From Desulfosarcina sp. OttesenSCG-928-A07 (GTDB taxonomy: Bacteria > Desulfobacterota > Desulfobacteria > Desulfobacterales > Desulfosarcinaceae), in the NCBI GenBank assembly GCA_030267325.1, contig JAJDJS010000009.1, positions 1 through 64,000 of the forward strand: DNA of 64,000 bases. Reading direction: 5' to 3'. Positions 1 through 64,000 of this stretch are shown here, piece after piece. The translations under genes and the position numbers were made by a program. Within the stretch, counting starts at the first letter, position 1, and every line of letters starts with the position of its first letter. The notes beneath the pieces were generated by a model, which did not search any database, was not told the origin of the DNA, and saw nothing but the letters and a program-made list of their open reading frames with translations.

Positions 1-2
1 AA

Positions 3-389
3 ATGTTATTGTGCCTTTTGGCCCAGGGTCATCCTGACTTTGCGGCCTATGCCGCTGCTCTGCCTTCTGCAATGGAGACAAACTTGGCACTGCCATCGGA
101 ACGCGCCCAGGATATTTTATCCTTTTTATCCCATGATCCTGAAATGGCACCGCTGATTGAGAAGTGGCAGAACGAGCCCGCAGGCATAAAAACTTTTTCC
201 CTGGCAGGCACAACAGCCCTGACCGCTGCCGTTATTTTTTTCCTTCTCCGCAGCCACATCAAAATCCATCGCCATGATACCGGCAAATGGGAGCTGCTTT
301 TTGAGTCCAAACCCGGCGAAGGCGGCTCTGTGGTTGATGCCGCGAAACGAATCTACGACTGGCTCAAGGGATCGGGCCTTTTCCCCTGA
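3..389 (+). CDS. hypothetical protein, one predicted TM segment, probably 5'-truncated by the window edge
   Basis: ORF touching the window start; hydrophobic stretch TFSLAGTTALTAAVIFFLL. Confidence 0.4.
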   Translation: MLLCLLAQGHPDFAAYAAALPSAMETNLALPSERAQDILSFLSHDPEMAPLIEKWQNEPAGIKTFSLAGTTALTAAVIFFLLRSHIKIHRHDTGKWELLFESKPGEGGSVVDAAKRIYDWLKGSGLFP

Positions 390-501
390 TCGGCAAAAAC
401 GGTTTTACTTTGCCGGGGAAGGCTCAAGGCATGCGCATCAGGCTGTTTGTCAAAAGGATCATACCCTGACGAACTCAAACACCAAAGCGGAAGGCTGACG
501 G

Positions 502-1155
502 GTGGAGCCGGAAAATCGCAAACTGAAGATCATGGTGTCTTCAACCGTGTATGGGATTGAAGAACTGCTGGAACGCATTTATACCCTGTTGACCGCTTTT
601 GGATATGAGGTCTGGATGTCTCACAAGGGGACGGTTCCGGTTTTTTCCACCCAGACCGCCTTTGAGAATTGTCTGCGGGCTGTGGAAAACTGCGATCTGT
701 TTCTGGGCCTCATCACCCCATCCTATGGAAGCGGCCAGGATCCGGACGATCCGTCAAGCCGTTCCATCACTCATCATGAGATCCTCAAGGCGATTGAACT
801 CAACAAACCCCGCTGGCTGCTGGCTCACGAAAACGTCGTATTTGCCCGCATTCTGCTTAACCATCTGGGATATCAGGGCAAAGCCGGAAGAAAAAAACTG
901 AAATTGAAGAAAAATCCGACGTTCACGGACTTGCGTATTATTGATCTGTACGAAGAAGCCACCCTGGATCACGAACCACCAAACGCGGTTCCACTGGCAG
1001 AACGGCGTGGAAACTGGGTTCAAAAATTTCGCTCTGATTCTGACGCCTCGATTTTTGTCAGTGCCCAGTTTTTTCGGTATCAGGAAGTTGAATCCTTTAT
1101 CAGGGAAAATTTTGAGAACAAGGCGCCGCTTTCAAACGATGGAGGCCGCCCATGA
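502..1155 (+). CDS. DUF4062 domain protein
   Basis: GTG start; N-term KIMVSSTVYGIEELLERIYTLLTAFGYEVWMS and ..NCDLFLGLITPSYGSG are typical of DUF4062; stop overlaps next start (ATGA at 1152). Confidence 0.8.
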   Translation: MEPENRKLKIMVSSTVYGIEELLERIYTLLTAFGYEVWMSHKGTVPVFSTQTAFENCLRAVENCDLFLGLITPSYGSGQDPDDPSSRSITHHEILKAIELNKPRWLLAHENVVFARILLNHLGYQGKAGRKKLKLKKNPTFTDLRIIDLYEEATLDHEPPNAVPLAERRGNWVQKFRSDSDASIFVSAQFFRYQEVESFIRENFENKAPLSNDGGRP

Positions 1156-2585
1156 CGCCGGAACAGATCAGGGAATCCTTGTTTCTGGGTGAGGGACAAC
1201 GCATTGAGTTCAATGCTTCAACCCGAAACCTGGATGCACTGGGAAAAACCGTGTGCGGATTTTTGAATGCTTCGGGCGGTTATCTGATTTGCGGCGTCAA
1301 TGACAAGGGCGATGTCATCGGGGTGGATACGTCTCCAGATACCATCAACCAGATTGAACAACTGTTCAGCACTGAAATTTCACCCAGGACCCTGATTTCT
1401 GTTCAGGTGGAACAAGTGGCGGAAAAGTCGCTCATTGTGATTGAGGTGCCGGCAGGAAAAGATGTGCCGTACGCTTTTCAGGATGTGATTTATATCCGCG
1501 TCCATGAAACCACGAAAAAGGCGGATGCAGAAACCATCCGCGATATTGTCTTGCGTCGCCAGATTGCGCCGGAACGATGGGAGCGCCGGTTTTCCCTTGC
1601 AAACATTGACGAAGATGTGGATGTCACCGAAGTCCAGCGCGCTGTTTCAGATGCCGGAACCGTGCGGCGCGCATTTTTCAAGGATACAAATCGGTTACCT
1701 GCGATATTGGAAGATTTTTCGGTTTCCCGGTACGGACGCCTGACCAATGGCGGCGATGTTCTGTTTGCCGTCAACCCGGCTGCCCGTCTCCCGCAAATCC
1801 GAATCCGGGCTGTGTGTTACCGTTCAGACAAGGCTGGCGATACGTTTCAGGACATGAAGTCTTTTGAAGGGCCGCTTCACCGCATATTTGAAAGCGCCTA
1901 TGCCTTCATCCTCCGGAATACTCCCACCGTGTCCCGGTTTATTGAAGGAAATCCCAAACGTCAGGATGCGCCCCTTTACCCGGAAGCAGCGATTCGTGAG
2001 GCGCTGATCAACGCGCTGGCCCACCGTGATTACAGTTCGCCGTCCGGCGGCATCGGCATCCATGTGTATCCTCGCCGACTGGAAATCTGGAACGCCGGCG
2101 CACTGCCCGACGGCGTCAGCACAGAAAGCCTGTTGAAAGGCCAGATTTCCATTCTCCGTAATCCGGACATCGCCCATGTGCTTTATTTGCGGGGCTTCAT
2201 GGAAAAGGCCGGACGCGGCAGTGTGCTGATGGTTCAACAATGCCGGGAAAACGGATTGCCGCCGCCGTCCTGGGTCTCTGATTCCCGGCTGGGTGTCACG
2301 GTAACGTTCCTGGCCCCGGAAGTTACCACGGATGTCACCACGGAAGTTGCCACGGATGTCACCACGGAAGTGCATCGGTTGTTGCAGCATCTGGAAGGCG
2401 AAATGACCCGGCAGGCGTTGCAACATGCCATGGGTCTTAAAAATGCGGAACATTTCCGGAAAACATACCTGTTACCGGCCCTGGAACAGGGATTGATCGA
2501 GATGACAATTCCTGACAAACCCAAAAGCAGCAAACAGCAATACCGGAAAACCGCAGCCGGAAAAAGCTTCTGGAAAACAAAATGA
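1152..2585 (+). CDS. AlbA_2 (Schlafen-type) ATP-binding / winged-helix protein, RecG-like family
   Basis: N-term EGQRIEFNASTRNLDALGKTVCGFLNASGGYLICGVND (AlbA_2); REALINALAHRDYSSPSGGIGIHVYPRRLEIWNAG (HATPase_c_4-like); VTT[DE]V repeat linker then HTH region. Confidence 0.85.
   Translation: MTPEQIRESLFLGEGQRIEFNASTRNLDALGKTVCGFLNASGGYLICGVNDKGDVIGVDTSPDTINQIEQLFSTEISPRTLISVQVEQVAEKSLIVIEVPAGKDVPYAFQDVIYIRVHETTKKADAETIRDIVLRRQIAPERWERRFSLANIDEDVDVTEVQRAVSDAGTVRRAFFKDTNRLPAILEDFSVSRYGRLTNGGDVLFAVNPAARLPQIRIRAVCYRSDKAGDTFQDMKSFEGPLHRIFESAYAFILRNTPTVSRFIEGNPKRQDAPLYPEAAIREALINALAHRDYSSPSGGIGIHVYPRRLEIWNAGALPDGVSTESLLKGQISILRNPDIAHVLYLRGFMEKAGRGSVLMVQQCRENGLPPPSWVSDSRLGVTVTFLAPEVTTDVTTEVATDVTTEVHRLLQHLEGEMTRQALQHAMGLKNAEHFRKTYLLPALEQGLIEMTIPDKPKSSKQQYRKTAAGKSFWKTK
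2324..2371 (+). repeat. tandem 12-bp coding repeat (ACCACGGATGTC/ACCACGGAAGTT type)
   Basis: gttaccacggatgtcaccacggaagttgccacggatgtcaccacggaagtg read directly; encodes VTTDVTTEVATDVTTEV. Confidence 0.85.
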
Positions 2586-2603
2586 CGGAGAAGGAAAAAA
2601 CCG

Positions 2604-3197
2604 ATGGGTTGCCCTGACTCGCCTGCCAATACCATCAGCGCCGTATTTTTGGACCGGGACGGGGTGATCAACGTGGACTCTCCGGACTACATCCGGCATG
2701 AAAACGCCTTTCACCCGATTCCCGGAAGCCTGCGGGCCATTTCCCGGCTGACGCGCGTCCAGGTGCCGGTCATTGTCATCACCAATCAGTCGGGCATTGG
2801 TCGCGGGCTGTTTTCCATGGCCGACCTTGACGCCATCCACCAAAAACTTCACCAGATGACAACTACCTGCGGAGGAACCATCACGGATATTTTTTTCTGT
2901 CCCCACCGGCCTGATGAAGGCTGCGATTGCCGGAAACCCCGTCCGGGCCTGCTGATTCAGGCCAGTTTGCGCCACCGGATTGATCTTTCCGCTGCCGTGA
3001 TGATCGGCGACAGCGCAAAAGACATTCTGGCGGGAAAAGCAGCCGGATGCGGCAGAACCCTTTTGGTAAAGACCGGAAACGGACGTGATGCCCTTGCCCG
3101 CCTTTCCGCTGCCGGTGATCTGCCGGATGATGTGGTCGACGACCTGGGTGCAGCGGTCACGGTTCTGCTCACACCTGGAAGCAGCAATCTGTCATGA
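2604..3197 (+). CDS. gmhB: HAD-IIIA phosphatase, D,D-heptose 1,7-bisphosphate phosphatase-like
   Basis: AVFLDRDGVINVDSPDYI, ITNQSGIGRG, CPHRPDEGCDCRKPRPGLL, MIGDSAKDILAGKAAG motifs. Confidence 0.85.
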   Translation: MGCPDSPANTISAVFLDRDGVINVDSPDYIRHENAFHPIPGSLRAISRLTRVQVPVIVITNQSGIGRGLFSMADLDAIHQKLHQMTTTCGGTITDIFFCPHRPDEGCDCRKPRPGLLIQASLRHRIDLSAAVMIGDSAKDILAGKAAGCGRTLLVKTGNGRDALARLSAAGDLPDDVVDDLGAAVTVLLTPGSSNLS

Positions 3198-5428
3198 CCG
3201 ATGCCTCGGAAGTTTCCCTCACCGGCCGCCTTGAACGCATCACCTTCCACAATCCAGACACCCGGTTTACCATCGCCCGGCTTCGCGTGGAGGAAACCCG
3301 CAGCCCGGTGACCATCAAGGGCACGCTGCCCGATCCCAAAACCGGCGAGACCCTGTCTGTATACGGAAAGTGGGAAACCCATCCCCGCTATGGTCAGCAG
3401 TTGCGGTTTGACCGGTTTGTTCCGGTGCTGCCGGCCACTGTGGACGGCATCCGCCACTACCTGTCATCGGGATTTATCAAGGGGATCGGGGCCAAGCGGA
3501 TTGACCAGATCATCCGGCATTTTGAGGCTGATACCCTTGCCATCATCGAATCCTCGCCAGAGCGTCTCTGCGAAGTGGAGGGCATTGGCAAAAAAACCGC
3601 CCGCCAGATCGCCGATGCCTGGAAGTCTCATCATGCGGTTCGCAGGCTCATGCAATTTCTGGAACAAAACAGGGTGGACACCCGCCATGCCGCCCGCCTG
3701 ATGCGTGAATACGGCCCGGACGCCGCTGATATTCTGTGTAATGAGCCGTATCGGGTGGCGGATGATATTCCCGGCATCGGCTTTGTCATTGCCGATGCTG
3801 TTGTTCGCCATGCCGACACACCGGTCAATGAAGCAGACCGGGCCAGGGCCTGCATCCGCCATATCGTGGAACAGGCGGTTTCCCAGGGCCACACCTGCAT
3901 TTTGCAGGATGATCTGTTTGCCCGGTGCCGGACCGCCTTTGAGCTTTCCCCGGAAACTGCTGCCGAGGCGCTTGAAAGTCTTGTGATATCCGAAGCCGTG
4001 GTGGTCCGGAAAACACCCGCCATTTCATCCCCCCTGATCTTTCCCGCAGAAATGGACCAGGCCGAACAGATCATCGCCAATCGGATAATCGCCATGCAGA
4101 CCGTCCCCCTTGTGTCACCGCTTCCGGACATGAAGCGTGTAATGGGAGAAGTGCGGACCTTTCTTTCCATTCACCTGTCGGCGCCCCAGGAAAAAATCCT
4201 GGGCGAGGTTCTGTCCTGCCGGGTATCGGTCATCACCGGCGGCCCCGGCACCGGAAAAACCACTTTGATCCGGTCCATTACCGCGGCCATGGAAAGCATG
4301 GGAAACCGGGTGATGCTCACCGCGCCCACGGGCCGGGCCGCCCGCCGGCTTTCGGAAGTCACGGGCAAGCCGGCCGCCACCCTGCACAAGGCACTGGGAT
4401 TCAACCTCAGCACCGGCACGTTTGACCGCACGGAAACCGACCCCCTGGAGGCCGACGGGGTGATTGTGGACGAAGCTTCCATGATCGACACGGGGCTTAT
4501 GGCCCACCTGATGCGGGCTGTTCCCATGACCGCCCGCCTGATTCTGGTGGGTGATGTGTTTCAGCTGCCGTCTGTGGGGCCGGGAACCGTGTTGTCGGAT
4601 CTGATTCAATCCGGAATTATTCCCACCTTTGAACTCACGGAAATTTTTCGTCAGGCCGCCGAAAGCCCCATTGTCATCAGTGCCCACAAGGTGCGAAAAG
4701 GCCTTCTGCCAGACCTGCCCAAGCCGGATGCAATAGCCAAAAAGACACTTTTTCCGTTTCACTTCATTGAAGAGGACAATCCCGAAGCTGTTGTCCAGAC
4801 CCTTGTGGAATTGTGCACGAAGCGGATTCCAGCTGCTTTTCAACTGGATCCGATTCGTGACATCCAGGTTCTTGCGCCCATGCACCGAGGACTGGCCGGA
4901 ACCCTTCATCTTAACCAGGTTCTTCAGGCTGCCTTAAACCCTGCCACCCAACAGGTGGATGCGCCGGGCGCCCGCCTCAAACCCGGCGACAAGGTGATGC
5001 ACCTTCGCAACAACTACCAGAAATCCGTGTTTAACGGTGATATTGGGATTATCCGGACCCTTGACACGGAAAAATCCGATGTGGTGGTGGATTATGATGA
5101 CAGGGAGGTTCGTTATGATTTTATCGAGCTGGATGAGCTTGCCCTGGCCTATGCCATCAGCGTGCACAAATCCCAGGGCTCGGAATACCCGGCGGTGATC
5201 ATTCCCCTTGTCACCCAGCATTATGTGATGCTGCAGCGAAATCTCATTTATACGGCCCTGACCCGGGCCAGACAACTGGTGGTCCTGGTGGGCAGCACAA
5301 AAGCCCTCAAGGTGGCGCTGGGAAATGACAAACCCCGGCAACGGTTGTCGTTTCTGGCCCAGCGCCTGGGCGAAAAACCGCTTTTAAACACCCTGCCGCC
5401 AGAGGAAAAAACAAAAGCCCAAGGATAA
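3194..5428 (+). CDS. recD2: SF1B helicase RecD2-type
   Basis: N-terminal OB/HhH region, GGPGTGKTTLIRSI Walker A, VDEASMID, C-term AISVHKSQGSEYPAVI; ATGA-type overlap with upstream gene. Confidence 0.93.
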   Translation: MTDASEVSLTGRLERITFHNPDTRFTIARLRVEETRSPVTIKGTLPDPKTGETLSVYGKWETHPRYGQQLRFDRFVPVLPATVDGIRHYLSSGFIKGIGAKRIDQIIRHFEADTLAIIESSPERLCEVEGIGKKTARQIADAWKSHHAVRRLMQFLEQNRVDTRHAARLMREYGPDAADILCNEPYRVADDIPGIGFVIADAVVRHADTPVNEADRARACIRHIVEQAVSQGHTCILQDDLFARCRTAFELSPETAAEALESLVISEAVVVRKTPAISSPLIFPAEMDQAEQIIANRIIAMQTVPLVSPLPDMKRVMGEVRTFLSIHLSAPQEKILGEVLSCRVSVITGGPGTGKTTLIRSITAAMESMGNRVMLTAPTGRAARRLSEVTGKPAATLHKALGFNLSTGTFDRTETDPLEADGVIVDEASMIDTGLMAHLMRAVPMTARLILVGDVFQLPSVGPGTVLSDLIQSGIIPTFELTEIFRQAAESPIVISAHKVRKGLLPDLPKPDAIAKKTLFPFHFIEEDNPEAVVQTLVELCTKRIPAAFQLDPIRDIQVLAPMHRGLAGTLHLNQVLQAALNPATQQVDAPGARLKPGDKVMHLRNNYQKSVFNGDIGIIRTLDTEKSDVVVDYDDREVRYDFIELDELALAYAISVHKSQGSEYPAVIIPLVTQHYVMLQRNLIYTALTRARQLVVLVGSTKALKVALGNDKPRQRLSFLAQRLGEKPLLNTLPPEEKTKAQG

Positions 5429-5580
5429 CGGAGATAAGGCTTTCCCTGGGTACATTTTTTATAAACCATTGAATTTCCCCCTCCATCTCCTGTATGAAAC
5501 CCTTGACCATCAAGGCGTTTCTATAGGTAATACAGGGTGCAGATACCCGCGACACTATCAAACCAAGGACTCTTTTTGGC

Positions 5581-5853
5581 ATGACCCGTGATGACATTAC
5601 CCGAAACCTGCTGGCGATTTTTGCAAAGCAGTTTGAAATTGAAAATCCCGGTATGGACGAGGATTTACGCGAAGCTTACGAATTTGACAGCATTGACGCC
5701 ATTGAACTGCTGCGCGAGATTGAACTCATGCTGGGCGACCCGCTGACCCGGGATGAAAAAGAAAGCGCCATGACCATCCGTACCTTTGGCCAGATCGTGG
5801 ATTATGTGGAAGGCCTGGCAAAAACCCGCGCCCAACTGGGAGATGCCCGATGA
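5581..5853 (+). CDS. acyl carrier protein
   Basis: 90 aa; phosphopantetheine site motif FDSIDAIELLREIE. Confidence 0.85.
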   Translation: MTRDDITRNLLAIFAKQFEIENPGMDEDLREAYEFDSIDAIELLREIELMLGDPLTRDEKESAMTIRTFGQIVDYVEGLAKTRAQLGDAR

Positions 5854-7088
5854 ACCGGCGGGTTGTCATCACCGGCGCGGCTGCCATCACGCCCATTGGC
5901 CACGGCAAGGCGGATATTGTCCGATCCCTGCGGGAAGGCGTCTCCGGCGTCCGGCCCCTCCGGGATGACGGCCTGCTTTCCAGCCGGATTCAGTCGGGCG
6001 TGTACGGCACAGTGGATTATCCCATTGCCTATGAATTTAAGCGCAGCGACCGGAAAACCATGGGGCCGGTTGCCTACTACGCTTGTCAGGTGGCCAAAGA
6101 GGCCCTGGCCGAATCCGGACTTTTACCGGAGTTCATCACATCCGGCCGTATGGGCGTGGCCTTTGGGTCCATCCACGGCAGCCCCTCGGTTCACCGCCAG
6201 ATTTACAGCAGCTTTTTTGACACCACCGACACCCATCTGTCCAATGCCGGAGCGGTGGATTATCTCAAATCCATGGTGCATACCACGGCCGTGAACATCA
6301 CCCGGATGTTCGGCATCACCGGCCGGGTCATTGCCTCCACCACGGCCTGCACCACCAGCAGCCAGTCCATTGGTTTTGGCTACGAGGCGGTAAAGTTCGG
6401 TCTCCAGGACGCCATGCTGTGCGGCGGTGCTGACGAATACGACACCACCACCGTGGCGGTATTTGACAATCTTCTGGCCTGCTCCACCGCGTACAACGAC
6501 CGGCCGGATCAAACCCCGCGTCCTTTTGACAAAAACCGGGACGGACTGGTGGTGGGCGAAGGGGCCGGCGCGGTGGTGCTGGAAGAATACAACGCTGCCA
6601 AAAAACGGGGGGCCCCGATTCTGGGCGAAGTGGTGGGATTTTCCTGCTGTAACAACGGTGGCGACCTGATTCTGCCCAACAAAAACGGCATTGTTCAGAC
6701 CCTCCGACTGGGGCTGGAAAGCGCCGGACTTGCGCCGGACCAGATTGACTTTGTCAGCGCCCATGCCACGGCCACCAAAATGGGCGATGTGATTGAGGCC
6801 ATGGCCATGGCGGAAACCTACGGCAGCGGCCCCCTGGTCACCGGCCTCAAAAGCTATATGGGCCACACCATGGCAGCCTGCGGCGTCATTGAAACCATTC
6901 TGACCCTTTATATGATGGAGCAGGGATTTGTGGCCCCGACCCGCAACCTTGAAACCGTGGATGAACGCTGCGCCGGCATCCGCCATGTCCGGGAACTCAC
7001 GGAAACCCCCATCCGGACGGCGGTGATTCAGAATTTTGCTTTTGGCGGGGTCAACACCTGCCTGATCCTGAAACAGGAAACCCCATGA
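5850..7088 (+). CDS. beta-ketoacyl-ACP synthase (KAS II-like)
   Basis: Active-site Cys in STTACTTSSQSIGFG, His in SAHATATKMGD and YMGHTMAACG; ATGA overlap with ACP gene. Confidence 0.9.
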   Translation: MNRRVVITGAAAITPIGHGKADIVRSLREGVSGVRPLRDDGLLSSRIQSGVYGTVDYPIAYEFKRSDRKTMGPVAYYACQVAKEALAESGLLPEFITSGRMGVAFGSIHGSPSVHRQIYSSFFDTTDTHLSNAGAVDYLKSMVHTTAVNITRMFGITGRVIASTTACTTSSQSIGFGYEAVKFGLQDAMLCGGADEYDTTTVAVFDNLLACSTAYNDRPDQTPRPFDKNRDGLVVGEGAGAVVLEEYNAAKKRGAPILGEVVGFSCCNNGGDLILPNKNGIVQTLRLGLESAGLAPDQIDFVSAHATATKMGDVIEAMAMAETYGSGPLVTGLKSYMGHTMAACGVIETILTLYMMEQGFVAPTRNLETVDERCAGIRHVRELTETPIRTAVIQNFAFGGVNTCLILKQETP

Positions 7089-7903
7089 GCGGGTCCGCTG
7101 TTTTTGCCCGCCTCGCACGCGGCCCCCGATTTTTGGTGGATCTGGGCGCCACGCTGTTGGTCTGGGGATATTTCACGCTCGGATTTCTGGCTGTTTTTTC
7201 ACCCTTTTACCTCATCACTGCCCTGATGCCGGGCCGCACCGCCATACGGCACCAATATCTCAACCATATTTTTTACCAGGGCTTTTTTGCCCTGTGCCGC
7301 ATTCTCATGCCCCGGCAGCGCTGGGAAATTGACTCAAAGGCAAGAAACATCCGCGCATCGGTGGTGGTGTGCAACCATATCTCCTACATGGATCCGCTCT
7401 TGTTGATCGCCCTGTTCCGGCGGCACACCACCCTGGTCAAGGCCCGGCTGTTCCGGATTCCTGTTTTCGGGCAGATGCTGAGGCTGGCCGGTTATATTCC
7501 CGCTTCATCCGATGCGGACATGGCCGGGCTGATGCTGGAGCGCCTGGAAACCCTTTGCGCGGAACTGAAAAAAGGCGCCAATCTGGTTGTTTTTCCCGAA
7601 GGCACCCGGAGCCGGGACGGCCATATGGGTCCGTTCAACACCGGGGCATTCAAAATCGCCAGACGCTGCCGCCGGCCCATCCAGATTTTGCTCATCCAGA
7701 ACACCCGGAATCTTTTTATGCCCGGCCGGTTTCTCTTCAATACATGGCCCGAAAACACCATTTCCATCCAGTGGGTGGGGGAAATCATGCCGGCGTATGA
7801 TGCACCGGATTTTTCCGTCAGCCGGCTGGCCCATGCGGTGCGGGAAAAGATGATGGCAGCTCAGGATGGGCTGCTTCAGGAAGAAAGTGCGGAGCAGATA
7901 TGA
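7085..7903 (+). CDS. 1-acyl-glycerol-3-phosphate acyltransferase-like
   Basis: NHISYMDPLLL (NHxxxxD) and FPEGTRSRDG motifs. Confidence 0.9.
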   Translation: MSGSAVFARLARGPRFLVDLGATLLVWGYFTLGFLAVFSPFYLITALMPGRTAIRHQYLNHIFYQGFFALCRILMPRQRWEIDSKARNIRASVVVCNHISYMDPLLLIALFRRHTTLVKARLFRIPVFGQMLRLAGYIPASSDADMAGLMLERLETLCAELKKGANLVVFPEGTRSRDGHMGPFNTGAFKIARRCRRPIQILLIQNTRNLFMPGRFLFNTWPENTISIQWVGEIMPAYDAPDFSVSRLAHAVREKMMAAQDGLLQEESAEQI

Positions 7904-9198
7904 AAATACAGTCCCTGCATCTTGCAAATTATCGCTGTTTTGATGATCTCAACATAAACCTGGATCCGCAACTGACCGTTCTGGTGGGCATTAATGGGTC
8001 AGGAAAAACAGCCGTCCTGGATGCGCTGGGAATCTTTCTGAAGATGTATGCCGGAAATTTCTGGTCCTATTTGGACAATGTGCCTGTCACAGATCTGAGG
8101 CATGGGCATGATTCCGCACAGTTATTCTGTGAAATGGATGCGGGCGTTCCGCGTCACCCGCGAAACCGGTTTGATATTTCAGTGACCCTGACGAAAAATC
8201 TAACGAGCCATTATGTGGACATCCAACGTGATGATACCGGTTTGTACGGGATTAAAAATATTTTTCTGGATTTTCCATCTCCCTGTCCCTTCCCAATGGT
8301 TGTTTATTACTCGTCAAAGCGCATATTGGACAAAGCAACACAAAACGAGGGCGCAAAGCCTGAACTGATGTATGCCTATACCAATGCTTTCAGTCCCCAG
8401 ATTGATTTTTCAACATCCCTTGCCTGGTTCATTGAAAAAGCATCGCAAGAAGCCCTTGAAGCCAAACGGTTGAAAGATATGGAGCATACAATTCCGGAAT
8501 TGTCCGCTGTCCGGATGGCGGTATCCAAAGCCTTGGGTGAATATGGCGAGCCCTTTGTGGGAGAAACGCCACCGGTGCTGTTTGTTCCGCAGAAAGACGA
8601 TCTGAGCAAGGTGTTCCGGATTGAAGAACTTAGTGACGGATACAGAACCATGCTGGCCCTTGTGATGGATCTGGCCCGGCGCATGGCTGTTGCCAATTCC
8701 CATATTGAATGGTCTGAAGACCAAACCGTCCTCCATTCTCCCGGCATTGTGCTGATTGACGAAGTAGAGCTGCACCTGCATCCCTCATGGCAGCAAACGG
8801 TTTTGCCGACATTGATGAAAATTTTTCCCAGCGTGCAATTCATCGTCACCACCCACAGCCCCCAGGTATTGACATCCATTGAACCGCACCACATCCGCAT
8901 TCTTGAAAAAGGTAAGGTGTTACCGGCAGAAATCGGTTCTTTCGGTGCCCAAAGCGGGAGAGTCCTGGAAGATATTCTGGGCGTTAACCCCAGGCCGCAA
9001 GAGGCTGATTCCACCAAAGCGCTGAACAGCTATTTCAACCTGATCAACATTGGAGAAGGGAAAACAGAGGCTGCGCTGAAATTGCGGGAACAGTTGGAGA
9101 ATTGGCTGGCGGACGACCCGGCCCTTGCCGAGGCTGACATGTTGATTGCCCATCAAGCACGGTTACGCGCCAAGAAAAGGGAATCTTCAAATGCATAA
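7900..9198 (+). CDS. ptuA: AAA ATPase of the AAA_15/21 type, Septu PtuA-like
   Basis: MKIQSLHLANYRCFDDLNI, GINGSGKTAVLDAL, VLIDEVELHLHPSWQQ..FIVTTHSPQVL; coupled to a downstream HNH gene; ATGA overlap with acyltransferase. Confidence 0.75.
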   Translation: MKIQSLHLANYRCFDDLNINLDPQLTVLVGINGSGKTAVLDALGIFLKMYAGNFWSYLDNVPVTDLRHGHDSAQLFCEMDAGVPRHPRNRFDISVTLTKNLTSHYVDIQRDDTGLYGIKNIFLDFPSPCPFPMVVYYSSKRILDKATQNEGAKPELMYAYTNAFSPQIDFSTSLAWFIEKASQEALEAKRLKDMEHTIPELSAVRMAVSKALGEYGEPFVGETPPVLFVPQKDDLSKVFRIEELSDGYRTMLALVMDLARRMAVANSHIEWSEDQTVLHSPGIVLIDEVELHLHPSWQQTVLPTLMKIFPSVQFIVTTHSPQVLTSIEPHHIRILEKGKVLPAEIGSFGAQSGRVLEDILGVNPRPQEADSTKALNSYFNLINIGEGKTEAALKLREQLENWLADDPALAEADMLIAHQARLRAKKRESSNA

Positions 9199-9976
9199 GC
9201 TTGTGCCGCCACAAGCGCCCGATGTCTTTGCCAAGGGCGTTGCGGCCTTTATCCTGAATGGCGGCAGCAGGCTCGCTCCCAATCGTCGATGGGAAGCTTT
9301 CCGCAATGAACAGCCTGAGGCATATAAAGCCGCGCGTGATCAATTGTACGGAAATCAAGCTGGTTTGTGCGCCTATTGTGAAATCAAGCTTGCGACCAAC
9401 AATCAGCAGATTGAGCATATCATACCGAAATCCATGTCTTTGCCCGATAGAGACGACACCTTTGAATTTTCAAACTTTCTGTTGTGTTGCAGGGGCGGCA
9501 CCAATACGAGCTCGCCAAGACCTGATGAGTACTCAACTGATCCGAGCCTTGCGGTCAATCGCAGTTGCGGTGAAAAGAAAGGCGCATATTTCGGAAGTGA
9601 TTTTATTTCTCCCTGTCACCTTCCCGCGATTCCTGTTTTTGAGTTGCATTACCACCCCGATGACGGCGTCTCTTTTAAAGTTGATCCGGAAGTCTGTGCG
9701 CAACACGCGATTGATCCTGAAAAAATTGAAAAAACAATGGATATACTGGGATTGAATTGCCCGCGATTGAAACGAAACCGAAAAGTGGTTTGGAACATGA
9801 TTCAGGCAGAACTTAATACGTTGCCGAATCGTGAAGATGAATACGCGATAAAGGAACTGGCCGAAGCGCATCTTGCGCCGGTAAACGGAGAATGTCCGCC
9901 CTATGTGACCACGCGGTTTCTTTATCTCATGTCATTTCTGTCGGTTCCGCAATTACTTGGTATTGTCAAATGGTAA
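9191..9976 (+). CDS. ptuB: HNH endonuclease, TIGR02646/PtuB-like
   Basis: QAGLCAYCEIKLATNNQQIEHIIPKSM..FEFSNFLLCCRGG; ATG at 9191 overlaps the ATPase stop. Confidence 0.75.
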   Translation: MHKLVPPQAPDVFAKGVAAFILNGGSRLAPNRRWEAFRNEQPEAYKAARDQLYGNQAGLCAYCEIKLATNNQQIEHIIPKSMSLPDRDDTFEFSNFLLCCRGGTNTSSPRPDEYSTDPSLAVNRSCGEKKGAYFGSDFISPCHLPAIPVFELHYHPDDGVSFKVDPEVCAQHAIDPEKIEKTMDILGLNCPRLKRNRKVVWNMIQAELNTLPNREDEYAIKELAEAHLAPVNGECPPYVTTRFLYLMSFLSVPQLLGIVKW

Positions 9977-10025
9977 AACCGCCGCACCCCATTTCCCTCT
10001 TACTCTCCCCTGAAAGAAAACCATC

Positions 10026-11516
10026 ATGAAAGTGGTTCTGATCTCCATGCCGGATACGGTCCCGGTGATTGTCCATGAAATGGCCGTTCACATGCCCAAT
10101 CACGGCATTGCCTGTGTGGGCGGCAATATTGACGCGCAGCACGAGGTATATCTCATTGATCTGGTGCGTAAACGCGGAAGCATCCGCCGCTATCTCACCC
10201 GGACCCTTTCTCGCATCAAACCGGGTCTGGTGGGACTTTCCGCCATGGCTTGGCAGTATGACACCTGCCAGAAACTGGCCCGGCTCATCAAAACCATTGT
10301 GCCGGACACAAAAATCGTCATCGGCGGGTATCATGCCACGTTGATGTATGAGGAAATTGCCGCATCACCGGAATCTGCCGTCATTGATTTCATGATTCGC
10401 GGCGAAGGGGAGGAAGCCTGCCGCCGGCTGGTCAACGCGCTTTCCGGAACCGATCGCGTGGAAGATATTCCCTCGCTTTCCTACAAAACCCAGAACGGCG
10501 ACTTTGTTCACAATCCCTGGGCAGGTCCCCTGGATTTATCGTCCATCAAACTGCCCATCCGGGATAAACGCCGGCTCACCTGGGGCTATCACATCATGTA
10601 TTCCAATGTGGAATTGATGGAAACCTCACGGGGATGCACCCGGTCCTGCAATTTTTGCAGCATGAAGCATATGTACGGCCGGACGTTTCGCACCTATCCC
10701 ATTGAACGGGTGCTGGCTGACCTGGATGACATTTATTACAAGCGCAAGGTGAAATGGATCTTTCTTGTGGATGACAATATGGTCCTGGACACAGAAAGGG
10801 TCATGACCCTGTGTGACGCCATCATCAAGCGGGGCTATAAAGGACTGCGACTGGTGGTTCAGGCCGACTGCATCACTGTTTCCCGAAATGAGGCCATGGT
10901 GAAGAAAATGGCCGAGGCGGGATTCTGCACCTTCTTCCTGGGCATTGAAAACGCCTCCCAGGTCAACCTGATTGAAGCGGGAAAAGGCGATATTGTCAGC
11001 GCATCCCAAAAAGCGGTGGAGATTTGCCATCGGTACGACATCATGGTGATCGGCGGACTGATTTTTGGTTTTCCCCAGGATGACGAGGCGGCCATCATCA
11101 AAAATTATGAATTTTTCAAATCCATCGGCGCGGATGCGTCTTACTGCCAGATTCTGACGCCTTACCCCAAAACCGAAATGCGCCACCAACTGATGCGCCA
11201 AGGACTGATTACCAATCCGGATGATCTTAAAAAATACAGCGGCTTGTGGGCCAATGTGCGCACCCACCACCTTTCTAGCCAGCGGCTGCAATACCTGTTC
11301 TGGTATCACCGCCAGCATGTGCTGGGCTGGTGGAAACCACCGGAACTGATCCAGCGCCGGGGACGCGGCTGGACCGCCATCTGGACCTATTTATTCAAGC
11401 CGATCCTGAAAAAATACTACGGCCATATGCTGCGCCGGGAAGGCTGGGAAGGCCGGTATCAGCGGGAATTGAAACGCCTGGAAAAGATGAATGATTTCCC
11501 GGACCTGGAGGATTAG
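10026..11516 (+). CDS. B12-binding-domain radical SAM protein
   Basis: N-terminal cobalamin-binding-like domain; CTRSCNFC (CxxxCxxC) cluster; FFLGIENASQ. Confidence 0.9.
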   Translation: MKVVLISMPDTVPVIVHEMAVHMPNHGIACVGGNIDAQHEVYLIDLVRKRGSIRRYLTRTLSRIKPGLVGLSAMAWQYDTCQKLARLIKTIVPDTKIVIGGYHATLMYEEIAASPESAVIDFMIRGEGEEACRRLVNALSGTDRVEDIPSLSYKTQNGDFVHNPWAGPLDLSSIKLPIRDKRRLTWGYHIMYSNVELMETSRGCTRSCNFCSMKHMYGRTFRTYPIERVLADLDDIYYKRKVKWIFLVDDNMVLDTERVMTLCDAIIKRGYKGLRLVVQADCITVSRNEAMVKKMAEAGFCTFFLGIENASQVNLIEAGKGDIVSASQKAVEICHRYDIMVIGGLIFGFPQDDEAAIIKNYEFFKSIGADASYCQILTPYPKTEMRHQLMRQGLITNPDDLKKYSGLWANVRTHHLSSQRLQYLFWYHRQHVLGWWKPPELIQRRGRGWTAIWTYLFKPILKKYYGHMLRREGWEGRYQRELKRLEKMNDFPDLED

Positions 11517-11551
11517 GCCCAAAGAGCGCCACCACGGCCAACGCATGAATC

Positions 11552-12154
11552 ATGGGCAATGGGACACCGATGATATTGACCTTGAAATTGATTTTCCTGT
11601 TTGTCTTGGCCTATGTTGCAGGATCCGTAAATTTTTCCATCCTGGTGTGCCGGCTTTCCGGCCTGACAGATCCCAGGGAAAACGGCAGCAACAATCCCGG
11701 TGCCACCAATGTGTATCGCCAGGCCGGTCCCTTTTGGGCGGGAATGGTTCTTTTGCTGGATATGGCAAGGGCCATCATCATTGCCCTTCTGGCGCTATAC
11801 GGGCTTCCAGTGGGAATAGTGCCGTGGATCGGGCTCGGGCTGATTTTGGGAAATCGGTTCCCCTGTTTTCATGGCTTTAAAGGGGGCAAGGGCGTTGCCA
11901 ACTATCTTGGCTTTTCCCTCGTACTGGCACCGGAATGGGCGGGCATCGGCGCTGTGGTCTGGGCAGGGCTTTTTTTGCTGTGGAAAACGCCCTTTATCGC
12001 ATCGTTCGGCTTGGTGGCCTGTCTTTCCGCAGGCATTATCACACGGCCGGATATAGGGGCTTCTGGCATCACAGCCACCTTGTTGATCACGGCCCTGGTT
12101 GTGGCCTTTCACCATCGCAATATTCGGGAACTTCGACCCCATCAAGAGCGATGA
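11552..12154 (+). CDS. plsY: glycerol-3-phosphate acyltransferase PlsY
   Basis: GSVNFSILVCRLSGLTDPRENGSNNPGATNVYR and CFHGFKGGKGVAN; multi-TM. Confidence 0.9.
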   Translation: MGNGTPMILTLKLIFLFVLAYVAGSVNFSILVCRLSGLTDPRENGSNNPGATNVYRQAGPFWAGMVLLLDMARAIIIALLALYGLPVGIVPWIGLGLILGNRFPCFHGFKGGKGVANYLGFSLVLAPEWAGIGAVVWAGLFLLWKTPFIASFGLVACLSAGIITRPDIGASGITATLLITALVVAFHHRNIRELRPHQER

Positions 12155-12578
12155 CGAGAAATACACCATAACCATGGAGGCTCTGGATTTTGCCAAGGCC
12201 TACATCGACGATCCTGATGAAGTTGCCAAATTGGCTGCCGGGATAGCTGCACAACATGGAGACAAAAATTTCTCACGAGACGGTGTCGAGCGGCAAGTCG
12301 CCTGGAGAATCGGCCTCATCTGTGCTGTCAAGAGCTTTCTATTATCCCTGCAGTAGAAATTCAGATCATCGATCCGAACTATCTCCCGCCCTGCTGTTGG
12401 CCCGGTTGCTGGCGGAGCGCGGAGTCAGATGCGTTGCAGGGTCGAACGCTCGTCTGGGAAAATCGAAGGGGCCGTTCAGGAAATCCGCTTGATTCTTCCT
12501 TCCCGCTTTTTTTTATTTTAGGGTATACATTGAAAATAAAATAAAGAAGAGCCTTGTTTTAGATTCGAGGCAGACAGG

Positions 12579-13754
12579 ATGAAGCGAGAACTCCAAGGCA
12601 GATATGTGACCATATCAACGGTGGGTGAGAAGGCCCAGGCCTTCGTACCCGCGCCGCTACCGCCACGTCCACCCATCCACTGGACGTCGGAGCTGCACAG
12701 CAAGTTCGACCAGGCGCTGCTGGCCCTCGGTCGGCTGGACAGCGCCTCGACCTTGCTGCCGGACACCTCGCTGTTCCTGTACCTGTATGTCCGCAAGGAG
12801 GCCGTGCTCTCCTCCATGATCGAGGGAACCCAGTCATCCCTGTCGGATCTGCTGCTGTTCGAGCTGGATCAGGAGCCCGGCGTCCCGCTGGATGACGTGC
12901 AGGAGGTTAGCAGCTATGTTGCGGCCCTTGACCATGGTCTGCGCCTGCTGGAGGAAGGACTGCCACTGTCGCTGCGGCTGTTCCGCGAAATTCATGGTGT
13001 ACTGCTGACCAAGGGGCGTGGCAGCAATCAGACCCCGGGGGAGTTTCGTCGCAGCCAGAACTGGATCGGCGGCACCCGGCCGGGCAATGCGGCCTTTGTT
13101 CCGCCTCCGGCCGAAGAGGTACTGGAGTGCATGGGCAAGCTGGAGCTCTTCCTCCATGACCAGCCGGAGCCGACCCCGGTGTTGCTCAAGGCGGCGCTGG
13201 CCCATGTGCAGTTCGAGACGATCCACCCATTTCTGGATGGTGATGGTAACGGCCGTCTGGGGCGTCTGCTGATCACGCTGCTGCTATGTGAGCAGAAGGT
13301 GCTGCGGGAGCCCATGCTCTGCCTCAGCCTCTACTTCAAGACGCATCGTCAGCATTACTACGAGTTGCTGAACACTGTGCGCATGACCGGTGACTGGGAA
13401 GCCTGGCTCGATTTCTTTGCCGAGGCTGTCATCGTCGCCGCCACCCAGGCTGTGGAAACAGCCCAGCAACTGCTTGATCTGTCGAACCAGGACCGTGGCA
13501 AGATCAGCGGCCTGGGACGGGCGGCGGCATCCACCCTGCAGGTCCACCGGGCGCTTATGGAGCATCCTATTTCCACCTCTGGCTCGCTGGTGGAGAAGAC
13601 CCGCATCACTCCAGCCACGGTCAACAAGGCGCTCGGTCACTTGGAGCAGCTTGGCATCGTCAAAGAGCTGACCGCCCAGAAACGCAACCGCCTGTTCAGC
13701 TATGCGGGCTATATCGAGATCATGAGTCGCGGCACGGAACTGCCGGGTAGATAG
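12579..13754 (+). CDS. Fic family protein
   Basis: Fic core HPFLDGDGNGRLGRLLI; upstream inhibitory-type motif region SSMIEGTQSSL. Confidence 0.93.
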   Translation: MKRELQGRYVTISTVGEKAQAFVPAPLPPRPPIHWTSELHSKFDQALLALGRLDSASTLLPDTSLFLYLYVRKEAVLSSMIEGTQSSLSDLLLFELDQEPGVPLDDVQEVSSYVAALDHGLRLLEEGLPLSLRLFREIHGVLLTKGRGSNQTPGEFRRSQNWIGGTRPGNAAFVPPPAEEVLECMGKLELFLHDQPEPTPVLLKAALAHVQFETIHPFLDGDGNGRLGRLLITLLLCEQKVLREPMLCLSLYFKTHRQHYYELLNTVRMTGDWEAWLDFFAEAVIVAATQAVETAQQLLDLSNQDRGKISGLGRAAASTLQVHRALMEHPISTSGSLVEKTRITPATVNKALGHLEQLGIVKELTAQKRNRLFSYAGYIEIMSRGTELPGR

Positions 13755-13758
13755 GCAG

Positions 13759-13783
13759 TTCGATTCCGGTTTTCGGAATCGAA
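13759..13783. repeat. perfect inverted repeat TTCGATTCCG-GTTTT-CGGAATCGAA
   Basis: Read directly 5 nt after the fic stop; no T-run follows. Confidence 0.7.
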
Positions 13784-14500
13784 TCAGATTCGTTGGGAGA
13801 TTGTTCTGGGTATTCGCTCGCGTTGCAAACCCAGCATCCTCGTCCGGAGCTTGGAAATCAGGGGAGAAAGGTTGCTGCCTCGGCGGGAACTTGGAACGCG
13901 ACTCGGAATCAAACAAAAAAATCCTTTATTTTTCAGTGAATTAAAGAGGTTGTTGGGGTCGACGACGGAGCTGCGGTCGTGAGCTGTTTGCTCCACTATT
14001 TAAAATATGGTACCGGTGGTCTGAAAAAAAAGAAAAACTCGGCTGATCCGCCATCTTTAGCTGTCTTCCGCAAATAAAGTCCCGTGGATGCACCATTTTT
14101 ACAACATGTGCGGCGAATTCGTCGCCAGAACAGCAGCGACACGGTATACGAAAAATTCAGGTACCGATGTTCATATATTGAAATATCCGGCAATAAAGAT
14201 TATTCAAAAAGTTGTCCAAAAAAACTTAACCGGGAAGGTACGCCCCTTTGGCTGTGGTGGATGCCTTGAAAAAGTTGACATCAGCGCTTGAGCGTGCCAT
14301 TTCAGCCCAGAAGGCGCACAAGATCGCAGCCACACACAACCGTAATGAACGCATGCAGGTCTTACCCAAATTTGTGAAAATCTATTTTCTTAGGGCCGGG
14401 CATGTCCTGAATTTTAAAATGAGGCTGGGTGTTTCTGGAAATACCGGCTTCTGGATAATGTTTTCAACCGGAGTCAGATAACTTTGAGGAGGAAAGACGT

Positions 14501-14974
14501 ATGCGTAGCCTGTCGTGTGCGGAGATCATGTTTATTGGTATGGTAACCTGTGTTTCTCTATGTGGACTGGCAACTGCAGAAAACAGAGAAATGCGTGTGC
14601 CCCTGGGGACCATTGAGTTAAAGGCCCCATCTGCTGTTGAGGCCAAACGGTCAGCGGTGATGTTTGACCATGGCCAGCACATGAAAATCAACTGTAACCT
14701 TTGCCATCACACCTGGGAGGGTAAAGCGCCCATTACCGGATGTATGACCAGCGGGTGTCATGATCTTGCGGCGCTTCCCAAAAAGGCTGATTCCGACACT
14801 GTGGATAAGGCCCTGGCGTTCCGGTACTATAAAACTGCTTACCACGGGCAATGTATTGAGTGTCACAAGACCCTGCAAATGGAAATTGAGCAGATGTCCA
14901 AACCTCTCACTGCCGTTGATGGAATTGTTCCCACCACCGGTCCTACGGGCTGTATTGACTGTCATCCCAAATGA
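14501..14974 (+). CDS. periplasmic class III (c3-type) tetraheme cytochrome
   Basis: Signal-like N-term; four heme motifs CNLCH, CMTSGCH (CX4CH), CIECH, CIDCH. Confidence 0.88.
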   Translation: MRSLSCAEIMFIGMVTCVSLCGLATAENREMRVPLGTIELKAPSAVEAKRSAVMFDHGQHMKINCNLCHHTWEGKAPITGCMTSGCHDLAALPKKADSDTVDKALAFRYYKTAYHGQCIECHKTLQMEIEQMSKPLTAVDGIVPTTGPTGCIDCHPK

Positions 14975-15337
14975 CGGTGAGTGAAATGGGGACACCGGAC
15001 GTGTTCATCAGAGCGTTTTAACGCGGTGTCCTCCTTTCATCTGTAAACCGGTATGCTTGCTTTTTCACCGGCCAGGTCCAGAACAACCCGGATGGCTCCC
15101 AGTTGCTCAAGGATGCAAAAAGTCTTGGGCCTCTTCCAGCGCGGCGTTTGGCTTCTCGGCTTTTGAAGCAGGAAGCGGTGGAGCGCTCTGAACATGCCAG
15201 AGCGACACCCTTGCTTCACATCCCCGCTGTATATCATCTTCCTTTGGCGGACGGATTCTTTGCCACCCGCCTTTCCAACACTCCGCCTGACCCTGGCTCA
15301 ACAACCCGTTTTTTCAGGTTATGAACTGCCCCGCCCA

Positions 15338-16090
15338 TTACTTCTTTTTTCGTTGCTTTTTTTCCTGATCATTTCCGGGTGACGCTTCGCCGGCCTCCCT
15401 TTTCAGCTTTTCCACTTCCAGGGTGAGTGCCGCTTGACGCGCGGCAAGGTCGTTTATTTCCTCCTGAAGTTTCAGCTTTTCGTCCCTGAGGGGACGTAGT
15501 GTCTGCTGATGCGTGGCGATATCCTGTTCCAACAAATGGGCCTGGGCTGAAAAGGCCATGTGTTTGGCCTCGAGTTCGGCGACCTGAACAGCTTGGGGCT
15601 TCAGTTTTTCAACCTCTCTGCGCAAGTCTTCCAACTGGCGATCAAGGGCAGCCGCCTCCACTTGTTTGCCCTCCATGCTGCTGATTTCTTTTTCCAGTTT
15701 TTCCCGCAGCTGGCGCTTGAGGTCGAGTTGGTAATCAAAGTCCGCCATCTTGGAAGCCATGTCCTGATGTTCCCGTTGTTTTGCAATAAGGTCTTTTTCG
15801 AGCCGGGAAAGCTCGGCCCGGACCAATTCCTGCTGGTGCCGCTCGCCTTCCAGCAGGGAAACGTCTCTTTTTTGCCGGAGCATCCAGTCACGCATGGCAA
15901 TGACATCAGCCTGGAGTTGCTCCTTCCGGGCGATGAGGGTGGCCATGTTGCCGCTGTCACCGATCAGGGCGCGCATGCGAGATCGCTGATACACATAATA
16001 TCCAAAAATAACCAACAGGAGCAGCAAAAAAAACGCGCTTGCCACAAACCAGGCTATTGTCGACAGAAAGGGAATAAAAACGCCGTCCAT
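15338..16090 (-). CDS. membrane-anchored coiled-coil protein
   Basis: N-term TM WFVASAFFLLLLLVIFGYYVY then long heptad-rich coiled coil. Confidence 0.65.
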   Translation of the reverse strand: MDGVFIPFLSTIAWFVASAFFLLLLLVIFGYYVYQRSRMRALIGDSGNMATLIARKEQLQADVIAMRDWMLRQKRDVSLLEGERHQQELVRAELSRLEKDLIAKQREHQDMASKMADFDYQLDLKRQLREKLEKEISSMEGKQVEAAALDRQLEDLRREVEKLKPQAVQVAELEAKHMAFSAQAHLLEQDIATHQQTLRPLRDEKLKLQEEINDLAARQAALTLEVEKLKREAGEASPGNDQEKKQRKKK

Positions 16091-16110
16091 AGGGAACTCC
16101 TGTATAGGGT

Positions 16111-17478
16111 TTACGGGTTATCGGAAGAAGATTTCTGAGCTTGCGTTTGCAATGCAGCGATAGTGGTGGAGAGGGTCTCCAGGTCTTTCTGCATTTTGGC
16201 GATCAGTTTGGAAAGCGCCGCATTGTGATCGCTGCTCAAACCAGCACTGGATTGAAGTGCCGTGGTGAGGGAGGAAAGGGGTTTGACCTGTTTTTCCAGC
16301 GCATCGACCGTAGTTTGCAGGTCGGAAACCCCAGTTCGCATTTCCTTGGTTTGGACCCCAACAGCATTGGCCTGAGTTGTCAGGGTTTGAACCGTCGCAG
16401 ACAACGAATTGGCGATGGGCTGTACCTTTTTTTCCATTTCCTGAATTTTGGAAAGGGGCGCCTGGGCACGCTGGATCCATCGCTGAACTTGCGTGTTCAG
16501 GGCCTGGAGTTCGGTGCCAAGCCGTTTGTTTTCCCCTGCCAAGGTCTGAATCTCTGCTTTGAGCGCCTGATTGGAAGAACCTCTCTGGGTCAAAAGCTCA
16601 GAAAAAGAAGCACTGTGCTGTCCCAGCGTGGCAATGTGGTTTCCCATGGTTTCCAGGCGGGCCTGAAGGGCTGCGACTTCTTTATCCAGGCTCGTCACCG
16701 TTGTCTGCATGTTCGTTGTCTGGCGCGCATACGCTTGACTGGCCGCATCTGTTGTTGCCGAAGAAGCCTGCAGCTGAGCTGTCATGGCATCAACCGCTTT
16801 TTGGAAACCTTCCAGGAGCTTCTGGTCCTCGGTCATGCGCGCCAAAAAGTCCTGGGCATGAGCACGGGAACGCTCCAGGCCCTCAACATCGGCGGTGAGC
16901 GTTGCAACCTGCTTTTGTTTTTCCGCGATACTGGCACGGAGTGTGGCCTCCTGGCTTCGAAGGGTTGTCAGTTCCTGTTTGGCGGCCGCCGAAAGCGGTT
17001 TGGTCCTGACCAGATCGCCTTGGGCTTTTCCCAGCTCTTTCCGAAGCAATTTGATCTGGCTCGTGAGCTCCGTATTTTCGCCCCTGAGTTTGTCGGATGC
17101 CTCTGTAAGGGTCTCGTGCTTCTGGGTGAGGGCGTCTACCGCCTGCTGGACCCTTTTGTGGGTCTGCTCCAGTTGACCGACGGAAAAGGTCAGATCTGCA
17201 TACTGGATTTTCAGTTCAGGCAACGCTTCTCTCATTTGTTTGTTAGCCTCAATATCCCGCTCCAGCTCAGTCCGCGCCTGGACAATGCGATCCCGTTCTT
17301 GTCCGAGAAGTAAAATTTTCCATCCCGTAAGGGCCACCAGGATGATCGCAATGAGAAGGCCCACACCCATGAGCAAAGTGGACGGAAAAGTGGTATCAGA
17401 TCGCGGGGGGCCCATGTCGGGAACGGTCTCCGACAAAGGTGGGGGCTGATGCGGCACATCACTCAGTTCTGGGTTCAT
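16111..17478 (-). CDS. membrane-anchored coiled-coil protein with proline-rich N-terminal tail
   Basis: MNPELSDVPHQPPPLSE, TM LLMGVGLLIAIILVALTGW, long coiled coil. Confidence 0.65.
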   Translation of the reverse strand: MNPELSDVPHQPPPLSETVPDMGPPRSDTTFPSTLLMGVGLLIAIILVALTGWKILLLGQERDRIVQARTELERDIEANKQMREALPELKIQYADLTFSVGQLEQTHKRVQQAVDALTQKHETLTEASDKLRGENTELTSQIKLLRKELGKAQGDLVRTKPLSAAAKQELTTLRSQEATLRASIAEKQKQVATLTADVEGLERSRAHAQDFLARMTEDQKLLEGFQKAVDAMTAQLQASSATTDAASQAYARQTTNMQTTVTSLDKEVAALQARLETMGNHIATLGQHSASFSELLTQRGSSNQALKAEIQTLAGENKRLGTELQALNTQVQRWIQRAQAPLSKIQEMEKKVQPIANSLSATVQTLTTQANAVGVQTKEMRTGVSDLQTTVDALEKQVKPLSSLTTALQSSAGLSSDHNAALSKLIAKMQKDLETLSTTIAALQTQAQKSSSDNP

Positions 17479-17628
17479 TCTTCCTCCATGCATTCTTAAG
17501 GGCAGTTAAATTGTAACGCAACACGATCCTCCATATCTTTCAGTTCACTTTTTATCATCACCGTACAGGTGACGCGTTTGGCAAGCATCAGACCGGCGCA
17601 ATGATAACTGCCGATTTAACTGTATGGG

Positions 17629-19155
17629 TTATGAAATATGCATTCTTGATTTCAGAGGCGTACGTTCAGGCACCCGTATCAGCGGCGATGGCTGCCGGGT
17701 GCGTGGGATAAACCGTTTTTCATCTGGATTATCTTTTGGATCATCGGGGTTTTCCTTGTCTTTATCCGGTGAAAGACGGCGGAGCTGGGCGTTTGCCTGG
17801 TTTTTTTCGGACTCTGTCCGGGCCAGGGTCAGAGCCCGTTTCAAATGAAAATCAGCGTTTTTCCGGTCCCGCTTCAAGAGGTAAAACCGGCCCAGATGAT
17901 AGTGCGCACCAAACATGTCTCCCAGCCGGCCGCTGGTTTCCCCCAGATAGTAATAGGCCTGGACATAATCTTCATGGTCCCGCACAAGGTCGCGAAAGGT
18001 TTCCCTGGCATCGGCAGCCCGCTCCATTTCCAGCTGGCTTCGGCCCAGATACAACAGGCCATCGGGAAATTTTGCCGAACGACTGGAAGAAAGGGTGTTG
18101 ATGGCTTTTTCGTACTGCCCGTCTTGAAAATAAAAAACTCCCAGATCCTGCAGCATGCTCGTGTCCATGGCGTTTCCCTCAATGGCCCGCTGCATGTGGG
18201 AGATCGCCTCTGGCCACCGGTCTTCCCGGCTTAAGGAAAGGGCATACCCATAGTTGGCCATGGGATCGCCCGGAGACTGGGAAAGTTTTTCCTGAAAATG
18301 TGCGGTGGCGGACTTGACATCCGTATACAGGGCCACCAATCGGGTGTGGGCCATCTGGAATCCACCGGTTTCCGGACGCCTGGGCGCGGACAGGCGCTTA
18401 GTGTGGTGAAGCCAGTTGTCCAGATAGCTCATACGGGCTTCGGACGCCGGGTGGGTGTTGAGATAAGTGGGGATCTGCTCCGACCCGTACCATTGTTTGC
18501 TCCGGATTTTCTTCAGCACAAGGAGCAGGCCTTCGCCGGAATAACCGGCCTGGGTCAAAAAATCCAGACCGATCTGGTCTGCCTGAATTTCGTTTTCGCG
18601 GCTGTAGGCAAGGGCTGCGCTGTGGCCGGCGGCCATCGTGCTCATGGTGATGGCGCTGGCCGCATCGCCTGCACCGCCGATTCCCAGAAGCGCGCCCGCC
18701 ACCAGTCCGACCAATGAGGCCAGCCCTATTTTTTTTGAGTTCTCAATGCGCTGGGAAATGTGGCGACAGACCACATGGGCGATTTCATGGCCCAGAATAC
18801 CGGCCAGTTCCTGCTCGTCGCCCATGGCGGCAAAAAGCCCGCTGTTGATGAAAATATTACCGCCGGGCGTGGCAAAGGCATTATAAACCGGCTCGTTGAT
18901 CACATAAAACTGATAGGTGAACGGCTGGGGCGGAATGGCAGCCATGATGCGGCTTCCCACCTGATTCACATAATCCACAATCACCGGATCAGAGATCAGA
19001 GTGTACCGGGCCTTTACATACGTCATGAATTCTTTTGAAAGTTCACGTTCTTCCTGGATGGAGATGCTGCGGCCGCATGGGGGATTGAGGATGCCAAAGC
19101 CCCAAAAAAAAGCCGTAAACGTCAGGATCGCTGTTATTTTTTTGTATTTTTTCAT
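17629..19155 (-). CDS. M48 family metalloprotease with TPR repeats (BepA-like)
   Basis: Signal-like N-term, ILGHEIAHVVCRH zinc motif, downstream E in SRENEIQAD, TPR-like C-terminus. Confidence 0.9.
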   Translation of the reverse strand: MKKYKKITAILTFTAFFWGFGILNPPCGRSISIQEERELSKEFMTYVKARYTLISDPVIVDYVNQVGSRIMAAIPPQPFTYQFYVINEPVYNAFATPGGNIFINSGLFAAMGDEQELAGILGHEIAHVVCRHISQRIENSKKIGLASLVGLVAGALLGIGGAGDAASAITMSTMAAGHSAALAYSRENEIQADQIGLDFLTQAGYSGEGLLLVLKKIRSKQWYGSEQIPTYLNTHPASEARMSYLDNWLHHTKRLSAPRRPETGGFQMAHTRLVALYTDVKSATAHFQEKLSQSPGDPMANYGYALSLSREDRWPEAISHMQRAIEGNAMDTSMLQDLGVFYFQDGQYEKAINTLSSSRSAKFPDGLLYLGRSQLEMERAADARETFRDLVRDHEDYVQAYYYLGETSGRLGDMFGAHYHLGRFYLLKRDRKNADFHLKRALTLARTESEKNQANAQLRRLSPDKDKENPDDPKDNPDEKRFIPRTRQPSPLIRVPERTPLKSRMHIS

Positions 19156-19287
19156 GGCAGATAAAGGAGACTGGGTGAGGAGAAATGGATCTATCCATCC
19201 CTGACAGGTGCAGAAGTATAAACTGTGTGGGCATCAGGCGCAACACCATAAGTGGGAAAGTTTGGGAATATCAAAGCCCCTGAACAT

Positions 19288-19322
19288 AAAAAGCAGCATC
19301 CCAACCGGGGTGCTGCTTTTTA
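19288..19322 (-). terminator. bidirectional intrinsic terminator downstream of gdhA
   Basis: aaaaagcagcatcccaaccggggtgctgctttttat: stem AAAAAGCAGCA/TGCTGCTTTTT with T-run in both directions. Confidence 0.85.
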
Positions 19323-19356
19323 TGATGAAACAAATCAGAACAGGAAAAACCTAAAA

Positions 19357-20706
19357 TCAGACCAGGCCCTGGTCCAGCATGGCGTCGGCCACTTTCACAA
19401 AACCGGCGATATTGGCGCCGTTCATGTAATTGCCGGGTGTACCGTAGGCCTCGGCGGCAGAAAGACAGGTGTGATGGATGCTTTTCATGATGTTATGCAA
19501 CTTGCGATCCACCTCTTCCCGTGTCCAGGAAAGGCGCTGGCTGTTCTGGCTCATTTCAAGTCCGGAGACTGCCACACCGCCGGCATTGGCCGCTTTTCCG
19601 GGAGCGTAAAGCACCTTATGTTCAAGAAAGATGTCGATGCCTTCAGGTGTGGTGGGCATGTTCGCTCCTTCACTGACCGCCATCACGCCATTCTTCACCA
19701 GGTTTTGGGCATCTTTGCCGTTGATTTCATTCTGGGTGGCCGACGGGAACGCACAGGTAGCCGGGTGGTTCCACAAGGGGTTGAAATCCGCTGTTGGATC
19801 CACCGGTGTATACACGGCTGACGGATACTGATCCGCATATTCTTTGATCCGCCCGCGCCGGACATTTTTAAGGTCCATCAGAAATGCCAGTTTTTCACGA
19901 TCAATGCCTGCTTCATCATAAATATAGCCTGCAGAATCCGAGCAGGTGACGGGTTTTGCCCCCAGATCCAGAAGCTTTTCAATGGTATACTGGGCTACGT
20001 TGCCGCATCCGGAAACCAGACAGCGCTGGCCTTCAAGGGTTTTATTCCGGGTGGCCAGCATTTCTGCCGCTAAATACACCGCCCCATATCCCGTAGCCTC
20101 CGGACGGATCAGGCTTCCGCCCCATCCCAGGCCTTTTCCGGTTAAAACACCGGTGAACTCGTTGCGGAGTTTTTTGTACATCCCGAAAAGATAACCGATT
20201 TCCCGGCCGCCCACGCCGATGTCACCGGCCGGCACGTCCGTATTCGGGCCGATATGGCGGAACAGCTCCATCATGAAGCTCTGGCAGAACCGCATCACTT
20301 CCATATCGCTTTTGCCTTTGGGGTCAAAGTCGCTGCCGCCTTTTCCGCCGCCCATGGGAAGCGTGGTCAGGGAATTTTTGAACACCTGCTCAAAGGCCAG
20401 AAACTTCAGGATACCCAAATTCACGGACGGATGAAACCGAAGTCCGCCCTTGTACGGACCAATGGCACTGTTCATTTCAATCCGGAATCCCCGATTCACC
20501 TGGAATTCTCCCTTGTCATCCATCCAGGGGACACGGAAGAGAATGACCCGTTCGGGCTCCACGATTCGCTCCAGAATTTTGGCCTTCCGGTAGGCAGGAT
20601 TTTGATCCATGACCGGTTTGATGGACGCCAGAACTTCCATGACCGCCTGATGAAACTCGTGTTCGCCCGGGTTTTTGTCTTTGACCAGTTGCAGAATATC
20701 CGACAT
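19357..20706 (-). CDS. gdhA: NADP-type glutamate dehydrogenase
   Basis: GPYKGGLRFHPSVNLGILKFLAFEQVFKNSLTTLPMGGGKGGSDFDPKGKS; start MSDILQLV with GGAGG SD. Confidence 0.95.
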   Translation of the reverse strand: MSDILQLVKDKNPGEHEFHQAVMEVLASIKPVMDQNPAYRKAKILERIVEPERVILFRVPWMDDKGEFQVNRGFRIEMNSAIGPYKGGLRFHPSVNLGILKFLAFEQVFKNSLTTLPMGGGKGGSDFDPKGKSDMEVMRFCQSFMMELFRHIGPNTDVPAGDIGVGGREIGYLFGMYKKLRNEFTGVLTGKGLGWGGSLIRPEATGYGAVYLAAEMLATRNKTLEGQRCLVSGCGNVAQYTIEKLLDLGAKPVTCSDSAGYIYDEAGIDREKLAFLMDLKNVRRGRIKEYADQYPSAVYTPVDPTADFNPLWNHPATCAFPSATQNEINGKDAQNLVKNGVMAVSEGANMPTTPEGIDIFLEHKVLYAPGKAANAGGVAVSGLEMSQNSQRLSWTREEVDRKLHNIMKSIHHTCLSAAEAYGTPGNYMNGANIAGFVKVADAMLDQGLV

Positions 20707-20739
20707 GCCATCCTCCAGGTTTCGGTTGCGGTTTCCCAC

Positions 20740-20782
20740 AAAAAAAGCGCCTGTTACTCCCTCTTGAGGGAAAAACAGGCGC
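20740..20782 (-). terminator. intrinsic terminator in the gdhA leader
   Basis: Minus strand GCGCCTGTTTTTCCCTC-AA-GAGGGAGTAACAGGCGC followed by TTTTTTT, ending 33 nt before the gdhA ATG. Confidence 0.9.
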
Positions 20783-20842
20783 CGTTGCCTTTTTTGCTGT
20801 TCGGATAACTCAGTTAGGGGAAACCACGCCGTTGTGCTCTCC
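20772..20842 (-). promoter_or_regulatory. ANTAR-type dual-hexaloop antitermination element
   Basis: Minus strand P1 GGAGAGCAC-AACGGC-GTGGTTTCC (20842-20819) and P2 AAAAAAGGC-AACGGC-GCCTGTTTT (20795-20772); identical hexaloops with A1 and G4; P2 overlaps the terminator's left arm. Confidence 0.85.
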
Positions 20843-20861
20843 AGCTGATTATCACATTCTA

Positions 20862-20890
20862 CTTATAATAATGTGCCGGGAGTCTGTCAA
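20862..20890 (-). promoter_or_regulatory. sigma70 promoter for the gdhA leader
   Basis: Minus strand TTGACA (20890-20885), 17-nt spacer, TATAAG (20867-20862). Confidence 0.75.
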
Positions 20891-20909
20891 GGGAAAGCTG
20901 TGAAAAAAT

Positions 20910-21623
20910 TCAGAACAGCTCCCGTGAGAGCAAAATCGCCTCGGACACCTCCATCATGGTTTTCCGCATGTCCATGCTTCGCTTCTGGATCCAGCGATAG
21001 GCTTCGTCCCCGCTGAGATGATTCCGCTCCATGATGATCTCCTTGGCCCGTTCAATGGTTTTTCTGGATTTCAACTCTTCCTGGATCACCTTGGTTTTGA
21101 CGATCAGCTCGGTGTTTAAAATAGCCAAGGCAGCTTGATTGGCCACAGTGGTGAGAAGATGGATATCGGTTTCGGAAAAGGTATGGGGGGTTGTCGTAAA
21201 ACAGTTGAGCGCGCCGATGGTTTTGTCTTTTTTGACCTGCAGGGGCACCCCGGCCATGGAAACCAGACCCAGGGTTTGGGCCATTTTTTTTTCTTTAAAG
21301 ATTTCGCACTGGAGAACATCCGGAATCATCAGCGGTTGCTGGTGGGTCACCACATACCCCACAACCCCCTCACCCAGTCCCAGGGACCGATCTATCACAT
21401 AGGCCGGTTCAATGGCCTGGGTGGCTTTGAGGCGGATCTGGGGCGGGCGGACCTCTTCATCCACCAGCCAGAGGGAACAGATATTGACCTCCGTAACCTT
21501 GGCCACCACCATGACAATCAGTTTAAGTAAATCTTCCAGAAAAAGGTCCGATGAAATCGCCTGACTGATGTTCATCAAGGCCTTGATGTAATCTTCATGG
21601 TGGGCGTTTGTGGTATCTGGCAT
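20910..21623 (-). CDS. GAF-ANTAR RNA-binding antiterminator
   Basis: GAF-like region (VTEVNICSLWLVDEE...GEGVVGYVVTHQQPLMIPDV) and C-term ANTAR (LKSRKTIERAKEIIMERNHLSGDEAYRWIQKRSMDMRKTMMEVSEAIL); start taken at MPDTTNAHHED (21623). Confidence 0.88.
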   Translation of the reverse strand: MPDTTNAHHEDYIKALMNISQAISSDLFLEDLLKLIVMVVAKVTEVNICSLWLVDEEVRPPQIRLKATQAIEPAYVIDRSLGLGEGVVGYVVTHQQPLMIPDVLQCEIFKEKKMAQTLGLVSMAGVPLQVKKDKTIGALNCFTTTPHTFSETDIHLLTTVANQAALAILNTELIVKTKVIQEELKSRKTIERAKEIIMERNHLSGDEAYRWIQKRSMDMRKTMMEVSEAILLSRELF

Positions 21624-21816
21624 AAAATTGCTGTGCGTTCTTTTTTCGTCGGGTTGGGTATGGGCTGAAACTCCCGGATTCTCAGCCGGAAGAGGGATTT
21701 GCTGTTCGAAAACGATGACAAAAAACCGAAGGTGACACACCCGATCGTATCGGGCGAGGGTGGCTTCCGTCAACCCATCGCCCGATATTTTTTTCATTTC
21801 AGCCCGGTCCACCCCG

Positions 21817-23388
21817 CTAGCCGGAAAAGGCGGCTTGCTGACTGGCCTGGTCTTTCAGCATGAACCGCTTGATTTTTCCGGTGGCGGTCTTGGGCAGATC
21901 ATCCACAAACTCAACCCACCGCGGATATTTATAGTGTGCCAGGGCTTTTTTGACGTACGCCTTAATATCGGCGGCCAGCTCATCAGAGGGGCTCACACCG
22001 GATTTCAATACCACATAGGCTTTGGGCTTGATGAGGTTTTCGTGGTCCGGTGCGCCTACCACCGCACATTCCAGCACATCCGGATATTCCATGATACAGG
22101 CTTCCACTTCAATGGGGGAAACCCAGATGCCACCGACTTTGAGCATGTCATTGGACCGTCCCACATAAAAAAAGTACCCGTCCTCATCCTGGAAAAACTT
22201 GTCGCCGGTATTGAGCCAGGCGCCCAGCATGGTGGACTTTGTTTTTTCATGTTTGTTCCAGTAATGGGCGGCGTTGCTGTCTCCCTTGATCAAAAGCGTT
22301 CCCATCTCTCCCTGGGGCAGATCATTGAGATTTTCATCCACAATGCGGGCCTCATAGCCGGGAACCAGTTTTCCGGTTGCGCCCACCCGCATGTCATCTT
22401 CCCGGTTGGAAACATAGATATGGGTGATTTCCGTTGACCCAATGCCATCCAGAATATGGACGCCAAACCGTTCCCGCCATTTTTTGAAAATTTCCGGCGG
22501 CAGGGCTTCACCCGCTGACGGACAGATGCGCACACCGTTCAGATGGCCGGGTTCATGGACCAGCATGCTGCCGAACAGGGTGGGAACACCGAAAAAAATC
22601 GTCGGATTGTATTGGTCAATGGCGGAAAACATGGATTCCGGGGTCGGACGGCCCGGATGGTACACGGCCGTGGCCCCCACGCTAAAGGGAAAATACAGCG
22701 CGTTTCCCAGCCCATAGGCAAAAAACAGCTTTGCCGCAGAAAGGCACACATCCGACTCCCGCACCTTCAGGACCTGCTTGCCATAGGTTTCCGCCGCATA
22801 CACCATGTCGTGGTGAAGATGCACGGTTCCCTTGGAAAGTCCGGTGGACCCCGAGCTGTACAGCCAGAAACAGGAATCATCGGGCGTTGTGGGAGCGGCT
22901 TCGAGGACATCCGACTGGCTTTCCTTCCACGGTTCAAAGGTCAGGTCCGATCCGGCAGCGCCCTTTCCCACCACAATCACCTGCTCCAGAAAACCCAAGC
23001 TCGGACGGATACTATTGATGATCTCCAAAAGGCTTTCATCCACCATCAATATCCTTGCCCGGCTGTCATTGAGAAAATAGGTGTAATCCTTGGGCCGCAT
23101 CAGGGTGTTGAGGCAGATGGGCACCGCGCCGATCTTGATGGCCCCGAAAAACGCCTGGGGATAGGCTTCCATGTCCAGCAACAGGAGGGCAACGCGGTCC
23201 TCCATGCGGACGCCCAGGGATTTCAGGCCGTTTCCCACCTGGTTGACGCCTTTTTGGATCTGGCCATAGGTGAGCCGCCGGTCTTCGCAAATCACTGCGA
23301 TCTTATCTTTTCGGCCTTCACGGATATTACGATCCACAAAATAATCCGCAGCATTGAACGTGTCCGGCAAATTGAGCGTAAATTCCAT
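21817..23388 (-). CDS. bamY: benzoate-CoA ligase family protein
   Basis: FWLYSSGSTGLSKGTVHLHHDM AMP-binding motif, benzoate-CoA-ligase-like overall (EFTLNLPDTFNAADYFVDRNI), C-term KTATGKIKRF; located next to bam genes. Confidence 0.85.
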   Translation of the reverse strand: MEFTLNLPDTFNAADYFVDRNIREGRKDKIAVICEDRRLTYGQIQKGVNQVGNGLKSLGVRMEDRVALLLLDMEAYPQAFFGAIKIGAVPICLNTLMRPKDYTYFLNDSRARILMVDESLLEIINSIRPSLGFLEQVIVVGKGAAGSDLTFEPWKESQSDVLEAAPTTPDDSCFWLYSSGSTGLSKGTVHLHHDMVYAAETYGKQVLKVRESDVCLSAAKLFFAYGLGNALYFPFSVGATAVYHPGRPTPESMFSAIDQYNPTIFFGVPTLFGSMLVHEPGHLNGVRICPSAGEALPPEIFKKWRERFGVHILDGIGSTEITHIYVSNREDDMRVGATGKLVPGYEARIVDENLNDLPQGEMGTLLIKGDSNAAHYWNKHEKTKSTMLGAWLNTGDKFFQDEDGYFFYVGRSNDMLKVGGIWVSPIEVEACIMEYPDVLECAVVGAPDHENLIKPKAYVVLKSGVSPSDELAADIKAYVKKALAHYKYPRWVEFVDDLPKTATGKIKRFMLKDQASQQAAFSG

Positions 23389-23491
23389 GCGTGTTCTCCT
23401 TTTCAAAGGTTTCGGGATTGTGTTTTCTATCCATCCCGGAAATGTGTTCATCCATCATATTTTAACAATTCGGCTTTGACTGAAAAGAACA

Positions 23492-23510
23492 ATTGCAAAT
23501 GAAGTGCCTT
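23492..23510 (-). promoter_or_regulatory. sigma54 (-24/-12) promoter upstream of bamY
   Basis: Minus strand AAGGCACTTCATTTGCAATT: GG-N10-GC with GGCAC and TTGCA elements, about 100 nt before the CDS. Confidence 0.7.
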
Positions 23511-23671
23511 ATGAATATAAATTTATTTCATCAGATAAATATTATTTTATTAAATGATTTTGCCCTTTATTTGCTATTTCCACCCTCGAAAAGGGGAAAT
23601 GGCCTCATTTTTAAGATGAAAAAAACTTGCACGCGTAGAAAAAAATTTTCAGGTGGGACCGGAAATACGGC

Positions 23672-23703
23672 ATCGCACCAAAAGCATTCCGAAGGGGTGC
23701 GAT
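23672..23703. repeat. inverted repeat ATCGCACC-N16-GGTGCGAT
   Basis: Read directly; about 180 bp upstream of the sigma54 site. Confidence 0.6.
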
Positions 23704-23835
23704 AGAGGGGAGAATGGATGGGGTGGATTTTGGCAAATGGTGGGATACGCTGCGCATTCATGCCATAGGGTGGCCACATGACATAACCTGTGAATTCATC
23801 CAAACCCTTTGTGTTGTGAAGCTCCGCCCACCGCC

Positions 23836-25233
23836 TTACGACTCATCCGGATCCATGCCGAATTTTCGGATTTTGCTGCGAAGTGTGGGCAGCGAGACCC
23901 CAAGCAGGCGGGCGGCCTGGGTCCGATTCCAGCCCACCCGTTGCAGTACTTTCAGAATATGCTGGTGCTCAATATTGGAAAGATCCGGTGTGCCGGTATC
24001 GTTGCCTCCATCAGCCGGGTGCGCGGCAGTATGGTGCTGGGCCAGCACGGCCTCAATATCTTCCATCAATATCACATTGCTTCTGGATTGGATCACGGCC
24101 GCGGTAATGACGTTTTTAAGTTCCCGCACATTTCCGGGCCAGTTGTGGCCGACCAGCGCAGTGAGGGCATTGGATTCGATCCGCAGGCCGGTTTTTCCCA
24201 TGGACCGCCCCACCATGGCAAGAAAATGACGGACCAGATCCGGGATATCATCCAGCCGGTCCCGCAGGGGCGGCACTGTGACGGGAATCACGTTGAGCCG
24301 GAAAAACAGATCCCGCCGAAACTGTCTGTCCCGGACCATCTGGTCCAGGTCCCGGTGGGTGGCGGCCAGAACCCGGCAATGGGCCGGATGGGGATAACGG
24401 CCGCCCACCCGGATATATTCGCGCCGTTCCAGAAACCCCAGCAGCTTCCCCTGAATTCCCAAGGGTAATTCTCCGATTTCATCCAGAAAAAGGGTGCCTT
24501 CGCCGGCCAGTTCAATCTGTCCGGGCTTGGTCTGGGTCGCACCGGTAAACGCCCCTTTTTCGTGGCCGAACAACTCGCTTTCAAGCAAGGTTTCCACCAC
24601 AGCCGAACAATCCATGGTAATAAACGGAGATGCGTGATTTTTGCTGTTTTTGTGAATCACCCGGGCAATGAGTTCTTTTCCGGTACCGGTTTCCCCCTGG
24701 ATCAGGGCCGTGGCGTCATTCTGGCACAAAACGCCCATGGTTTTGAACAAATCAAGAACAGCCCGGCTTTTTCCGATGATGGTATCACTGTCCAGTACAT
24801 CTTCGGGCGCATCTTCCGAATCCGGGGAAACCGGTGCTTTTCGTTCCGCCCGGATGGCCCGGACCGCTTTTTCCACGGCAGATTCAATTTCGTCCGCATC
24901 CAGTGGCTTGTGGATATAATCGTAGGCCCCGCGTTTCATGGAGGTAATGGCTTTTTCCATGTCATGAAACGCGGTGATCATGATGACTTTGGGGGGCGCG
25001 GCAAAAAGGGCGTTGACCCGGTCCAGAACATCAAACCCGGTTCCGTCGGGGAGCCGGATATCCAGAATCACCACATCCGGTGAAAAACTGACCAAAAGGT
25101 CCTTGCCCGTACGCGCCGATGACGCGGTCTGAACCACGTATCCCCGTTCGGTGAGAAACATCTCCAGGGATTCGAGGATCGGCACCTCATCATCAATGAT
25201 CAGCACCCGGGCCGGTCCAATCTTGGACATCAA
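23836..25233 (-). CDS. sigma54-dependent response regulator (NtrC family)
   Basis: REC domain, GETGTGKELIARVIH, GAFTGATQ, C-term Fis-type HTH. Confidence 0.93.
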   Translation of the reverse strand: MMSKIGPARVLIIDDEVPILESLEMFLTERGYVVQTASSARTGKDLLVSFSPDVVILDIRLPDGTGFDVLDRVNALFAAPPKVIMITAFHDMEKAITSMKRGAYDYIHKPLDADEIESAVEKAVRAIRAERKAPVSPDSEDAPEDVLDSDTIIGKSRAVLDLFKTMGVLCQNDATALIQGETGTGKELIARVIHKNSKNHASPFITMDCSAVVETLLESELFGHEKGAFTGATQTKPGQIELAGEGTLFLDEIGELPLGIQGKLLGFLERREYIRVGGRYPHPAHCRVLAATHRDLDQMVRDRQFRRDLFFRLNVIPVTVPPLRDRLDDIPDLVRHFLAMVGRSMGKTGLRIESNALTALVGHNWPGNVRELKNVITAAVIQSRSNVILMEDIEAVLAQHHTAAHPADGGNDTGTPDLSNIEHQHILKVLQRVGWNRTQAARLLGVSLPTLRSKIRKFGMDPDES

Positions 25234-26774
25234 CTTCCTCCCACCGGCATCATGAGGGTGAACACCGCACCGGGAAAAACGTTTTCATCAATTTCCAGCC
25301 ATCCGCCATGCTCCCTGGCCACCCGTTCGGTGTTGGTGAGCCCCAGCCCGGTCCCCTTGGTCTTTGTGGTAAAAAAAGGCTTCCGAATTTCATGGATCAG
25401 GTCTGCCGGAATGCCGCAGCCCTGGTCGTGAATCCGGACTGCCGCATACCGCTTGGCGTTTTTCCACACCACACCAATGGAAATCCGAATCTCGCCGCCC
25501 TGGGGAGACGCGTCAATGGCGTTCAGCAGAAGATTCATCACGGCCTGCTGAAACCGCTCCGCATCAAGGGGCACTTTGGGCATGGCCACATCCTGCTGAA
25601 AACGGACAACAATGGATTTTTCCCTGAATTTTTCCGCCAGCAGTTCGGTGTATTGATACATGAGGACCTGAATGTCCACGGGCCGGGGACTCAGATCCAG
25701 AGGCTTGGCAAAATCCAGGAGTTCCTGGAGAATCCGCTCCAGACGTTTGACTTCCTGCACGGATATATCCAGCCGGCGGCCGTCGTTTCCCTGGAGCAGG
25801 GCGTTTTTTTTCAGCACCTGAAGGTTGAGTTTGATGGCGGACAGGGGGTTGCGAATCTCGTGGGACAAGGATGCCGTAATCTGGCCGATGGTGGCCATGC
25901 GTTCTGCCTCACGCACCTTGGCCTCCATTTTGACCCGTTCGGTGATGTCCCGGCAAATGGCGATGGTGGACGGATAATCGTCATAGTGGGTCACCCGTGA
26001 GAGAATTTCCGTGGGAAAGGTCCGGCCGTCTCCATTAAGGCGCATGTATTCAAAGGCCTTGGGGGATGTTAATTTTCCGATGAGCATCCCCCGCTGGTAC
26101 ATGTCGGTAATTTTCTTCCGGCTGCCCGGAGCCACAAAATCCACGAACTTTCGGCCCACAACCGAATTTTCAGGCAACTGGTGAATTTTGGCAAAGGCCG
26201 GATTGGCAAAAACAATGGTTTCATCCCGGATCACCACATACCCGTCGTTGATCTCTTCCACCAGGGTCTTGTATTTGCGCTCGGACTCGGCAAGTTCCGC
26301 CGTCCGGCGCTTCACCTCCCCTTTCAGGGACAGATTGTGCTCACGGATCCGTTTTTCATGCATGGTTTGGGAAAGCAGGCTGTGCTGCTGCACCACATAG
26401 GCCATACACCGGTTCACCCGGACGATGTGGTCGTGGCACTGATCCGGCGGAAAATCCGCGAAGATCAAAGGCGTTACGATTTCCCGGAAAAGTTCAAAAG
26501 CAGTCTGGACATGGGAGAGAAGAAATCCGGCGTTCAGCCGAAATGCGGTGATGGTGCGGATAAACTCGTCGATTTTTGAGGGATCATCATAAAGGACAAT
26601 CCAGATATTGCCTTCGTAGGCATCAGAAACCGTTCTGTGCAGTTCTTCAACAGGGCGCTCGGAATATTTTTCGCACACGCCGATGTGGAGCCGATGCACC
26701 CATTTTTCCAGTATATTCCGGCGGTGCTGGTGAAAAAAAGCTTCCAACGGCGACTGAGATGCGGGTGCTGTCAT
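25230..26774 (-). CDS. PAS-domain sensor histidine kinase
   Basis: PAS region, SHEIRNPLSAIKLNLQVL H-box, N/G boxes; overlaps response regulator start. Confidence 0.92.
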   Translation of the reverse strand: MTAPASQSPLEAFFHQHRRNILEKWVHRLHIGVCEKYSERPVEELHRTVSDAYEGNIWIVLYDDPSKIDEFIRTITAFRLNAGFLLSHVQTAFELFREIVTPLIFADFPPDQCHDHIVRVNRCMAYVVQQHSLLSQTMHEKRIREHNLSLKGEVKRRTAELAESERKYKTLVEEINDGYVVIRDETIVFANPAFAKIHQLPENSVVGRKFVDFVAPGSRKKITDMYQRGMLIGKLTSPKAFEYMRLNGDGRTFPTEILSRVTHYDDYPSTIAICRDITERVKMEAKVREAERMATIGQITASLSHEIRNPLSAIKLNLQVLKKNALLQGNDGRRLDISVQEVKRLERILQELLDFAKPLDLSPRPVDIQVLMYQYTELLAEKFREKSIVVRFQQDVAMPKVPLDAERFQQAVMNLLLNAIDASPQGGEIRISIGVVWKNAKRYAAVRIHDQGCGIPADLIHEIRKPFFTTKTKGTGLGLTNTERVAREHGGWLEIDENVFPGAVFTLMMPVGGS

Positions 26775-26823
26775 GGACCGCCATCCTTCTTGCGGTTGCG
26801 GCACGGTAATAAACAGGCAGGAT

Positions 26824-26849
26824 CGCCCGGATGGAGGACCATCCGGGCG
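26824..26849. repeat. GC-rich hairpin CGCCCGGATGG-AGGA-CCATCCGGGCG between the Zn-ribbon and kinase genes
   Basis: 11-bp perfect stem, no U-tract. Confidence 0.7.
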
Positions 26850-26868
26850 TAAATCAGACGTTTTTCCC

Positions 26869-27300
26869 TTATGCTTTCTGGAAAACGTAATTGAGCTGGC
26901 CGTTGGGAAGGGTGTTGACCCGGGTGGTCATTTCCGTGCCGACACTGACCGTCTCCGGGGTGAGGCCGCTGTCCAGCCGTCCGAAGACCTGGTAATCGCC
27001 GTAGTCCACCATGGCGATGGTATAGGGAATATCCCCTTCAAATCCCACGGGCGCAAAGGTGAGCTGGCTGTAGGACACCAGTTTGCCTTTCCCGGTTACT
27101 TCCTTCCATTCCATGGTGCTGGACAGGCAGCCGCAGCAATCGGCCCGGGGCGGAAAAAAATCCGCATTGCAGGCCTTGCAGTGGGTGTACATCACTTTGC
27201 CGTTTTCCAGATAATCAATAAAATCATTCACCTTTGTGGTCTTGGTGAAGCTTACCGTGCCGAATTTGGCGAAACGGACATCTTCCTGTTTTTTGCTCAT
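26869..27300 (-). CDS. Zn-ribbon OB-fold protein (thiolase partner, DUF35 type)
   Basis: YTHCKACNADFFPPRADCCGC zinc ribbon followed by OB-like region. Confidence 0.88.
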   Translation of the reverse strand: MSKKQEDVRFAKFGTVSFTKTTKVNDFIDYLENGKVMYTHCKACNADFFPPRADCCGCLSSTMEWKEVTGKGKLVSYSQLTFAPVGFEGDIPYTIAMVDYGDYQVFGRLDSGLTPETVSVGTEMTTRVNTLPNGQLNYVFQKA

Positions 27301-27313
27301 TTTATCCTCCAGC

Positions 27314-28483
27314 CTACTGGTTGCCCAAAATGGTCACATTGCCGTAAATGCCCACGCCGCCGATGTTATGCACCAGACCGATCTGGGGGTCTTTCACCTG
27401 CATGTCACCGGCTTCTCCGCGAAGCTGGAGCACGATGGTCCGGACCTGGCTGCCGCCGGTGGCGCCGATGGGATGTCCCTTGGAGAGCAGTCCGCCGTCC
27501 ACGTTTACCGGGATGCTGCCTTCCTTGTAGGTCTCTTTGCCCCGGATCAGGTCCTTGGCCCCGCCCGGCTCCGCAAATCCCAGGGCTTCATAGGCCAGAA
27601 GCTCGGCAATGGTAAAGCAGTCGTGGACTTCCGCCACATCAATGTCCTTGGGACCCACGCCAGCCATTTTATAGGCGGCCTGGGCTGCCTGCTCAGCGGC
27701 TTTAAGGCCGTAGAGTTTATCCCGACCGGTGAGGTTCACGCTGGCACTGGCCGCGCCCACGCCCAGAATCCAGACGGGTTTTTTGCTGAACAGCTTGGCT
27801 TTTTCTTCGCTGGCCACAATCAGGCAGGAAGTGCCGTCGGCATTGGCGCAGCAATCGCCGACCCGAAGCGGGCTGGATACCAGATTGGACATCATGTCTT
27901 CGGGATTGGTAAACATCTCCGGGGTTACGGCCTTGCGGTAAACCGCCCGGTCGTTGATCTGGCCGTAGGTGGCAGCTTTCACCCGGACTGCCGCCAGATC
28001 TTCCAGGGTGGTGCCGTATTTGGCCATATGGGCCTGGGCATGCATGGCGTAATAGGCCGGCATCATGGTGCCGAAGGGGCTTTCCCACTGGATATCCGCC
28101 CCGCGGCCCATGCGTTCCTGGGATTCGGCAGAGGAGATTTCAGACATTTTCTGGAGCCCGATCACGGCCACCACATCATGGGCCCCGGAGGCCACCATGG
28201 AATAGGCCAGTTTAAGGCCGGTGCTGGAAGAAGAGCACAGGGATTCCACATAAAAAGTGGGCTGGGGATTAAGGCCCAGGTATTCGGCAATCACGGCAGA
28301 CGGTGACCGCTGCTTGTCATATTCGGGTGCAGAGCAAAATACCGAAGCGTCAATGTCTTTGGCGGTAATGCCGGCATCGGTAACCGCCTCTTTGAATCCC
28401 TCAAAAGCCAGTTCCCGGATAGAACCCGGATACTTGCGGACAAAAGCGCTTTGTCCGACACCAATAATAGCCACTTTTTTCAT
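27314..28483 (-). CDS. thiolase family protein
   Basis: MKKVAIIGVGQSAF; CSSSSTGLKLAYSMVASGAHDVV; GGLLSKGHPIGATGG. Confidence 0.92.
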   Translation of the reverse strand: MKKVAIIGVGQSAFVRKYPGSIRELAFEGFKEAVTDAGITAKDIDASVFCSAPEYDKQRSPSAVIAEYLGLNPQPTFYVESLCSSSSTGLKLAYSMVASGAHDVVAVIGLQKMSEISSAESQERMGRGADIQWESPFGTMMPAYYAMHAQAHMAKYGTTLEDLAAVRVKAATYGQINDRAVYRKAVTPEMFTNPEDMMSNLVSSPLRVGDCCANADGTSCLIVASEEKAKLFSKKPVWILGVGAASASVNLTGRDKLYGLKAAEQAAQAAYKMAGVGPKDIDVAEVHDCFTIAELLAYEALGFAEPGGAKDLIRGKETYKEGSIPVNVDGGLLSKGHPIGATGGSQVRTIVLQLRGEAGDMQVKDPQIGLVHNIGGVGIYGNVTILGNQ

Positions 28484-28545
28484 ATTTTTTCCTCTGTTGA
28501 AGGGGGTTACAAATGAACATGCGCCCGTGTTTTTGAACATGCTGG

Positions 28546-28592
28546 AAAAATTCCGCGTTTTGACGGTATCAAGGGGTCGTCAAAACGCGGAA
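28546..28592 (-). terminator. long-stem intrinsic terminator between the SDR and thiolase genes
   Basis: Minus strand TTCCGCGTTTTGACG-N12-CGTCAAAACGCGGAA then TTTTT; 15-bp perfect stem. Confidence 0.75.
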
Positions 28593-28627
28593 GCCACACT
28601 TTTCAGCACTTCATCTCAGCACCGGTA

Positions 28628-29377
28628 TCATATGTACTGTCCGCCGTCCACCCGGATGACGTCACCGGTCACATGCTTGGCTTTGTCCGAGGCCAGGAAA
28701 ACAATCACATTGGCCAGATCTTCGGGCTCGCCCACGCGTTTGAGCACACTTTCAGCCATGGCCATGTCAACGACCTTGTCCCGGGCCTCGGATGCCCGCA
28801 GCATGGGGGTTTCGATCAGACCCGGGGCCACGGCGTTGACCGTCACACCAAAACTGCCGAGCTCTTTGGCCACTGCTTTGGTATAGCCGATGATGCCGGC
28901 CTTGGAGGCTGAATAGTTGGTCTGGCCGAATTTTCCGCGCATGCCGTTGATGGAGGTCACATTGATGATGCGGCCGTATTTCTGATCCTTGAACAGGGGG
29001 GCAACATGGCGGGTAAAATTGAAGTAGCCTTTGAGGTTGACGTCAATGACCCGATCCCACTGTTCTTCGGTCATTTTCCAGCAGACCCCGTCCCAGTTCA
29101 TCCCGGCATTGTTCACCAGAATGTCGATCCGGCCAAAGGCGTCCAGGGCGGCTTTGACCACCGCTTCAGCATCCGTAAAGGAAGCAATATCGCATTTGAC
29201 GCAAATGGCCTTGCGCCCCATGGCCTCAATCTGTTTTTTGACCGCCTCGGCCTCTTCCTTGTGGTTCCGGTAGGTGAGGCAGACATTGGCCCCTTCTTCA
29301 CCCAGCATCAGTGATGCAGCGGTTCCGATACCCTGAGAGCCACCGGTGATAATTGCATTTTTGCCTTTCAGCAGCAT
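28628..29377 (-). CDS. SDR family 3-oxoacyl reductase / 3-hydroxyacyl-CoA dehydrogenase
   Basis: TGGSQGIG, NNAG, YSASKAG motifs. Confidence 0.92.
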   Translation of the reverse strand: MLLKGKNAIITGGSQGIGTAASLMLGEEGANVCLTYRNHKEEAEAVKKQIEAMGRKAICVKCDIASFTDAEAVVKAALDAFGRIDILVNNAGMNWDGVCWKMTEEQWDRVIDVNLKGYFNFTRHVAPLFKDQKYGRIINVTSINGMRGKFGQTNYSASKAGIIGYTKAVAKELGSFGVTVNAVAPGLIETPMLRASEARDKVVDMAMAESVLKRVGEPEDLANVIVFLASDKAKHVTGDVIRVDGGQYI

Positions 29378-29399
29378 AATGTTTCTCCCTCCCTGGACC

Positions 29400-30533
29400 T
29401 TAAGCCATGGGTTTTCCCAGAACAGCGGCCATCAACGCCGTATCCAGGGTTTCTCCGGCAGCCAGACGACGCCGGTATTCGATGAAATCAATGGTATCCC
29501 GGCCGGTAATTTTTTTGGTATTAAAGGCGCCAAAGCCCAGGAAGGCTTCACCGGACATATTGGCCGCCAGCCAGTGCCGGTTCATCACCTTGGCCTGATC
29601 CCAGAAGAATTTTTTCTTCAGCCGGACGCCCTCAACACTTTTGGTCAGACAGCCCGGGAACAGGTTGGTAAAGGTCCACAGAATCTTGTTCACTTCCGCG
29701 TCCAGCAAGGTAAAGTCCGTCTTGGCGTTCTTGATGGTCTCGCGAGCCGCCTTGGCCGCATCACCGGTCTTGTATTCGCCGTATACCAGCTCGCCGTCCG
29801 CCACATAAGAATCGGTGAAAACGCCCGGGTTGCGGACCCATTTGTCATTGTCGCGAATCACGGGCACGCATTTGGAAATCAGGCCCAGGCGGTACATCTT
29901 GTAGGCGCTCCACATTTCGCAGGACACGCAGTTCCACATGGCCAGTTCCATGGGCAGCATCCAGGGGAGGAAATCCGTGCTGCCGCCATCCGGCGCGCTG
30001 CCGTGTTTGGGGCCGGCCTGACCAAAAATGGCAAGGTCGCTGGAAAGGGTGATATCGCAGGCCATGCCGATTTCCTGGCCGCCGGCCACCCGCATGCCGT
30101 TGACCCGGCAGATGGTGGGTTTCTTGCAGAACAGAATCATATCCACCATGGCGTTGAACAGATCCATGTAGATACCGTATTCATTGGGGCGCTTGGAATA
30201 ATATTCGGAGTATTCCTTGGTATTGCCGCCGGTGCAGAAGGCTTTGTCGCCCATGGCGGTAAACACGCAGGCCACAACGGAGGTGTCCGCAGATGCCCGG
30301 TGAAACCCGGCGATGACGGCCTTAACCATTTCCGTGGTATAGGAGTTGTACTGTGTGGGGTTGTTCAGGGTCACCCATGCGGAATAAAGGCCGTCCACCA
30401 CTTTTCCCTGGGGATCCACAATGGGTTTTTTCTCATAGATCACGCCCGGGGCCTCTTTTGAAAAAATCGATTCATCCCACAGGTGATGGTCTTTCAGGCC
30501 GTTTTCGCGGGGCATCCAACTCAGGTCGCTCAT
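29400..30533 (-). CDS. bamA: 6-oxocyclohex-1-ene-1-carbonyl-CoA hydrolase
   Basis: Crotonase-fold protein with MPRENGLKDHHLW N-term and ITLSSDLAIFGQAGPKHGSAPDGGSTDFLPW, characteristic of BamA/Oah. Confidence 0.93.
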   Translation of the reverse strand: MSDLSWMPRENGLKDHHLWDESIFSKEAPGVIYEKKPIVDPQGKVVDGLYSAWVTLNNPTQYNSYTTEMVKAVIAGFHRASADTSVVACVFTAMGDKAFCTGGNTKEYSEYYSKRPNEYGIYMDLFNAMVDMILFCKKPTICRVNGMRVAGGQEIGMACDITLSSDLAIFGQAGPKHGSAPDGGSTDFLPWMLPMELAMWNCVSCEMWSAYKMYRLGLISKCVPVIRDNDKWVRNPGVFTDSYVADGELVYGEYKTGDAAKAARETIKNAKTDFTLLDAEVNKILWTFTNLFPGCLTKSVEGVRLKKKFFWDQAKVMNRHWLAANMSGEAFLGFGAFNTKKITGRDTIDFIEYRRRLAAGETLDTALMAAVLGKPMA

Positions 30534-30692
30534 TTTTCCTCCTTACTTGTTCATTCAAAGGGCCGGATGTCACCGGCGGTCGTATTTTTACGGTAAACGC
30601 CCGCCATCATCCTTTCCCTCTTCAAATTTCAGGGAGGAGAGGGAAAGGGGTGAGGAGGGCTGAAGATTGCTCAAGACTGTCGTTTTCTTGAA

Positions 30693-31766
30693 TTATGGAA
30701 CCATGATGGGACGCGGGTTGATTTTCCGGGCATGGGCCATCTCAAACACTTCATTGATGGAATCCAGCGGGAAAGTTTTGACAAAGGGTTTGAGATCCAT
30801 CTTTCCGGCCAGGATCAGTTCCACCACCGGCGGGTAATATTTGGGAATGCAGCCCCAGTTGCCCCGCGCCGTGGCATTGAACGCCATGAGGTTGGACAGG
30901 CGGATGTTGACCGTATCCATGGTGAACCCCACCACAGACAGGTGGGCGCCAAAAGTCAGAAGCCCGAAAGCCGTGGTCTGTCCAGGAGCCGTTCCTGATG
31001 TTTCAAAAATTTTCAGATGGGTACGGGAACGACCGGTCTGTTTGGCCACATCGTAGACTTTTTTCCGGAGATCCTTGAAGGGAATTTCTTTGGAGTTGAA
31101 GGTGGCGTCCATGTAGGGGGCAAGACCGTCCAGTTTTTGCTGGTCCACATCAATGGCCACCACCGCCGCGCCAAAACTTTTGGCCAACTGGGCGCCAAAT
31201 CCGCCCACGCCGCCCACGCCGATAAATACCGCCATGTCTTCGGCCTTGAGGTCCGCCTCAACAATGGCCTGATAGGGCGTTGTGATGGCATCGGCCACAA
31301 CGGAAAGTTCGGCCAGGGTAATGCCGGTTGTTCCCGCAGGGTTCATGTTGGCATCCACCGGCACCTTGCAGAGTTGATTCGCCGGCACCAGGATATGGGT
31401 GGCAAATCCGCCCTGGATATCGTTTCCCGGCATTTTCTGGGCAGGGCAGATATTTCCCCGTCCTTCCAGGCAGTCAGGGCATTTGCCGCAGGGCATAACC
31501 GCCGGCACGACTGCCGCACAACCGGCCCAGGATTCGGCGCCGTCGCCCACAGCCTCAATCGTACCGCTGATTTCATGTCCCAAGGTCAGGGGCATTTCGG
31601 ATTTGATGGGCACATTGTCATAAAAAAAGCCCAGATCCGTATGGCAGACACCGCATCCTGCCACCTTCAGCAGAACCTCTCCGGGACCGGGTTTGGGAAT
31701 CGGAGATTCCGTGCGAACCAATGGTTTGTTTCTTTCCACCATCTGCCAGGATACCATCGTTGTCAT
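30693..31766 (-). CDS. bamQ: 6-hydroxycyclohex-1-ene-1-carbonyl-CoA dehydrogenase
   Basis: Zn-dependent MDR (GCGVCHTDLGFFYDNVP, CGKCPDCLEGRGNIC), adjacent to bamA/bamR. Confidence 0.88.
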   Translation of the reverse strand: MTTMVSWQMVERNKPLVRTESPIPKPGPGEVLLKVAGCGVCHTDLGFFYDNVPIKSEMPLTLGHEISGTIEAVGDGAESWAGCAAVVPAVMPCGKCPDCLEGRGNICPAQKMPGNDIQGGFATHILVPANQLCKVPVDANMNPAGTTGITLAELSVVADAITTPYQAIVEADLKAEDMAVFIGVGGVGGFGAQLAKSFGAAVVAIDVDQQKLDGLAPYMDATFNSKEIPFKDLRKKVYDVAKQTGRSRTHLKIFETSGTAPGQTTAFGLLTFGAHLSVVGFTMDTVNIRLSNLMAFNATARGNWGCIPKYYPPVVELILAGKMDLKPFVKTFPLDSINEVFEMAHARKINPRPIMVP

Positions 31767-31819
31767 TATGCGCTCCTTATATGTTTAAAAAAATCGGGTA
31801 AAAAATCGCGAGGCCCAAC

Positions 31820-32590
31820 TTATCGGTTCACCCATACAGCCCGGCGTTTTTCCGCAAAGCTGTTGAGGCCTTCCTGGGTGTCTTCGGTTTTCATCAGCTC
31901 GTTCAGGAACATGTCATTGACGCTCTTCATGGCCGCATCGGGCGTCATGTTCAAATGACGGTTCACGGCTTGTTTGTTGAGCCGGATGATGAGCGGGCTG
32001 CACTGGCAGATTTCTTTGATCAGAGCGGCAATCCCGGCGTCAAAGGCATCGGCCTCAAAAAGATCGGCCAGAAGCCCCATCCGGAACATGGCCTCGGCCG
32101 TATACCGGCGGCCGGTGGTGCAGATTTCAACGGCTTTGGCCGGGCCCACCAAGTGCGGCAGACGTACCGCAGCATAGGGCGGAAAAAATCCCAATTTAAT
32201 TTCCGGCTGGCCGAAAACAGCGGCAGTGGAGCCCACCACCATGTCGCAGGCAATAGCCACTTCCATGCCGCCGCCAAGGCAGGCGCCGTGAACCGCTGCA
32301 ATGGTGGGAACAGCCATGTTCTCAATCTGTTTCAACAAAAGATCAAACACGCGGATCATCTCCGGTGCAAGCTCGGGGCTGTGATCGCCCACTTCAACAC
32401 CCGCGCACCAGCTGGCCCCTTTTCCGGAAATCACAAGGCATTTGAGATCCTTATCCTTGTCCAGATCCGCCAAAAGCTGTGTCAGCTCCTGCATCATATC
32501 AATATTGAACACGTTATGTTTTGGGCGATTCAGAACAATTTTGGCAACCCCATCTTCTTTGGTCAGTTCGTGAAAACGAAAGTCCGTCAT
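31820..32590 (-). CDS. bamR: cyclohexa-1,5-dienecarbonyl-CoA hydratase
   Basis: Enoyl-CoA hydratase family (GACLGGGMEVAIACDMVVGSTAAVFGQPEIKLGFFPP), adjacent to bamQ/bamA. Confidence 0.87.
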   Translation of the reverse strand: MTDFRFHELTKEDGVAKIVLNRPKHNVFNIDMMQELTQLLADLDKDKDLKCLVISGKGASWCAGVEVGDHSPELAPEMIRVFDLLLKQIENMAVPTIAAVHGACLGGGMEVAIACDMVVGSTAAVFGQPEIKLGFFPPYAAVRLPHLVGPAKAVEICTTGRRYTAEAMFRMGLLADLFEADAFDAGIAALIKEICQCSPLIIRLNKQAVNRHLNMTPDAAMKSVNDMFLNELMKTEDTQEGLNSFAEKRRAVWVNR

Positions 32591-32983
32591 AACTTTTCCC
32601 CTTTGTTCGGTGATAGTGGATGCAGCGCCCCGTTCAGAAAAATGCACGGAACCAGTGAGAAATCCGCTATAAATTGAATCTCCTCACAAAGGATCCAGAT
32701 AGTCGAACACTGGCGCGCATATCATTGAAGACGGCAACCGCTCGCAACAAACGGTTCACGTTGAGATTTTTCATCGGGATTTAAAAAAGTCATATTAAAG
32801 CGTCCATGTAGCTATATAGAAGCTAAAACCGCTTGTCAACGGCAAAACCTTGCAAAATAACTTCTGATCAATCTCTGATTGAACTTTATTGCATACAAAA
32901 TTGTTCTCAGAAAGAAACGGAAAGACTCACACAGATACGGGGAAAAGACTCAGAAAGGCGAAAAACAGTATGCTTCCATAAGG

Positions 32984-33316
32984 TCAGCGGGGATACTCAC
33001 CCCGTGCGTAGACATGATCGTAACAATAGGACTCATACTCCAGATCCGGCGGCGCATCGGCAGACGTCTCGGTTGTCCGTTGTTTTTCCAGGTGGCGCAT
33101 CCACAGGTTCTTGGCATGGGCATACAGCACATCCTGAAGAATATCCGGAGAGTCATTCACTTCGGGATTTTGTTTCAGAAACAGAACCGCGCCGTCGATG
33201 ACCGCCTTGACATTGCGGACATATTCAGTGGCATCCATCCGGTAATCGGCAGAAAGACCCATAAATTTTTCCAGGGTTGATTTTGCGGTTCCCTCAATGG
33301 CGTCAATGCAGTTCAT
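32984..33316 (-). CDS. small hypothetical protein
   Basis: 110 aa ORF with plausible composition. Confidence 0.45.
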   Translation of the reverse strand: MNCIDAIEGTAKSTLEKFMGLSADYRMDATEYVRNVKAVIDGAVLFLKQNPEVNDSPDILQDVLYAHAKNLWMRHLEKQRTTETSADAPPDLEYESYCYDHVYARGEYPR

Positions 33317-33382
33317 AACCGGTACCCGTTCTTTTCTGCTGATAACAAAATAAGGGATTGCGTCCGCGCAAACAGCGGGCCT

Positions 33383-34453
33383 TTATCGCGGGCAGGCGGT
33401 GGCCAGAACCATGGCCCGTCGAGGCGCAGGATAGCCTTCAATGGTTTTTTCCGGATCACGCTTGTCCAGAACATCTTCCAGGCTGAAGGTGTCAATCCAG
33501 TCTGTCTTCCGTTGTTCCCGCGATGTGGTCTTTGAAATATTCACGCACCGGATATTTTCGAATCCGCAACGGGCCAGCCAGTTGAACAGGCAGGCACATG
33601 TAGGGATGAAAAACACATTCCGCATCCCCGCATACCGGGTTCGGGGAAAAAAGACGGTGCTGTCATCCCCTTCCACAATAAGGGTTTCCAAAACCAGTTG
33701 CCCGCCCGGAATTAAAAGCGGATGGAGTTGGTGCAGGGTATCCAGGGGAGAACGCCGATGATAGAGAATTCCCATACATAAAACCGTATCAAAACACCAG
33801 CGCATTTCCGGCAGGTCTTCCACCCCCAGGGGAAGGCAGCAGACGTTCGGAAGGGCCAGATAACGGGAAAGCCCCAGAAACTGGCCATAATAGGTCAGAT
33901 ACGGCTCAATGCCCAGCGCCATCGCCGGTTTCTGGTGCGCCATGCGAAACAGATAATACCCGCAACTGGAACCGATATCCAGCACCCGGCGGCCTTCCTG
34001 GGAGGGCAGATGAGCGGCAAGGCGGTCCCATTTGAGGGAGCTGTCCCATTCACTGTCCACATCAATGCCGAAAATTTCAAAAGGGCCTTTCCGCCAGGGT
34101 TTAAGGGCCTTCAGGGCGATTTCCAGACGGGCGGCGACAGATGGCTCAAGATCCGCTGGCGTGCCGATCCGAACGGCGGACCGGCTCAGATCCACAGATG
34201 AAGGGGTCAGGTCAGGCAGGGTCTCCAGTACCTGACTCAGGCTTCGGCCTTTTTTGCTGGTCTGAAAAAATTCAACCTCACGGGCGTGGGCCTTCTGTTT
34301 CAGTTCCGGAAACCAGGGGGAAAGGACCGCATCATGAGCCAAGATATTCATGCGGGCATGGGGCCCGTGATCAGTCTCAGCATCGGCCCGGCCATGGGCA
34401 TCACCGGGCGGGTCTTTTATTTTCGACAGATCCATGCACAGAAATTGAACCAT
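33383..34453 (-). CDS. cmoB: tRNA U34 carboxymethyltransferase CmoB
   Basis: DSEWDSSLKWDRLAAHLPSQEGRRVLDIGSSCGYYLFRMAHQKPAMALGIEPYLTYYGQF. Confidence 0.93.
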   Translation of the reverse strand: MVQFLCMDLSKIKDPPGDAHGRADAETDHGPHARMNILAHDAVLSPWFPELKQKAHAREVEFFQTSKKGRSLSQVLETLPDLTPSSVDLSRSAVRIGTPADLEPSVAARLEIALKALKPWRKGPFEIFGIDVDSEWDSSLKWDRLAAHLPSQEGRRVLDIGSSCGYYLFRMAHQKPAMALGIEPYLTYYGQFLGLSRYLALPNVCCLPLGVEDLPEMRWCFDTVLCMGILYHRRSPLDTLHQLHPLLIPGGQLVLETLIVEGDDSTVFFPRTRYAGMRNVFFIPTCACLFNWLARCGFENIRCVNISKTTSREQRKTDWIDTFSLEDVLDKRDPEKTIEGYPAPRRAMVLATACPR

Positions 34454-35142
34454 TTGAGAAAGGCGTCAACAGCAGAAAATCCGCATTGCTGCATCCGGTC
34501 TTCATGGCGGGAAACGGTTTCCGGAATCAGGATCTTTTCCAGCGCTTCCCGTTTCTGGCTGATTTCCAGCTCGCTGTATCCATTTTCCCGTTTGAACCGG
34601 TAATAAAATTCGGTCTGCAGATCCGAAAACCCTGCATCAGCATGGACGGTTTTTTCCGACAAGAGCAAAATGCCGCCGGGAAGCAGTGCCTTGTAAATGC
34701 GACGGAGCAGGGCATCCCGGTCTTCCGGCGGGATAAACTGCAGGGTGAAATTGACCACAACAGCAAAGGCCCGGTCCATCTTGATCCCACGGATATCCGC
34801 TTCCTGGAGCGTGACGCGGTCCGGGTCCGGGCTGGCGCCCAGCCGCGTTTCAAAAACATCCAGCATGGGCCGGGAGGTATCCACCGCCACCACCTGGATG
34901 TCACTGTCCGGCATGCGGGACAAAAGCGTCAGGACCAGGGTGCCGGTGGAACATCCAAGATCATACAGCCGCATGCCCGGACGGTAAAATCGCTGGATCA
35001 ATCGCGCCTGGTGATGGATGAGCGCTTCGTAAAAAGGAATGGAACGGCGGATCATGTTGTCAAACACACGGGCCACGGCCGCGTCAAAGACAAACGGCGA
35101 AACAGGATGCTGCGGCGTGCGATAAATATGATCTTCCGGCAT
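34417..35142 (-). CDS. cmoA: carboxy-S-adenosyl-L-methionine synthase CmoA
   Basis: FDAAVARVFDNMIRRSIPFYEALIHHQARLIQRFYRPGMRLYDLGCSTGT; start MPEDHIYRTP. Confidence 0.93.
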   Translation of the reverse strand: MPEDHIYRTPQHPVSPFVFDAAVARVFDNMIRRSIPFYEALIHHQARLIQRFYRPGMRLYDLGCSTGTLVLTLLSRMPDSDIQVVAVDTSRPMLDVFETRLGASPDPDRVTLQEADIRGIKMDRAFAVVVNFTLQFIPPEDRDALLRRIYKALLPGGILLLSEKTVHADAGFSDLQTEFYYRFKRENGYSELEISQKREALEKILIPETVSRHEDRMQQCGFSAVDAFLKWFNFCAWICRK

Positions 35143-35159
35143 TTTTTCCGACTTTCGCT

Positions 35160-35435
35160 CAGGACGGTTTCCCCAAAAGGGGCCCTGGGGCTCATGCAGG
35201 TCATGCCCAAGAATCTCGTGGACGTTCAGGTAAAGGACGGTTAAAGCGGTTTGATGACGAACTTTTCCTAGCCCTGGCAACGTACAATGCCGGTCCCGGA
35301 ATGGTCCAGGCCTACCAGGGGGTCCCGCCTTTCCGGGAAACCCGGACCTATATCAAAAACGTGGCCGAATATAGGGAAAAATACCGGGAGGCGGTAACCT
35401 CCGGCATTATCCGGATCTTTCCGGAGATACAGCGG
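35160..35435 (+). pseudogene. remnant of a lytic transglycosylase (SLT) domain, frameshifted/deleted
   Basis: Frame A: RTVSPKGALGLMQVMPKNLVDVQVKDG*; frame B: LKRFDDELFLALATYNAGPGMVQAYQGVPPFRETRTYIKNVAEYREKYR. Both are SLT signature blocks. Confidence 0.75.
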
Positions 35436-35440
35436 TCGTA

Positions 35441-35860
35441 TCAGAGCAGTTCCTTGTCTTCAAAATCATCACCCATATCGCTTTCAAGCAGATCGTCCAC
35501 ATCCATGGCCTCGTCTTCATCCGTATCCGGGTCCGCGTCAACCAAGAGATCCTCATCCAGGCGCTCAAACATTTCCCGCTCTTCGAAAAAGAGTTCCGCA
35601 GAAGGATTGGCCCCGGGCTGGAACATGTCCATAACCGCATCGGCAATGCGCTCAATATAGATTCCCGGCGGGTACATATTGTTGGTGCGAAGGGCCTGTG
35701 TCAGGGCGCTGCGATCTTTTTCCATGACCTTCCGGAGGGCGTCGGCATCATAGGTTTCTTCACAGAGAAGGGAGAGCATCTCCTTGTCCAGTTCCGCATA
35801 TTCCTGGATGCGGAGCTGGTTGCTTGCATCATCCAGCAGGACCACATATTTTTGTTTCAT
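35441..35860 (-). CDS. acidic hypothetical protein
   Basis: Start MKQKYVVLLDDASNQLRIQEYAELDKE; C-term very rich in Asp/Glu. Confidence 0.6.
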   Translation of the reverse strand: MKQKYVVLLDDASNQLRIQEYAELDKEMLSLLCEETYDADALRKVMEKDRSALTQALRTNNMYPPGIYIERIADAVMDMFQPGANPSAELFFEEREMFERLDEDLLVDADPDTDEDEAMDVDDLLESDMGDDFEDKELL

Positions 35861-36321
35861 TGAAAAACATCCTCCAAAAGACGTATGGGTTGTCATTGCA
35901 GGTGCGGAGGATCATCATAAAACACCTTTCATGTCAATACGCATTCAACCCTATAAACATATCACATCAAAATCTTTTTCCAGGTTTTTTCGGACAGCCG
36001 ACCCGATCCTCACAACGGGTCTGCTGCACCTGAAGTCCAAAGAACCTGTTTCCTTATGATTTATTTGACAAAACCATTGAAATCTGAGTGTATGGCGGCC
36101 GTGCTTTCAATAGTGTCACCCTGAATTTTTTGTAACGGTTTGAAACTATTTGCTATCTGCAACCTGCAGGATTTATTTTTTATAATAAATTCAAATCAGT
36201 ATACATCTTGAAGTGACGCTGACGAGGGGGACTTTCACCGGTTTCAGCATTCTTATCAACCCTCAACCGGTTCAGGTGGTGGGTTCCTCCGAATACTGCC
36301 TGACCACTCACAGGGTTTTGT

Positions 36322-36690
36322 ATGGACGAAAAGGATATCGCATATTTCCGAAATGTTCTTCAGTCTGAACTCAATGTTCTGCTTCAAAAGGCCGGTACAG
36401 CGGTAGGGGAGCTTTTGGGAACGGCATCCACCAGCGCGGCGGATCCCCTGGATCGGGCCACAGAAGAATTATCCCGAAGCAATCAACTCCGCATGCGGGA
36501 TCGGGAAAGCCGGCTCATCGGAAAAATCAGAAAATGTCTCCAGGCCATTGAAGATGGCACCTATGGCATTTGCGAGACCTGTGAAGAGCCCATCAGTATA
36601 GCTCGGCTCAAGGCCAGACCGGTTACCAGTTATTGTATTTCCTGCAAAACGAAACAGGAAGCTTTCGAACGGGTAACCGGGGCGTCCTAG
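36322..36690 (+). CDS. dksA: DksA/TraR-type C4 zinc-finger protein
   Basis: IRKCLQAIEDGTYGICETCEEPISIARLKARPVTSYCISCK. Confidence 0.9.
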   Translation: MDEKDIAYFRNVLQSELNVLLQKAGTAVGELLGTASTSAADPLDRATEELSRSNQLRMRDRESRLIGKIRKCLQAIEDGTYGICETCEEPISIARLKARPVTSYCISCKTKQEAFERVTGAS

Positions 36691-36708
36691 CCGCCCAGAA
36701 AGGTCCTG

Positions 36709-38769
36709 ATGACACCTGATTTTCGCTCTCTTTATACCCACGGTTTTATCCGTGCCGCTGTCTGTACGCCCCGCCTTAAAGTGGCCGATCCCCTGTACAA
36801 TGTGGGAGAGACCCTTTCCATGGCGCAACAGGCTTCGGACATGAAAGCCACAGTGGCCCTTTTTCCGGAACTGGGGATTTCCGCCTATTCCAATGATGAC
36901 CTGTTCCATCAGGATGCGCTGCTGGATGCCACGCTTGCCGCCATCGGCCGGCTTCTGGAAGAAAGCCGCCGCCTCTTTCCCGTAATCATTGTGGGCGCGC
37001 CCCTTCGCCTGGAAAACCGGTTGTTCAACTGCGGTATCGTCCTGTATCGCGGCCAGATACTGGGCATCGTCCCCAAATCGTATATCCCCAGCTATCGCGA
37101 ATTTTATGAAAAAAGACAGTTTTCAGCGGCCCGCGCAGCCATCGGCCAAACCCTAAACATTCTGGACCAGACCGTTCCCTTTGGAAACGATCTCCTGTTT
37201 GAAGCCACCAATATCGCGCACTTTATTTTCCACGCCGAAATTTGCGAGGATGCCTGGACGCCCATCCCGCCCAGCGCCTATGCAGCCCTTTCCGGCGCCA
37301 CCGTCCTTTTCAACCTGTCGGCCAGCAACATCACCATCGGAAAGGCAGATTTCCGCCGAAACCTGTGCGCCATGCGGTCCACCACCTTTTTGGCAGCCTA
37401 TGTGTATTCCGGCGCCGGAAGGGGAGAATCCACCACAGACCTGGCTTGGGACGGCCATTCCCTGATTTATGAAAACGGCGTGTGTCTGGCTGAATCTGAC
37501 CGGTTTTCAAAAGACCCGCAAATAATTGTGTCGGATATTGATCTGGTCTGCATGGCCCAGGAACGGATGCGCATGACCAGTTTCAACGATTCCGTATCGG
37601 ATCACATGGACCAGGTGCGTCGAATGCGGCGGGTTGAATTTGCGTTCCGTATACCAGATGGACCGGTTCCCCTGGTTCGTCCCGTCGAACGCTTTCCCTT
37701 TGTGCCGGCAACCCCCGAGGAGCTGGATACCCGCTGTTTTGAGGCCTGCCACATCCAGGTTCAGGGTCTGGTGAAACGGCTGGAAAGTTCGGGGATCCGG
37801 AAAGTTGTGGTGGGGGTATCCGGCGGTCTGGATTCCACCCAGGCCCTGATGGTGGCGGTCCGTGCCATGGACCAACTGAACCTGCCGCGCACCCATATTT
37901 TGGGGTTTACGATGCCGGGTTTTGCCACCAGTGACACCACCCTTGAAAATGCCAGAGGGCTCATGGGGGCCTTGGGGATAACAGTGGGTGAAATCGACAT
38001 CCGGCCCACCAGCTTAAAAATCCTGCAAAACATCGGCCACCCCTGCGCAAAAGGCGAAAAAACCTATGATGTGACCTTTGAAAATGTTCAGGCCGGTGAT
38101 CGCACCGCCCACCTGTTCCGGCTGGCCAACGCCCACAATGCACTGGTGCTGGGAACCGGCGATCTGAGCGAGCTGGCCCTGGGCTGGTGCACATACGGCG
38201 TCGGGGACCATATGTCCCACTACAATGTCAACGCGTCGGTCCCCAAAACCCTGATTCAGCACCTGATCTGCTGGACCATCCGGACAGGCCAATGTGACGG
38301 CCGGACATCTGCCATTTTGCAGTCCATTGTGGATACGGAAATTTCACCCGAGCTCATTCCCGGCGATGACCCGGATCAAAAAGCGCCGAGCCAGCGGACA
38401 GAAGCGGTCATCGGCCCTTACGCGCTTCAGGATTTCAATCTGTACTATATCACCCGGTTCGGATTCCGCCCCAGCCGGGTCGCCTTTCTGGCGCTTTCGG
38501 CCTGGGGCGACAAAGCCAAAGGGATCTGGCCGCCGTCCATTCCCGCGGAAAAACGGGAGTCCTACGATCTTGCCACCATCAAAAAATGGCTTTCGCTGTT
38601 TTTGTACCGATTTTTCGAAATCAGCCAGTTCAAGCGGTCCTGTGCGCCCAATGGGCCCAAAGTGGGATCCGGCGGGTCTTTGTCGCCCCGTGGAGACTGG
38701 CGGGCGCCCAGTGATGCGGTGGCCGCACCGTGGCTGGATGAACTGAGTGCCCATGTGCCGGATGAATAG
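36709..38769 (+). CDS. nadE: glutamine-dependent NAD+ synthase
   Basis: N-terminal nitrilase domain, [49 protein letters not shown]. Confidence 0.95.
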
Positions 38770-38795
38770 GGGTATTGAAGGAGATGGCGCGATGA

Positions 38796-39524
38796 TTAGG
38801 CCAATTGAAGTTCAAGCCTGTGTTTGATCTTTTGCCAGTCTGGACAAATCGCATTGAGAAGCGCGTAAAATTCGGGGCCGTGATTGCGATACTTCATGTG
38901 GCACAGCTCGTGTGTCACCACATAATCAATGCATTCCCTGGGTGCCTGGACTAAATTCGAATTGAGGGTAAGCCTGCCTTTGTCCGAAAGACTTCCCCAT
39001 CTTTTTTGCATTCTCCGGATCGCTGTTTTCGGTTTTTGGCTGCCCGGGCTTTTAAATTTTTGCCAGCAGCGCTCCAGGCTCTCTTCAAACTGAAGCCGGG
39101 CTTTTTCCAGATACCATTGGTCCAGAAGGGCTTTTGCCTTTTTCGGAGCAGCAGAAGTGCAGCAGGTAACATGAAAAAAACCGCGAGACAGCTTGACGGA
39201 ATTTTCCGCGCCGTCCGTGATTTTCAGACGATACCGCTTGCCGAGATACAGGTGGGTTTCGCCACTGACATAAGACCGGGCAGGCGTTCTGGGATAAAAT
39301 TGTCTGAAATAATGCTGCTGCCTGAGAATCCAGCCGGCGCGCTTTCGTATTTTCTTTTCAACGGATGCGATATCAGACTGAAAAGGCGCCTTGACAATAA
39401 CGGCGCCATCCGGATGCACGGCAATCTCCATGGTTTTCCGCTCACAGTAAAAAAGGCGGTAAGAAATGCTTTCCTGCCCATAAATCACAAGACCCTTATC
39501 ACCGGCAACCGATCCGGCCATCAT
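38796..39524 (-). CDS. YgjP-like (DUF45) metallopeptidase
   Basis: VTHELCHMKYRNHGPEFYALL; ATGA-type overlap with hsdR end. Confidence 0.9.
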   Translation of the reverse strand: MMAGSVAGDKGLVIYGQESISYRLFYCERKTMEIAVHPDGAVIVKAPFQSDIASVEKKIRKRAGWILRQQHYFRQFYPRTPARSYVSGETHLYLGKRYRLKITDGAENSVKLSRGFFHVTCCTSAAPKKAKALLDQWYLEKARLQFEESLERCWQKFKSPGSQKPKTAIRRMQKRWGSLSDKGRLTLNSNLVQAPRECIDYVVTHELCHMKYRNHGPEFYALLNAICPDWQKIKHRLELQLA

Positions 39525-42500
39525 GCAAGGCTCCTGTGCCTTGCCACCTGCAGCGTCTTTTCGATGATCTCGTCCATCTGATCAAAGGACAATTCAATGC
39601 CTCTTCTGGTTTTCACTTCATCATAGAGATAATCATCGATTTCATTAATTACCTCTTTCTGGGCATCCGCATCATCCCAGAAATGAACTTTCCCATGTTT
39701 TTTCAAAATGGCGTGAATGGCAATGGCCGTGTCTGCGGCGACGGCTTCCAGGTCTTCTGCGCTCAGTTCATGCTTTTCAAGGAAGGGTTTCAGCACACCG
39801 AAATACGCCATGGCATCTTCATTGCCGGAAAGCGTTTCCGGAACATCCTCATGCACCTTGCCCGCAACCTTGTCCCGGATCTCGACAACTTTATTGAGAT
39901 ACTCCAGATCGGAAATTCTTTTTGCCCTGAAGTCCTCAATGGCTTTTTGGATAAGATTTGAAAACTTTTCATAAAAGGCAGGATCTTCATCCATTTTTTC
40001 CGTAATCGCCCGTTTGGTGGCATGGGCAATGGTATCGGCTTTGGACGCGGTGGTGTGTTGGGGTTTTCCGGTCTGGTAGACACCCTGTTCCTCCTTCACC
40101 TGGTTGAACAGGGTGTCATCAAAGATATTGACCGGTTCATTGAGCTGAACAACCTCATTGGCCTGGATGTGGGTATCAAGCAGTTTTTTGATTTTGGGTT
40201 CATAGTCGCGGTAGTCAATGGTTTCCGCATATCGCAGTTGAACGGAAGCCTTGAGCGTCTGGAATTTCTTGAAATCAGCCTTGTATCTTGAAAGCGCCTT
40301 TTCATCGGTCTCGGTCAGAAATTTTTCCGAAGAAAGCGCAAGGGCAAGATTTTTTCCGAATTCCGAAAGGCGTCCATAAAATTCTTCCCGCAAGGCGTCA
40401 TCGCCAAGAAACTGTTCATAGGCTTCCTCGTCATACGAATGCTTTACGGTTTTGAAAAGATCCCAGAGATCTGAGTATCTTTCCGGCAATTTTTCGACTT
40501 CTGCCTGAATGGATGTCAGCGTTCCGACAAGGTCAGATTCCTCAAACCCCTCAAAGGCGCTGTACATCGTCAGTGCCTTGTCCAGCTCGCCAAGAATACC
40601 CGCATAATCGACAATAAAACCAAAATCCTTTCCTTCATAAATCCGGTTCACCCGTGCAATGGCCTGAAGCAGTGTATGTTCCTTGAGATCCTTGCATAAA
40701 TAGAGAACCGCATTTCTCGGCGCGTCAAAGCCCGTGAGGAGTTTGCTGACCACGATAAGAATTTCCGGATGATCCCCATGTTTGAACTGGTTGATGAGCT
40801 GCTTGGTGTATTCTTCTTCACTGCCATAGCGCTTCATCATTTTCTGCCAGAATCTGACCACCTCATCGGTGCTGTCATCATCGGTTTCTTCAAAACCTTC
40901 ACGCATGTCAGGCGGAGAGATGACCACTTCAGAACGGACCATGCCGATTTCATCAAGATCCGCATGATACTTGAGGGCGGACGCCTTGCTCGGCGCAACA
41001 AGCTGGGCCTTGAAGCCTGTGCCCTGCCAGTTGGACCGAAAATGTTCGCTGATATCAAAGGCTCGCATGTAAATCACCTGATCTGCCTTGTTCAGCATCT
41101 TGGCCCGGGCGTATTTGCGCTTGAGGTCGGCCCGCTGTTCATCGCTCAAACCCTTTGTGTGGCGTTCAAACCAGAGGTCAACGGCCTTCTTGTCCTGCTC
41201 CATTTCCACAAGTCGGCCTTCATACAAAAGGGGAACCACAGCGCCGTCTTCAACAGCCTGGGTGATGGAGTAGTGGGGTTCGATCATCTCGCCAAATTTC
41301 GTAAAACTGTTTTTATCCTTTTTGAGGAGCGGCGTACCGGTGAACCCGAGATAGCAGGCACGGGGAAAAATCTGGCGCATACGGGCGGAAAAACTGCCGA
41401 ATTGTGTGCGATGGCTTTCATCCACCAGCATGAAAATATCAGGGGAATCATCCTGATATTTTTTTATGGCATAGGCTTTATCGAATTTGTGGATCAGGGT
41501 TGTGATGATGCCGGAATTTTTTTCAGACACCAATTCCAGGAGGTTTCTGCCTGATGTGGCGCGCTTGGCTTCCAGCCCGCAGGCCGCAAAGGTATTTCCC
41601 AATTGTCTGTCCAGATCGTCACGATCCGTAACAAGCACAATGCGCGGATTCCGGATTTCAGGATCAAGGGCCAGGTTGCGGGCAAGCATCACCATGGTCA
41701 GGGATTTTCCCGATCCTTGCGTGTGCCAGATCACGCCACCTTTTCTGGAGCCGGTATGGCCGAAATGTTTGACCCGGTTCAAGGTGGATTTAACGACAAA
41801 ATACTGCTGATAACGGGCAATTTTTCTGACGCCCCCGTCAAAGACCGTGAATTTCCATGCCAGCTCCAGAAGCCTCTCTGGCCGGCAAAGGGCAAAAAGT
41901 GTCTTGTCCTGCTCTGTCACAAAGCGGGATTTGTCATCCGCAGGCAGAGCCTCGGATATGGAAAAATCCTTTGAATTCACCTTGTATTTCAAGGATTTCT
42001 GAACCAGGTTTTTCAGCTTTTTTCCTTCCGCACGTTTTTCGTTCGCGTCCAGACCGGGTTCTTTCCAGACACTCCAGAATTTTGCTGCTGTTCCGGTTGT
42101 GGCATATTTCGCGCTGTTTTTGTTCAAAGCCAGAACAAGCTGGGAAAATACGAAAAGCTTTGGAATATACGCATCATTCTGGTTTCTGATGGATTGGGAG
42201 ACCGCCTGCTCAATTTCCGTTTGCGGGGATTTGCATTCGATCACGCAAAAGGGGATGCCATTGACAAAAAGAACGATATCCGGCCTTGCTGTTTCCGTAC
42301 TTCTGGAGCGTTCCACAGGAAATTCCACGGTTACATGGAATTTGTTACGACCGGGATTGCGCCAGTCCACATAAATCAGGCTGAAACTTTTGGAATCACC
42401 CTCAATGGTCTGCTCCATGGCCGTTCCCAGAGTGATCAGATCATAAATGGCCTCATTGGTTTTCTGGAGACCATCGTATTTCACATTTTTCAGCTTCTGA

Positions 42501-42733
42501 ACGGCGGACTGGATGTTTTCCTCGGAAAAGAGATATTCGCTCCCCTTGTGGCGGATGCGGTTGATCTCCTTGAGCTGACTGCGCAGGATGTTTTCCAGAA
42601 GGACATTGGAAAAGCGGTTCTGCCGCTCTGTAAGCGCTTGGGAAGGGGAGAGGTATTCAAAGCCAAGGGCAAGGAGGAGTTGAAGGGCGGGGATTTGGGA
42701 GAGGGATTTTTCGGTTGTTGCGAATGTGGTCAT
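39521..42733 (-). CDS. hsdR: type I restriction endonuclease subunit R
   Basis: DIVLFVNGIPFCVIECKSP nuclease motif, WHTQGSGKSLTMVMLARNL, VDESHRTQFG. Confidence 0.95.
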   Translation of the reverse strand: MTTFATTEKSLSQIPALQLLLALGFEYLSPSQALTERQNRFSNVLLENILRSQLKEINRIRHKGSEYLFSEENIQSAVQKLKNVKYDGLQKTNEAIYDLITLGTAMEQTIEGDSKSFSLIYVDWRNPGRNKFHVTVEFPVERSRSTETARPDIVLFVNGIPFCVIECKSPQTEIEQAVSQSIRNQNDAYIPKLFVFSQLVLALNKNSAKYATTGTAAKFWSVWKEPGLDANEKRAEGKKLKNLVQKSLKYKVNSKDFSISEALPADDKSRFVTEQDKTLFALCRPERLLELAWKFTVFDGGVRKIARYQQYFVVKSTLNRVKHFGHTGSRKGGVIWHTQGSGKSLTMVMLARNLALDPEIRNPRIVLVTDRDDLDRQLGNTFAACGLEAKRATSGRNLLELVSEKNSGIITTLIHKFDKAYAIKKYQDDSPDIFMLVDESHRTQFGSFSARMRQIFPRACYLGFTGTPLLKKDKNSFTKFGEMIEPHYSITQAVEDGAVVPLLYEGRLVEMEQDKKAVDLWFERHTKGLSDEQRADLKRKYARAKMLNKADQVIYMRAFDISEHFRSNWQGTGFKAQLVAPSKASALKYHADLDEIGMVRSEVVISPPDMREGFEETDDDSTDEVVRFWQKMMKRYGSEEEYTKQLINQFKHGDHPEILIVVSKLLTGFDAPRNAVLYLCKDLKEHTLLQAIARVNRIYEGKDFGFIVDYAGILGELDKALTMYSAFEGFEESDLVGTLTSIQAEVEKLPERYSDLWDLFKTVKHSYDEEAYEQFLGDDALREEFYGRLSEFGKNLALALSSEKFLTETDEKALSRYKADFKKFQTLKASVQLRYAETIDYRDYEPKIKKLLDTHIQANEVVQLNEPVNIFDDTLFNQVKEEQGVYQTGKPQHTTASKADTIAHATKRAITEKMDEDPAFYEKFSNLIQKAIEDFRAKRISDLEYLNKVVEIRDKVAGKVHEDVPETLSGNEDAMAYFGVLKPFLEKHELSAEDLEAVAADTAIAIHAILKKHGKVHFWDDADAQKEVINEIDDYLYDEVKTRRGIELSFDQMDEIIEKTLQVARHRSLA

Positions 42734-42900
42734 GGATAGGCCTTTATTTTAGCCGCGAAATACGCGAAAAGCGCGAAAGAAGTTTTTGACGCCAGAGTCG
42801 TTCACCGTAGTACGCCTTTTAGCATCCAGAGCATGTCATCCTCACAGCCATTTTGAGAAAGTTGTTTCAGTCGTATAAAAACGGGCAGCTACCAGCTCCC

Positions 42901-44934
42901 CTATATAGAGCTGTTTGATGCTACTTTTTTGAGGCCCTTGAGGATAAGATGTACACACTCATCCACAAAAGGAGATTCCATTAGCCGCTTATAGTCGTCG
43001 ACACCTAGACCGGAAAGCTTTGCCAATTTTTTACATGTGAGATGCTCTAACATGGTTTTAATTTTAGCGTAATCAGCGTTTTCGTTTTTTTGTTTAGCCA
43101 TTTTCTGAAGATCACCATAACCTGTATTATACGTGCATTGCCATTTTTCAGTAAGTGGTTCGGCAAGTGATTTTTTTAAAATTGTTTTGCAAACTTCTCC
43201 AACGACACCCCCAAACGCGCCAAGCAGATAGAGAGGTTTCTTGTTGTCTATTGAGATTATTATCTCTTCAAGCACTCCAGGCATCTTCCCGTTATAGCCA
43301 GCGAGTTTTCCCCCAGCGCAGATACGTGCTTGAGAACTTTTAATGGATTCCTCGCGCATCTGTGTAAGACACCGAGACCATATATATTTATTTTCTATAC
43401 AGGTTGGAGGTATAGGCGTGTTTTTATCTATTACTTCTTTAGATATATCAATGGGGATATCATGCTCTATAGGCTTAATAATATTACTATATTTTGCCCT
43501 CCATTCGACCATTTGAAGATCGAATACATATATTGGCCATGCAAGATGATTTTCAACATGGATATTGTCGGTCTTGATGCGCTCTTTTAGCACCATAGCT
43601 TCATCAAGTATGAATTCTGTGAACCCATCTTTACGAAGATCACCGCCATAAATAAGGATTCCTGATCTAGCAAGCAGATGTCTTGCGAGATCTTGGGATA
43701 ACCTTTTTAGCTGGTTGGCATGTAAATGGTGGTTTGCATAGCCTTCCGCAGGAATATCAGAGATAGAAATTCCAATACGAAAATCTTTTAAGGCATCTCG
43801 ATCTGAAGGATTCCATAAGGGAGTAAACGCATCAACGCCAAAGTATGAAAGCCAGTCCGCTTCTTCTGAATAAATCGGGGGCTCCGGATAACAAATTTTT
43901 TTCTTTGCATTTTTTTTTAATTCAACGATTGTATGAACTTCTGGGGGTCTTGAAAGTATAGTGCAATTTTTAGGAATCCATTTTTGATCTTGGTAGTATT
44001 TTAGAGATTCTTTGGCATGGTAGTAACGTATTGTCTCAAGAATGGTCGCAACCAAGATACGTAATATATCAGATTCGCTTAAAGAAGCCTCATGAGATAC
44101 ATGTACACAAGGGACATTAGCTCCAGCCGGAAAAATACGATCTTGGTATTCTTGAAGGCAGTCAACAGCAATAATGGGTCTATCATTCTCTTTCGCATAC
44201 AAAATCTCCCTTTGACACCAATACCGAGAAGAATATGCATCGCTTCCGATTGCAACCAAGGTAGACTCTTGTATGTGGATAGCTATTTCTTCATCGAATT
44301 TAAACCCTGAAGAAATATCTGTAGCATCAAAAAAACGCGACATATTTGTGGCATCAACAAACTTGTAAATAGATTCTGCATGCAAACGCCCCGTATCTCC
44401 AGCTTTTGCATGGCTTAAAAAAATCTTTATTGACGAGCGTTTGCCATGATTAGCCCCCGAAATTTCGACGAATCCGTATCTGCATATTTCATGAGCCATA
44501 GCCAACACAGCCCGTTGCTCCCGTGAATCCCCCACCCATTCGTAGGCTCGCAGAAAGTTAAGCTTTTCGAGGGCACCGCTATCTCCATGTCCCAACCCAT
44601 GTTTATCAATCGCTATTGGGACCGCCCGTAACGTATCTGATAACGACAGGTTATTAATATAAGATTTCCATTCATCGTATCCCAAGGTCTTTGTGCTCGT
44701 GAAAACAAAAACAATATCCTTTGCCGCACACTGCCTTGGTGAGTGTAGCGGCTGACGGCATGGATTCTCCGAGCTGTAAAAAAAAAGAGGGATATTTAAT
44801 CCACGAGAAAATGGACAATTCACATCGCGCGCAAAACAAGATCTTACAAAGTCAAGGATGGCCTCGACTGAGGATTCGTCCGCAGGATGCCAAATAAAAT
44901 GAATAGCCAAGGGTGGCTTGTATTTTGTCGACAT
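42901..44934 (-). CDS. TIR-SLOG-like protein (candidate Thoeris-like effector) with an extra N-terminal TIR-like region
   Basis: Central TIR SSIKIFLSHAKAGDTG..STLVAIGSDAYSSRYWCQREILYAKENDRPIIAVD; C-term SLARHLLARSGILIYGGDLRKDGFTEFILDEA..PGVLEEIIISIDNKKPLYLLGAFGGVVGEVCK resembling SLOG; start MSTKYKPPL overlaps upstream stop (TGATG). Confidence 0.75.
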   Translation of the reverse strand: MSTKYKPPLAIHFIWHPADESSVEAILDFVRSCFARDVNCPFSRGLNIPLFFYSSENPCRQPLHSPRQCAAKDIVFVFTSTKTLGYDEWKSYINNLSLSDTLRAVPIAIDKHGLGHGDSGALEKLNFLRAYEWVGDSREQRAVLAMAHEICRYGFVEISGANHGKRSSIKIFLSHAKAGDTGRLHAESIYKFVDATNMSRFFDATDISSGFKFDEEIAIHIQESTLVAIGSDAYSSRYWCQREILYAKENDRPIIAVDCLQEYQDRIFPAGANVPCVHVSHEASLSESDILRILVATILETIRYYHAKESLKYYQDQKWIPKNCTILSRPPEVHTIVELKKNAKKKICYPEPPIYSEEADWLSYFGVDAFTPLWNPSDRDALKDFRIGISISDIPAEGYANHHLHANQLKRLSQDLARHLLARSGILIYGGDLRKDGFTEFILDEAMVLKERIKTDNIHVENHLAWPIYVFDLQMVEWRAKYSNIIKPIEHDIPIDISKEVIDKNTPIPPTCIENKYIWSRCLTQMREESIKSSQARICAGGKLAGYNGKMPGVLEEIIISIDNKKPLYLLGAFGGVVGEVCKTILKKSLAEPLTEKWQCTYNTGYGDLQKMAKQKNENADYAKIKTMLEHLTCKKLAKLSGLGVDDYKRLMESPFVDECVHLILKGLKKVASNSSI

Positions 44935-45491
44935 CAGTGCGTAACCCCGCAAACTTTACATTTTACGTTATTCTTCATCATGTCCTGAAAGTTTTTAATC
45001 AGATGTGCCCGAGACGTTCTTGCCATATAGGCGTCCTCAATCCATGCTGACAGATCACCTGCTGACCTTGGATAAGCCCGATACCGCGCATAACAATTGG
45101 CTTCTCCGTTTTCCAAATTATACTCTAGCCTGGGTGGCAAATTGGTGGTGTCAATTCCATAATTTGGGAGACGTATGCCAATCAATCCATTCGGTGTATA
45201 TTGTCCTTGGCGAAGAGAACTTTTGATCTCCCAGTCCACGTAACGTCGACTATGTGTACAACTGCCGATAAGAACGATGGTTACAGTGCTGTCTTCAAGA
45301 TATTTCTCCCTGATTCTTCGCATCACATAATCAGTATTGGTGCTATCGATAAAATCGTCATTATCATTTGCCCCCAAGACTTTCGGAATAAAAACAGTGG
45401 AAAAGTCTTTTATAAAGGCATCAACTTCGTCTTTGTCACCTTTATAGTGGGAAATGAAAACCTTTCTTCTGACCTTAGCAATTGAAATCAT
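44934..45491 (-). CDS. thsB: ThsB-like TIR (MTH538/DUF1863 type) protein 2
   Basis: RRKVFISHYKGDKDEVDAF..YVMRRIREKYLEDSTVTIVLIGSCTHSRRYVDWEIKSSL; start MISIAK preceded by GGAGGTAAAA. Confidence 0.85.
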   Translation of the reverse strand: MISIAKVRRKVFISHYKGDKDEVDAFIKDFSTVFIPKVLGANDNDDFIDSTNTDYVMRRIREKYLEDSTVTIVLIGSCTHSRRYVDWEIKSSLRQGQYTPNGLIGIRLPNYGIDTTNLPPRLEYNLENGEANCYARYRAYPRSAGDLSAWIEDAYMARTSRAHLIKNFQDMMKNNVKCKVCGVTH

Positions 45492-45493
45492 TT

Positions 45494-46117
45494 TTACCTC
45501 CATTCCATTTGTGTTTCAGAGCGATTGTTCGCGAAGCTATCTCGGCTATTATTGGGCAAACATGTATCACGGCGTTGAAATGCTTCATGAATCCAAGATC
45601 GTAGGTCTTGCGGCGAGCTCGGCCAAGGATATATTTTAGCAAATCCACATTCAATATTGTCATGAAGCCGTGGGGGTATAGTGTATGGGTTGTAAAAAGA
45701 ACCTCCTTCCGTAAGCTTAAAACGGATTAGGTCATTTACGCTACTTGGTGACCGTTCCAAATAAGAAGGAAGTAATATGCCAAGCAATCCAGTTCTGGGG
45801 TTCCTTTTTGTATCTCGAATACTTGAAGCAATTTCCCAATCTACATGCTTTCTACGCCAAGTTCCTTGCCCGACAAGCACCAAGGTGACGGTAGCATCCG
45901 CAATAAAATCATCACGAATTTTTTGACGGATAGAATCTGTCGACAACGATGGGTTAATATCTCCATCATTAACAGCCTTTGAGATAAAACCATCAAATTG
46001 CTCGCCCCATTTTTTTTCAAATTCTCTCTTATAGTAATCATCATTGTGGTGAAAACTTATAAATGTTTTGTGACGTGGTATTGTATTTTTCATTCCGAAA
46101 TAATTATAAGAACTCAT
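45494..46117 (-). CDS. thsB: ThsB-like TIR (MTH538/DUF1863 type) protein 1
   Basis: RHKTFISFHHNDDYYKREFEKKWGE..IRQKIRDDFIADATVTLVLVGQGTWRRKHVDWEIASSI; SD GGGAGG. Confidence 0.85.
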   Translation of the reverse strand: MSSYNYFGMKNTIPRHKTFISFHHNDDYYKREFEKKWGEQFDGFISKAVNDGDINPSLSTDSIRQKIRDDFIADATVTLVLVGQGTWRRKHVDWEIASSIRDTKRNPRTGLLGILLPSYLERSPSSVNDLIRFKLTEGGSFYNPYTIPPRLHDNIECGFAKIYPWPSSPQDLRSWIHEAFQRRDTCLPNNSRDSFANNRSETQMEWR

Positions 46118-46204
46118 TTATGCCTCCCATACCAGTTATTGTTTCAATTATTGTTTAAAAATTCAGGGCTGAATCATGCCCCTCGCATGGCCACCATAAC
46201 GCAT

Positions 46205-47470
46205 TCATAATTTGCTCGTTTCTGGTTTTATCCGCCATTCTCCGGTAAGCATTTTCTGCATCAGACCGCGTTTTTGAACTTTATATTTTTCTACAACCTG
46301 CTTCAATAGGTCAATTTCTTGTTGGGCTGTGAACAAGATATCAGAAATTTGTTGCTGTATCTCAAAGGGCGGGAATAAAATTTCAATTTTCCGGAAACCT
46401 GACTGAGAAATGACATAACGTTGACCGCTGCCATCAGCGGCTTTTTGGGCTTGTCGAAAAAAATCTTCACTTTTAAAAGCATACGCCCGATACCGTAAGT
46501 CAAAACTTTCATGAAGCCTTAACCGTACAATGTGATAACTGTAAACAACATCCGGCATATCTTCCATTACAACGGCAGAATGGCCGATGTCATGACGCGT
46601 TTCTGAAGATGGAGTAAAAAACACATCGCCTTGTCTTACCGAGCATTTTTTTGCTTTTTCCTTCGGTGCCGTTACCTGATGATTGAGATCGCTTGAATAG
46701 ATAAAATTGCGTCGATACACATCAAGATAGTTCACAAGGCGCACGGGAACTTCTTTTTCATTAATTGTCTTGTCCACACCTGCTGATGAAATTTCCCCGA
46801 TTTCCCCAAGCTTTGCTCTTTTCCATTTCACACCTTTTTGCGCATTTTGCGGTTCTGAAATCAATTTTCGCATCAGCCACTTAAACCGCTTTTCCTTCGC
46901 CTGAATCAGACGTTCGGTTTTTTCGATGGCCTCATCCCAAGTTGCCAGCAAATCGACAATAGCTTTTTGCTCAGGGAGCGAGGGAAGTTCAACTTTATAT
47001 TTTGCCAGAGATTCGCCTGGCAGTTGGGGGATCCCGCCACTTTCATTGAATATCACAAGCTTATTATTAATGTATTCAGCCAAATACCGAACATCAAATT
47101 TATTGTTTTTAGGGCTTAAAACCAACAAACGACCAATCGCGCCAAAACTTTCCTTTCGTGGAAATGCGGTTCCAAGACCGACGCCACGCCCAACAATAGT
47201 CAAACTGCTACCGGGATATTCTTCAAAATCATAGAAGCCATACAATCCTTTATTCTCTACACTATTTGAATATACAGGATATTTATGAGTAGCCGTTTTT
47301 TTCTTAGAAAAGGCACTTTCAACCAAATCACGACCCACGCTTATATTGGCAATGTCTTTGATTGTGTATTGGTTCAAGTAGTTTTTGGCAGTCACTGATG
47401 AATCTCCCTTATAAAGCTCAAATAATAACTTCAAGATGTGGGTTTCAGTCTTTTTTTCTTTCATCCCCAA
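46205..47470 (-). CDS. hsdS: type I restriction specificity subunit (two TRDs)
   Basis: Two half repeats with VELPSLPEQKAIVDLLATWDEAIEKTERLI and ILFPPFEIQQQISDILFTAQQEIDLLK. Confidence 0.93.
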   Translation of the reverse strand: MGMKEKKTETHILKLLFELYKGDSSVTAKNYLNQYTIKDIANISVGRDLVESAFSKKKTATHKYPVYSNSVENKGLYGFYDFEEYPGSSLTIVGRGVGLGTAFPRKESFGAIGRLLVLSPKNNKFDVRYLAEYINNKLVIFNESGGIPQLPGESLAKYKVELPSLPEQKAIVDLLATWDEAIEKTERLIQAKEKRFKWLMRKLISEPQNAQKGVKWKRAKLGEIGEISSAGVDKTINEKEVPVRLVNYLDVYRRNFIYSSDLNHQVTAPKEKAKKCSVRQGDVFFTPSSETRHDIGHSAVVMEDMPDVVYSYHIVRLRLHESFDLRYRAYAFKSEDFFRQAQKAADGSGQRYVISQSGFRKIEILFPPFEIQQQISDILFTAQQEIDLLKQVVEKYKVQKRGLMQKMLTGEWRIKPETSKL

Positions 47471-48422
47471 TCAAATTCGCCACCACAGCCGTCATAATCT
47501 CCTTCTCCCTTGGATGGCTTTCTGTAATCATCAAAGTCATGGCAACCAAAGCATTGTCTGCAATGCGCTTGCTTCCTTCTTTATCGTAGAGCAGCCTGTT
47601 TTTATCAAGAAAACGCAGAAAAACAGCGGCGGCAATGCGCTTATTACCATCCACAAAGCTGTAGTTTTTCACCATAAAGTAAAGAAGATGGGCGGCCTTT
47701 TCCTCAACGGATGGATACAAATCCTTTCCGTCAAAGCTCTGCATGATAGCGTTCAGGGAACTGTGAAGACTCTCATCCTTTTCAATGCCGAAAACGGCGG
47801 AATCAGAAAACTGTTTTCGCATGACTTCAACCAGCCTCATGGCTTCTTCGTAGGTAACGGGATTTGTCTTGCGCTTTGAGGTTTTTCCAATGCTTACACG
47901 CTGATGATCATAATCATCAAGAAGATCAAGGGCTCTTGCATAATCAGATATGGTTTGCAGAAGAATGGAAGCTTCATCGCCGGAAAGTGTCTTTCGCTTT
48001 GAGATATCCGAGGCCAGCTTCAAGGTCTGCTTAAGCTGTTTCAGGCGTTTTTCATTGGCTGTATACCCTTGGACAATGTGCTGTTTGAGGACATGGGTCG
48101 CCCAGATGCGGAATTCTGTGCCTCGCTTGGAATTCACCCGATATCCGACGGAAATAATGGCGTCCAGATTGTAGAACTGGACAGAATATGTTTTTCCATC
48201 TTCAGCAGTATGTGCAAATTTTGCACATACTGACTCTTTATCCAGCTCTCCCGATGAAAAAATATTACGCAAATGCTTGGTAATGACGCTTCGGTCCGCA
48301 GAAAACAATTCGGCAATTTGCGCCTGCGACAGCCAGATGGTCTCCTGCTCCAGTTGCACATCCAACTGAACCGAGCCATCGCTGCTTCTGTATAAAAGAA
48401 GTTCCGCCTTTGTTTTAGCCAT
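47445..48422 (-). CDS. RhuM family protein with Fic/Doc-like C-terminus
   Basis: VQLDVQLEQETIWLSQAQIAELFSADRSVITKHLRNIF (RhuM); C-term YSFVDGNKRIAAAVFLRFLDKN (Doc-like). Confidence 0.92.
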   Translation of the reverse strand: MAKTKAELLLYRSSDGSVQLDVQLEQETIWLSQAQIAELFSADRSVITKHLRNIFSSGELDKESVCAKFAHTAEDGKTYSVQFYNLDAIISVGYRVNSKRGTEFRIWATHVLKQHIVQGYTANEKRLKQLKQTLKLASDISKRKTLSGDEASILLQTISDYARALDLLDDYDHQRVSIGKTSKRKTNPVTYEEAMRLVEVMRKQFSDSAVFGIEKDESLHSSLNAIMQSFDGKDLYPSVEEKAAHLLYFMVKNYSFVDGNKRIAAAVFLRFLDKNRLLYDKEGSKRIADNALVAMTLMITESHPREKEIMTAVVANLIGDERKKD

Positions 48423-48424
48423 TC

Positions 48425-49282
48425 CTATTTTTTCCCTCCACCTGACAAACCGCTTTCTTTTATCAGTTTCTTTTCTGCGGACTTCACGCGGCGCTCCAGC
48501 TTTTTGATATCCTCTTCAGGCGGCAGTTCTTCCGGCTTGATGCCGCGCTCACCCAGCATGGTGCGGACACTGGTATTATTCTGAACATGTTCGCTCGTAA
48601 TGGCGGACTCGCCTTGCAAGTCTTTTTGCCGAACATTGTAATTGGTGATTTCAGTGGCAAGATTTTTTGCCGCAATGGTGACGGTGGGGAGAAAGTCGGC
48701 CAATGGGCGAGCTGTCGGCATACCAAGCTTTTCTTTCATCTGGGCGGTGGTATGGCCGCCAAAGAGTGCAGCATCACCCTTTGAACGAATGCGGCCAAAG
48801 CCCTGATCATCCACACCGCGCTCATAAATATTTCTGGAAAGCTCGGTTTCGGATTCCGTCAGTTTCTGGCGTGCCTGCAAGCGCTCATGCAAACGGAGGC
48901 GCTCTTCGATCAACTCCTGCTTGCGCGTCTGAACGGCAAAATAGGTCTGGGCAAAGGCAATGGCCTCCTTGCGGGGATCACCATTCTGGGCAATGAGGTA
49001 GCAGGCGTAGCGGGTGAGCATGATATCTTCGATTTCACGCTCGGCACTTGAGCCGATGGCGACCATTTTGTTGACCTCAACAAAATGGTTCTGAGCCGTA
49101 ACACCGGCATTGTTGGCGGCTTCTCTGGCTTTTTCAACGACTTTCAAAAAATTGCGCCATTCTGTGTATCCAAGACTTGTCTGCAAATCACGGGCATACC
49201 AGAATTCAACCGACTCATCTTGGGTCCGCCGGGAAATGGCGTTGAAGGTGTCCATCAATTTCATAATCGTATTTTGATCCAT
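48425..49282 (-). CDS. dinD: DNA-damage-inducible protein D family
   Basis: FWYARDLQTSLGYTEWRNFLKVVEKA..RGVDDQGFGRIRSKGDAALFGG. Confidence 0.9.
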   Translation of the reverse strand: MDQNTIMKLMDTFNAISRRTQDESVEFWYARDLQTSLGYTEWRNFLKVVEKAREAANNAGVTAQNHFVEVNKMVAIGSSAEREIEDIMLTRYACYLIAQNGDPRKEAIAFAQTYFAVQTRKQELIEERLRLHERLQARQKLTESETELSRNIYERGVDDQGFGRIRSKGDAALFGGHTTAQMKEKLGMPTARPLADFLPTVTIAAKNLATEITNYNVRQKDLQGESAITSEHVQNNTSVRTMLGERGIKPEELPPEEDIKKLERRVKSAEKKLIKESGLSGGGKK

Positions 49283-50865
49283 TACGCTTCCTCCCGATCG
49301 ATCTCCTTGAGCTTTTCCGCCATCTTGAGCCGGACTTCGGCAAGCTCCCTTTCAAGGGCATCAATTTCTTTCTGAACCGCGTCAATGTCGATTTCCTCTT
49401 CTTCCTCAAAGGTATCCACATAGCGGGGAATATTGAGATTGAAATCATTTTCCCGGATCTCTTCAAGACTCGCCACATGGGCGTATTTTTCCACTTCCGT
49501 GCGCGCCTTATAGGTGCGCATGATTTTTTCGATGTGATCTTCGCCCAGAGTGTTCTGGTTTTTTCCAGAGACAAACTCCCGGCTCGCGTCGATAAAAATC
49601 ACATTGTTTTTTGGGGTGTTCGCGTCTTTTGCGCTGTCTTCCCGGCTTCGATCAAAAACCAGAATGGCCACAGGAATATTGGTGGTGGGAAAAAGATTGC
49701 CCGGCAGGCCGATCACCGCATCCAGAAGATTTTCCTCAATCATTTTCTGACGAATGCGGCCTTCTGCACCACCTCGGAACAGCACACCATGGGGCACCAC
49801 AACAGCAACTCTGCCTTCTTTTTCAAGGGCGGTTTCCACCATGTGGCTGATAAAAGCCCAGTCACCCTTGCTTTTGGGCGGAACACCGCGCCAAAAACGA
49901 TTGTACGGGTCACTTTCCGCATTTTCCGCTCCCCATTTGTCCAGGGAAAACGGCGGGTTGGCCACAACGCAGTTGAACTTCATCAAACGGTCATTTTCAA
50001 CCAGAACCGGGCTGTTCAGCGTATCGCACCATTCGATACGGGCGCTGTCAAAATTGTGAAGAAACATGTTCATCCGGCAAAGTGCCCAGGTGCTGCCGTT
50101 GGATTCCTGACCAAAGAGGGCAAAGTTTTTATCGCCAACCACTTTTGCCGCCTGAATGAGAAGACCACCGGAGCCGCAGGCCGGATCACAGATACGGTCC
50201 CCGGGTTTGGGGCCTGCAAGCTTTGCAACCAGCTCCGTAACCTTGAGAGGTGTAAAAAACTCTCCGGCCTTTTTCCCGGAATCCGAGGCAAAGCGCTCAA
50301 TCAGATAAATATAGGTGTTGCCGATGACATCTTCTGAAACGCGGCTGGGGCGCATGTCGAGCTGAGGTTTGTGGAAATCCTCAAGAAGCTGTTTTAAACG
50401 GCGGTTGCGGTCTTTGGTTTTTCCGAGGTTGGCCTCGCTGTTGAAGTCAATGTTTCTGAAAACGCCTTCAAGTTTGGCCTTGTTGCTTTCCTCAATATGG
50501 TCAAGGACAATATTGATCAGCTCGCCGATATTGGCGGCCGCCCTGCGATCAAAAAGGCTGTAATAGGTGGCTGGGAATTCATCCAGAATAAGGATTTCAC
50601 CGGTTGAGTCATTTTTTTCTGTGAGTTTTACGATGGGCAGCACAAAGCGTTCACGCTCAAGCTTTCTGCGGATACGGGCATCATCATCGCCATACTGTTG
50701 TTTGTATGCTTCATAGTGATCCTGCCAGACATCGGAAATGTATTTCAAAAACAGCATCACAAGAATGTAGTCCTTGTATTGGGCCGGGTCCACAACACCC
50801 CTGAAGGTGTCGCAGGCCGCCCATGCCGCGTTGTTGATGTCTTTCTGGTCAATGGTGCTGCGCAT
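49282..50865 (-). CDS. hsdM: type I DNA methyltransferase subunit M
   Basis: ICDPACGSGGLLIQAAK, VVANPPFSLDKWG. Confidence 0.96.
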   Translation of the reverse strand: MRSTIDQKDINNAAWAACDTFRGVVDPAQYKDYILVMLFLKYISDVWQDHYEAYKQQYGDDDARIRRKLERERFVLPIVKLTEKNDSTGEILILDEFPATYYSLFDRRAAANIGELINIVLDHIEESNKAKLEGVFRNIDFNSEANLGKTKDRNRRLKQLLEDFHKPQLDMRPSRVSEDVIGNTYIYLIERFASDSGKKAGEFFTPLKVTELVAKLAGPKPGDRICDPACGSGGLLIQAAKVVGDKNFALFGQESNGSTWALCRMNMFLHNFDSARIEWCDTLNSPVLVENDRLMKFNCVVANPPFSLDKWGAENAESDPYNRFWRGVPPKSKGDWAFISHMVETALEKEGRVAVVVPHGVLFRGGAEGRIRQKMIEENLLDAVIGLPGNLFPTTNIPVAILVFDRSREDSAKDANTPKNNVIFIDASREFVSGKNQNTLGEDHIEKIMRTYKARTEVEKYAHVASLEEIRENDFNLNIPRYVDTFEEEEEIDIDAVQKEIDALERELAEVRLKMAEKLKEIDREEA

Positions 50866-50868
50866 GGG

Positions 50869-51456
50869 TCATTCTCCCTTTGCAAATTGCATTAATTTCA
50901 TTGAAATGTAGTTTTTTCGTTTGATTGCCAGCTCATGAAGCAAGAAGGCTTCACGATCCGAGAGCATGGCCAATGCAACAATATGTTTCTGTTTCGCCAG
51001 AGGAGGTAGTGAAACGATCAGCTCCCCCAGTGCCTGTGTGCTGATCATTTTTTGAAGCGTACCTTCCGTTCTGCTGGCAAGGAAACGCTGCGCATCCTCC
51101 TGGTTGATGTACCAGTTCAAATATTCGGGCAACACCAGACCCGGTCTTTGAATCCGGATTCTCAGCAAAGGCGCTGCCACAATGGCTTTTCCAGGATCTT
51201 CAAGAAGAATCGCCGATGTGGTCGTCAAACTGCGTGACCTGAAAACAAGATCGCCTTTTTTTACAAGGTGGTTTTCTTTGATGGACTTCATCTCAACTTT
51301 TACCAGCTCATCGCAATGAACCGTGTTGTCATCGTGAAGGTCTTTCATCTGGATCACCGAAAGGTTTCCGCATGCGGAAATGTCAAGACGTGTCCGAAAT
51401 GCGTATCCCATCTGTATGCTCGAAACTTCTTTGATTGTTTTATTCATGCGGCCCAC
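50869..51456 (-). CDS. half-size HsdS-like protein (single TRD)
   Basis: 195 aa; GYAFRTRLDISACGNLSVIQMKDL..GDLVFRSRS..VSLPPLAKQKHIVALAMLSDREAFLLHEL: one TRD plus one conserved helix. Confidence 0.85.
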   Translation of the reverse strand: MGRMNKTIKEVSSIQMGYAFRTRLDISACGNLSVIQMKDLHDDNTVHCDELVKVEMKSIKENHLVKKGDLVFRSRSLTTTSAILLEDPGKAIVAAPLLRIRIQRPGLVLPEYLNWYINQEDAQRFLASRTEGTLQKMISTQALGELIVSLPPLAKQKHIVALAMLSDREAFLLHELAIKRKNYISMKLMQFAKGE

Positions 51457-51483
51457 ACTTTAAATACGCTGAAATGTCATTAC

Positions 51484-51524
51484 TGTATAATATACAAAAT
51501 ATAGTGATCCACCTCCCATGTCAA
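51484..51524 (-). promoter_or_regulatory. sigma70 promoter plus palindromic operator for the RM/Thoeris-like operon
   Basis: Minus strand TTGACA (51524-51519), 17 nt, TATTTT (51501-51496), then perfect palindrome TGTATA-T-TATACA (51496-51484). Confidence 0.55.
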
Positions 51525-51896
51525 TTGTGTTTTTGAAAAAATGATATTACTGTATTTTTAAAATGCACCGCGATCCGGAAATTGTCCATCATCACAGATG
51601 TGTGCGCTTCTGGGGAAGTAACGGAAAAAGTGTCCTAGCAGGGTTGTCAGGACGCTTTTGCGGTTTCTTGCGGGCCGATGATGTTTGGCATGTCGGAAAG
51701 AAATGATAGGCAGGAAAATAGAGACAATAATGAGGATACGGTCTGATTTTTCCCCTTTTCTCTAAAAAGCCGGATTAAGAAAAGCGAAAAAGCCTCTGAC
51801 TGGGTATGGTATTTTGAGACAAACGGCATAACTTCAGTGGACCGGGTGGGCAGGCCGCCCACAGACTACCCGCCCGATCCATTGAACGGATCGTTC

Positions 51897-52742
51897 CTAT
51901 TGGGTCAGCTTCAACAGACGCGCCGCGTTGTCTCCACAAATGGCCTGCATTTCAGCCTCGCCAAGACCGCTTTCCCGCATCTCCCGGATATAGCGTTCCG
52001 GTTTGAGCAAGGGGTAATCGGTTCCCAAGAGTATTTTGTCCACACCCATCAATTCCATGGCATAGGTGTAGATCCGGTGCTCATATAAAAAAGGTGAGGC
52101 CGCTGTATCGTAATAGACATTTTTCAGGATATCTTTGACCGCTTTTTTGAGCAGCAGATAAAAAAACAATCCACCGCCCCAATGGGCCAGCACAATGGTG
52201 TTGTCCGGAAACCGGGAAATGGTCCCATAGATCTGGCCCATGGTGTTGGGGGTTTTTCCGGGATACAGGTGGCCCACTTCCTCATTGGTGTGAAGCAGCA
52301 CCGGAACATCCCGCTCCCGGCACAGGTCCATGATGGGAACCAGGCTGTCCTGGCAGGTATGGTCAATGCCGCAGCCATAAAAGGCCAGTTCCCCTACACC
52401 AGAAAGACCCGCATCCAGGCACCGCGCAACTTCTTCGGCCGCACCCGGATTCAGGGTGTCTACACAGCAAAATCCCCGCAGCCGGTCCGGATATTGGTTG
52501 ACCATGTCAATGACATAGTCGTTGTTCAGGCGGCAGGTATCCATATTTCGCCAGGGAAACCCGAACACCACGGACAGATCCACGCCTTGGTCGTCCATCG
52601 TGGCGATGATGTCTTCGGCGGAAACCAGTTTGGATTTAGGGTTTTCGTAGAGAATTTTGAACTCAGGCTCCTGGTCCAGAAACCGCTCCCGGTGATTCCG
52701 GATGGCGGCGGGAAACGTATGGACGTGAAAATCGATGATCAT
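51897..52742 (-). CDS. amidohydrolase family metal-dependent hydrolase
   Basis: MIIDFHVHTFP; VPVLLHTNEE; VLAHWGGG; LLGTDYPLL. Confidence 0.9.
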   Translation of the reverse strand: MIIDFHVHTFPAAIRNHRERFLDQEPEFKILYENPKSKLVSAEDIIATMDDQGVDLSVVFGFPWRNMDTCRLNNDYVIDMVNQYPDRLRGFCCVDTLNPGAAEEVARCLDAGLSGVGELAFYGCGIDHTCQDSLVPIMDLCRERDVPVLLHTNEEVGHLYPGKTPNTMGQIYGTISRFPDNTIVLAHWGGGLFFYLLLKKAVKDILKNVYYDTAASPFLYEHRIYTYAMELMGVDKILLGTDYPLLKPERYIREMRESGLGEAEMQAICGDNAARLLKLTQ

Positions 52743-52971
52743 GGTATTACCCCCGGATGCTGAAGCGTGAACAGGACCGGATTTGGATATTGACTCCGGC
52801 TGTATTTCTTATAACAATAGGCCCTGTCTCTGCAACCTTCAAGGGCGCGGCCAAGAGGGTCATCGACGGATAATAGACATTTGCATGCTGGATTCCCGCT
52901 TATTCGGGAACAACGAGGGTTGGGTGAGTCGGGTCCGCATCGCCGGAAAAAGACAATCATTGTAAAACCGG

Positions 52972-54318
52972 ATGGGCAAGATGGAAAAACGCATTTCAAA
53001 ACGCGCTGTCAATGGGTTGAGTCGTCGTGAATTTCTTACCATGACCACGCTGGCCACCGCCGGACTGGTCACCGGCTGTGCCATCAATCCGGTGACCGGA
53101 AAATCCCAGATCATGATGATCAACGAATCCGAGGAGATCACCATTGATCACCAGCAATCGCCCCATCAGCTATCTTCGGATTACGGCGCCACCCGGGACG
53201 TGACGCTGGGAAATTATATCAGAGCCACAGGAACCCGCATGGCAGCCCTTACCCATCGGCCCGGAATGCCCTACGCCTTTTACTGTGTCAATGCCAATTA
53301 CATCAATGCCTATGCCTTTCCCGGCGGCACCATTGCCTGTACCCGCGGCATTCTCCTGGAAATGGACAACGAAGCGGAACTGGCCGCCCTTCTGGGCCAC
53401 GAACTGGGCCATGTCAATGCCCGGCACACGGCATCCAGGGTATCCAAATCCCAACTGAGCAGCATTGCTGTCAGCGGCCTTTCGATTCTGGCCAGCGCCA
53501 CCGTGGGGTCTGATGCAGGATCCCTTGCCGGACAACTGGGACAACTGGGGGCCGGCGCGTTTCTGGCGTCCTACAGCCGGGACAACGAGCGCCAAGCCGA
53601 TGGCCTGGGCATGGAGTACATGACCCGGGCCGGGTACAGCCCCCAAGGCATGGTGGATCTCATGGACATGCTCAATACCATGAACCAGCAAAAAACCGGC
53701 ATCACCCAACTGCTGTTTTCCACCCACCCCATGTCCACGGAACGCTACACTACCGCGGTTCAGAAGGCCCAGAAAGATTACAGCCGGTTTGCGGGAAACT
53801 CGGTGTACCGGGAACGGTACATGGACAGTATTGCGGGCTTAAGAAAAATCAAGGATGCGGTCAAAGCCCAGCAAAACGGCGAAGAGGCCATGGGCCGGAA
53901 GGCCTACGGCGATGCGGAAGCCCTGTTCAAACAGTCTCTGAACCAGGTGCCCAATGATTACACCGGACTTTTGCTCATGGCCAAATGCCAGTTGATCCAG
54001 GGCAACCATACCGAGGCCGCCAGCTATGTTCAACAGGCCAAACGCGTCAACCCCAAGGAGGCACAAGCGTATCACATCAGCGGTATCACCTGTATCCGGA
54101 GCAAACAGTACAGCGCCGCCTATACGGAATTTTCAACGTATCAGAGCCTGTTGCCGGGAAATCCCAACACCACCTTCTATCAGGGATTGGCCCTTGAAGG
54201 CATGAACCAGCTGGAGCGGGCGGCCAGCGCCTACAACACCTATCTCAAGTCCGTATCCTCGGGAGATCAGGCCAAATATGCCTATAACCGGCTCAAATCA
54301 TGGGGATATATCAGATAA
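52972..54318 (+). CDS. M48 metalloprotease lipoprotein with TPR region
   Basis: SRREFLTM (Tat-like) and LVTGC lipobox; LLGHELGHVNARH; SRDNERQAD. Confidence 0.9.
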   Translation: MGKMEKRISKRAVNGLSRREFLTMTTLATAGLVTGCAINPVTGKSQIMMINESEEITIDHQQSPHQLSSDYGATRDVTLGNYIRATGTRMAALTHRPGMPYAFYCVNANYINAYAFPGGTIACTRGILLEMDNEAELAALLGHELGHVNARHTASRVSKSQLSSIAVSGLSILASATVGSDAGSLAGQLGQLGAGAFLASYSRDNERQADGLGMEYMTRAGYSPQGMVDLMDMLNTMNQQKTGITQLLFSTHPMSTERYTTAVQKAQKDYSRFAGNSVYRERYMDSIAGLRKIKDAVKAQQNGEEAMGRKAYGDAEALFKQSLNQVPNDYTGLLLMAKCQLIQGNHTEAASYVQQAKRVNPKEAQAYHISGITCIRSKQYSAAYTEFSTYQSLLPGNPNTTFYQGLALEGMNQLERAASAYNTYLKSVSSGDQAKYAYNRLKSWGYIR

Positions 54319-54411
54319 CGCGTACCCATTTTAAACCCAACCCCACGCCAGATGCGCCATCCTGGCAAACACACCCTTTACAACAACCGATCACGCACGA
54401 GGAGCAGTTCC

Positions 54412-56259
54412 ATGGATCTTTCTCCCCAGCAGCAGTCTGCTGTGGCCCATACAGGTTCCCCCGTTCTGGTGGCGGCGGGTGCCGGATCCGGAAAAACCCG
54501 GACCCTGACCGCCAAAATCGCCCATTTGGTGGAAAACGGAATGCCGCCGGAACGAATTTTGGCCATTACCTTCACCAACAAGGCCGCGGACGAGATGAAA
54601 TCACGGCTCCTGCAGATGACCGGTTTCGGCGCATCGCGGTTTCCCTGGGTGCGGACCTATCATTCCGCCTGTCTTCAGATTCTCAAAACCCACGCCTCCC
54701 TTCTGGGGTATCAGACCCCTTTGCAGATCCTCACCGCCTATCATCAACTCAAGACGATCCGGGAGATTTTGCTGGGCCTTAATTTTGACAAAAAACACGC
54801 CGGCGCCGTGCTGGGCCAGATTTCCAACGCCAAAAACACCGGGAATCCCGGAACTTATTTTGATGCCCACCCCCGTTACAGCACCATCCGGCTCATGGAT
54901 ATTTATGTGCGGTACGAGGCGGTCCTCAAGGCGGCCAATGCCGTGGATTTTGACAACATCCTGCTTCTCACCCGGGATCTGTTGAAAAACCACGCCGATA
55001 TCCGGGAGCGATACCAGAATTATTTCCACTACATCCTGTGCGATGAATACCAGGACACCAATGATCTCAATGAAGAAATCACCGGTCTTTTGCTCAAGGA
55101 CGGCAATTTGTTTGCCGTGGGCGACGACTGGCAGTCCATTTATTCCTTCCGCATGAGCAATGTGTCTCACTTTCTGGCCTTTCAGAAAAAATATCCGGGC
55201 GCCCGGATATTTCGCCTGGAACAAAACTACCGAAGCGCCGACGAAATTGTTCAACTGGGAAACCATGTGATCGGCTACAACAAAAACCGCATGGACAAGA
55301 CCTGTTTTTCAGACCACCGGGGCGGTGTTGTGGAAATTCACACCTTTGATTCAGATCAGGACGAGGCCCGGTGGGTCACTGAAAAAATCCGGGGCCTGGC
55401 CCGGATGCAGGTGCCGCTGGACAAGGTGGCGGTGTTGTACCGAACCAAATTCTGCTCCCTTCCCTTTGAACAGGCGTTCCGGCGCAGCCAGATCCCTTAT
55501 CAGATGCTGGGCGGAAGGGGATTTTTTGAGCGGATGGAGATTTTAGATCTCAACTGCTACCTGATGGCTGCGGTTTTTCCAAAGGACGATACCGCTTTCG
55601 AGCGGATTCTCAATACGCCAAAACGGGGCATCGGTCCGGGAACCGTCAAAAAAATCGGTCAGATGCGGGAACCGGGAATGAGTCTTCAGGATGCGGCCCG
55701 GAAAGCCGTGGCCCAACGGATATTGACGCCCAAATTATACACGGCCCTGACATCGCTTTTATCGGTGTTGGAGGAAATCCGGGACATGCCGCCGGGGCCT
55801 GCCATTGTCCATGTGCTGGAACAAACCGGTTATATGGATTTTCTGGAAGCCTACACCCGGACCAATGCCATGGATCTCACCGCCCGGAGGGAAAACATCG
55901 AGCAGCTCATCCACTCCGCCTCCCAGAAGGACAGTCTCGCAGCCTACCTGGAAGAGACCTCCCTGGTACGGGAAGACAAGGAAGATGATGGGGAAAATTC
56001 CCGTGGCGTCAATCTGTCCACAGTTCATGCAGCCAAAGGCCTGGAGTTTCATACCGTGTTTGTGGTGGGGTGCGAAGAACAGCTTTTTCCCCACTGGCGG
56101 TCCATGGAAAACGAAGCGGATCTGGAAGAAGAACGGCGACTGATGTATGTAGCGGTAACCCGGGCGGCCCGGTGCCTGTTCATCACATCAGCGGATTTCC
56201 GGAAAGGCCAGTACAACCGGCCGAGCCGGTTTTTGCACGAACTTGAAGAGGTGCTGTGA
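54412..56259 (+). CDS. UvrD/Rep family SF1A helicase
   Basis: MDLSPQQQSAVAHTGSPVLVAAGAGSGKTRTLTAKIAHLV; DEYQDTND; VNLSTVHAAKGLEFHTVFVVG. Confidence 0.95.
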   Translation: MDLSPQQQSAVAHTGSPVLVAAGAGSGKTRTLTAKIAHLVENGMPPERILAITFTNKAADEMKSRLLQMTGFGASRFPWVRTYHSACLQILKTHASLLGYQTPLQILTAYHQLKTIREILLGLNFDKKHAGAVLGQISNAKNTGNPGTYFDAHPRYSTIRLMDIYVRYEAVLKAANAVDFDNILLLTRDLLKNHADIRERYQNYFHYILCDEYQDTNDLNEEITGLLLKDGNLFAVGDDWQSIYSFRMSNVSHFLAFQKKYPGARIFRLEQNYRSADEIVQLGNHVIGYNKNRMDKTCFSDHRGGVVEIHTFDSDQDEARWVTEKIRGLARMQVPLDKVAVLYRTKFCSLPFEQAFRRSQIPYQMLGGRGFFERMEILDLNCYLMAAVFPKDDTAFERILNTPKRGIGPGTVKKIGQMREPGMSLQDAARKAVAQRILTPKLYTALTSLLSVLEEIRDMPPGPAIVHVLEQTGYMDFLEAYTRTNAMDLTARRENIEQLIHSASQKDSLAAYLEETSLVREDKEDDGENSRGVNLSTVHAAKGLEFHTVFVVGCEEQLFPHWRSMENEADLEEERRLMYVAVTRAARCLFITSADFRKGQYNRPSRFLHELEEVL

Positions 56260-56338
56260 AAACGATTACTTTATCCGGACACCGAAACAATGGCCTGCCA
56301 AGGATCGGCTCCGGATGGAAAAGAGGCGGGAATTTCCC

Positions 56339-57331
56339 ATGACACCGGGCACTAACGTCCCCCTGCTCCAGGTGGCGCATCTTTCCATGAATTTTCCCCT
56401 GTACGGCGGAATCCTGCGCCGGCAGACCGGAAGGGTGCATGCGGTGGAGGATGTGTCCTTAACCGTGGCCGCCGGTAAAACCCTGGGACTGGTGGGTGAA
56501 TCCGGATGCGGAAAAACCACCGTGGGCCGATGCATCACCCGGCTTTATAAGCCCACCGCCGGAGAAGTGATATTTGAGGGTGTTGATCTGTTAAAAGCAG
56601 ACCCGCGGCATCTTCGCCGCTGCCGCCGGGATCTGCAGATGATTTTTCAGGATCCCTTTGAGTCATTGAACGCCAGGCAAACCGTAGAAGAAATTCTGAT
56701 GGAACCCTTTGCCATTCACCGGGTGGGAAGTCCGAAAGAGCGGCGGGACAGGGTGCGGGAACTCCTTTCCCAGGTGGGGCTTTCCCCGGATGCGGCCCTC
56801 CGGTATCCCCACGAATTTTCAGGCGGGCAGCGCCAGCGCATCGGCATTGCCAGGGCCATTGCCCTGCGCCCGAAATTGATCATCTGCGATGAGCCGGTCT
56901 CTGCCCTGGATGTTTCCATTCAATCCCAGATTTTGAACCTGCTTGTGTCTCTGCAAGATGCCATGGGGCTCGGGTTTTTGTTTATCGCCCACGACCTTGC
57001 CGTGGTGAATCATGTTTCGGATGTGATCGCTGTCATGTACCTGGGCCGGATCGTGGAGATGGCAGATGCCCAAACCCTGTACGCCCATCCCCTTCACCCC
57101 TATACCCAGGCCCTCATCGCCGCCATTCCCGAGCCTTCGCCGAAAAAACCATCCGGACGATTTGCGGTTTTACCCGGAGAAGTCCCCTCTCCCATCCATC
57201 CGCCGGACGGATGCCATTTTCACCAGAGATGTTCACGGGCAAAGGCCCGGTGCCGTGAGGAAAGCCCCCCTTTGGTCACGGTGACAGAAAACAAAAACAG
57301 CCCCCATCAGGTGGCCTGCTTTTTTATATAA
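56339..57331 (+). CDS. oligopeptide ABC transporter ATP-binding protein (OppF/DppF type)
   Basis: GLVGESGCGKTTVGRCI, FSGGQRQRIGIARAIALRPKLIICDEPVSALD, C-term oligopeptide-transporter tail. Confidence 0.93.
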   Translation: MTPGTNVPLLQVAHLSMNFPLYGGILRRQTGRVHAVEDVSLTVAAGKTLGLVGESGCGKTTVGRCITRLYKPTAGEVIFEGVDLLKADPRHLRRCRRDLQMIFQDPFESLNARQTVEEILMEPFAIHRVGSPKERRDRVRELLSQVGLSPDAALRYPHEFSGGQRQRIGIARAIALRPKLIICDEPVSALDVSIQSQILNLLVSLQDAMGLGFLFIAHDLAVVNHVSDVIAVMYLGRIVEMADAQTLYAHPLHPYTQALIAAIPEPSPKKPSGRFAVLPGEVPSPIHPPDGCHFHQRCSRAKARCREESPPLVTVTENKNSPHQVACFFI

Positions 57332-57355
57332 TACGGTCAGATCCGTTGAGCCGTA

Positions 57356-57823
57356 CTAATCCCCATCTTTTTGAATAAAGGCCTTCAGGCTCATGGACTG
57401 ATAACTGTCTGAGCTGACGTAACGGAGAATCCAGAGCATGTCCTGGGGACCGAAAAATCCCGGAAGTCCGGCGATCTCTTTGCCGCTGCTTTCCGTAAAG
57501 CAGGTGGTGGGATAGCCCCTGACGCCGAATCGTTTCACCACATCCTGGCGCTGATCCGCGTCAACACTCACCGGAATGAAATTTTTCTTCACATAATCCA
57601 TCACCGCCGGATCCCGGAAGGTCTCATTTCCCATTTTGTAGCAGTAGGTGCACTGATCAGTGAAAAAGACCACCAGCAGTTTTTTCCCTTTTTCTTTTCC
57701 CAGTTTCAGGCCGGTTTCATAGGATACCCACTCAAGGGCCGTGGCAGACAGGGCTATGGATGGAAGAAAAAGAAGGATCACCCAAAAAGCGGCCATGGCC
57801 TTGTATATCAGGTTTGTTTGCAT
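57356..57823 (-). CDS. thioredoxin-fold protein
   Basis: LLVVFFTDQCTYCYKMGNETF; GYPTTCF cis-Pro motif; signal-like N-term. Confidence 0.88.
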   Translation of the reverse strand: MQTNLIYKAMAAFWVILLFLPSIALSATALEWVSYETGLKLGKEKGKKLLVVFFTDQCTYCYKMGNETFRDPAVMDYVKKNFIPVSVDADQRQDVVKRFGVRGYPTTCFTESSGKEIAGLPGFFGPQDMLWILRYVSSDSYQSMSLKAFIQKDGD

Positions 57824-57880
57824 GTGCTTTCCCAGATGGTTTTTTAATGCCAGTGAACGGGGCGGCAGTGTAAGCCGTTT

Positions 57881-58582
57881 TTAAAGGTTTTTAAAAAAAT
57901 GCAGCCCAGGGATTATCAGAATAAGCCCCACGCCCACAAGCAAGCCACCGGCGATCCGGCTGGTGTATTTGATGGGCAAGGCGATCTTTTTCATCAAGCG
58001 CAGCAGCGAGTCCGCAAACACGGAAAAGACCAAAAACGGAATGGCCAGCCCTGACGCATACACCGAGAGCAGCGCCATTCCGGTGTACACGGAATCCTGT
58101 GTGCCGGCAAGGATCAGCATGCTCCCTAAAAGCGGTCCCACACAGGGCGTCCAGCCTGCGCCAAAGGCCATTCCCACAACAAAAACACCTGCAAGATGAA
58201 GGGGCGTTTTGCGGACCTGAACCCTAAAATCCCCTTCCATCAGGCCGATGCGCAGCATCCCCATCATGTGCAGCCCCATCACGATAACCACAAGACCGCC
58301 GATGATCCGAAGCTCGTCCCGGAAATTGAAAACCAGGTTTCCCATATAGGAGGCCGACGCCCCCATCACGACAAAGACCGCTGAAAACCCCAACACATAA
58401 CTCAAGGTGGCAAGAACGATCCGAAGTCGTGTGCCCGCTGATTTTTCATGGGTCAGTGCATCCAGGGAAAGGCCGGTGATAAAGGTGAAATAGGCCGGCA
58501 GCAACGGAAGGATGCACGGCGAAAAAAAGGAGAGCAGGCCCGTGAAAAAGGCTGCCGGAAAAGACAGGGTATCGGAAATCAT
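57881..58582 (-). CDS. ccdA: CcdA-type cytochrome c biogenesis/thiol transport protein
   Basis: FFTGLLSFFSPCILPLLPAYFTFITG; MAFGAGWTPCVGPLLGS. Confidence 0.94.
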   Translation of the reverse strand: MISDTLSFPAAFFTGLLSFFSPCILPLLPAYFTFITGLSLDALTHEKSAGTRLRIVLATLSYVLGFSAVFVVMGASASYMGNLVFNFRDELRIIGGLVVIVMGLHMMGMLRIGLMEGDFRVQVRKTPLHLAGVFVVGMAFGAGWTPCVGPLLGSMLILAGTQDSVYTGMALLSVYASGLAIPFLVFSVFADSLLRLMKKIALPIKYTSRIAGGLLVGVGLILIIPGLHFFKNL

Positions 58583-58609
58583 GACAAAGGACGGATCTCC
58601 TGTTGAAAA

Positions 58610-59065
58610 TTACGCGGCATCACCGGTTTTCCAGACCGGCGCCGGCCACAGCAAAAGCACTGCCGCCGGAATCAGGATCAACAGGTTGCGAGCGATATTG
58701 ACCGCAATATGCGTGGGTTCCTTGGCGGACAGGGAAAAACAGCCGCAGGCGATATTCAGTCCCCGGTATCCGTTGTAAGCGGCAATCAGGATAAATGCCG
58801 CCATCATCAGGCAGACCAGAAGGGCGGCGCCCCGGTCAAACCGTCCGAAAATCAGGGCCAGTCCGCAAAAAAGTTCAACCCAGGGGAAGATAATGGCGGT
58901 CAGGGTGACCAGCGCCGGCGGCAGCAGCTGGTAGTGGGTGATGATATCGGCAAAGGCCGCGGGATTTTTGATTTTTTCAGCGCAAGACGCCAAAAAGACA
59001 ACCCCGAGACCGATCCGGATCATTCTCTGGAGAAAAGAAGAGATCAGAAAGCGCCACACGGTCAT
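58610..59065 (-). CDS. DoxX/MauE-like membrane protein
   Basis: Four-TM; LGVVFLASCAEKIKNPAAFADIITHYQLLPP. Confidence 0.85.
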   Translation of the reverse strand: MTVWRFLISSFLQRMIRIGLGVVFLASCAEKIKNPAAFADIITHYQLLPPALVTLTAIIFPWVELFCGLALIFGRFDRGAALLVCLMMAAFILIAAYNGYRGLNIACGCFSLSAKEPTHIAVNIARNLLILIPAAVLLLWPAPVWKTGDAA

Positions 59066-59913
59066 GGTGTACCACCCTCGGAAAATTGCCCCATCACAGC
59101 CTCTCCCAATTCTTTGGACCGCCGGGCGGCTGTTTCCACGGCATTGATCACGGCTGCCCGAAAGCGTCCCTGTTCAAGGGCGTGCAGACCGAAAATGGTA
59201 GTTCCGCCGGGCGAGGTCACCTGGTCTTTGAGAACAGCGGGATGGTCGCCGGTTTCCACCAGCATTCGGGCCGCGCCCAGAAGGGTCTGGGCAGCCAGAA
59301 GCTGGGCGTCTTTCCGGGAAAGTCCGGTCTTGACGCCGGCATCGGAAAGGGCTTCGGCCATCAGAAACACATAGGCCGGACCGCTCCCGCTCAGGCCTGT
59401 TACCGCATCCATCATGGGGCCTTCGGTGACCACAACGGTTTTTCCCAGTGAATCAAAAATGGTCCGGGCCAGGTCAATATCCATCTCCGTGGCATTTCCG
59501 CCTGGGGAAATGGCGGTGGCGCCTTCGCGAACCGATACCGCCACATTGGGCATCACCCGGATAATCCGCCGGGCCTTGCCCAGAACCTGTTCCATGGCTG
59601 CAATGGAAATACCGGCCGCAACGGAAATCACCAGCTTTTCCATATCCAGAAGCCCTTGGGTCTCCCGGAGCACGCCGGCGAGAATCTGGGGCTTGACCGC
59701 ATAAATGATAATATCCGCGTCCCGGACCGCATCGGCATTTTGCCGGGTTGTGGAAATACCGAATTTTTCTCTGATTCCGGAAAGCTGGGCATCACTGGCG
59801 TCAGCACAAATGATATTTTTTTTCGGCACGCCGCTGTAATGGATCAATCCATTGATCAGCGCGCCGCCCATATTGCCGGCGCCGATGATTCCGATCTTTT
59901 TTTCCCTCAGCAT
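59062..59913 (-). CDS. proC: pyrroline-5-carboxylate reductase
   Basis: IGIIGAGNMGGALINGL; VTGLSGSGPAYVFLMAEALSDAGVK; TSPGGTTIFGLHALE. Confidence 0.95.
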   Translation of the reverse strand: MLREKKIGIIGAGNMGGALINGLIHYSGVPKKNIICADASDAQLSGIREKFGISTTRQNADAVRDADIIIYAVKPQILAGVLRETQGLLDMEKLVISVAAGISIAAMEQVLGKARRIIRVMPNVAVSVREGATAISPGGNATEMDIDLARTIFDSLGKTVVVTEGPMMDAVTGLSGSGPAYVFLMAEALSDAGVKTGLSRKDAQLLAAQTLLGAARMLVETGDHPAVLKDQVTSPGGTTIFGLHALEQGRFRAAVINAVETAARRSKELGEAVMGQFSEGGTP

Positions 59914-60028
59914 GACAGCATCCTTAAAACAAAGGGTTGGCGTTTGGACAAAGACACAGGGTCCGGAGCGATTCTTTTACCGTGAATCAACTCTTTTGGT
60001 GGTCAAAAAGGCGTCCGAAAAAAACAAA

Positions 60029-61219
60029 TTAGGCCGCCATCAATTGCTGGACTGCTTTTTCAAGGCCGTCGATGGTCAGTTCAAACATGGGAAAAATCTG
60101 CTGGATCATCATGATGGTGCGGGTATAGGGCCACATGGGTGCGGTCACGGGGTTGAGCCAGACACTGTGGGAAAAGGTGTTGGCCAGCATCCGGAGGCAT
60201 TCGATGCTGGGCTTGCCGCTGCGGTCGGAAATATAAATGGAGCCGTCTCTGGACATCAGCTCATAGGGCGCCATGCTGGCATCCCCCACCACAATGAGCC
60301 GGGTGTCCGGGTCCAGGCGAAACAAGTCGGTGATGCGGACGGGTTTCCGGTACCGGGCCGCATCTTCCCACACCGTATCGTAAATGGTGTTGTGGAAAAA
60401 AAAGGTGCGGACTTCCTTGAACTGGGCTTTTGCGTAGTCAAACAGCGTCTGCACCACCGCCACATACGGGTCCATGGACCAGCCGCCGTTGTCAATGGCC
60501 AGCATCACCTTGAGCCGGTCCTTCAGGCGGCGGTCAAAGGCGATTTCAATTTCCCCGGCATTTTTCATGGTGCGGTAAATGCTCTCATCCACATTCACCT
60601 GATCTTTGGGGCCTGCCGGAACCAGATGGCGCAGGCGTTTTAAGGCCTCGCCCACCATGGCCTGGGTCAGCGGTCCGGACAGGGAATAATCTCTGTACCG
60701 GCGCTCCATGGCGACTTTAACGGCGGATTTGTTGCGGGACACGCCGCCCACCCGCATGCCGCCCGGATGATACCCGGAATGGCCCACTGGTGAGGTGCCG
60801 CCGGTGCCGATCCATTTGCTGCCCCCGTCATGGCGGCCGTCCTGGTCTTTCAGCCGCTCTTTAAAATATTCGATCAGTTCTTCCGGCGTCATTTTGCTGA
60901 GCTGATCTTCGCTGACCCCCAGCACGTCAGCCATGGTTTTGGGGTCGGTCAGCCATTGCTCCAGCATGGCCCGGGCAATTTCATCCAGCTCCAGACCTTC
61001 GGCATCCGGCAGTTCCGCCCCGTGAAACGCATGGGCAAACACCTGGTCAAACAGGTCAAAATACCGTTCGCTTTTCACCAGGATGCTGCGGGAGGCAGTA
61101 TAAAACCCGTCCAGAGAAGAAATCAGACGGCTGGAAAGCGCCCGGTGCAGGGTCAGAAAAGCAGTGGGGCTGACGGGAATGCCCACCTCTTTCAGCTTGT
61201 AGAAGAAATCCAGGAACAT
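60029..61219 (-). CDS. VWA domain (CoxE-like) protein
   Basis: LKVMLAIDNGGWSMDPYV..; adjacent to MoxR ATPase. Confidence 0.85.
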   Translation of the reverse strand: MFLDFFYKLKEVGIPVSPTAFLTLHRALSSRLISSLDGFYTASRSILVKSERYFDLFDQVFAHAFHGAELPDAEGLELDEIARAMLEQWLTDPKTMADVLGVSEDQLSKMTPEELIEYFKERLKDQDGRHDGGSKWIGTGGTSPVGHSGYHPGGMRVGGVSRNKSAVKVAMERRYRDYSLSGPLTQAMVGEALKRLRHLVPAGPKDQVNVDESIYRTMKNAGEIEIAFDRRLKDRLKVMLAIDNGGWSMDPYVAVVQTLFDYAKAQFKEVRTFFFHNTIYDTVWEDAARYRKPVRITDLFRLDPDTRLIVVGDASMAPYELMSRDGSIYISDRSGKPSIECLRMLANTFSHSVWLNPVTAPMWPYTRTIMMIQQIFPMFELTIDGLEKAVQQLMAA

Positions 61220-61221
61220 GC

Positions 61222-62076
61222 TCAGAACATCTTTCGCCGGTTGATAAAGGTGCTGGCCCGCTCATAATCCCCGCTTTTTTTGAACAGCACGCCCAGAAAC
61301 GGCAGTTCACCCTTGGCCAGTTGTTTCGGCTTGAAATCCGGATCTGCTTTAAGGGCCCGGATCCAGTTAATCAGCTCCCGGGTGGCCGGACGTTTTTCAA
61401 TGGCTTCCAGTTCCCGCAGCCGGTAAAAAGCTTCAACTGCGCCCTCCATCAGCGCATCACTGCTTTCGGGAAAATGAACCGACAGAATCCGCCGCATCAT
61501 TTTGGGGTCCGGAAACGCAATGTGGTGGAAATTGCAGCGTCCCAGAAACGGATCAGAAAGGTCTTTTTTGGCGTTGGATGTGATGATGATCACCGGACGA
61601 TGGCGGGCGGTCACGGTTTTGTCGATCTCGATGATGTCAAAGGCCATTTGGTCCAGCACATCCAGCATGTCATCCTGAAAATCCGTGTCTGCCTTGTCGA
61701 TTTCGTCAATGAGCAAAACCGTGCGTCTGTCTGCCGCAAAGGCCTGACCGATTTTTCCCATTTTGATGTATTCTTCAATATTGCTCACATCCCGCCGGCT
61801 GTCGCCAAACCGGCTGTCGTTGAGCCGGGTCAGGGTATCGTACTGATAAAGTGCCTCCACCAGTTTCATGCTGGATTTCACGTTCAGCACAATGAGCGGC
61901 ATGGACAGGTTCTCGGCAATGGCGTGGGCCAGCATGGTTTTTCCGGTTCCCGGCTCTCCTTTGAGCAGCAGGGGCATTTCAAGGGCCATGGAAATGTTGA
62001 CAATCTGGGCCAGTTCTTCATCCAGCACATAACGGGACGCGCCGGTAAAAGACGCATCAGATGACGTTGCGGTCAT
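61222..62076 (-). CDS. MoxR-like AAA ATPase
   Basis: LLKGEPGTGKTMLAHAIAENL; VLLIDEIDKAD. Confidence 0.93.
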   Translation of the reverse strand: MTATSSDASFTGASRYVLDEELAQIVNISMALEMPLLLKGEPGTGKTMLAHAIAENLSMPLIVLNVKSSMKLVEALYQYDTLTRLNDSRFGDSRRDVSNIEEYIKMGKIGQAFAADRRTVLLIDEIDKADTDFQDDMLDVLDQMAFDIIEIDKTVTARHRPVIIITSNAKKDLSDPFLGRCNFHHIAFPDPKMMRRILSVHFPESSDALMEGAVEAFYRLRELEAIEKRPATRELINWIRALKADPDFKPKQLAKGELPFLGVLFKKSGDYERASTFINRRKMF

Positions 62077-62124
62077 GGGGCTTTTGTCCTCTTTGCTATC
62101 GTGTCTATCAAGGGTTTGTTTTGT

Positions 62125-63207
62125 TCAAAAATTGCGGCGCACCATGGTGGAGAGATCCCGGGTGAGATCCAGGACGCGCCTGGCCAGATCCACGGAAAGT
62201 GTGCCAAGCCCGCAACTGGGCGTGATAAGGGACTGGGACACAATCCGCACCGGGTCCATGCCAAGGGCCGTCACCTTTTCGAGCCGTGCCTGCCATCCGT
62301 CATACAGGGACGCTGCGGTCTCCCGCAAAATGGTTTCTTCGTTCACGGTGGGCACCATTCCCCAGGCCAGGTTGCCGCCGTCGGAAAGAAAGGCTGAAAT
62401 CTGCGGTCCGTAAAGAATGAACCGGTCAAAATAGGCATAGGCGTCAAAATTGATAATATCCGCGCCCGATTCCAGCACCAGGGACCAGTCCGTATTGGCG
62501 CACACATGAATGCCGGCAAGGCCGCCGTCTTCGTGAATGGCGTCCACCACGGGTTTCAGGCAGCCCAGAATGTCTTCTTTTGAAATGCTGATGAAATCCG
62601 ATGCGCCGAATCCGGCCAGGGCTGGCTCGTCAATAAAAATAATGACCGGACATCCTGGACCGGAAAGCTTCCGGATCTGCCACCGGGCATTGAGGGACAG
62701 AAGCTTGACCGCCGCATCGCGCAGGGTGTCATTGTAAAAAATCGCCCGGCCGTCCTGGTCTTTGGTGCCGGTGCAAAAGGTAACCGGACCGGTGACCTGA
62801 CCTTTGACGGCAAAGGGCGGGCGGGAAAGGCCGGAAAGCGTGTCCAGCAGCGCACGGATGCCACCGGCAGCGGATTCGGTCAGGGCAAAGCGGGAATCGT
62901 CCAGCCGGGACAGATCTTCGCTCACCGTCATATAATCTTCAAAAAAGGACAGGAGCGCCGCATCAAAGGCATCCCCTGCGGCAGCGATAAAGGTCTTGTC
63001 GTTCTGACAAACCACGCCGGGCATGCCTGGAAGAAACTGCTGCATCATGCCTTCCTGGGGGAAAACCGGCAGTTGAATCCACAGCGGAATTTCCGGTGTG
63101 TAGTCCATGACCAGACGGGCGGCTGCCGTGTGACTATCCAGCGGCAGGCTTCCGATGAGCAGCGGCCGCCCTCCGGACTGCAGATGGCGGCGAAAAGGGG
63201 GAGACAT
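62125..63207 (-). CDS. methionine synthase (MetE C-terminal)/uroporphyrinogen decarboxylase-like protein
   Basis: GQVTGPVTFCTG, IFIDEPALAGFG, GIHVCANTDWSLVLESGADIINFDAY; start MSPPFRRHL with GGAG SD. Confidence 0.8.
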   Translation of the reverse strand: MSPPFRRHLQSGGRPLLIGSLPLDSHTAAARLVMDYTPEIPLWIQLPVFPQEGMMQQFLPGMPGVVCQNDKTFIAAAGDAFDAALLSFFEDYMTVSEDLSRLDDSRFALTESAAGGIRALLDTLSGLSRPPFAVKGQVTGPVTFCTGTKDQDGRAIFYNDTLRDAAVKLLSLNARWQIRKLSGPGCPVIIFIDEPALAGFGASDFISISKEDILGCLKPVVDAIHEDGGLAGIHVCANTDWSLVLESGADIINFDAYAYFDRFILYGPQISAFLSDGGNLAWGMVPTVNEETILRETAASLYDGWQARLEKVTALGMDPVRIVSQSLITPSCGLGTLSVDLARRVLDLTRDLSTMVRRNF

Positions 63208-63445
63208 GAAAACACTCCTTTCGGTTTGTAATTCTGACTGAAAAGGGATTACCATGCCCACCGGGTTTTCACAAGACCGGGAAAAACACCGTTGAAGATA
63301 CACGCGAAAACACGCTAGGGGACCGGGCAGTCAAAAAACAGATGGGAGTTTGACAAATTCGGTTTGCCAAGATTTTGAAGTCGCGATGGCGATGCATTCC
63401 CCTTGCGAACCCAAAACAACCTGTGATAAGAGGCCTCACAAAAAT

Positions 63446-63522
<77 letters not shown>

Positions 63523-63790
63523 CTCATCATTGCTGCGGCAGGCTGAAAAGATCAGTGCCCGCCATTGCCGACCGACCTCATAAGGAGCGTACCTTCGGCC
63601 CACGCCCTTTTGAGGTAACAGCGGATGACCTCAAAATCCTCTCTTGGGCATTCATCCAAAACCTGAAGTCTTCCGGTTAGACAGCGTCACCTTCAAAAAC
63701 ATAACGATTTGAATTCATTACAAAAACAAATCCTCCTGCTTTTCCAATGCTCAATGATTTCAAACTGTTACAAACTCGAGACGACACTAT

Positions 63791-64000
63791 CTAAGGCGTT
63801 TCCGGGGAAGTTTTCGCTTCCTCCCTCGGCTCTGCCCGTGCCTCCATAACAAATTTGTCCACTTCCTGAACCTTCATATGCTGGGGAAAGGAAAGAATCA
63901 GTTCAGTTGCGTCGTCGCGTTTCATATCCACACGGGTAACACTTCTTCCCACTTCTGCGCCGGACTTATCCACGGCTTTCCCGATAATGACGCCGTGAAA
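63791..64000 (-). CDS. C-terminal part of a hypothetical protein continuing past the window end
   Basis: Open frame on minus strand ending in ...SFPQHMKVQEVDKFVMEARAEPREEAKTSPETP*. Confidence 0.5.
   Translation of the reverse strand, partial: FHGVIIGKAVDKSGAEVGRSVTRVDMKRDDATELILSFPQHMKVQEVDKFVMEARAEPREEAKTSPETP

Follow-up and report, generated by a model that had tools for sequence, protein, structure and literature searches.

A predicted ANTAR antitermination leader in front of the glutamate dehydrogenase gene of a Desulfosarcina

Introduction

On the minus strand of a 64,000-nucleotide stretch of DNA from Desulfosarcina sp. OttesenSCG-928-A07 (the whole of which is called the window below), a gene coding for a protein with GAF and ANTAR domains is followed, in this order, by a promoter, two hairpins (P1 and P2), a terminator overlapping P2, a Shine-Dalgarno sequence and gdhA. 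This arrangement raises the question of whether the glutamate dehydrogenase gene is governed by transcription antitermination, and whether the neighbouring protein is the one that reads the leader. Antitermination through RNA hexaloops is known from the ANTAR proteins EutV, NasR and AmiR (PMC3369931, PMC8934654), and the targets predicted in the main text of Ramesh et al. 2012 are glutamate synthase, glutamine synthetase, PII, ammonium transport and nif (PMC3369931). Glutamate dehydrogenase is absent from that main text, and none of the open papers listed by a literature search reports it in title or abstract as an ANTAR target. An earlier, sequence-only reading of this DNA did not count gdhA among the established targets either, in agreement with the open texts and abstracts covered. 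We propose, with a probability of about 0.88, that gdhA is under the control of an ANTAR leader acting in cis by antitermination, and that this leader is read in trans by the GAF-ANTAR protein encoded next to it.

Results

Architecture of the gdhA leader

The leader (minus strand throughout) opens with a promoter at 20890-20862, made up of TTGACA (20890-20885), a 17-nt spacer and TATAAG (20867-20862), exactly as the sequence-only reading had described it. Sequence, folding and covariation all point to hairpin P1 (20842-20819), which consists of GGAGAGCAC (20842-20834), the loop AACGGC (20833-20828) and GTGGTTTCC (20827-20819). Hairpin P2, the putative antiterminator (20795-20772), is formed by AAAAAAGGC (20795-20787), again a loop AACGGC (20786-20781), and GCCTGTTTT (20780-20772), as judged from the sequence and the fold of the nascent RNA. 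Both hairpins lie where they had been claimed, with stems less perfect than was then written: P1 carries one G-G mismatch and the outer stem of P2 one mismatch. Each loop has six bases, the first being an A and the fourth a G. The intrinsic terminator spans 20783-20746 and runs into seven T residues (20746-20740). Further down, the Shine-Dalgarno sequence GGAGG (20716-20712) stands after the terminator, as had been stated, and gdhA, the predicted controlled gene, extends from an ATG at 20706 to 19357. It encodes an NADP-type glutamate dehydrogenase of 449 amino acids, which matches Pfam ELFV_dehydrog and the NCBIfam model NF006929 (756 bits, for a cut-off of 536).

Folding of positions 20853-20740 yielded P1 with an extra lower stem together with the terminator, at -42.9 kcal/mol; the leader fold has a z score of -4.3, and none of 200 shuffled sequences was equally stable. 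In the computed fold of a nascent RNA ending after P2, both P1 and P2 form and the two AACGGC hexaloops are open. The 5' arm of the terminator contains the 3' arm of P2 as well as bases G4-C6 of the P2 loop, so that P2 and the terminator are mutually exclusive; the overlap and exclusion first noticed by eye are thus borne out by the sequence and the folds. A generic promoter and terminator scan listed neither the promoter nor the terminator of this leader; the stated rules of the scan require a final T, which TATAAG does not have, and there is a mismatch in the stem of the terminator.

Covariation and conservation of the leader

A covariance-model search and covariation among related leaders had been suggested as checks of the leader. 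A search of Rfam 15 at gathering and E-value thresholds matched no family to it. A match was found with an independent covariance model, R1, trained on 15 leaders of relatives that are linked to glutamate-synthase-family genes, no gdhA leader being part of the training set. The helices of R1 covary, with 33 cells changed on both sides as against 12.6 in shuffles, and none of 500 shuffles reached as high. R1 recovers the window leader with 35.7 bits (E = 6.9e-7 in the 64-kb window); genome-wide, it is the only credible match (E = 2.8e-5), the next one having an E-value of 2.2. The three other gdhA leaders, in genomes G052, G041 and G054, are matched as well, with E-values of 9e-14, 2.7e-10 and 3.8e-9.

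An alignment of 98 leaders, which was fitted to R1 and therefore leans towards it, contains 261 both-sided cells compared with 78 in shuffles, and the expected covariation was accordingly found in the training set and in this larger one. Seven of the nine P1 pairs show changes on both sides, and the terminator helix is 98% paired over 97 distinct leaders. Covariation is weaker in P2, the GAC/GTC core of which is nearly invariant: this closing stem is present in 96 of the 98 leaders, and the window leader carries GGC/GCC instead, a compensated, both-sided change whose 3' base is matched again in the terminator. Under a search model that favours such loops, position 1 is an A in 98/98 (P1) and 97/98 (P2) leaders and position 4 is a G in 95/98 (P1) and 98/98 (P2), a near-invariance that supports the reading as an ANTAR leader. 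Of 95 related leaders, 93 carry a TTGAC motif at a distance of 31-89 nt ahead of P1, as against 69 of 375 control windows. The window leader has the lowest score of the 98.

Two variants of the leader were seen among the relatives. Three hexaloop-type hairpins, not two, are found in L004, L018, L019, L022 and L024, and also in L035 (2537-2653). In the glutamate-synthase leaders L006, L007, L008, L025, L029 and L031, the ANTAR terminator is followed in tandem by another, plain hairpin terminator and its T run.

The GAF-ANTAR regulator

The gene lying directly upstream of the leader (21623-20910) encodes a protein matching both Pfam domains that the sequence-only reading had assigned to it, GAF with 72 bits and ANTAR (PF03861) with 68.2 bits for a curated cut-off of 27.3. 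Judging from 15 aligned orthologues, its true start is probably the ATG at 21623, i.e. M64 of the listed open reading frame, which reaches back to a GTG at 21812; the product would then have 237 amino acids. No other ANTAR gene was found in the genome, a 2.6-Mb draft of the Desulfosarcina group that is about 94% complete.

In EutV, the residues contacting the loops include R142, K143, K147, K149, Y164, M172 and R175 (PMC8934654). When 11 loop-contact residues of EutV were aligned with the window regulator, seven had an identical or similar counterpart and four a different one. R142, K143, K147 and K149 align with R187, K188, R192 and K194, and Y164, M172 and R175 with Y209, M217 and R220, while E160 lies opposite a G, R168 a Q, N173 a D and R177 a T. 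The substitution E160A makes binding by EutV 60-fold weaker (PMC8934654); a G at this position is common to many of the 15 aligned orthologues of the window regulator. Activation of the phosphorylation type does not apply here, since the regulator has no REC domain. The best sequence matches of its GAF domain include PtsP-type and NifA-type GAF domains, weak leads that would fit nitrogen sensing.

Co-occurrence of regulator and leader, and the usual targets

Among 60 genomes sampled from the window's own genome, its genus, family and order, 39 carry an orthologous regulator. The R1 leader is present in 37 of these 39 genomes versus one of the 21 without the regulator (Fisher p = 1e-12, a value that overstates independence, the genomes being related). 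In some relatives, such as G050, regulator and leader are located on different contigs. Over the order as a whole, 189 of 390 genomes contain an R1 leader.

Inspection of the DNA downstream of 100 R1 leaders of the order placed 90 of them before a gene of the glutamate-synthase family, in which two subtypes were distinguished, and none before gdhA. Desulfosarcina widdelii, D. alkanivorans, Desulfobulbus alkaliphilus and Desulfopila aestuarii are among the named organisms in which the regulator gene is followed by the leader and then by the glutamate synthase gene. As a rule, the target is a divergent PF01645 protein, 527-545 amino acids long (56-60 bits) and matched by no NCBIfam model; in L073, the target is a full GltB. 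A cysteine-rich N terminus was noted in the divergent protein (L080:5431-7011, L109:5690-7324), and the one copy compared with solved structures (L080) has no close natural counterpart among them. From its family membership, this protein may be expected to make glutamate.

Seven further leaders (L207, L227, L230, L233, L244, L246 and L250) precede an operon read from its translations as MvhD-MetV-MetF. This putative methylene-tetrahydrofolate reductase operon is possibly a second target of the regulator, linking nitrogen assimilation with C1 metabolism. One leader precedes a glutamine-amidotransferase gene, and two of the 100 regions end too early to tell.

Glutamate dehydrogenase as the predicted target in an exchange of enzymes

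Four genomes only, those of the window, G041, G052 and G054, were found to carry gdhA directly behind the leader. None of the four retains the glutamate-synthase-family gene of the usual circuit, which is kept by G113 and G149, two members of the same genus as G052. No PF01645 protein was detected in G052 or in the window genome, the latter being an approximately 94%-complete draft; the one in G041 is of another type, and G054 gave weak matches only. The window genome has one glutamine synthetase. That gdhA should commonly carry such a leader within the order was rejected: the gdhA genes of the 29 other best-matching genomes have none upstream, the matches being weak and most of them located elsewhere.

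A single origin of the four gdhA arrangements was rejected on the regulator tree (AU p = 0.005 with 101 rows and 4e-5 with 34 rows), whereas a common origin of those in G041, G052 and G054 was not (AU p = 0.39, 34 rows). The four gdhA-linked regulators do not form one clade, from which it follows that there were at least two exchanges; on the 101-row tree, three or four changes are called for. Nor do the four gdhA genes group together as a clade. These comparisons suggest that the enzyme behind a conserved RNA switch was exchanged more than once, glutamate synthase giving way to gdhA.

Origin of the window copy

The window regulator groups with Desulfobulbus types (99/98), and its being a vertical Desulfosarcina copy was rejected (AU p = 0.0007). 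The window gdhA is nearest to same-genus copies (85%), and the M48 peptidase gene behind it is of genus type (63-70%, versus 41-51% outside the genus). A mis-binned contig was considered as an explanation; against it, gdhA and its M48 peptidase neighbour are both of genus type. A Desulfobulbus-type regulator beside a gdhA and an M48 peptidase gene of the own genus points to a probable lateral acquisition of the regulator. The simplest reading would be that the native gdhA came to stand behind a Desulfobulbus-like regulator, which perhaps brought its leader along.

Discussion

In the proposed circuit, a transcript starting from the promoter at 20890-20862 would by default fold the terminator at 20783-20746, as the computed fold predicts, and would end near 20740, leaving a short leader RNA. 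Upon receipt of a signal by the GAF domain, an ANTAR dimer would bind the A1/G4 hexaloops, P1 and then P2, by analogy with EutV and NasR. On the same analogy, P2 would take up the 5' arm of the terminator, which could then no longer form, and gdhA would be transcribed. What the GAF domain would respond to is probably nitrogen or glutamate status, conveyed for example by 2-oxoglutarate or glutamine. The window circuit would be the order-wide circuit of GAF-ANTAR regulator, leader and glutamate synthase, with gdhA replacing the glutamate-synthase-family gene.

The hairpins might instead be the relic of an ancestral glutamate-synthase leader, the terminator serving only to end the regulator transcript and gdhA being expressed by its own or by leaky transcription, free of ANTAR control. 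Such decay would be in keeping with the weakest score of all 98 leaders, and gdhA can do without a leader of this kind, as most gdhA genes of the order do. Yet the promoter sits between the regulator stop and the hairpins, both hexaloops are intact, the change in the P2 stem is compensated, and the same gdhA arrangement arose in other lineages; we consider a relic improbable. Very improbable, in our estimation, is a switch of opposite sign, whose bound form lowers gdhA expression, or one acting at translation. ANTAR RNAs devoid of a terminator are indeed thought to act on translation, according to the text of PMC3369931, but P2 overlaps the terminator stem here, and more than 50 nt separate it from the Shine-Dalgarno sequence of gdhA downstream.

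Another ANTAR or RNA-binding protein could also read the leader, the adjacent gene being a bystander: adjacency alone is no proof of pairing, and the separate contigs of regulator and leader in relatives such as G050 are compatible with this. Against it stand the single ANTAR gene of the genome and the strength with which presence of the regulator predicts that of the leader, which leave a bystander scarcely credible. Control of an antitermination leader by the adjacent GAF-ANTAR protein, as first read from the sequence, remains the best account of the R1 match, the covariation, the A1/G4 loops, the single ANTAR gene, the co-occurrence and the conserved promoter element.

A wider interpretation can be offered tentatively, at somewhat less than even odds. 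In Desulfobacterota, the GAF-ANTAR protein may be dedicated to sensing glutamate demand, selection keeping the switch on whichever enzyme makes glutamate; after loss of the glutamate-synthase-family gene, the switch would have been re-placed before gdhA independently several times, once (in the window) with the regulator of a Desulfobulbus-like donor.

Glutamate dehydrogenase hereby joins the predicted targets of ANTAR antitermination, and the swapping of enzymes behind one conserved RNA switch indicates that the switch probably controls the entry of ammonium into glutamate. With one sensor, one leader and one gene, the locus is a bench-sized system in which the ligand of a GAF-ANTAR protein could be sought, and the R1 model finds such leaders in about half of the 390 genomes of the order that were covered.

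The mechanism is of a known kind, and glutamate synthase had been predicted as a target as early as 2012; gdhA as a predicted target and the recurrent exchange of enzymes appear to be new. The eut leaders read by EutV in Enterococcus faecalis share with the window the two A1/G4 hexaloop hairpins and the overlap of P2 with an intrinsic terminator; as to the ANTAR residues that contact the loops, the window regulator agrees with EutV at or near identity in seven of 11 and departs from it in four, E160 among them. EutV differs in relying on a phosphorylated REC sensor, whereas the window regulator has a GAF domain in the same chain and gdhA as its target. NasR, which acts on the nasF leader of Klebsiella, likewise unites ANTAR and a signal-binding domain in a single protein that works by leader antitermination (PMC7496416, PMC3369931); its domain senses nitrate, however, and it controls a nitrate assimilation operon. 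The leaders predicted for glutamate synthase in Desulfotomaculum reducens, as presented in the main text of PMC3369931, also place an ANTAR leader on glutamate synthesis, in a Firmicute and before glutamate synthase, in contrast to a member of Desulfobacterota and gdhA in the window. The glutamate-synthase-family loci of Desulfobacterota share an orthologous regulator, the leader architecture and the position of the leader directly after the regulator gene; what differs is the downstream gene, coding there for the divergent PF01645 protein (GltB in L073) and in the window for glutamate dehydrogenase.
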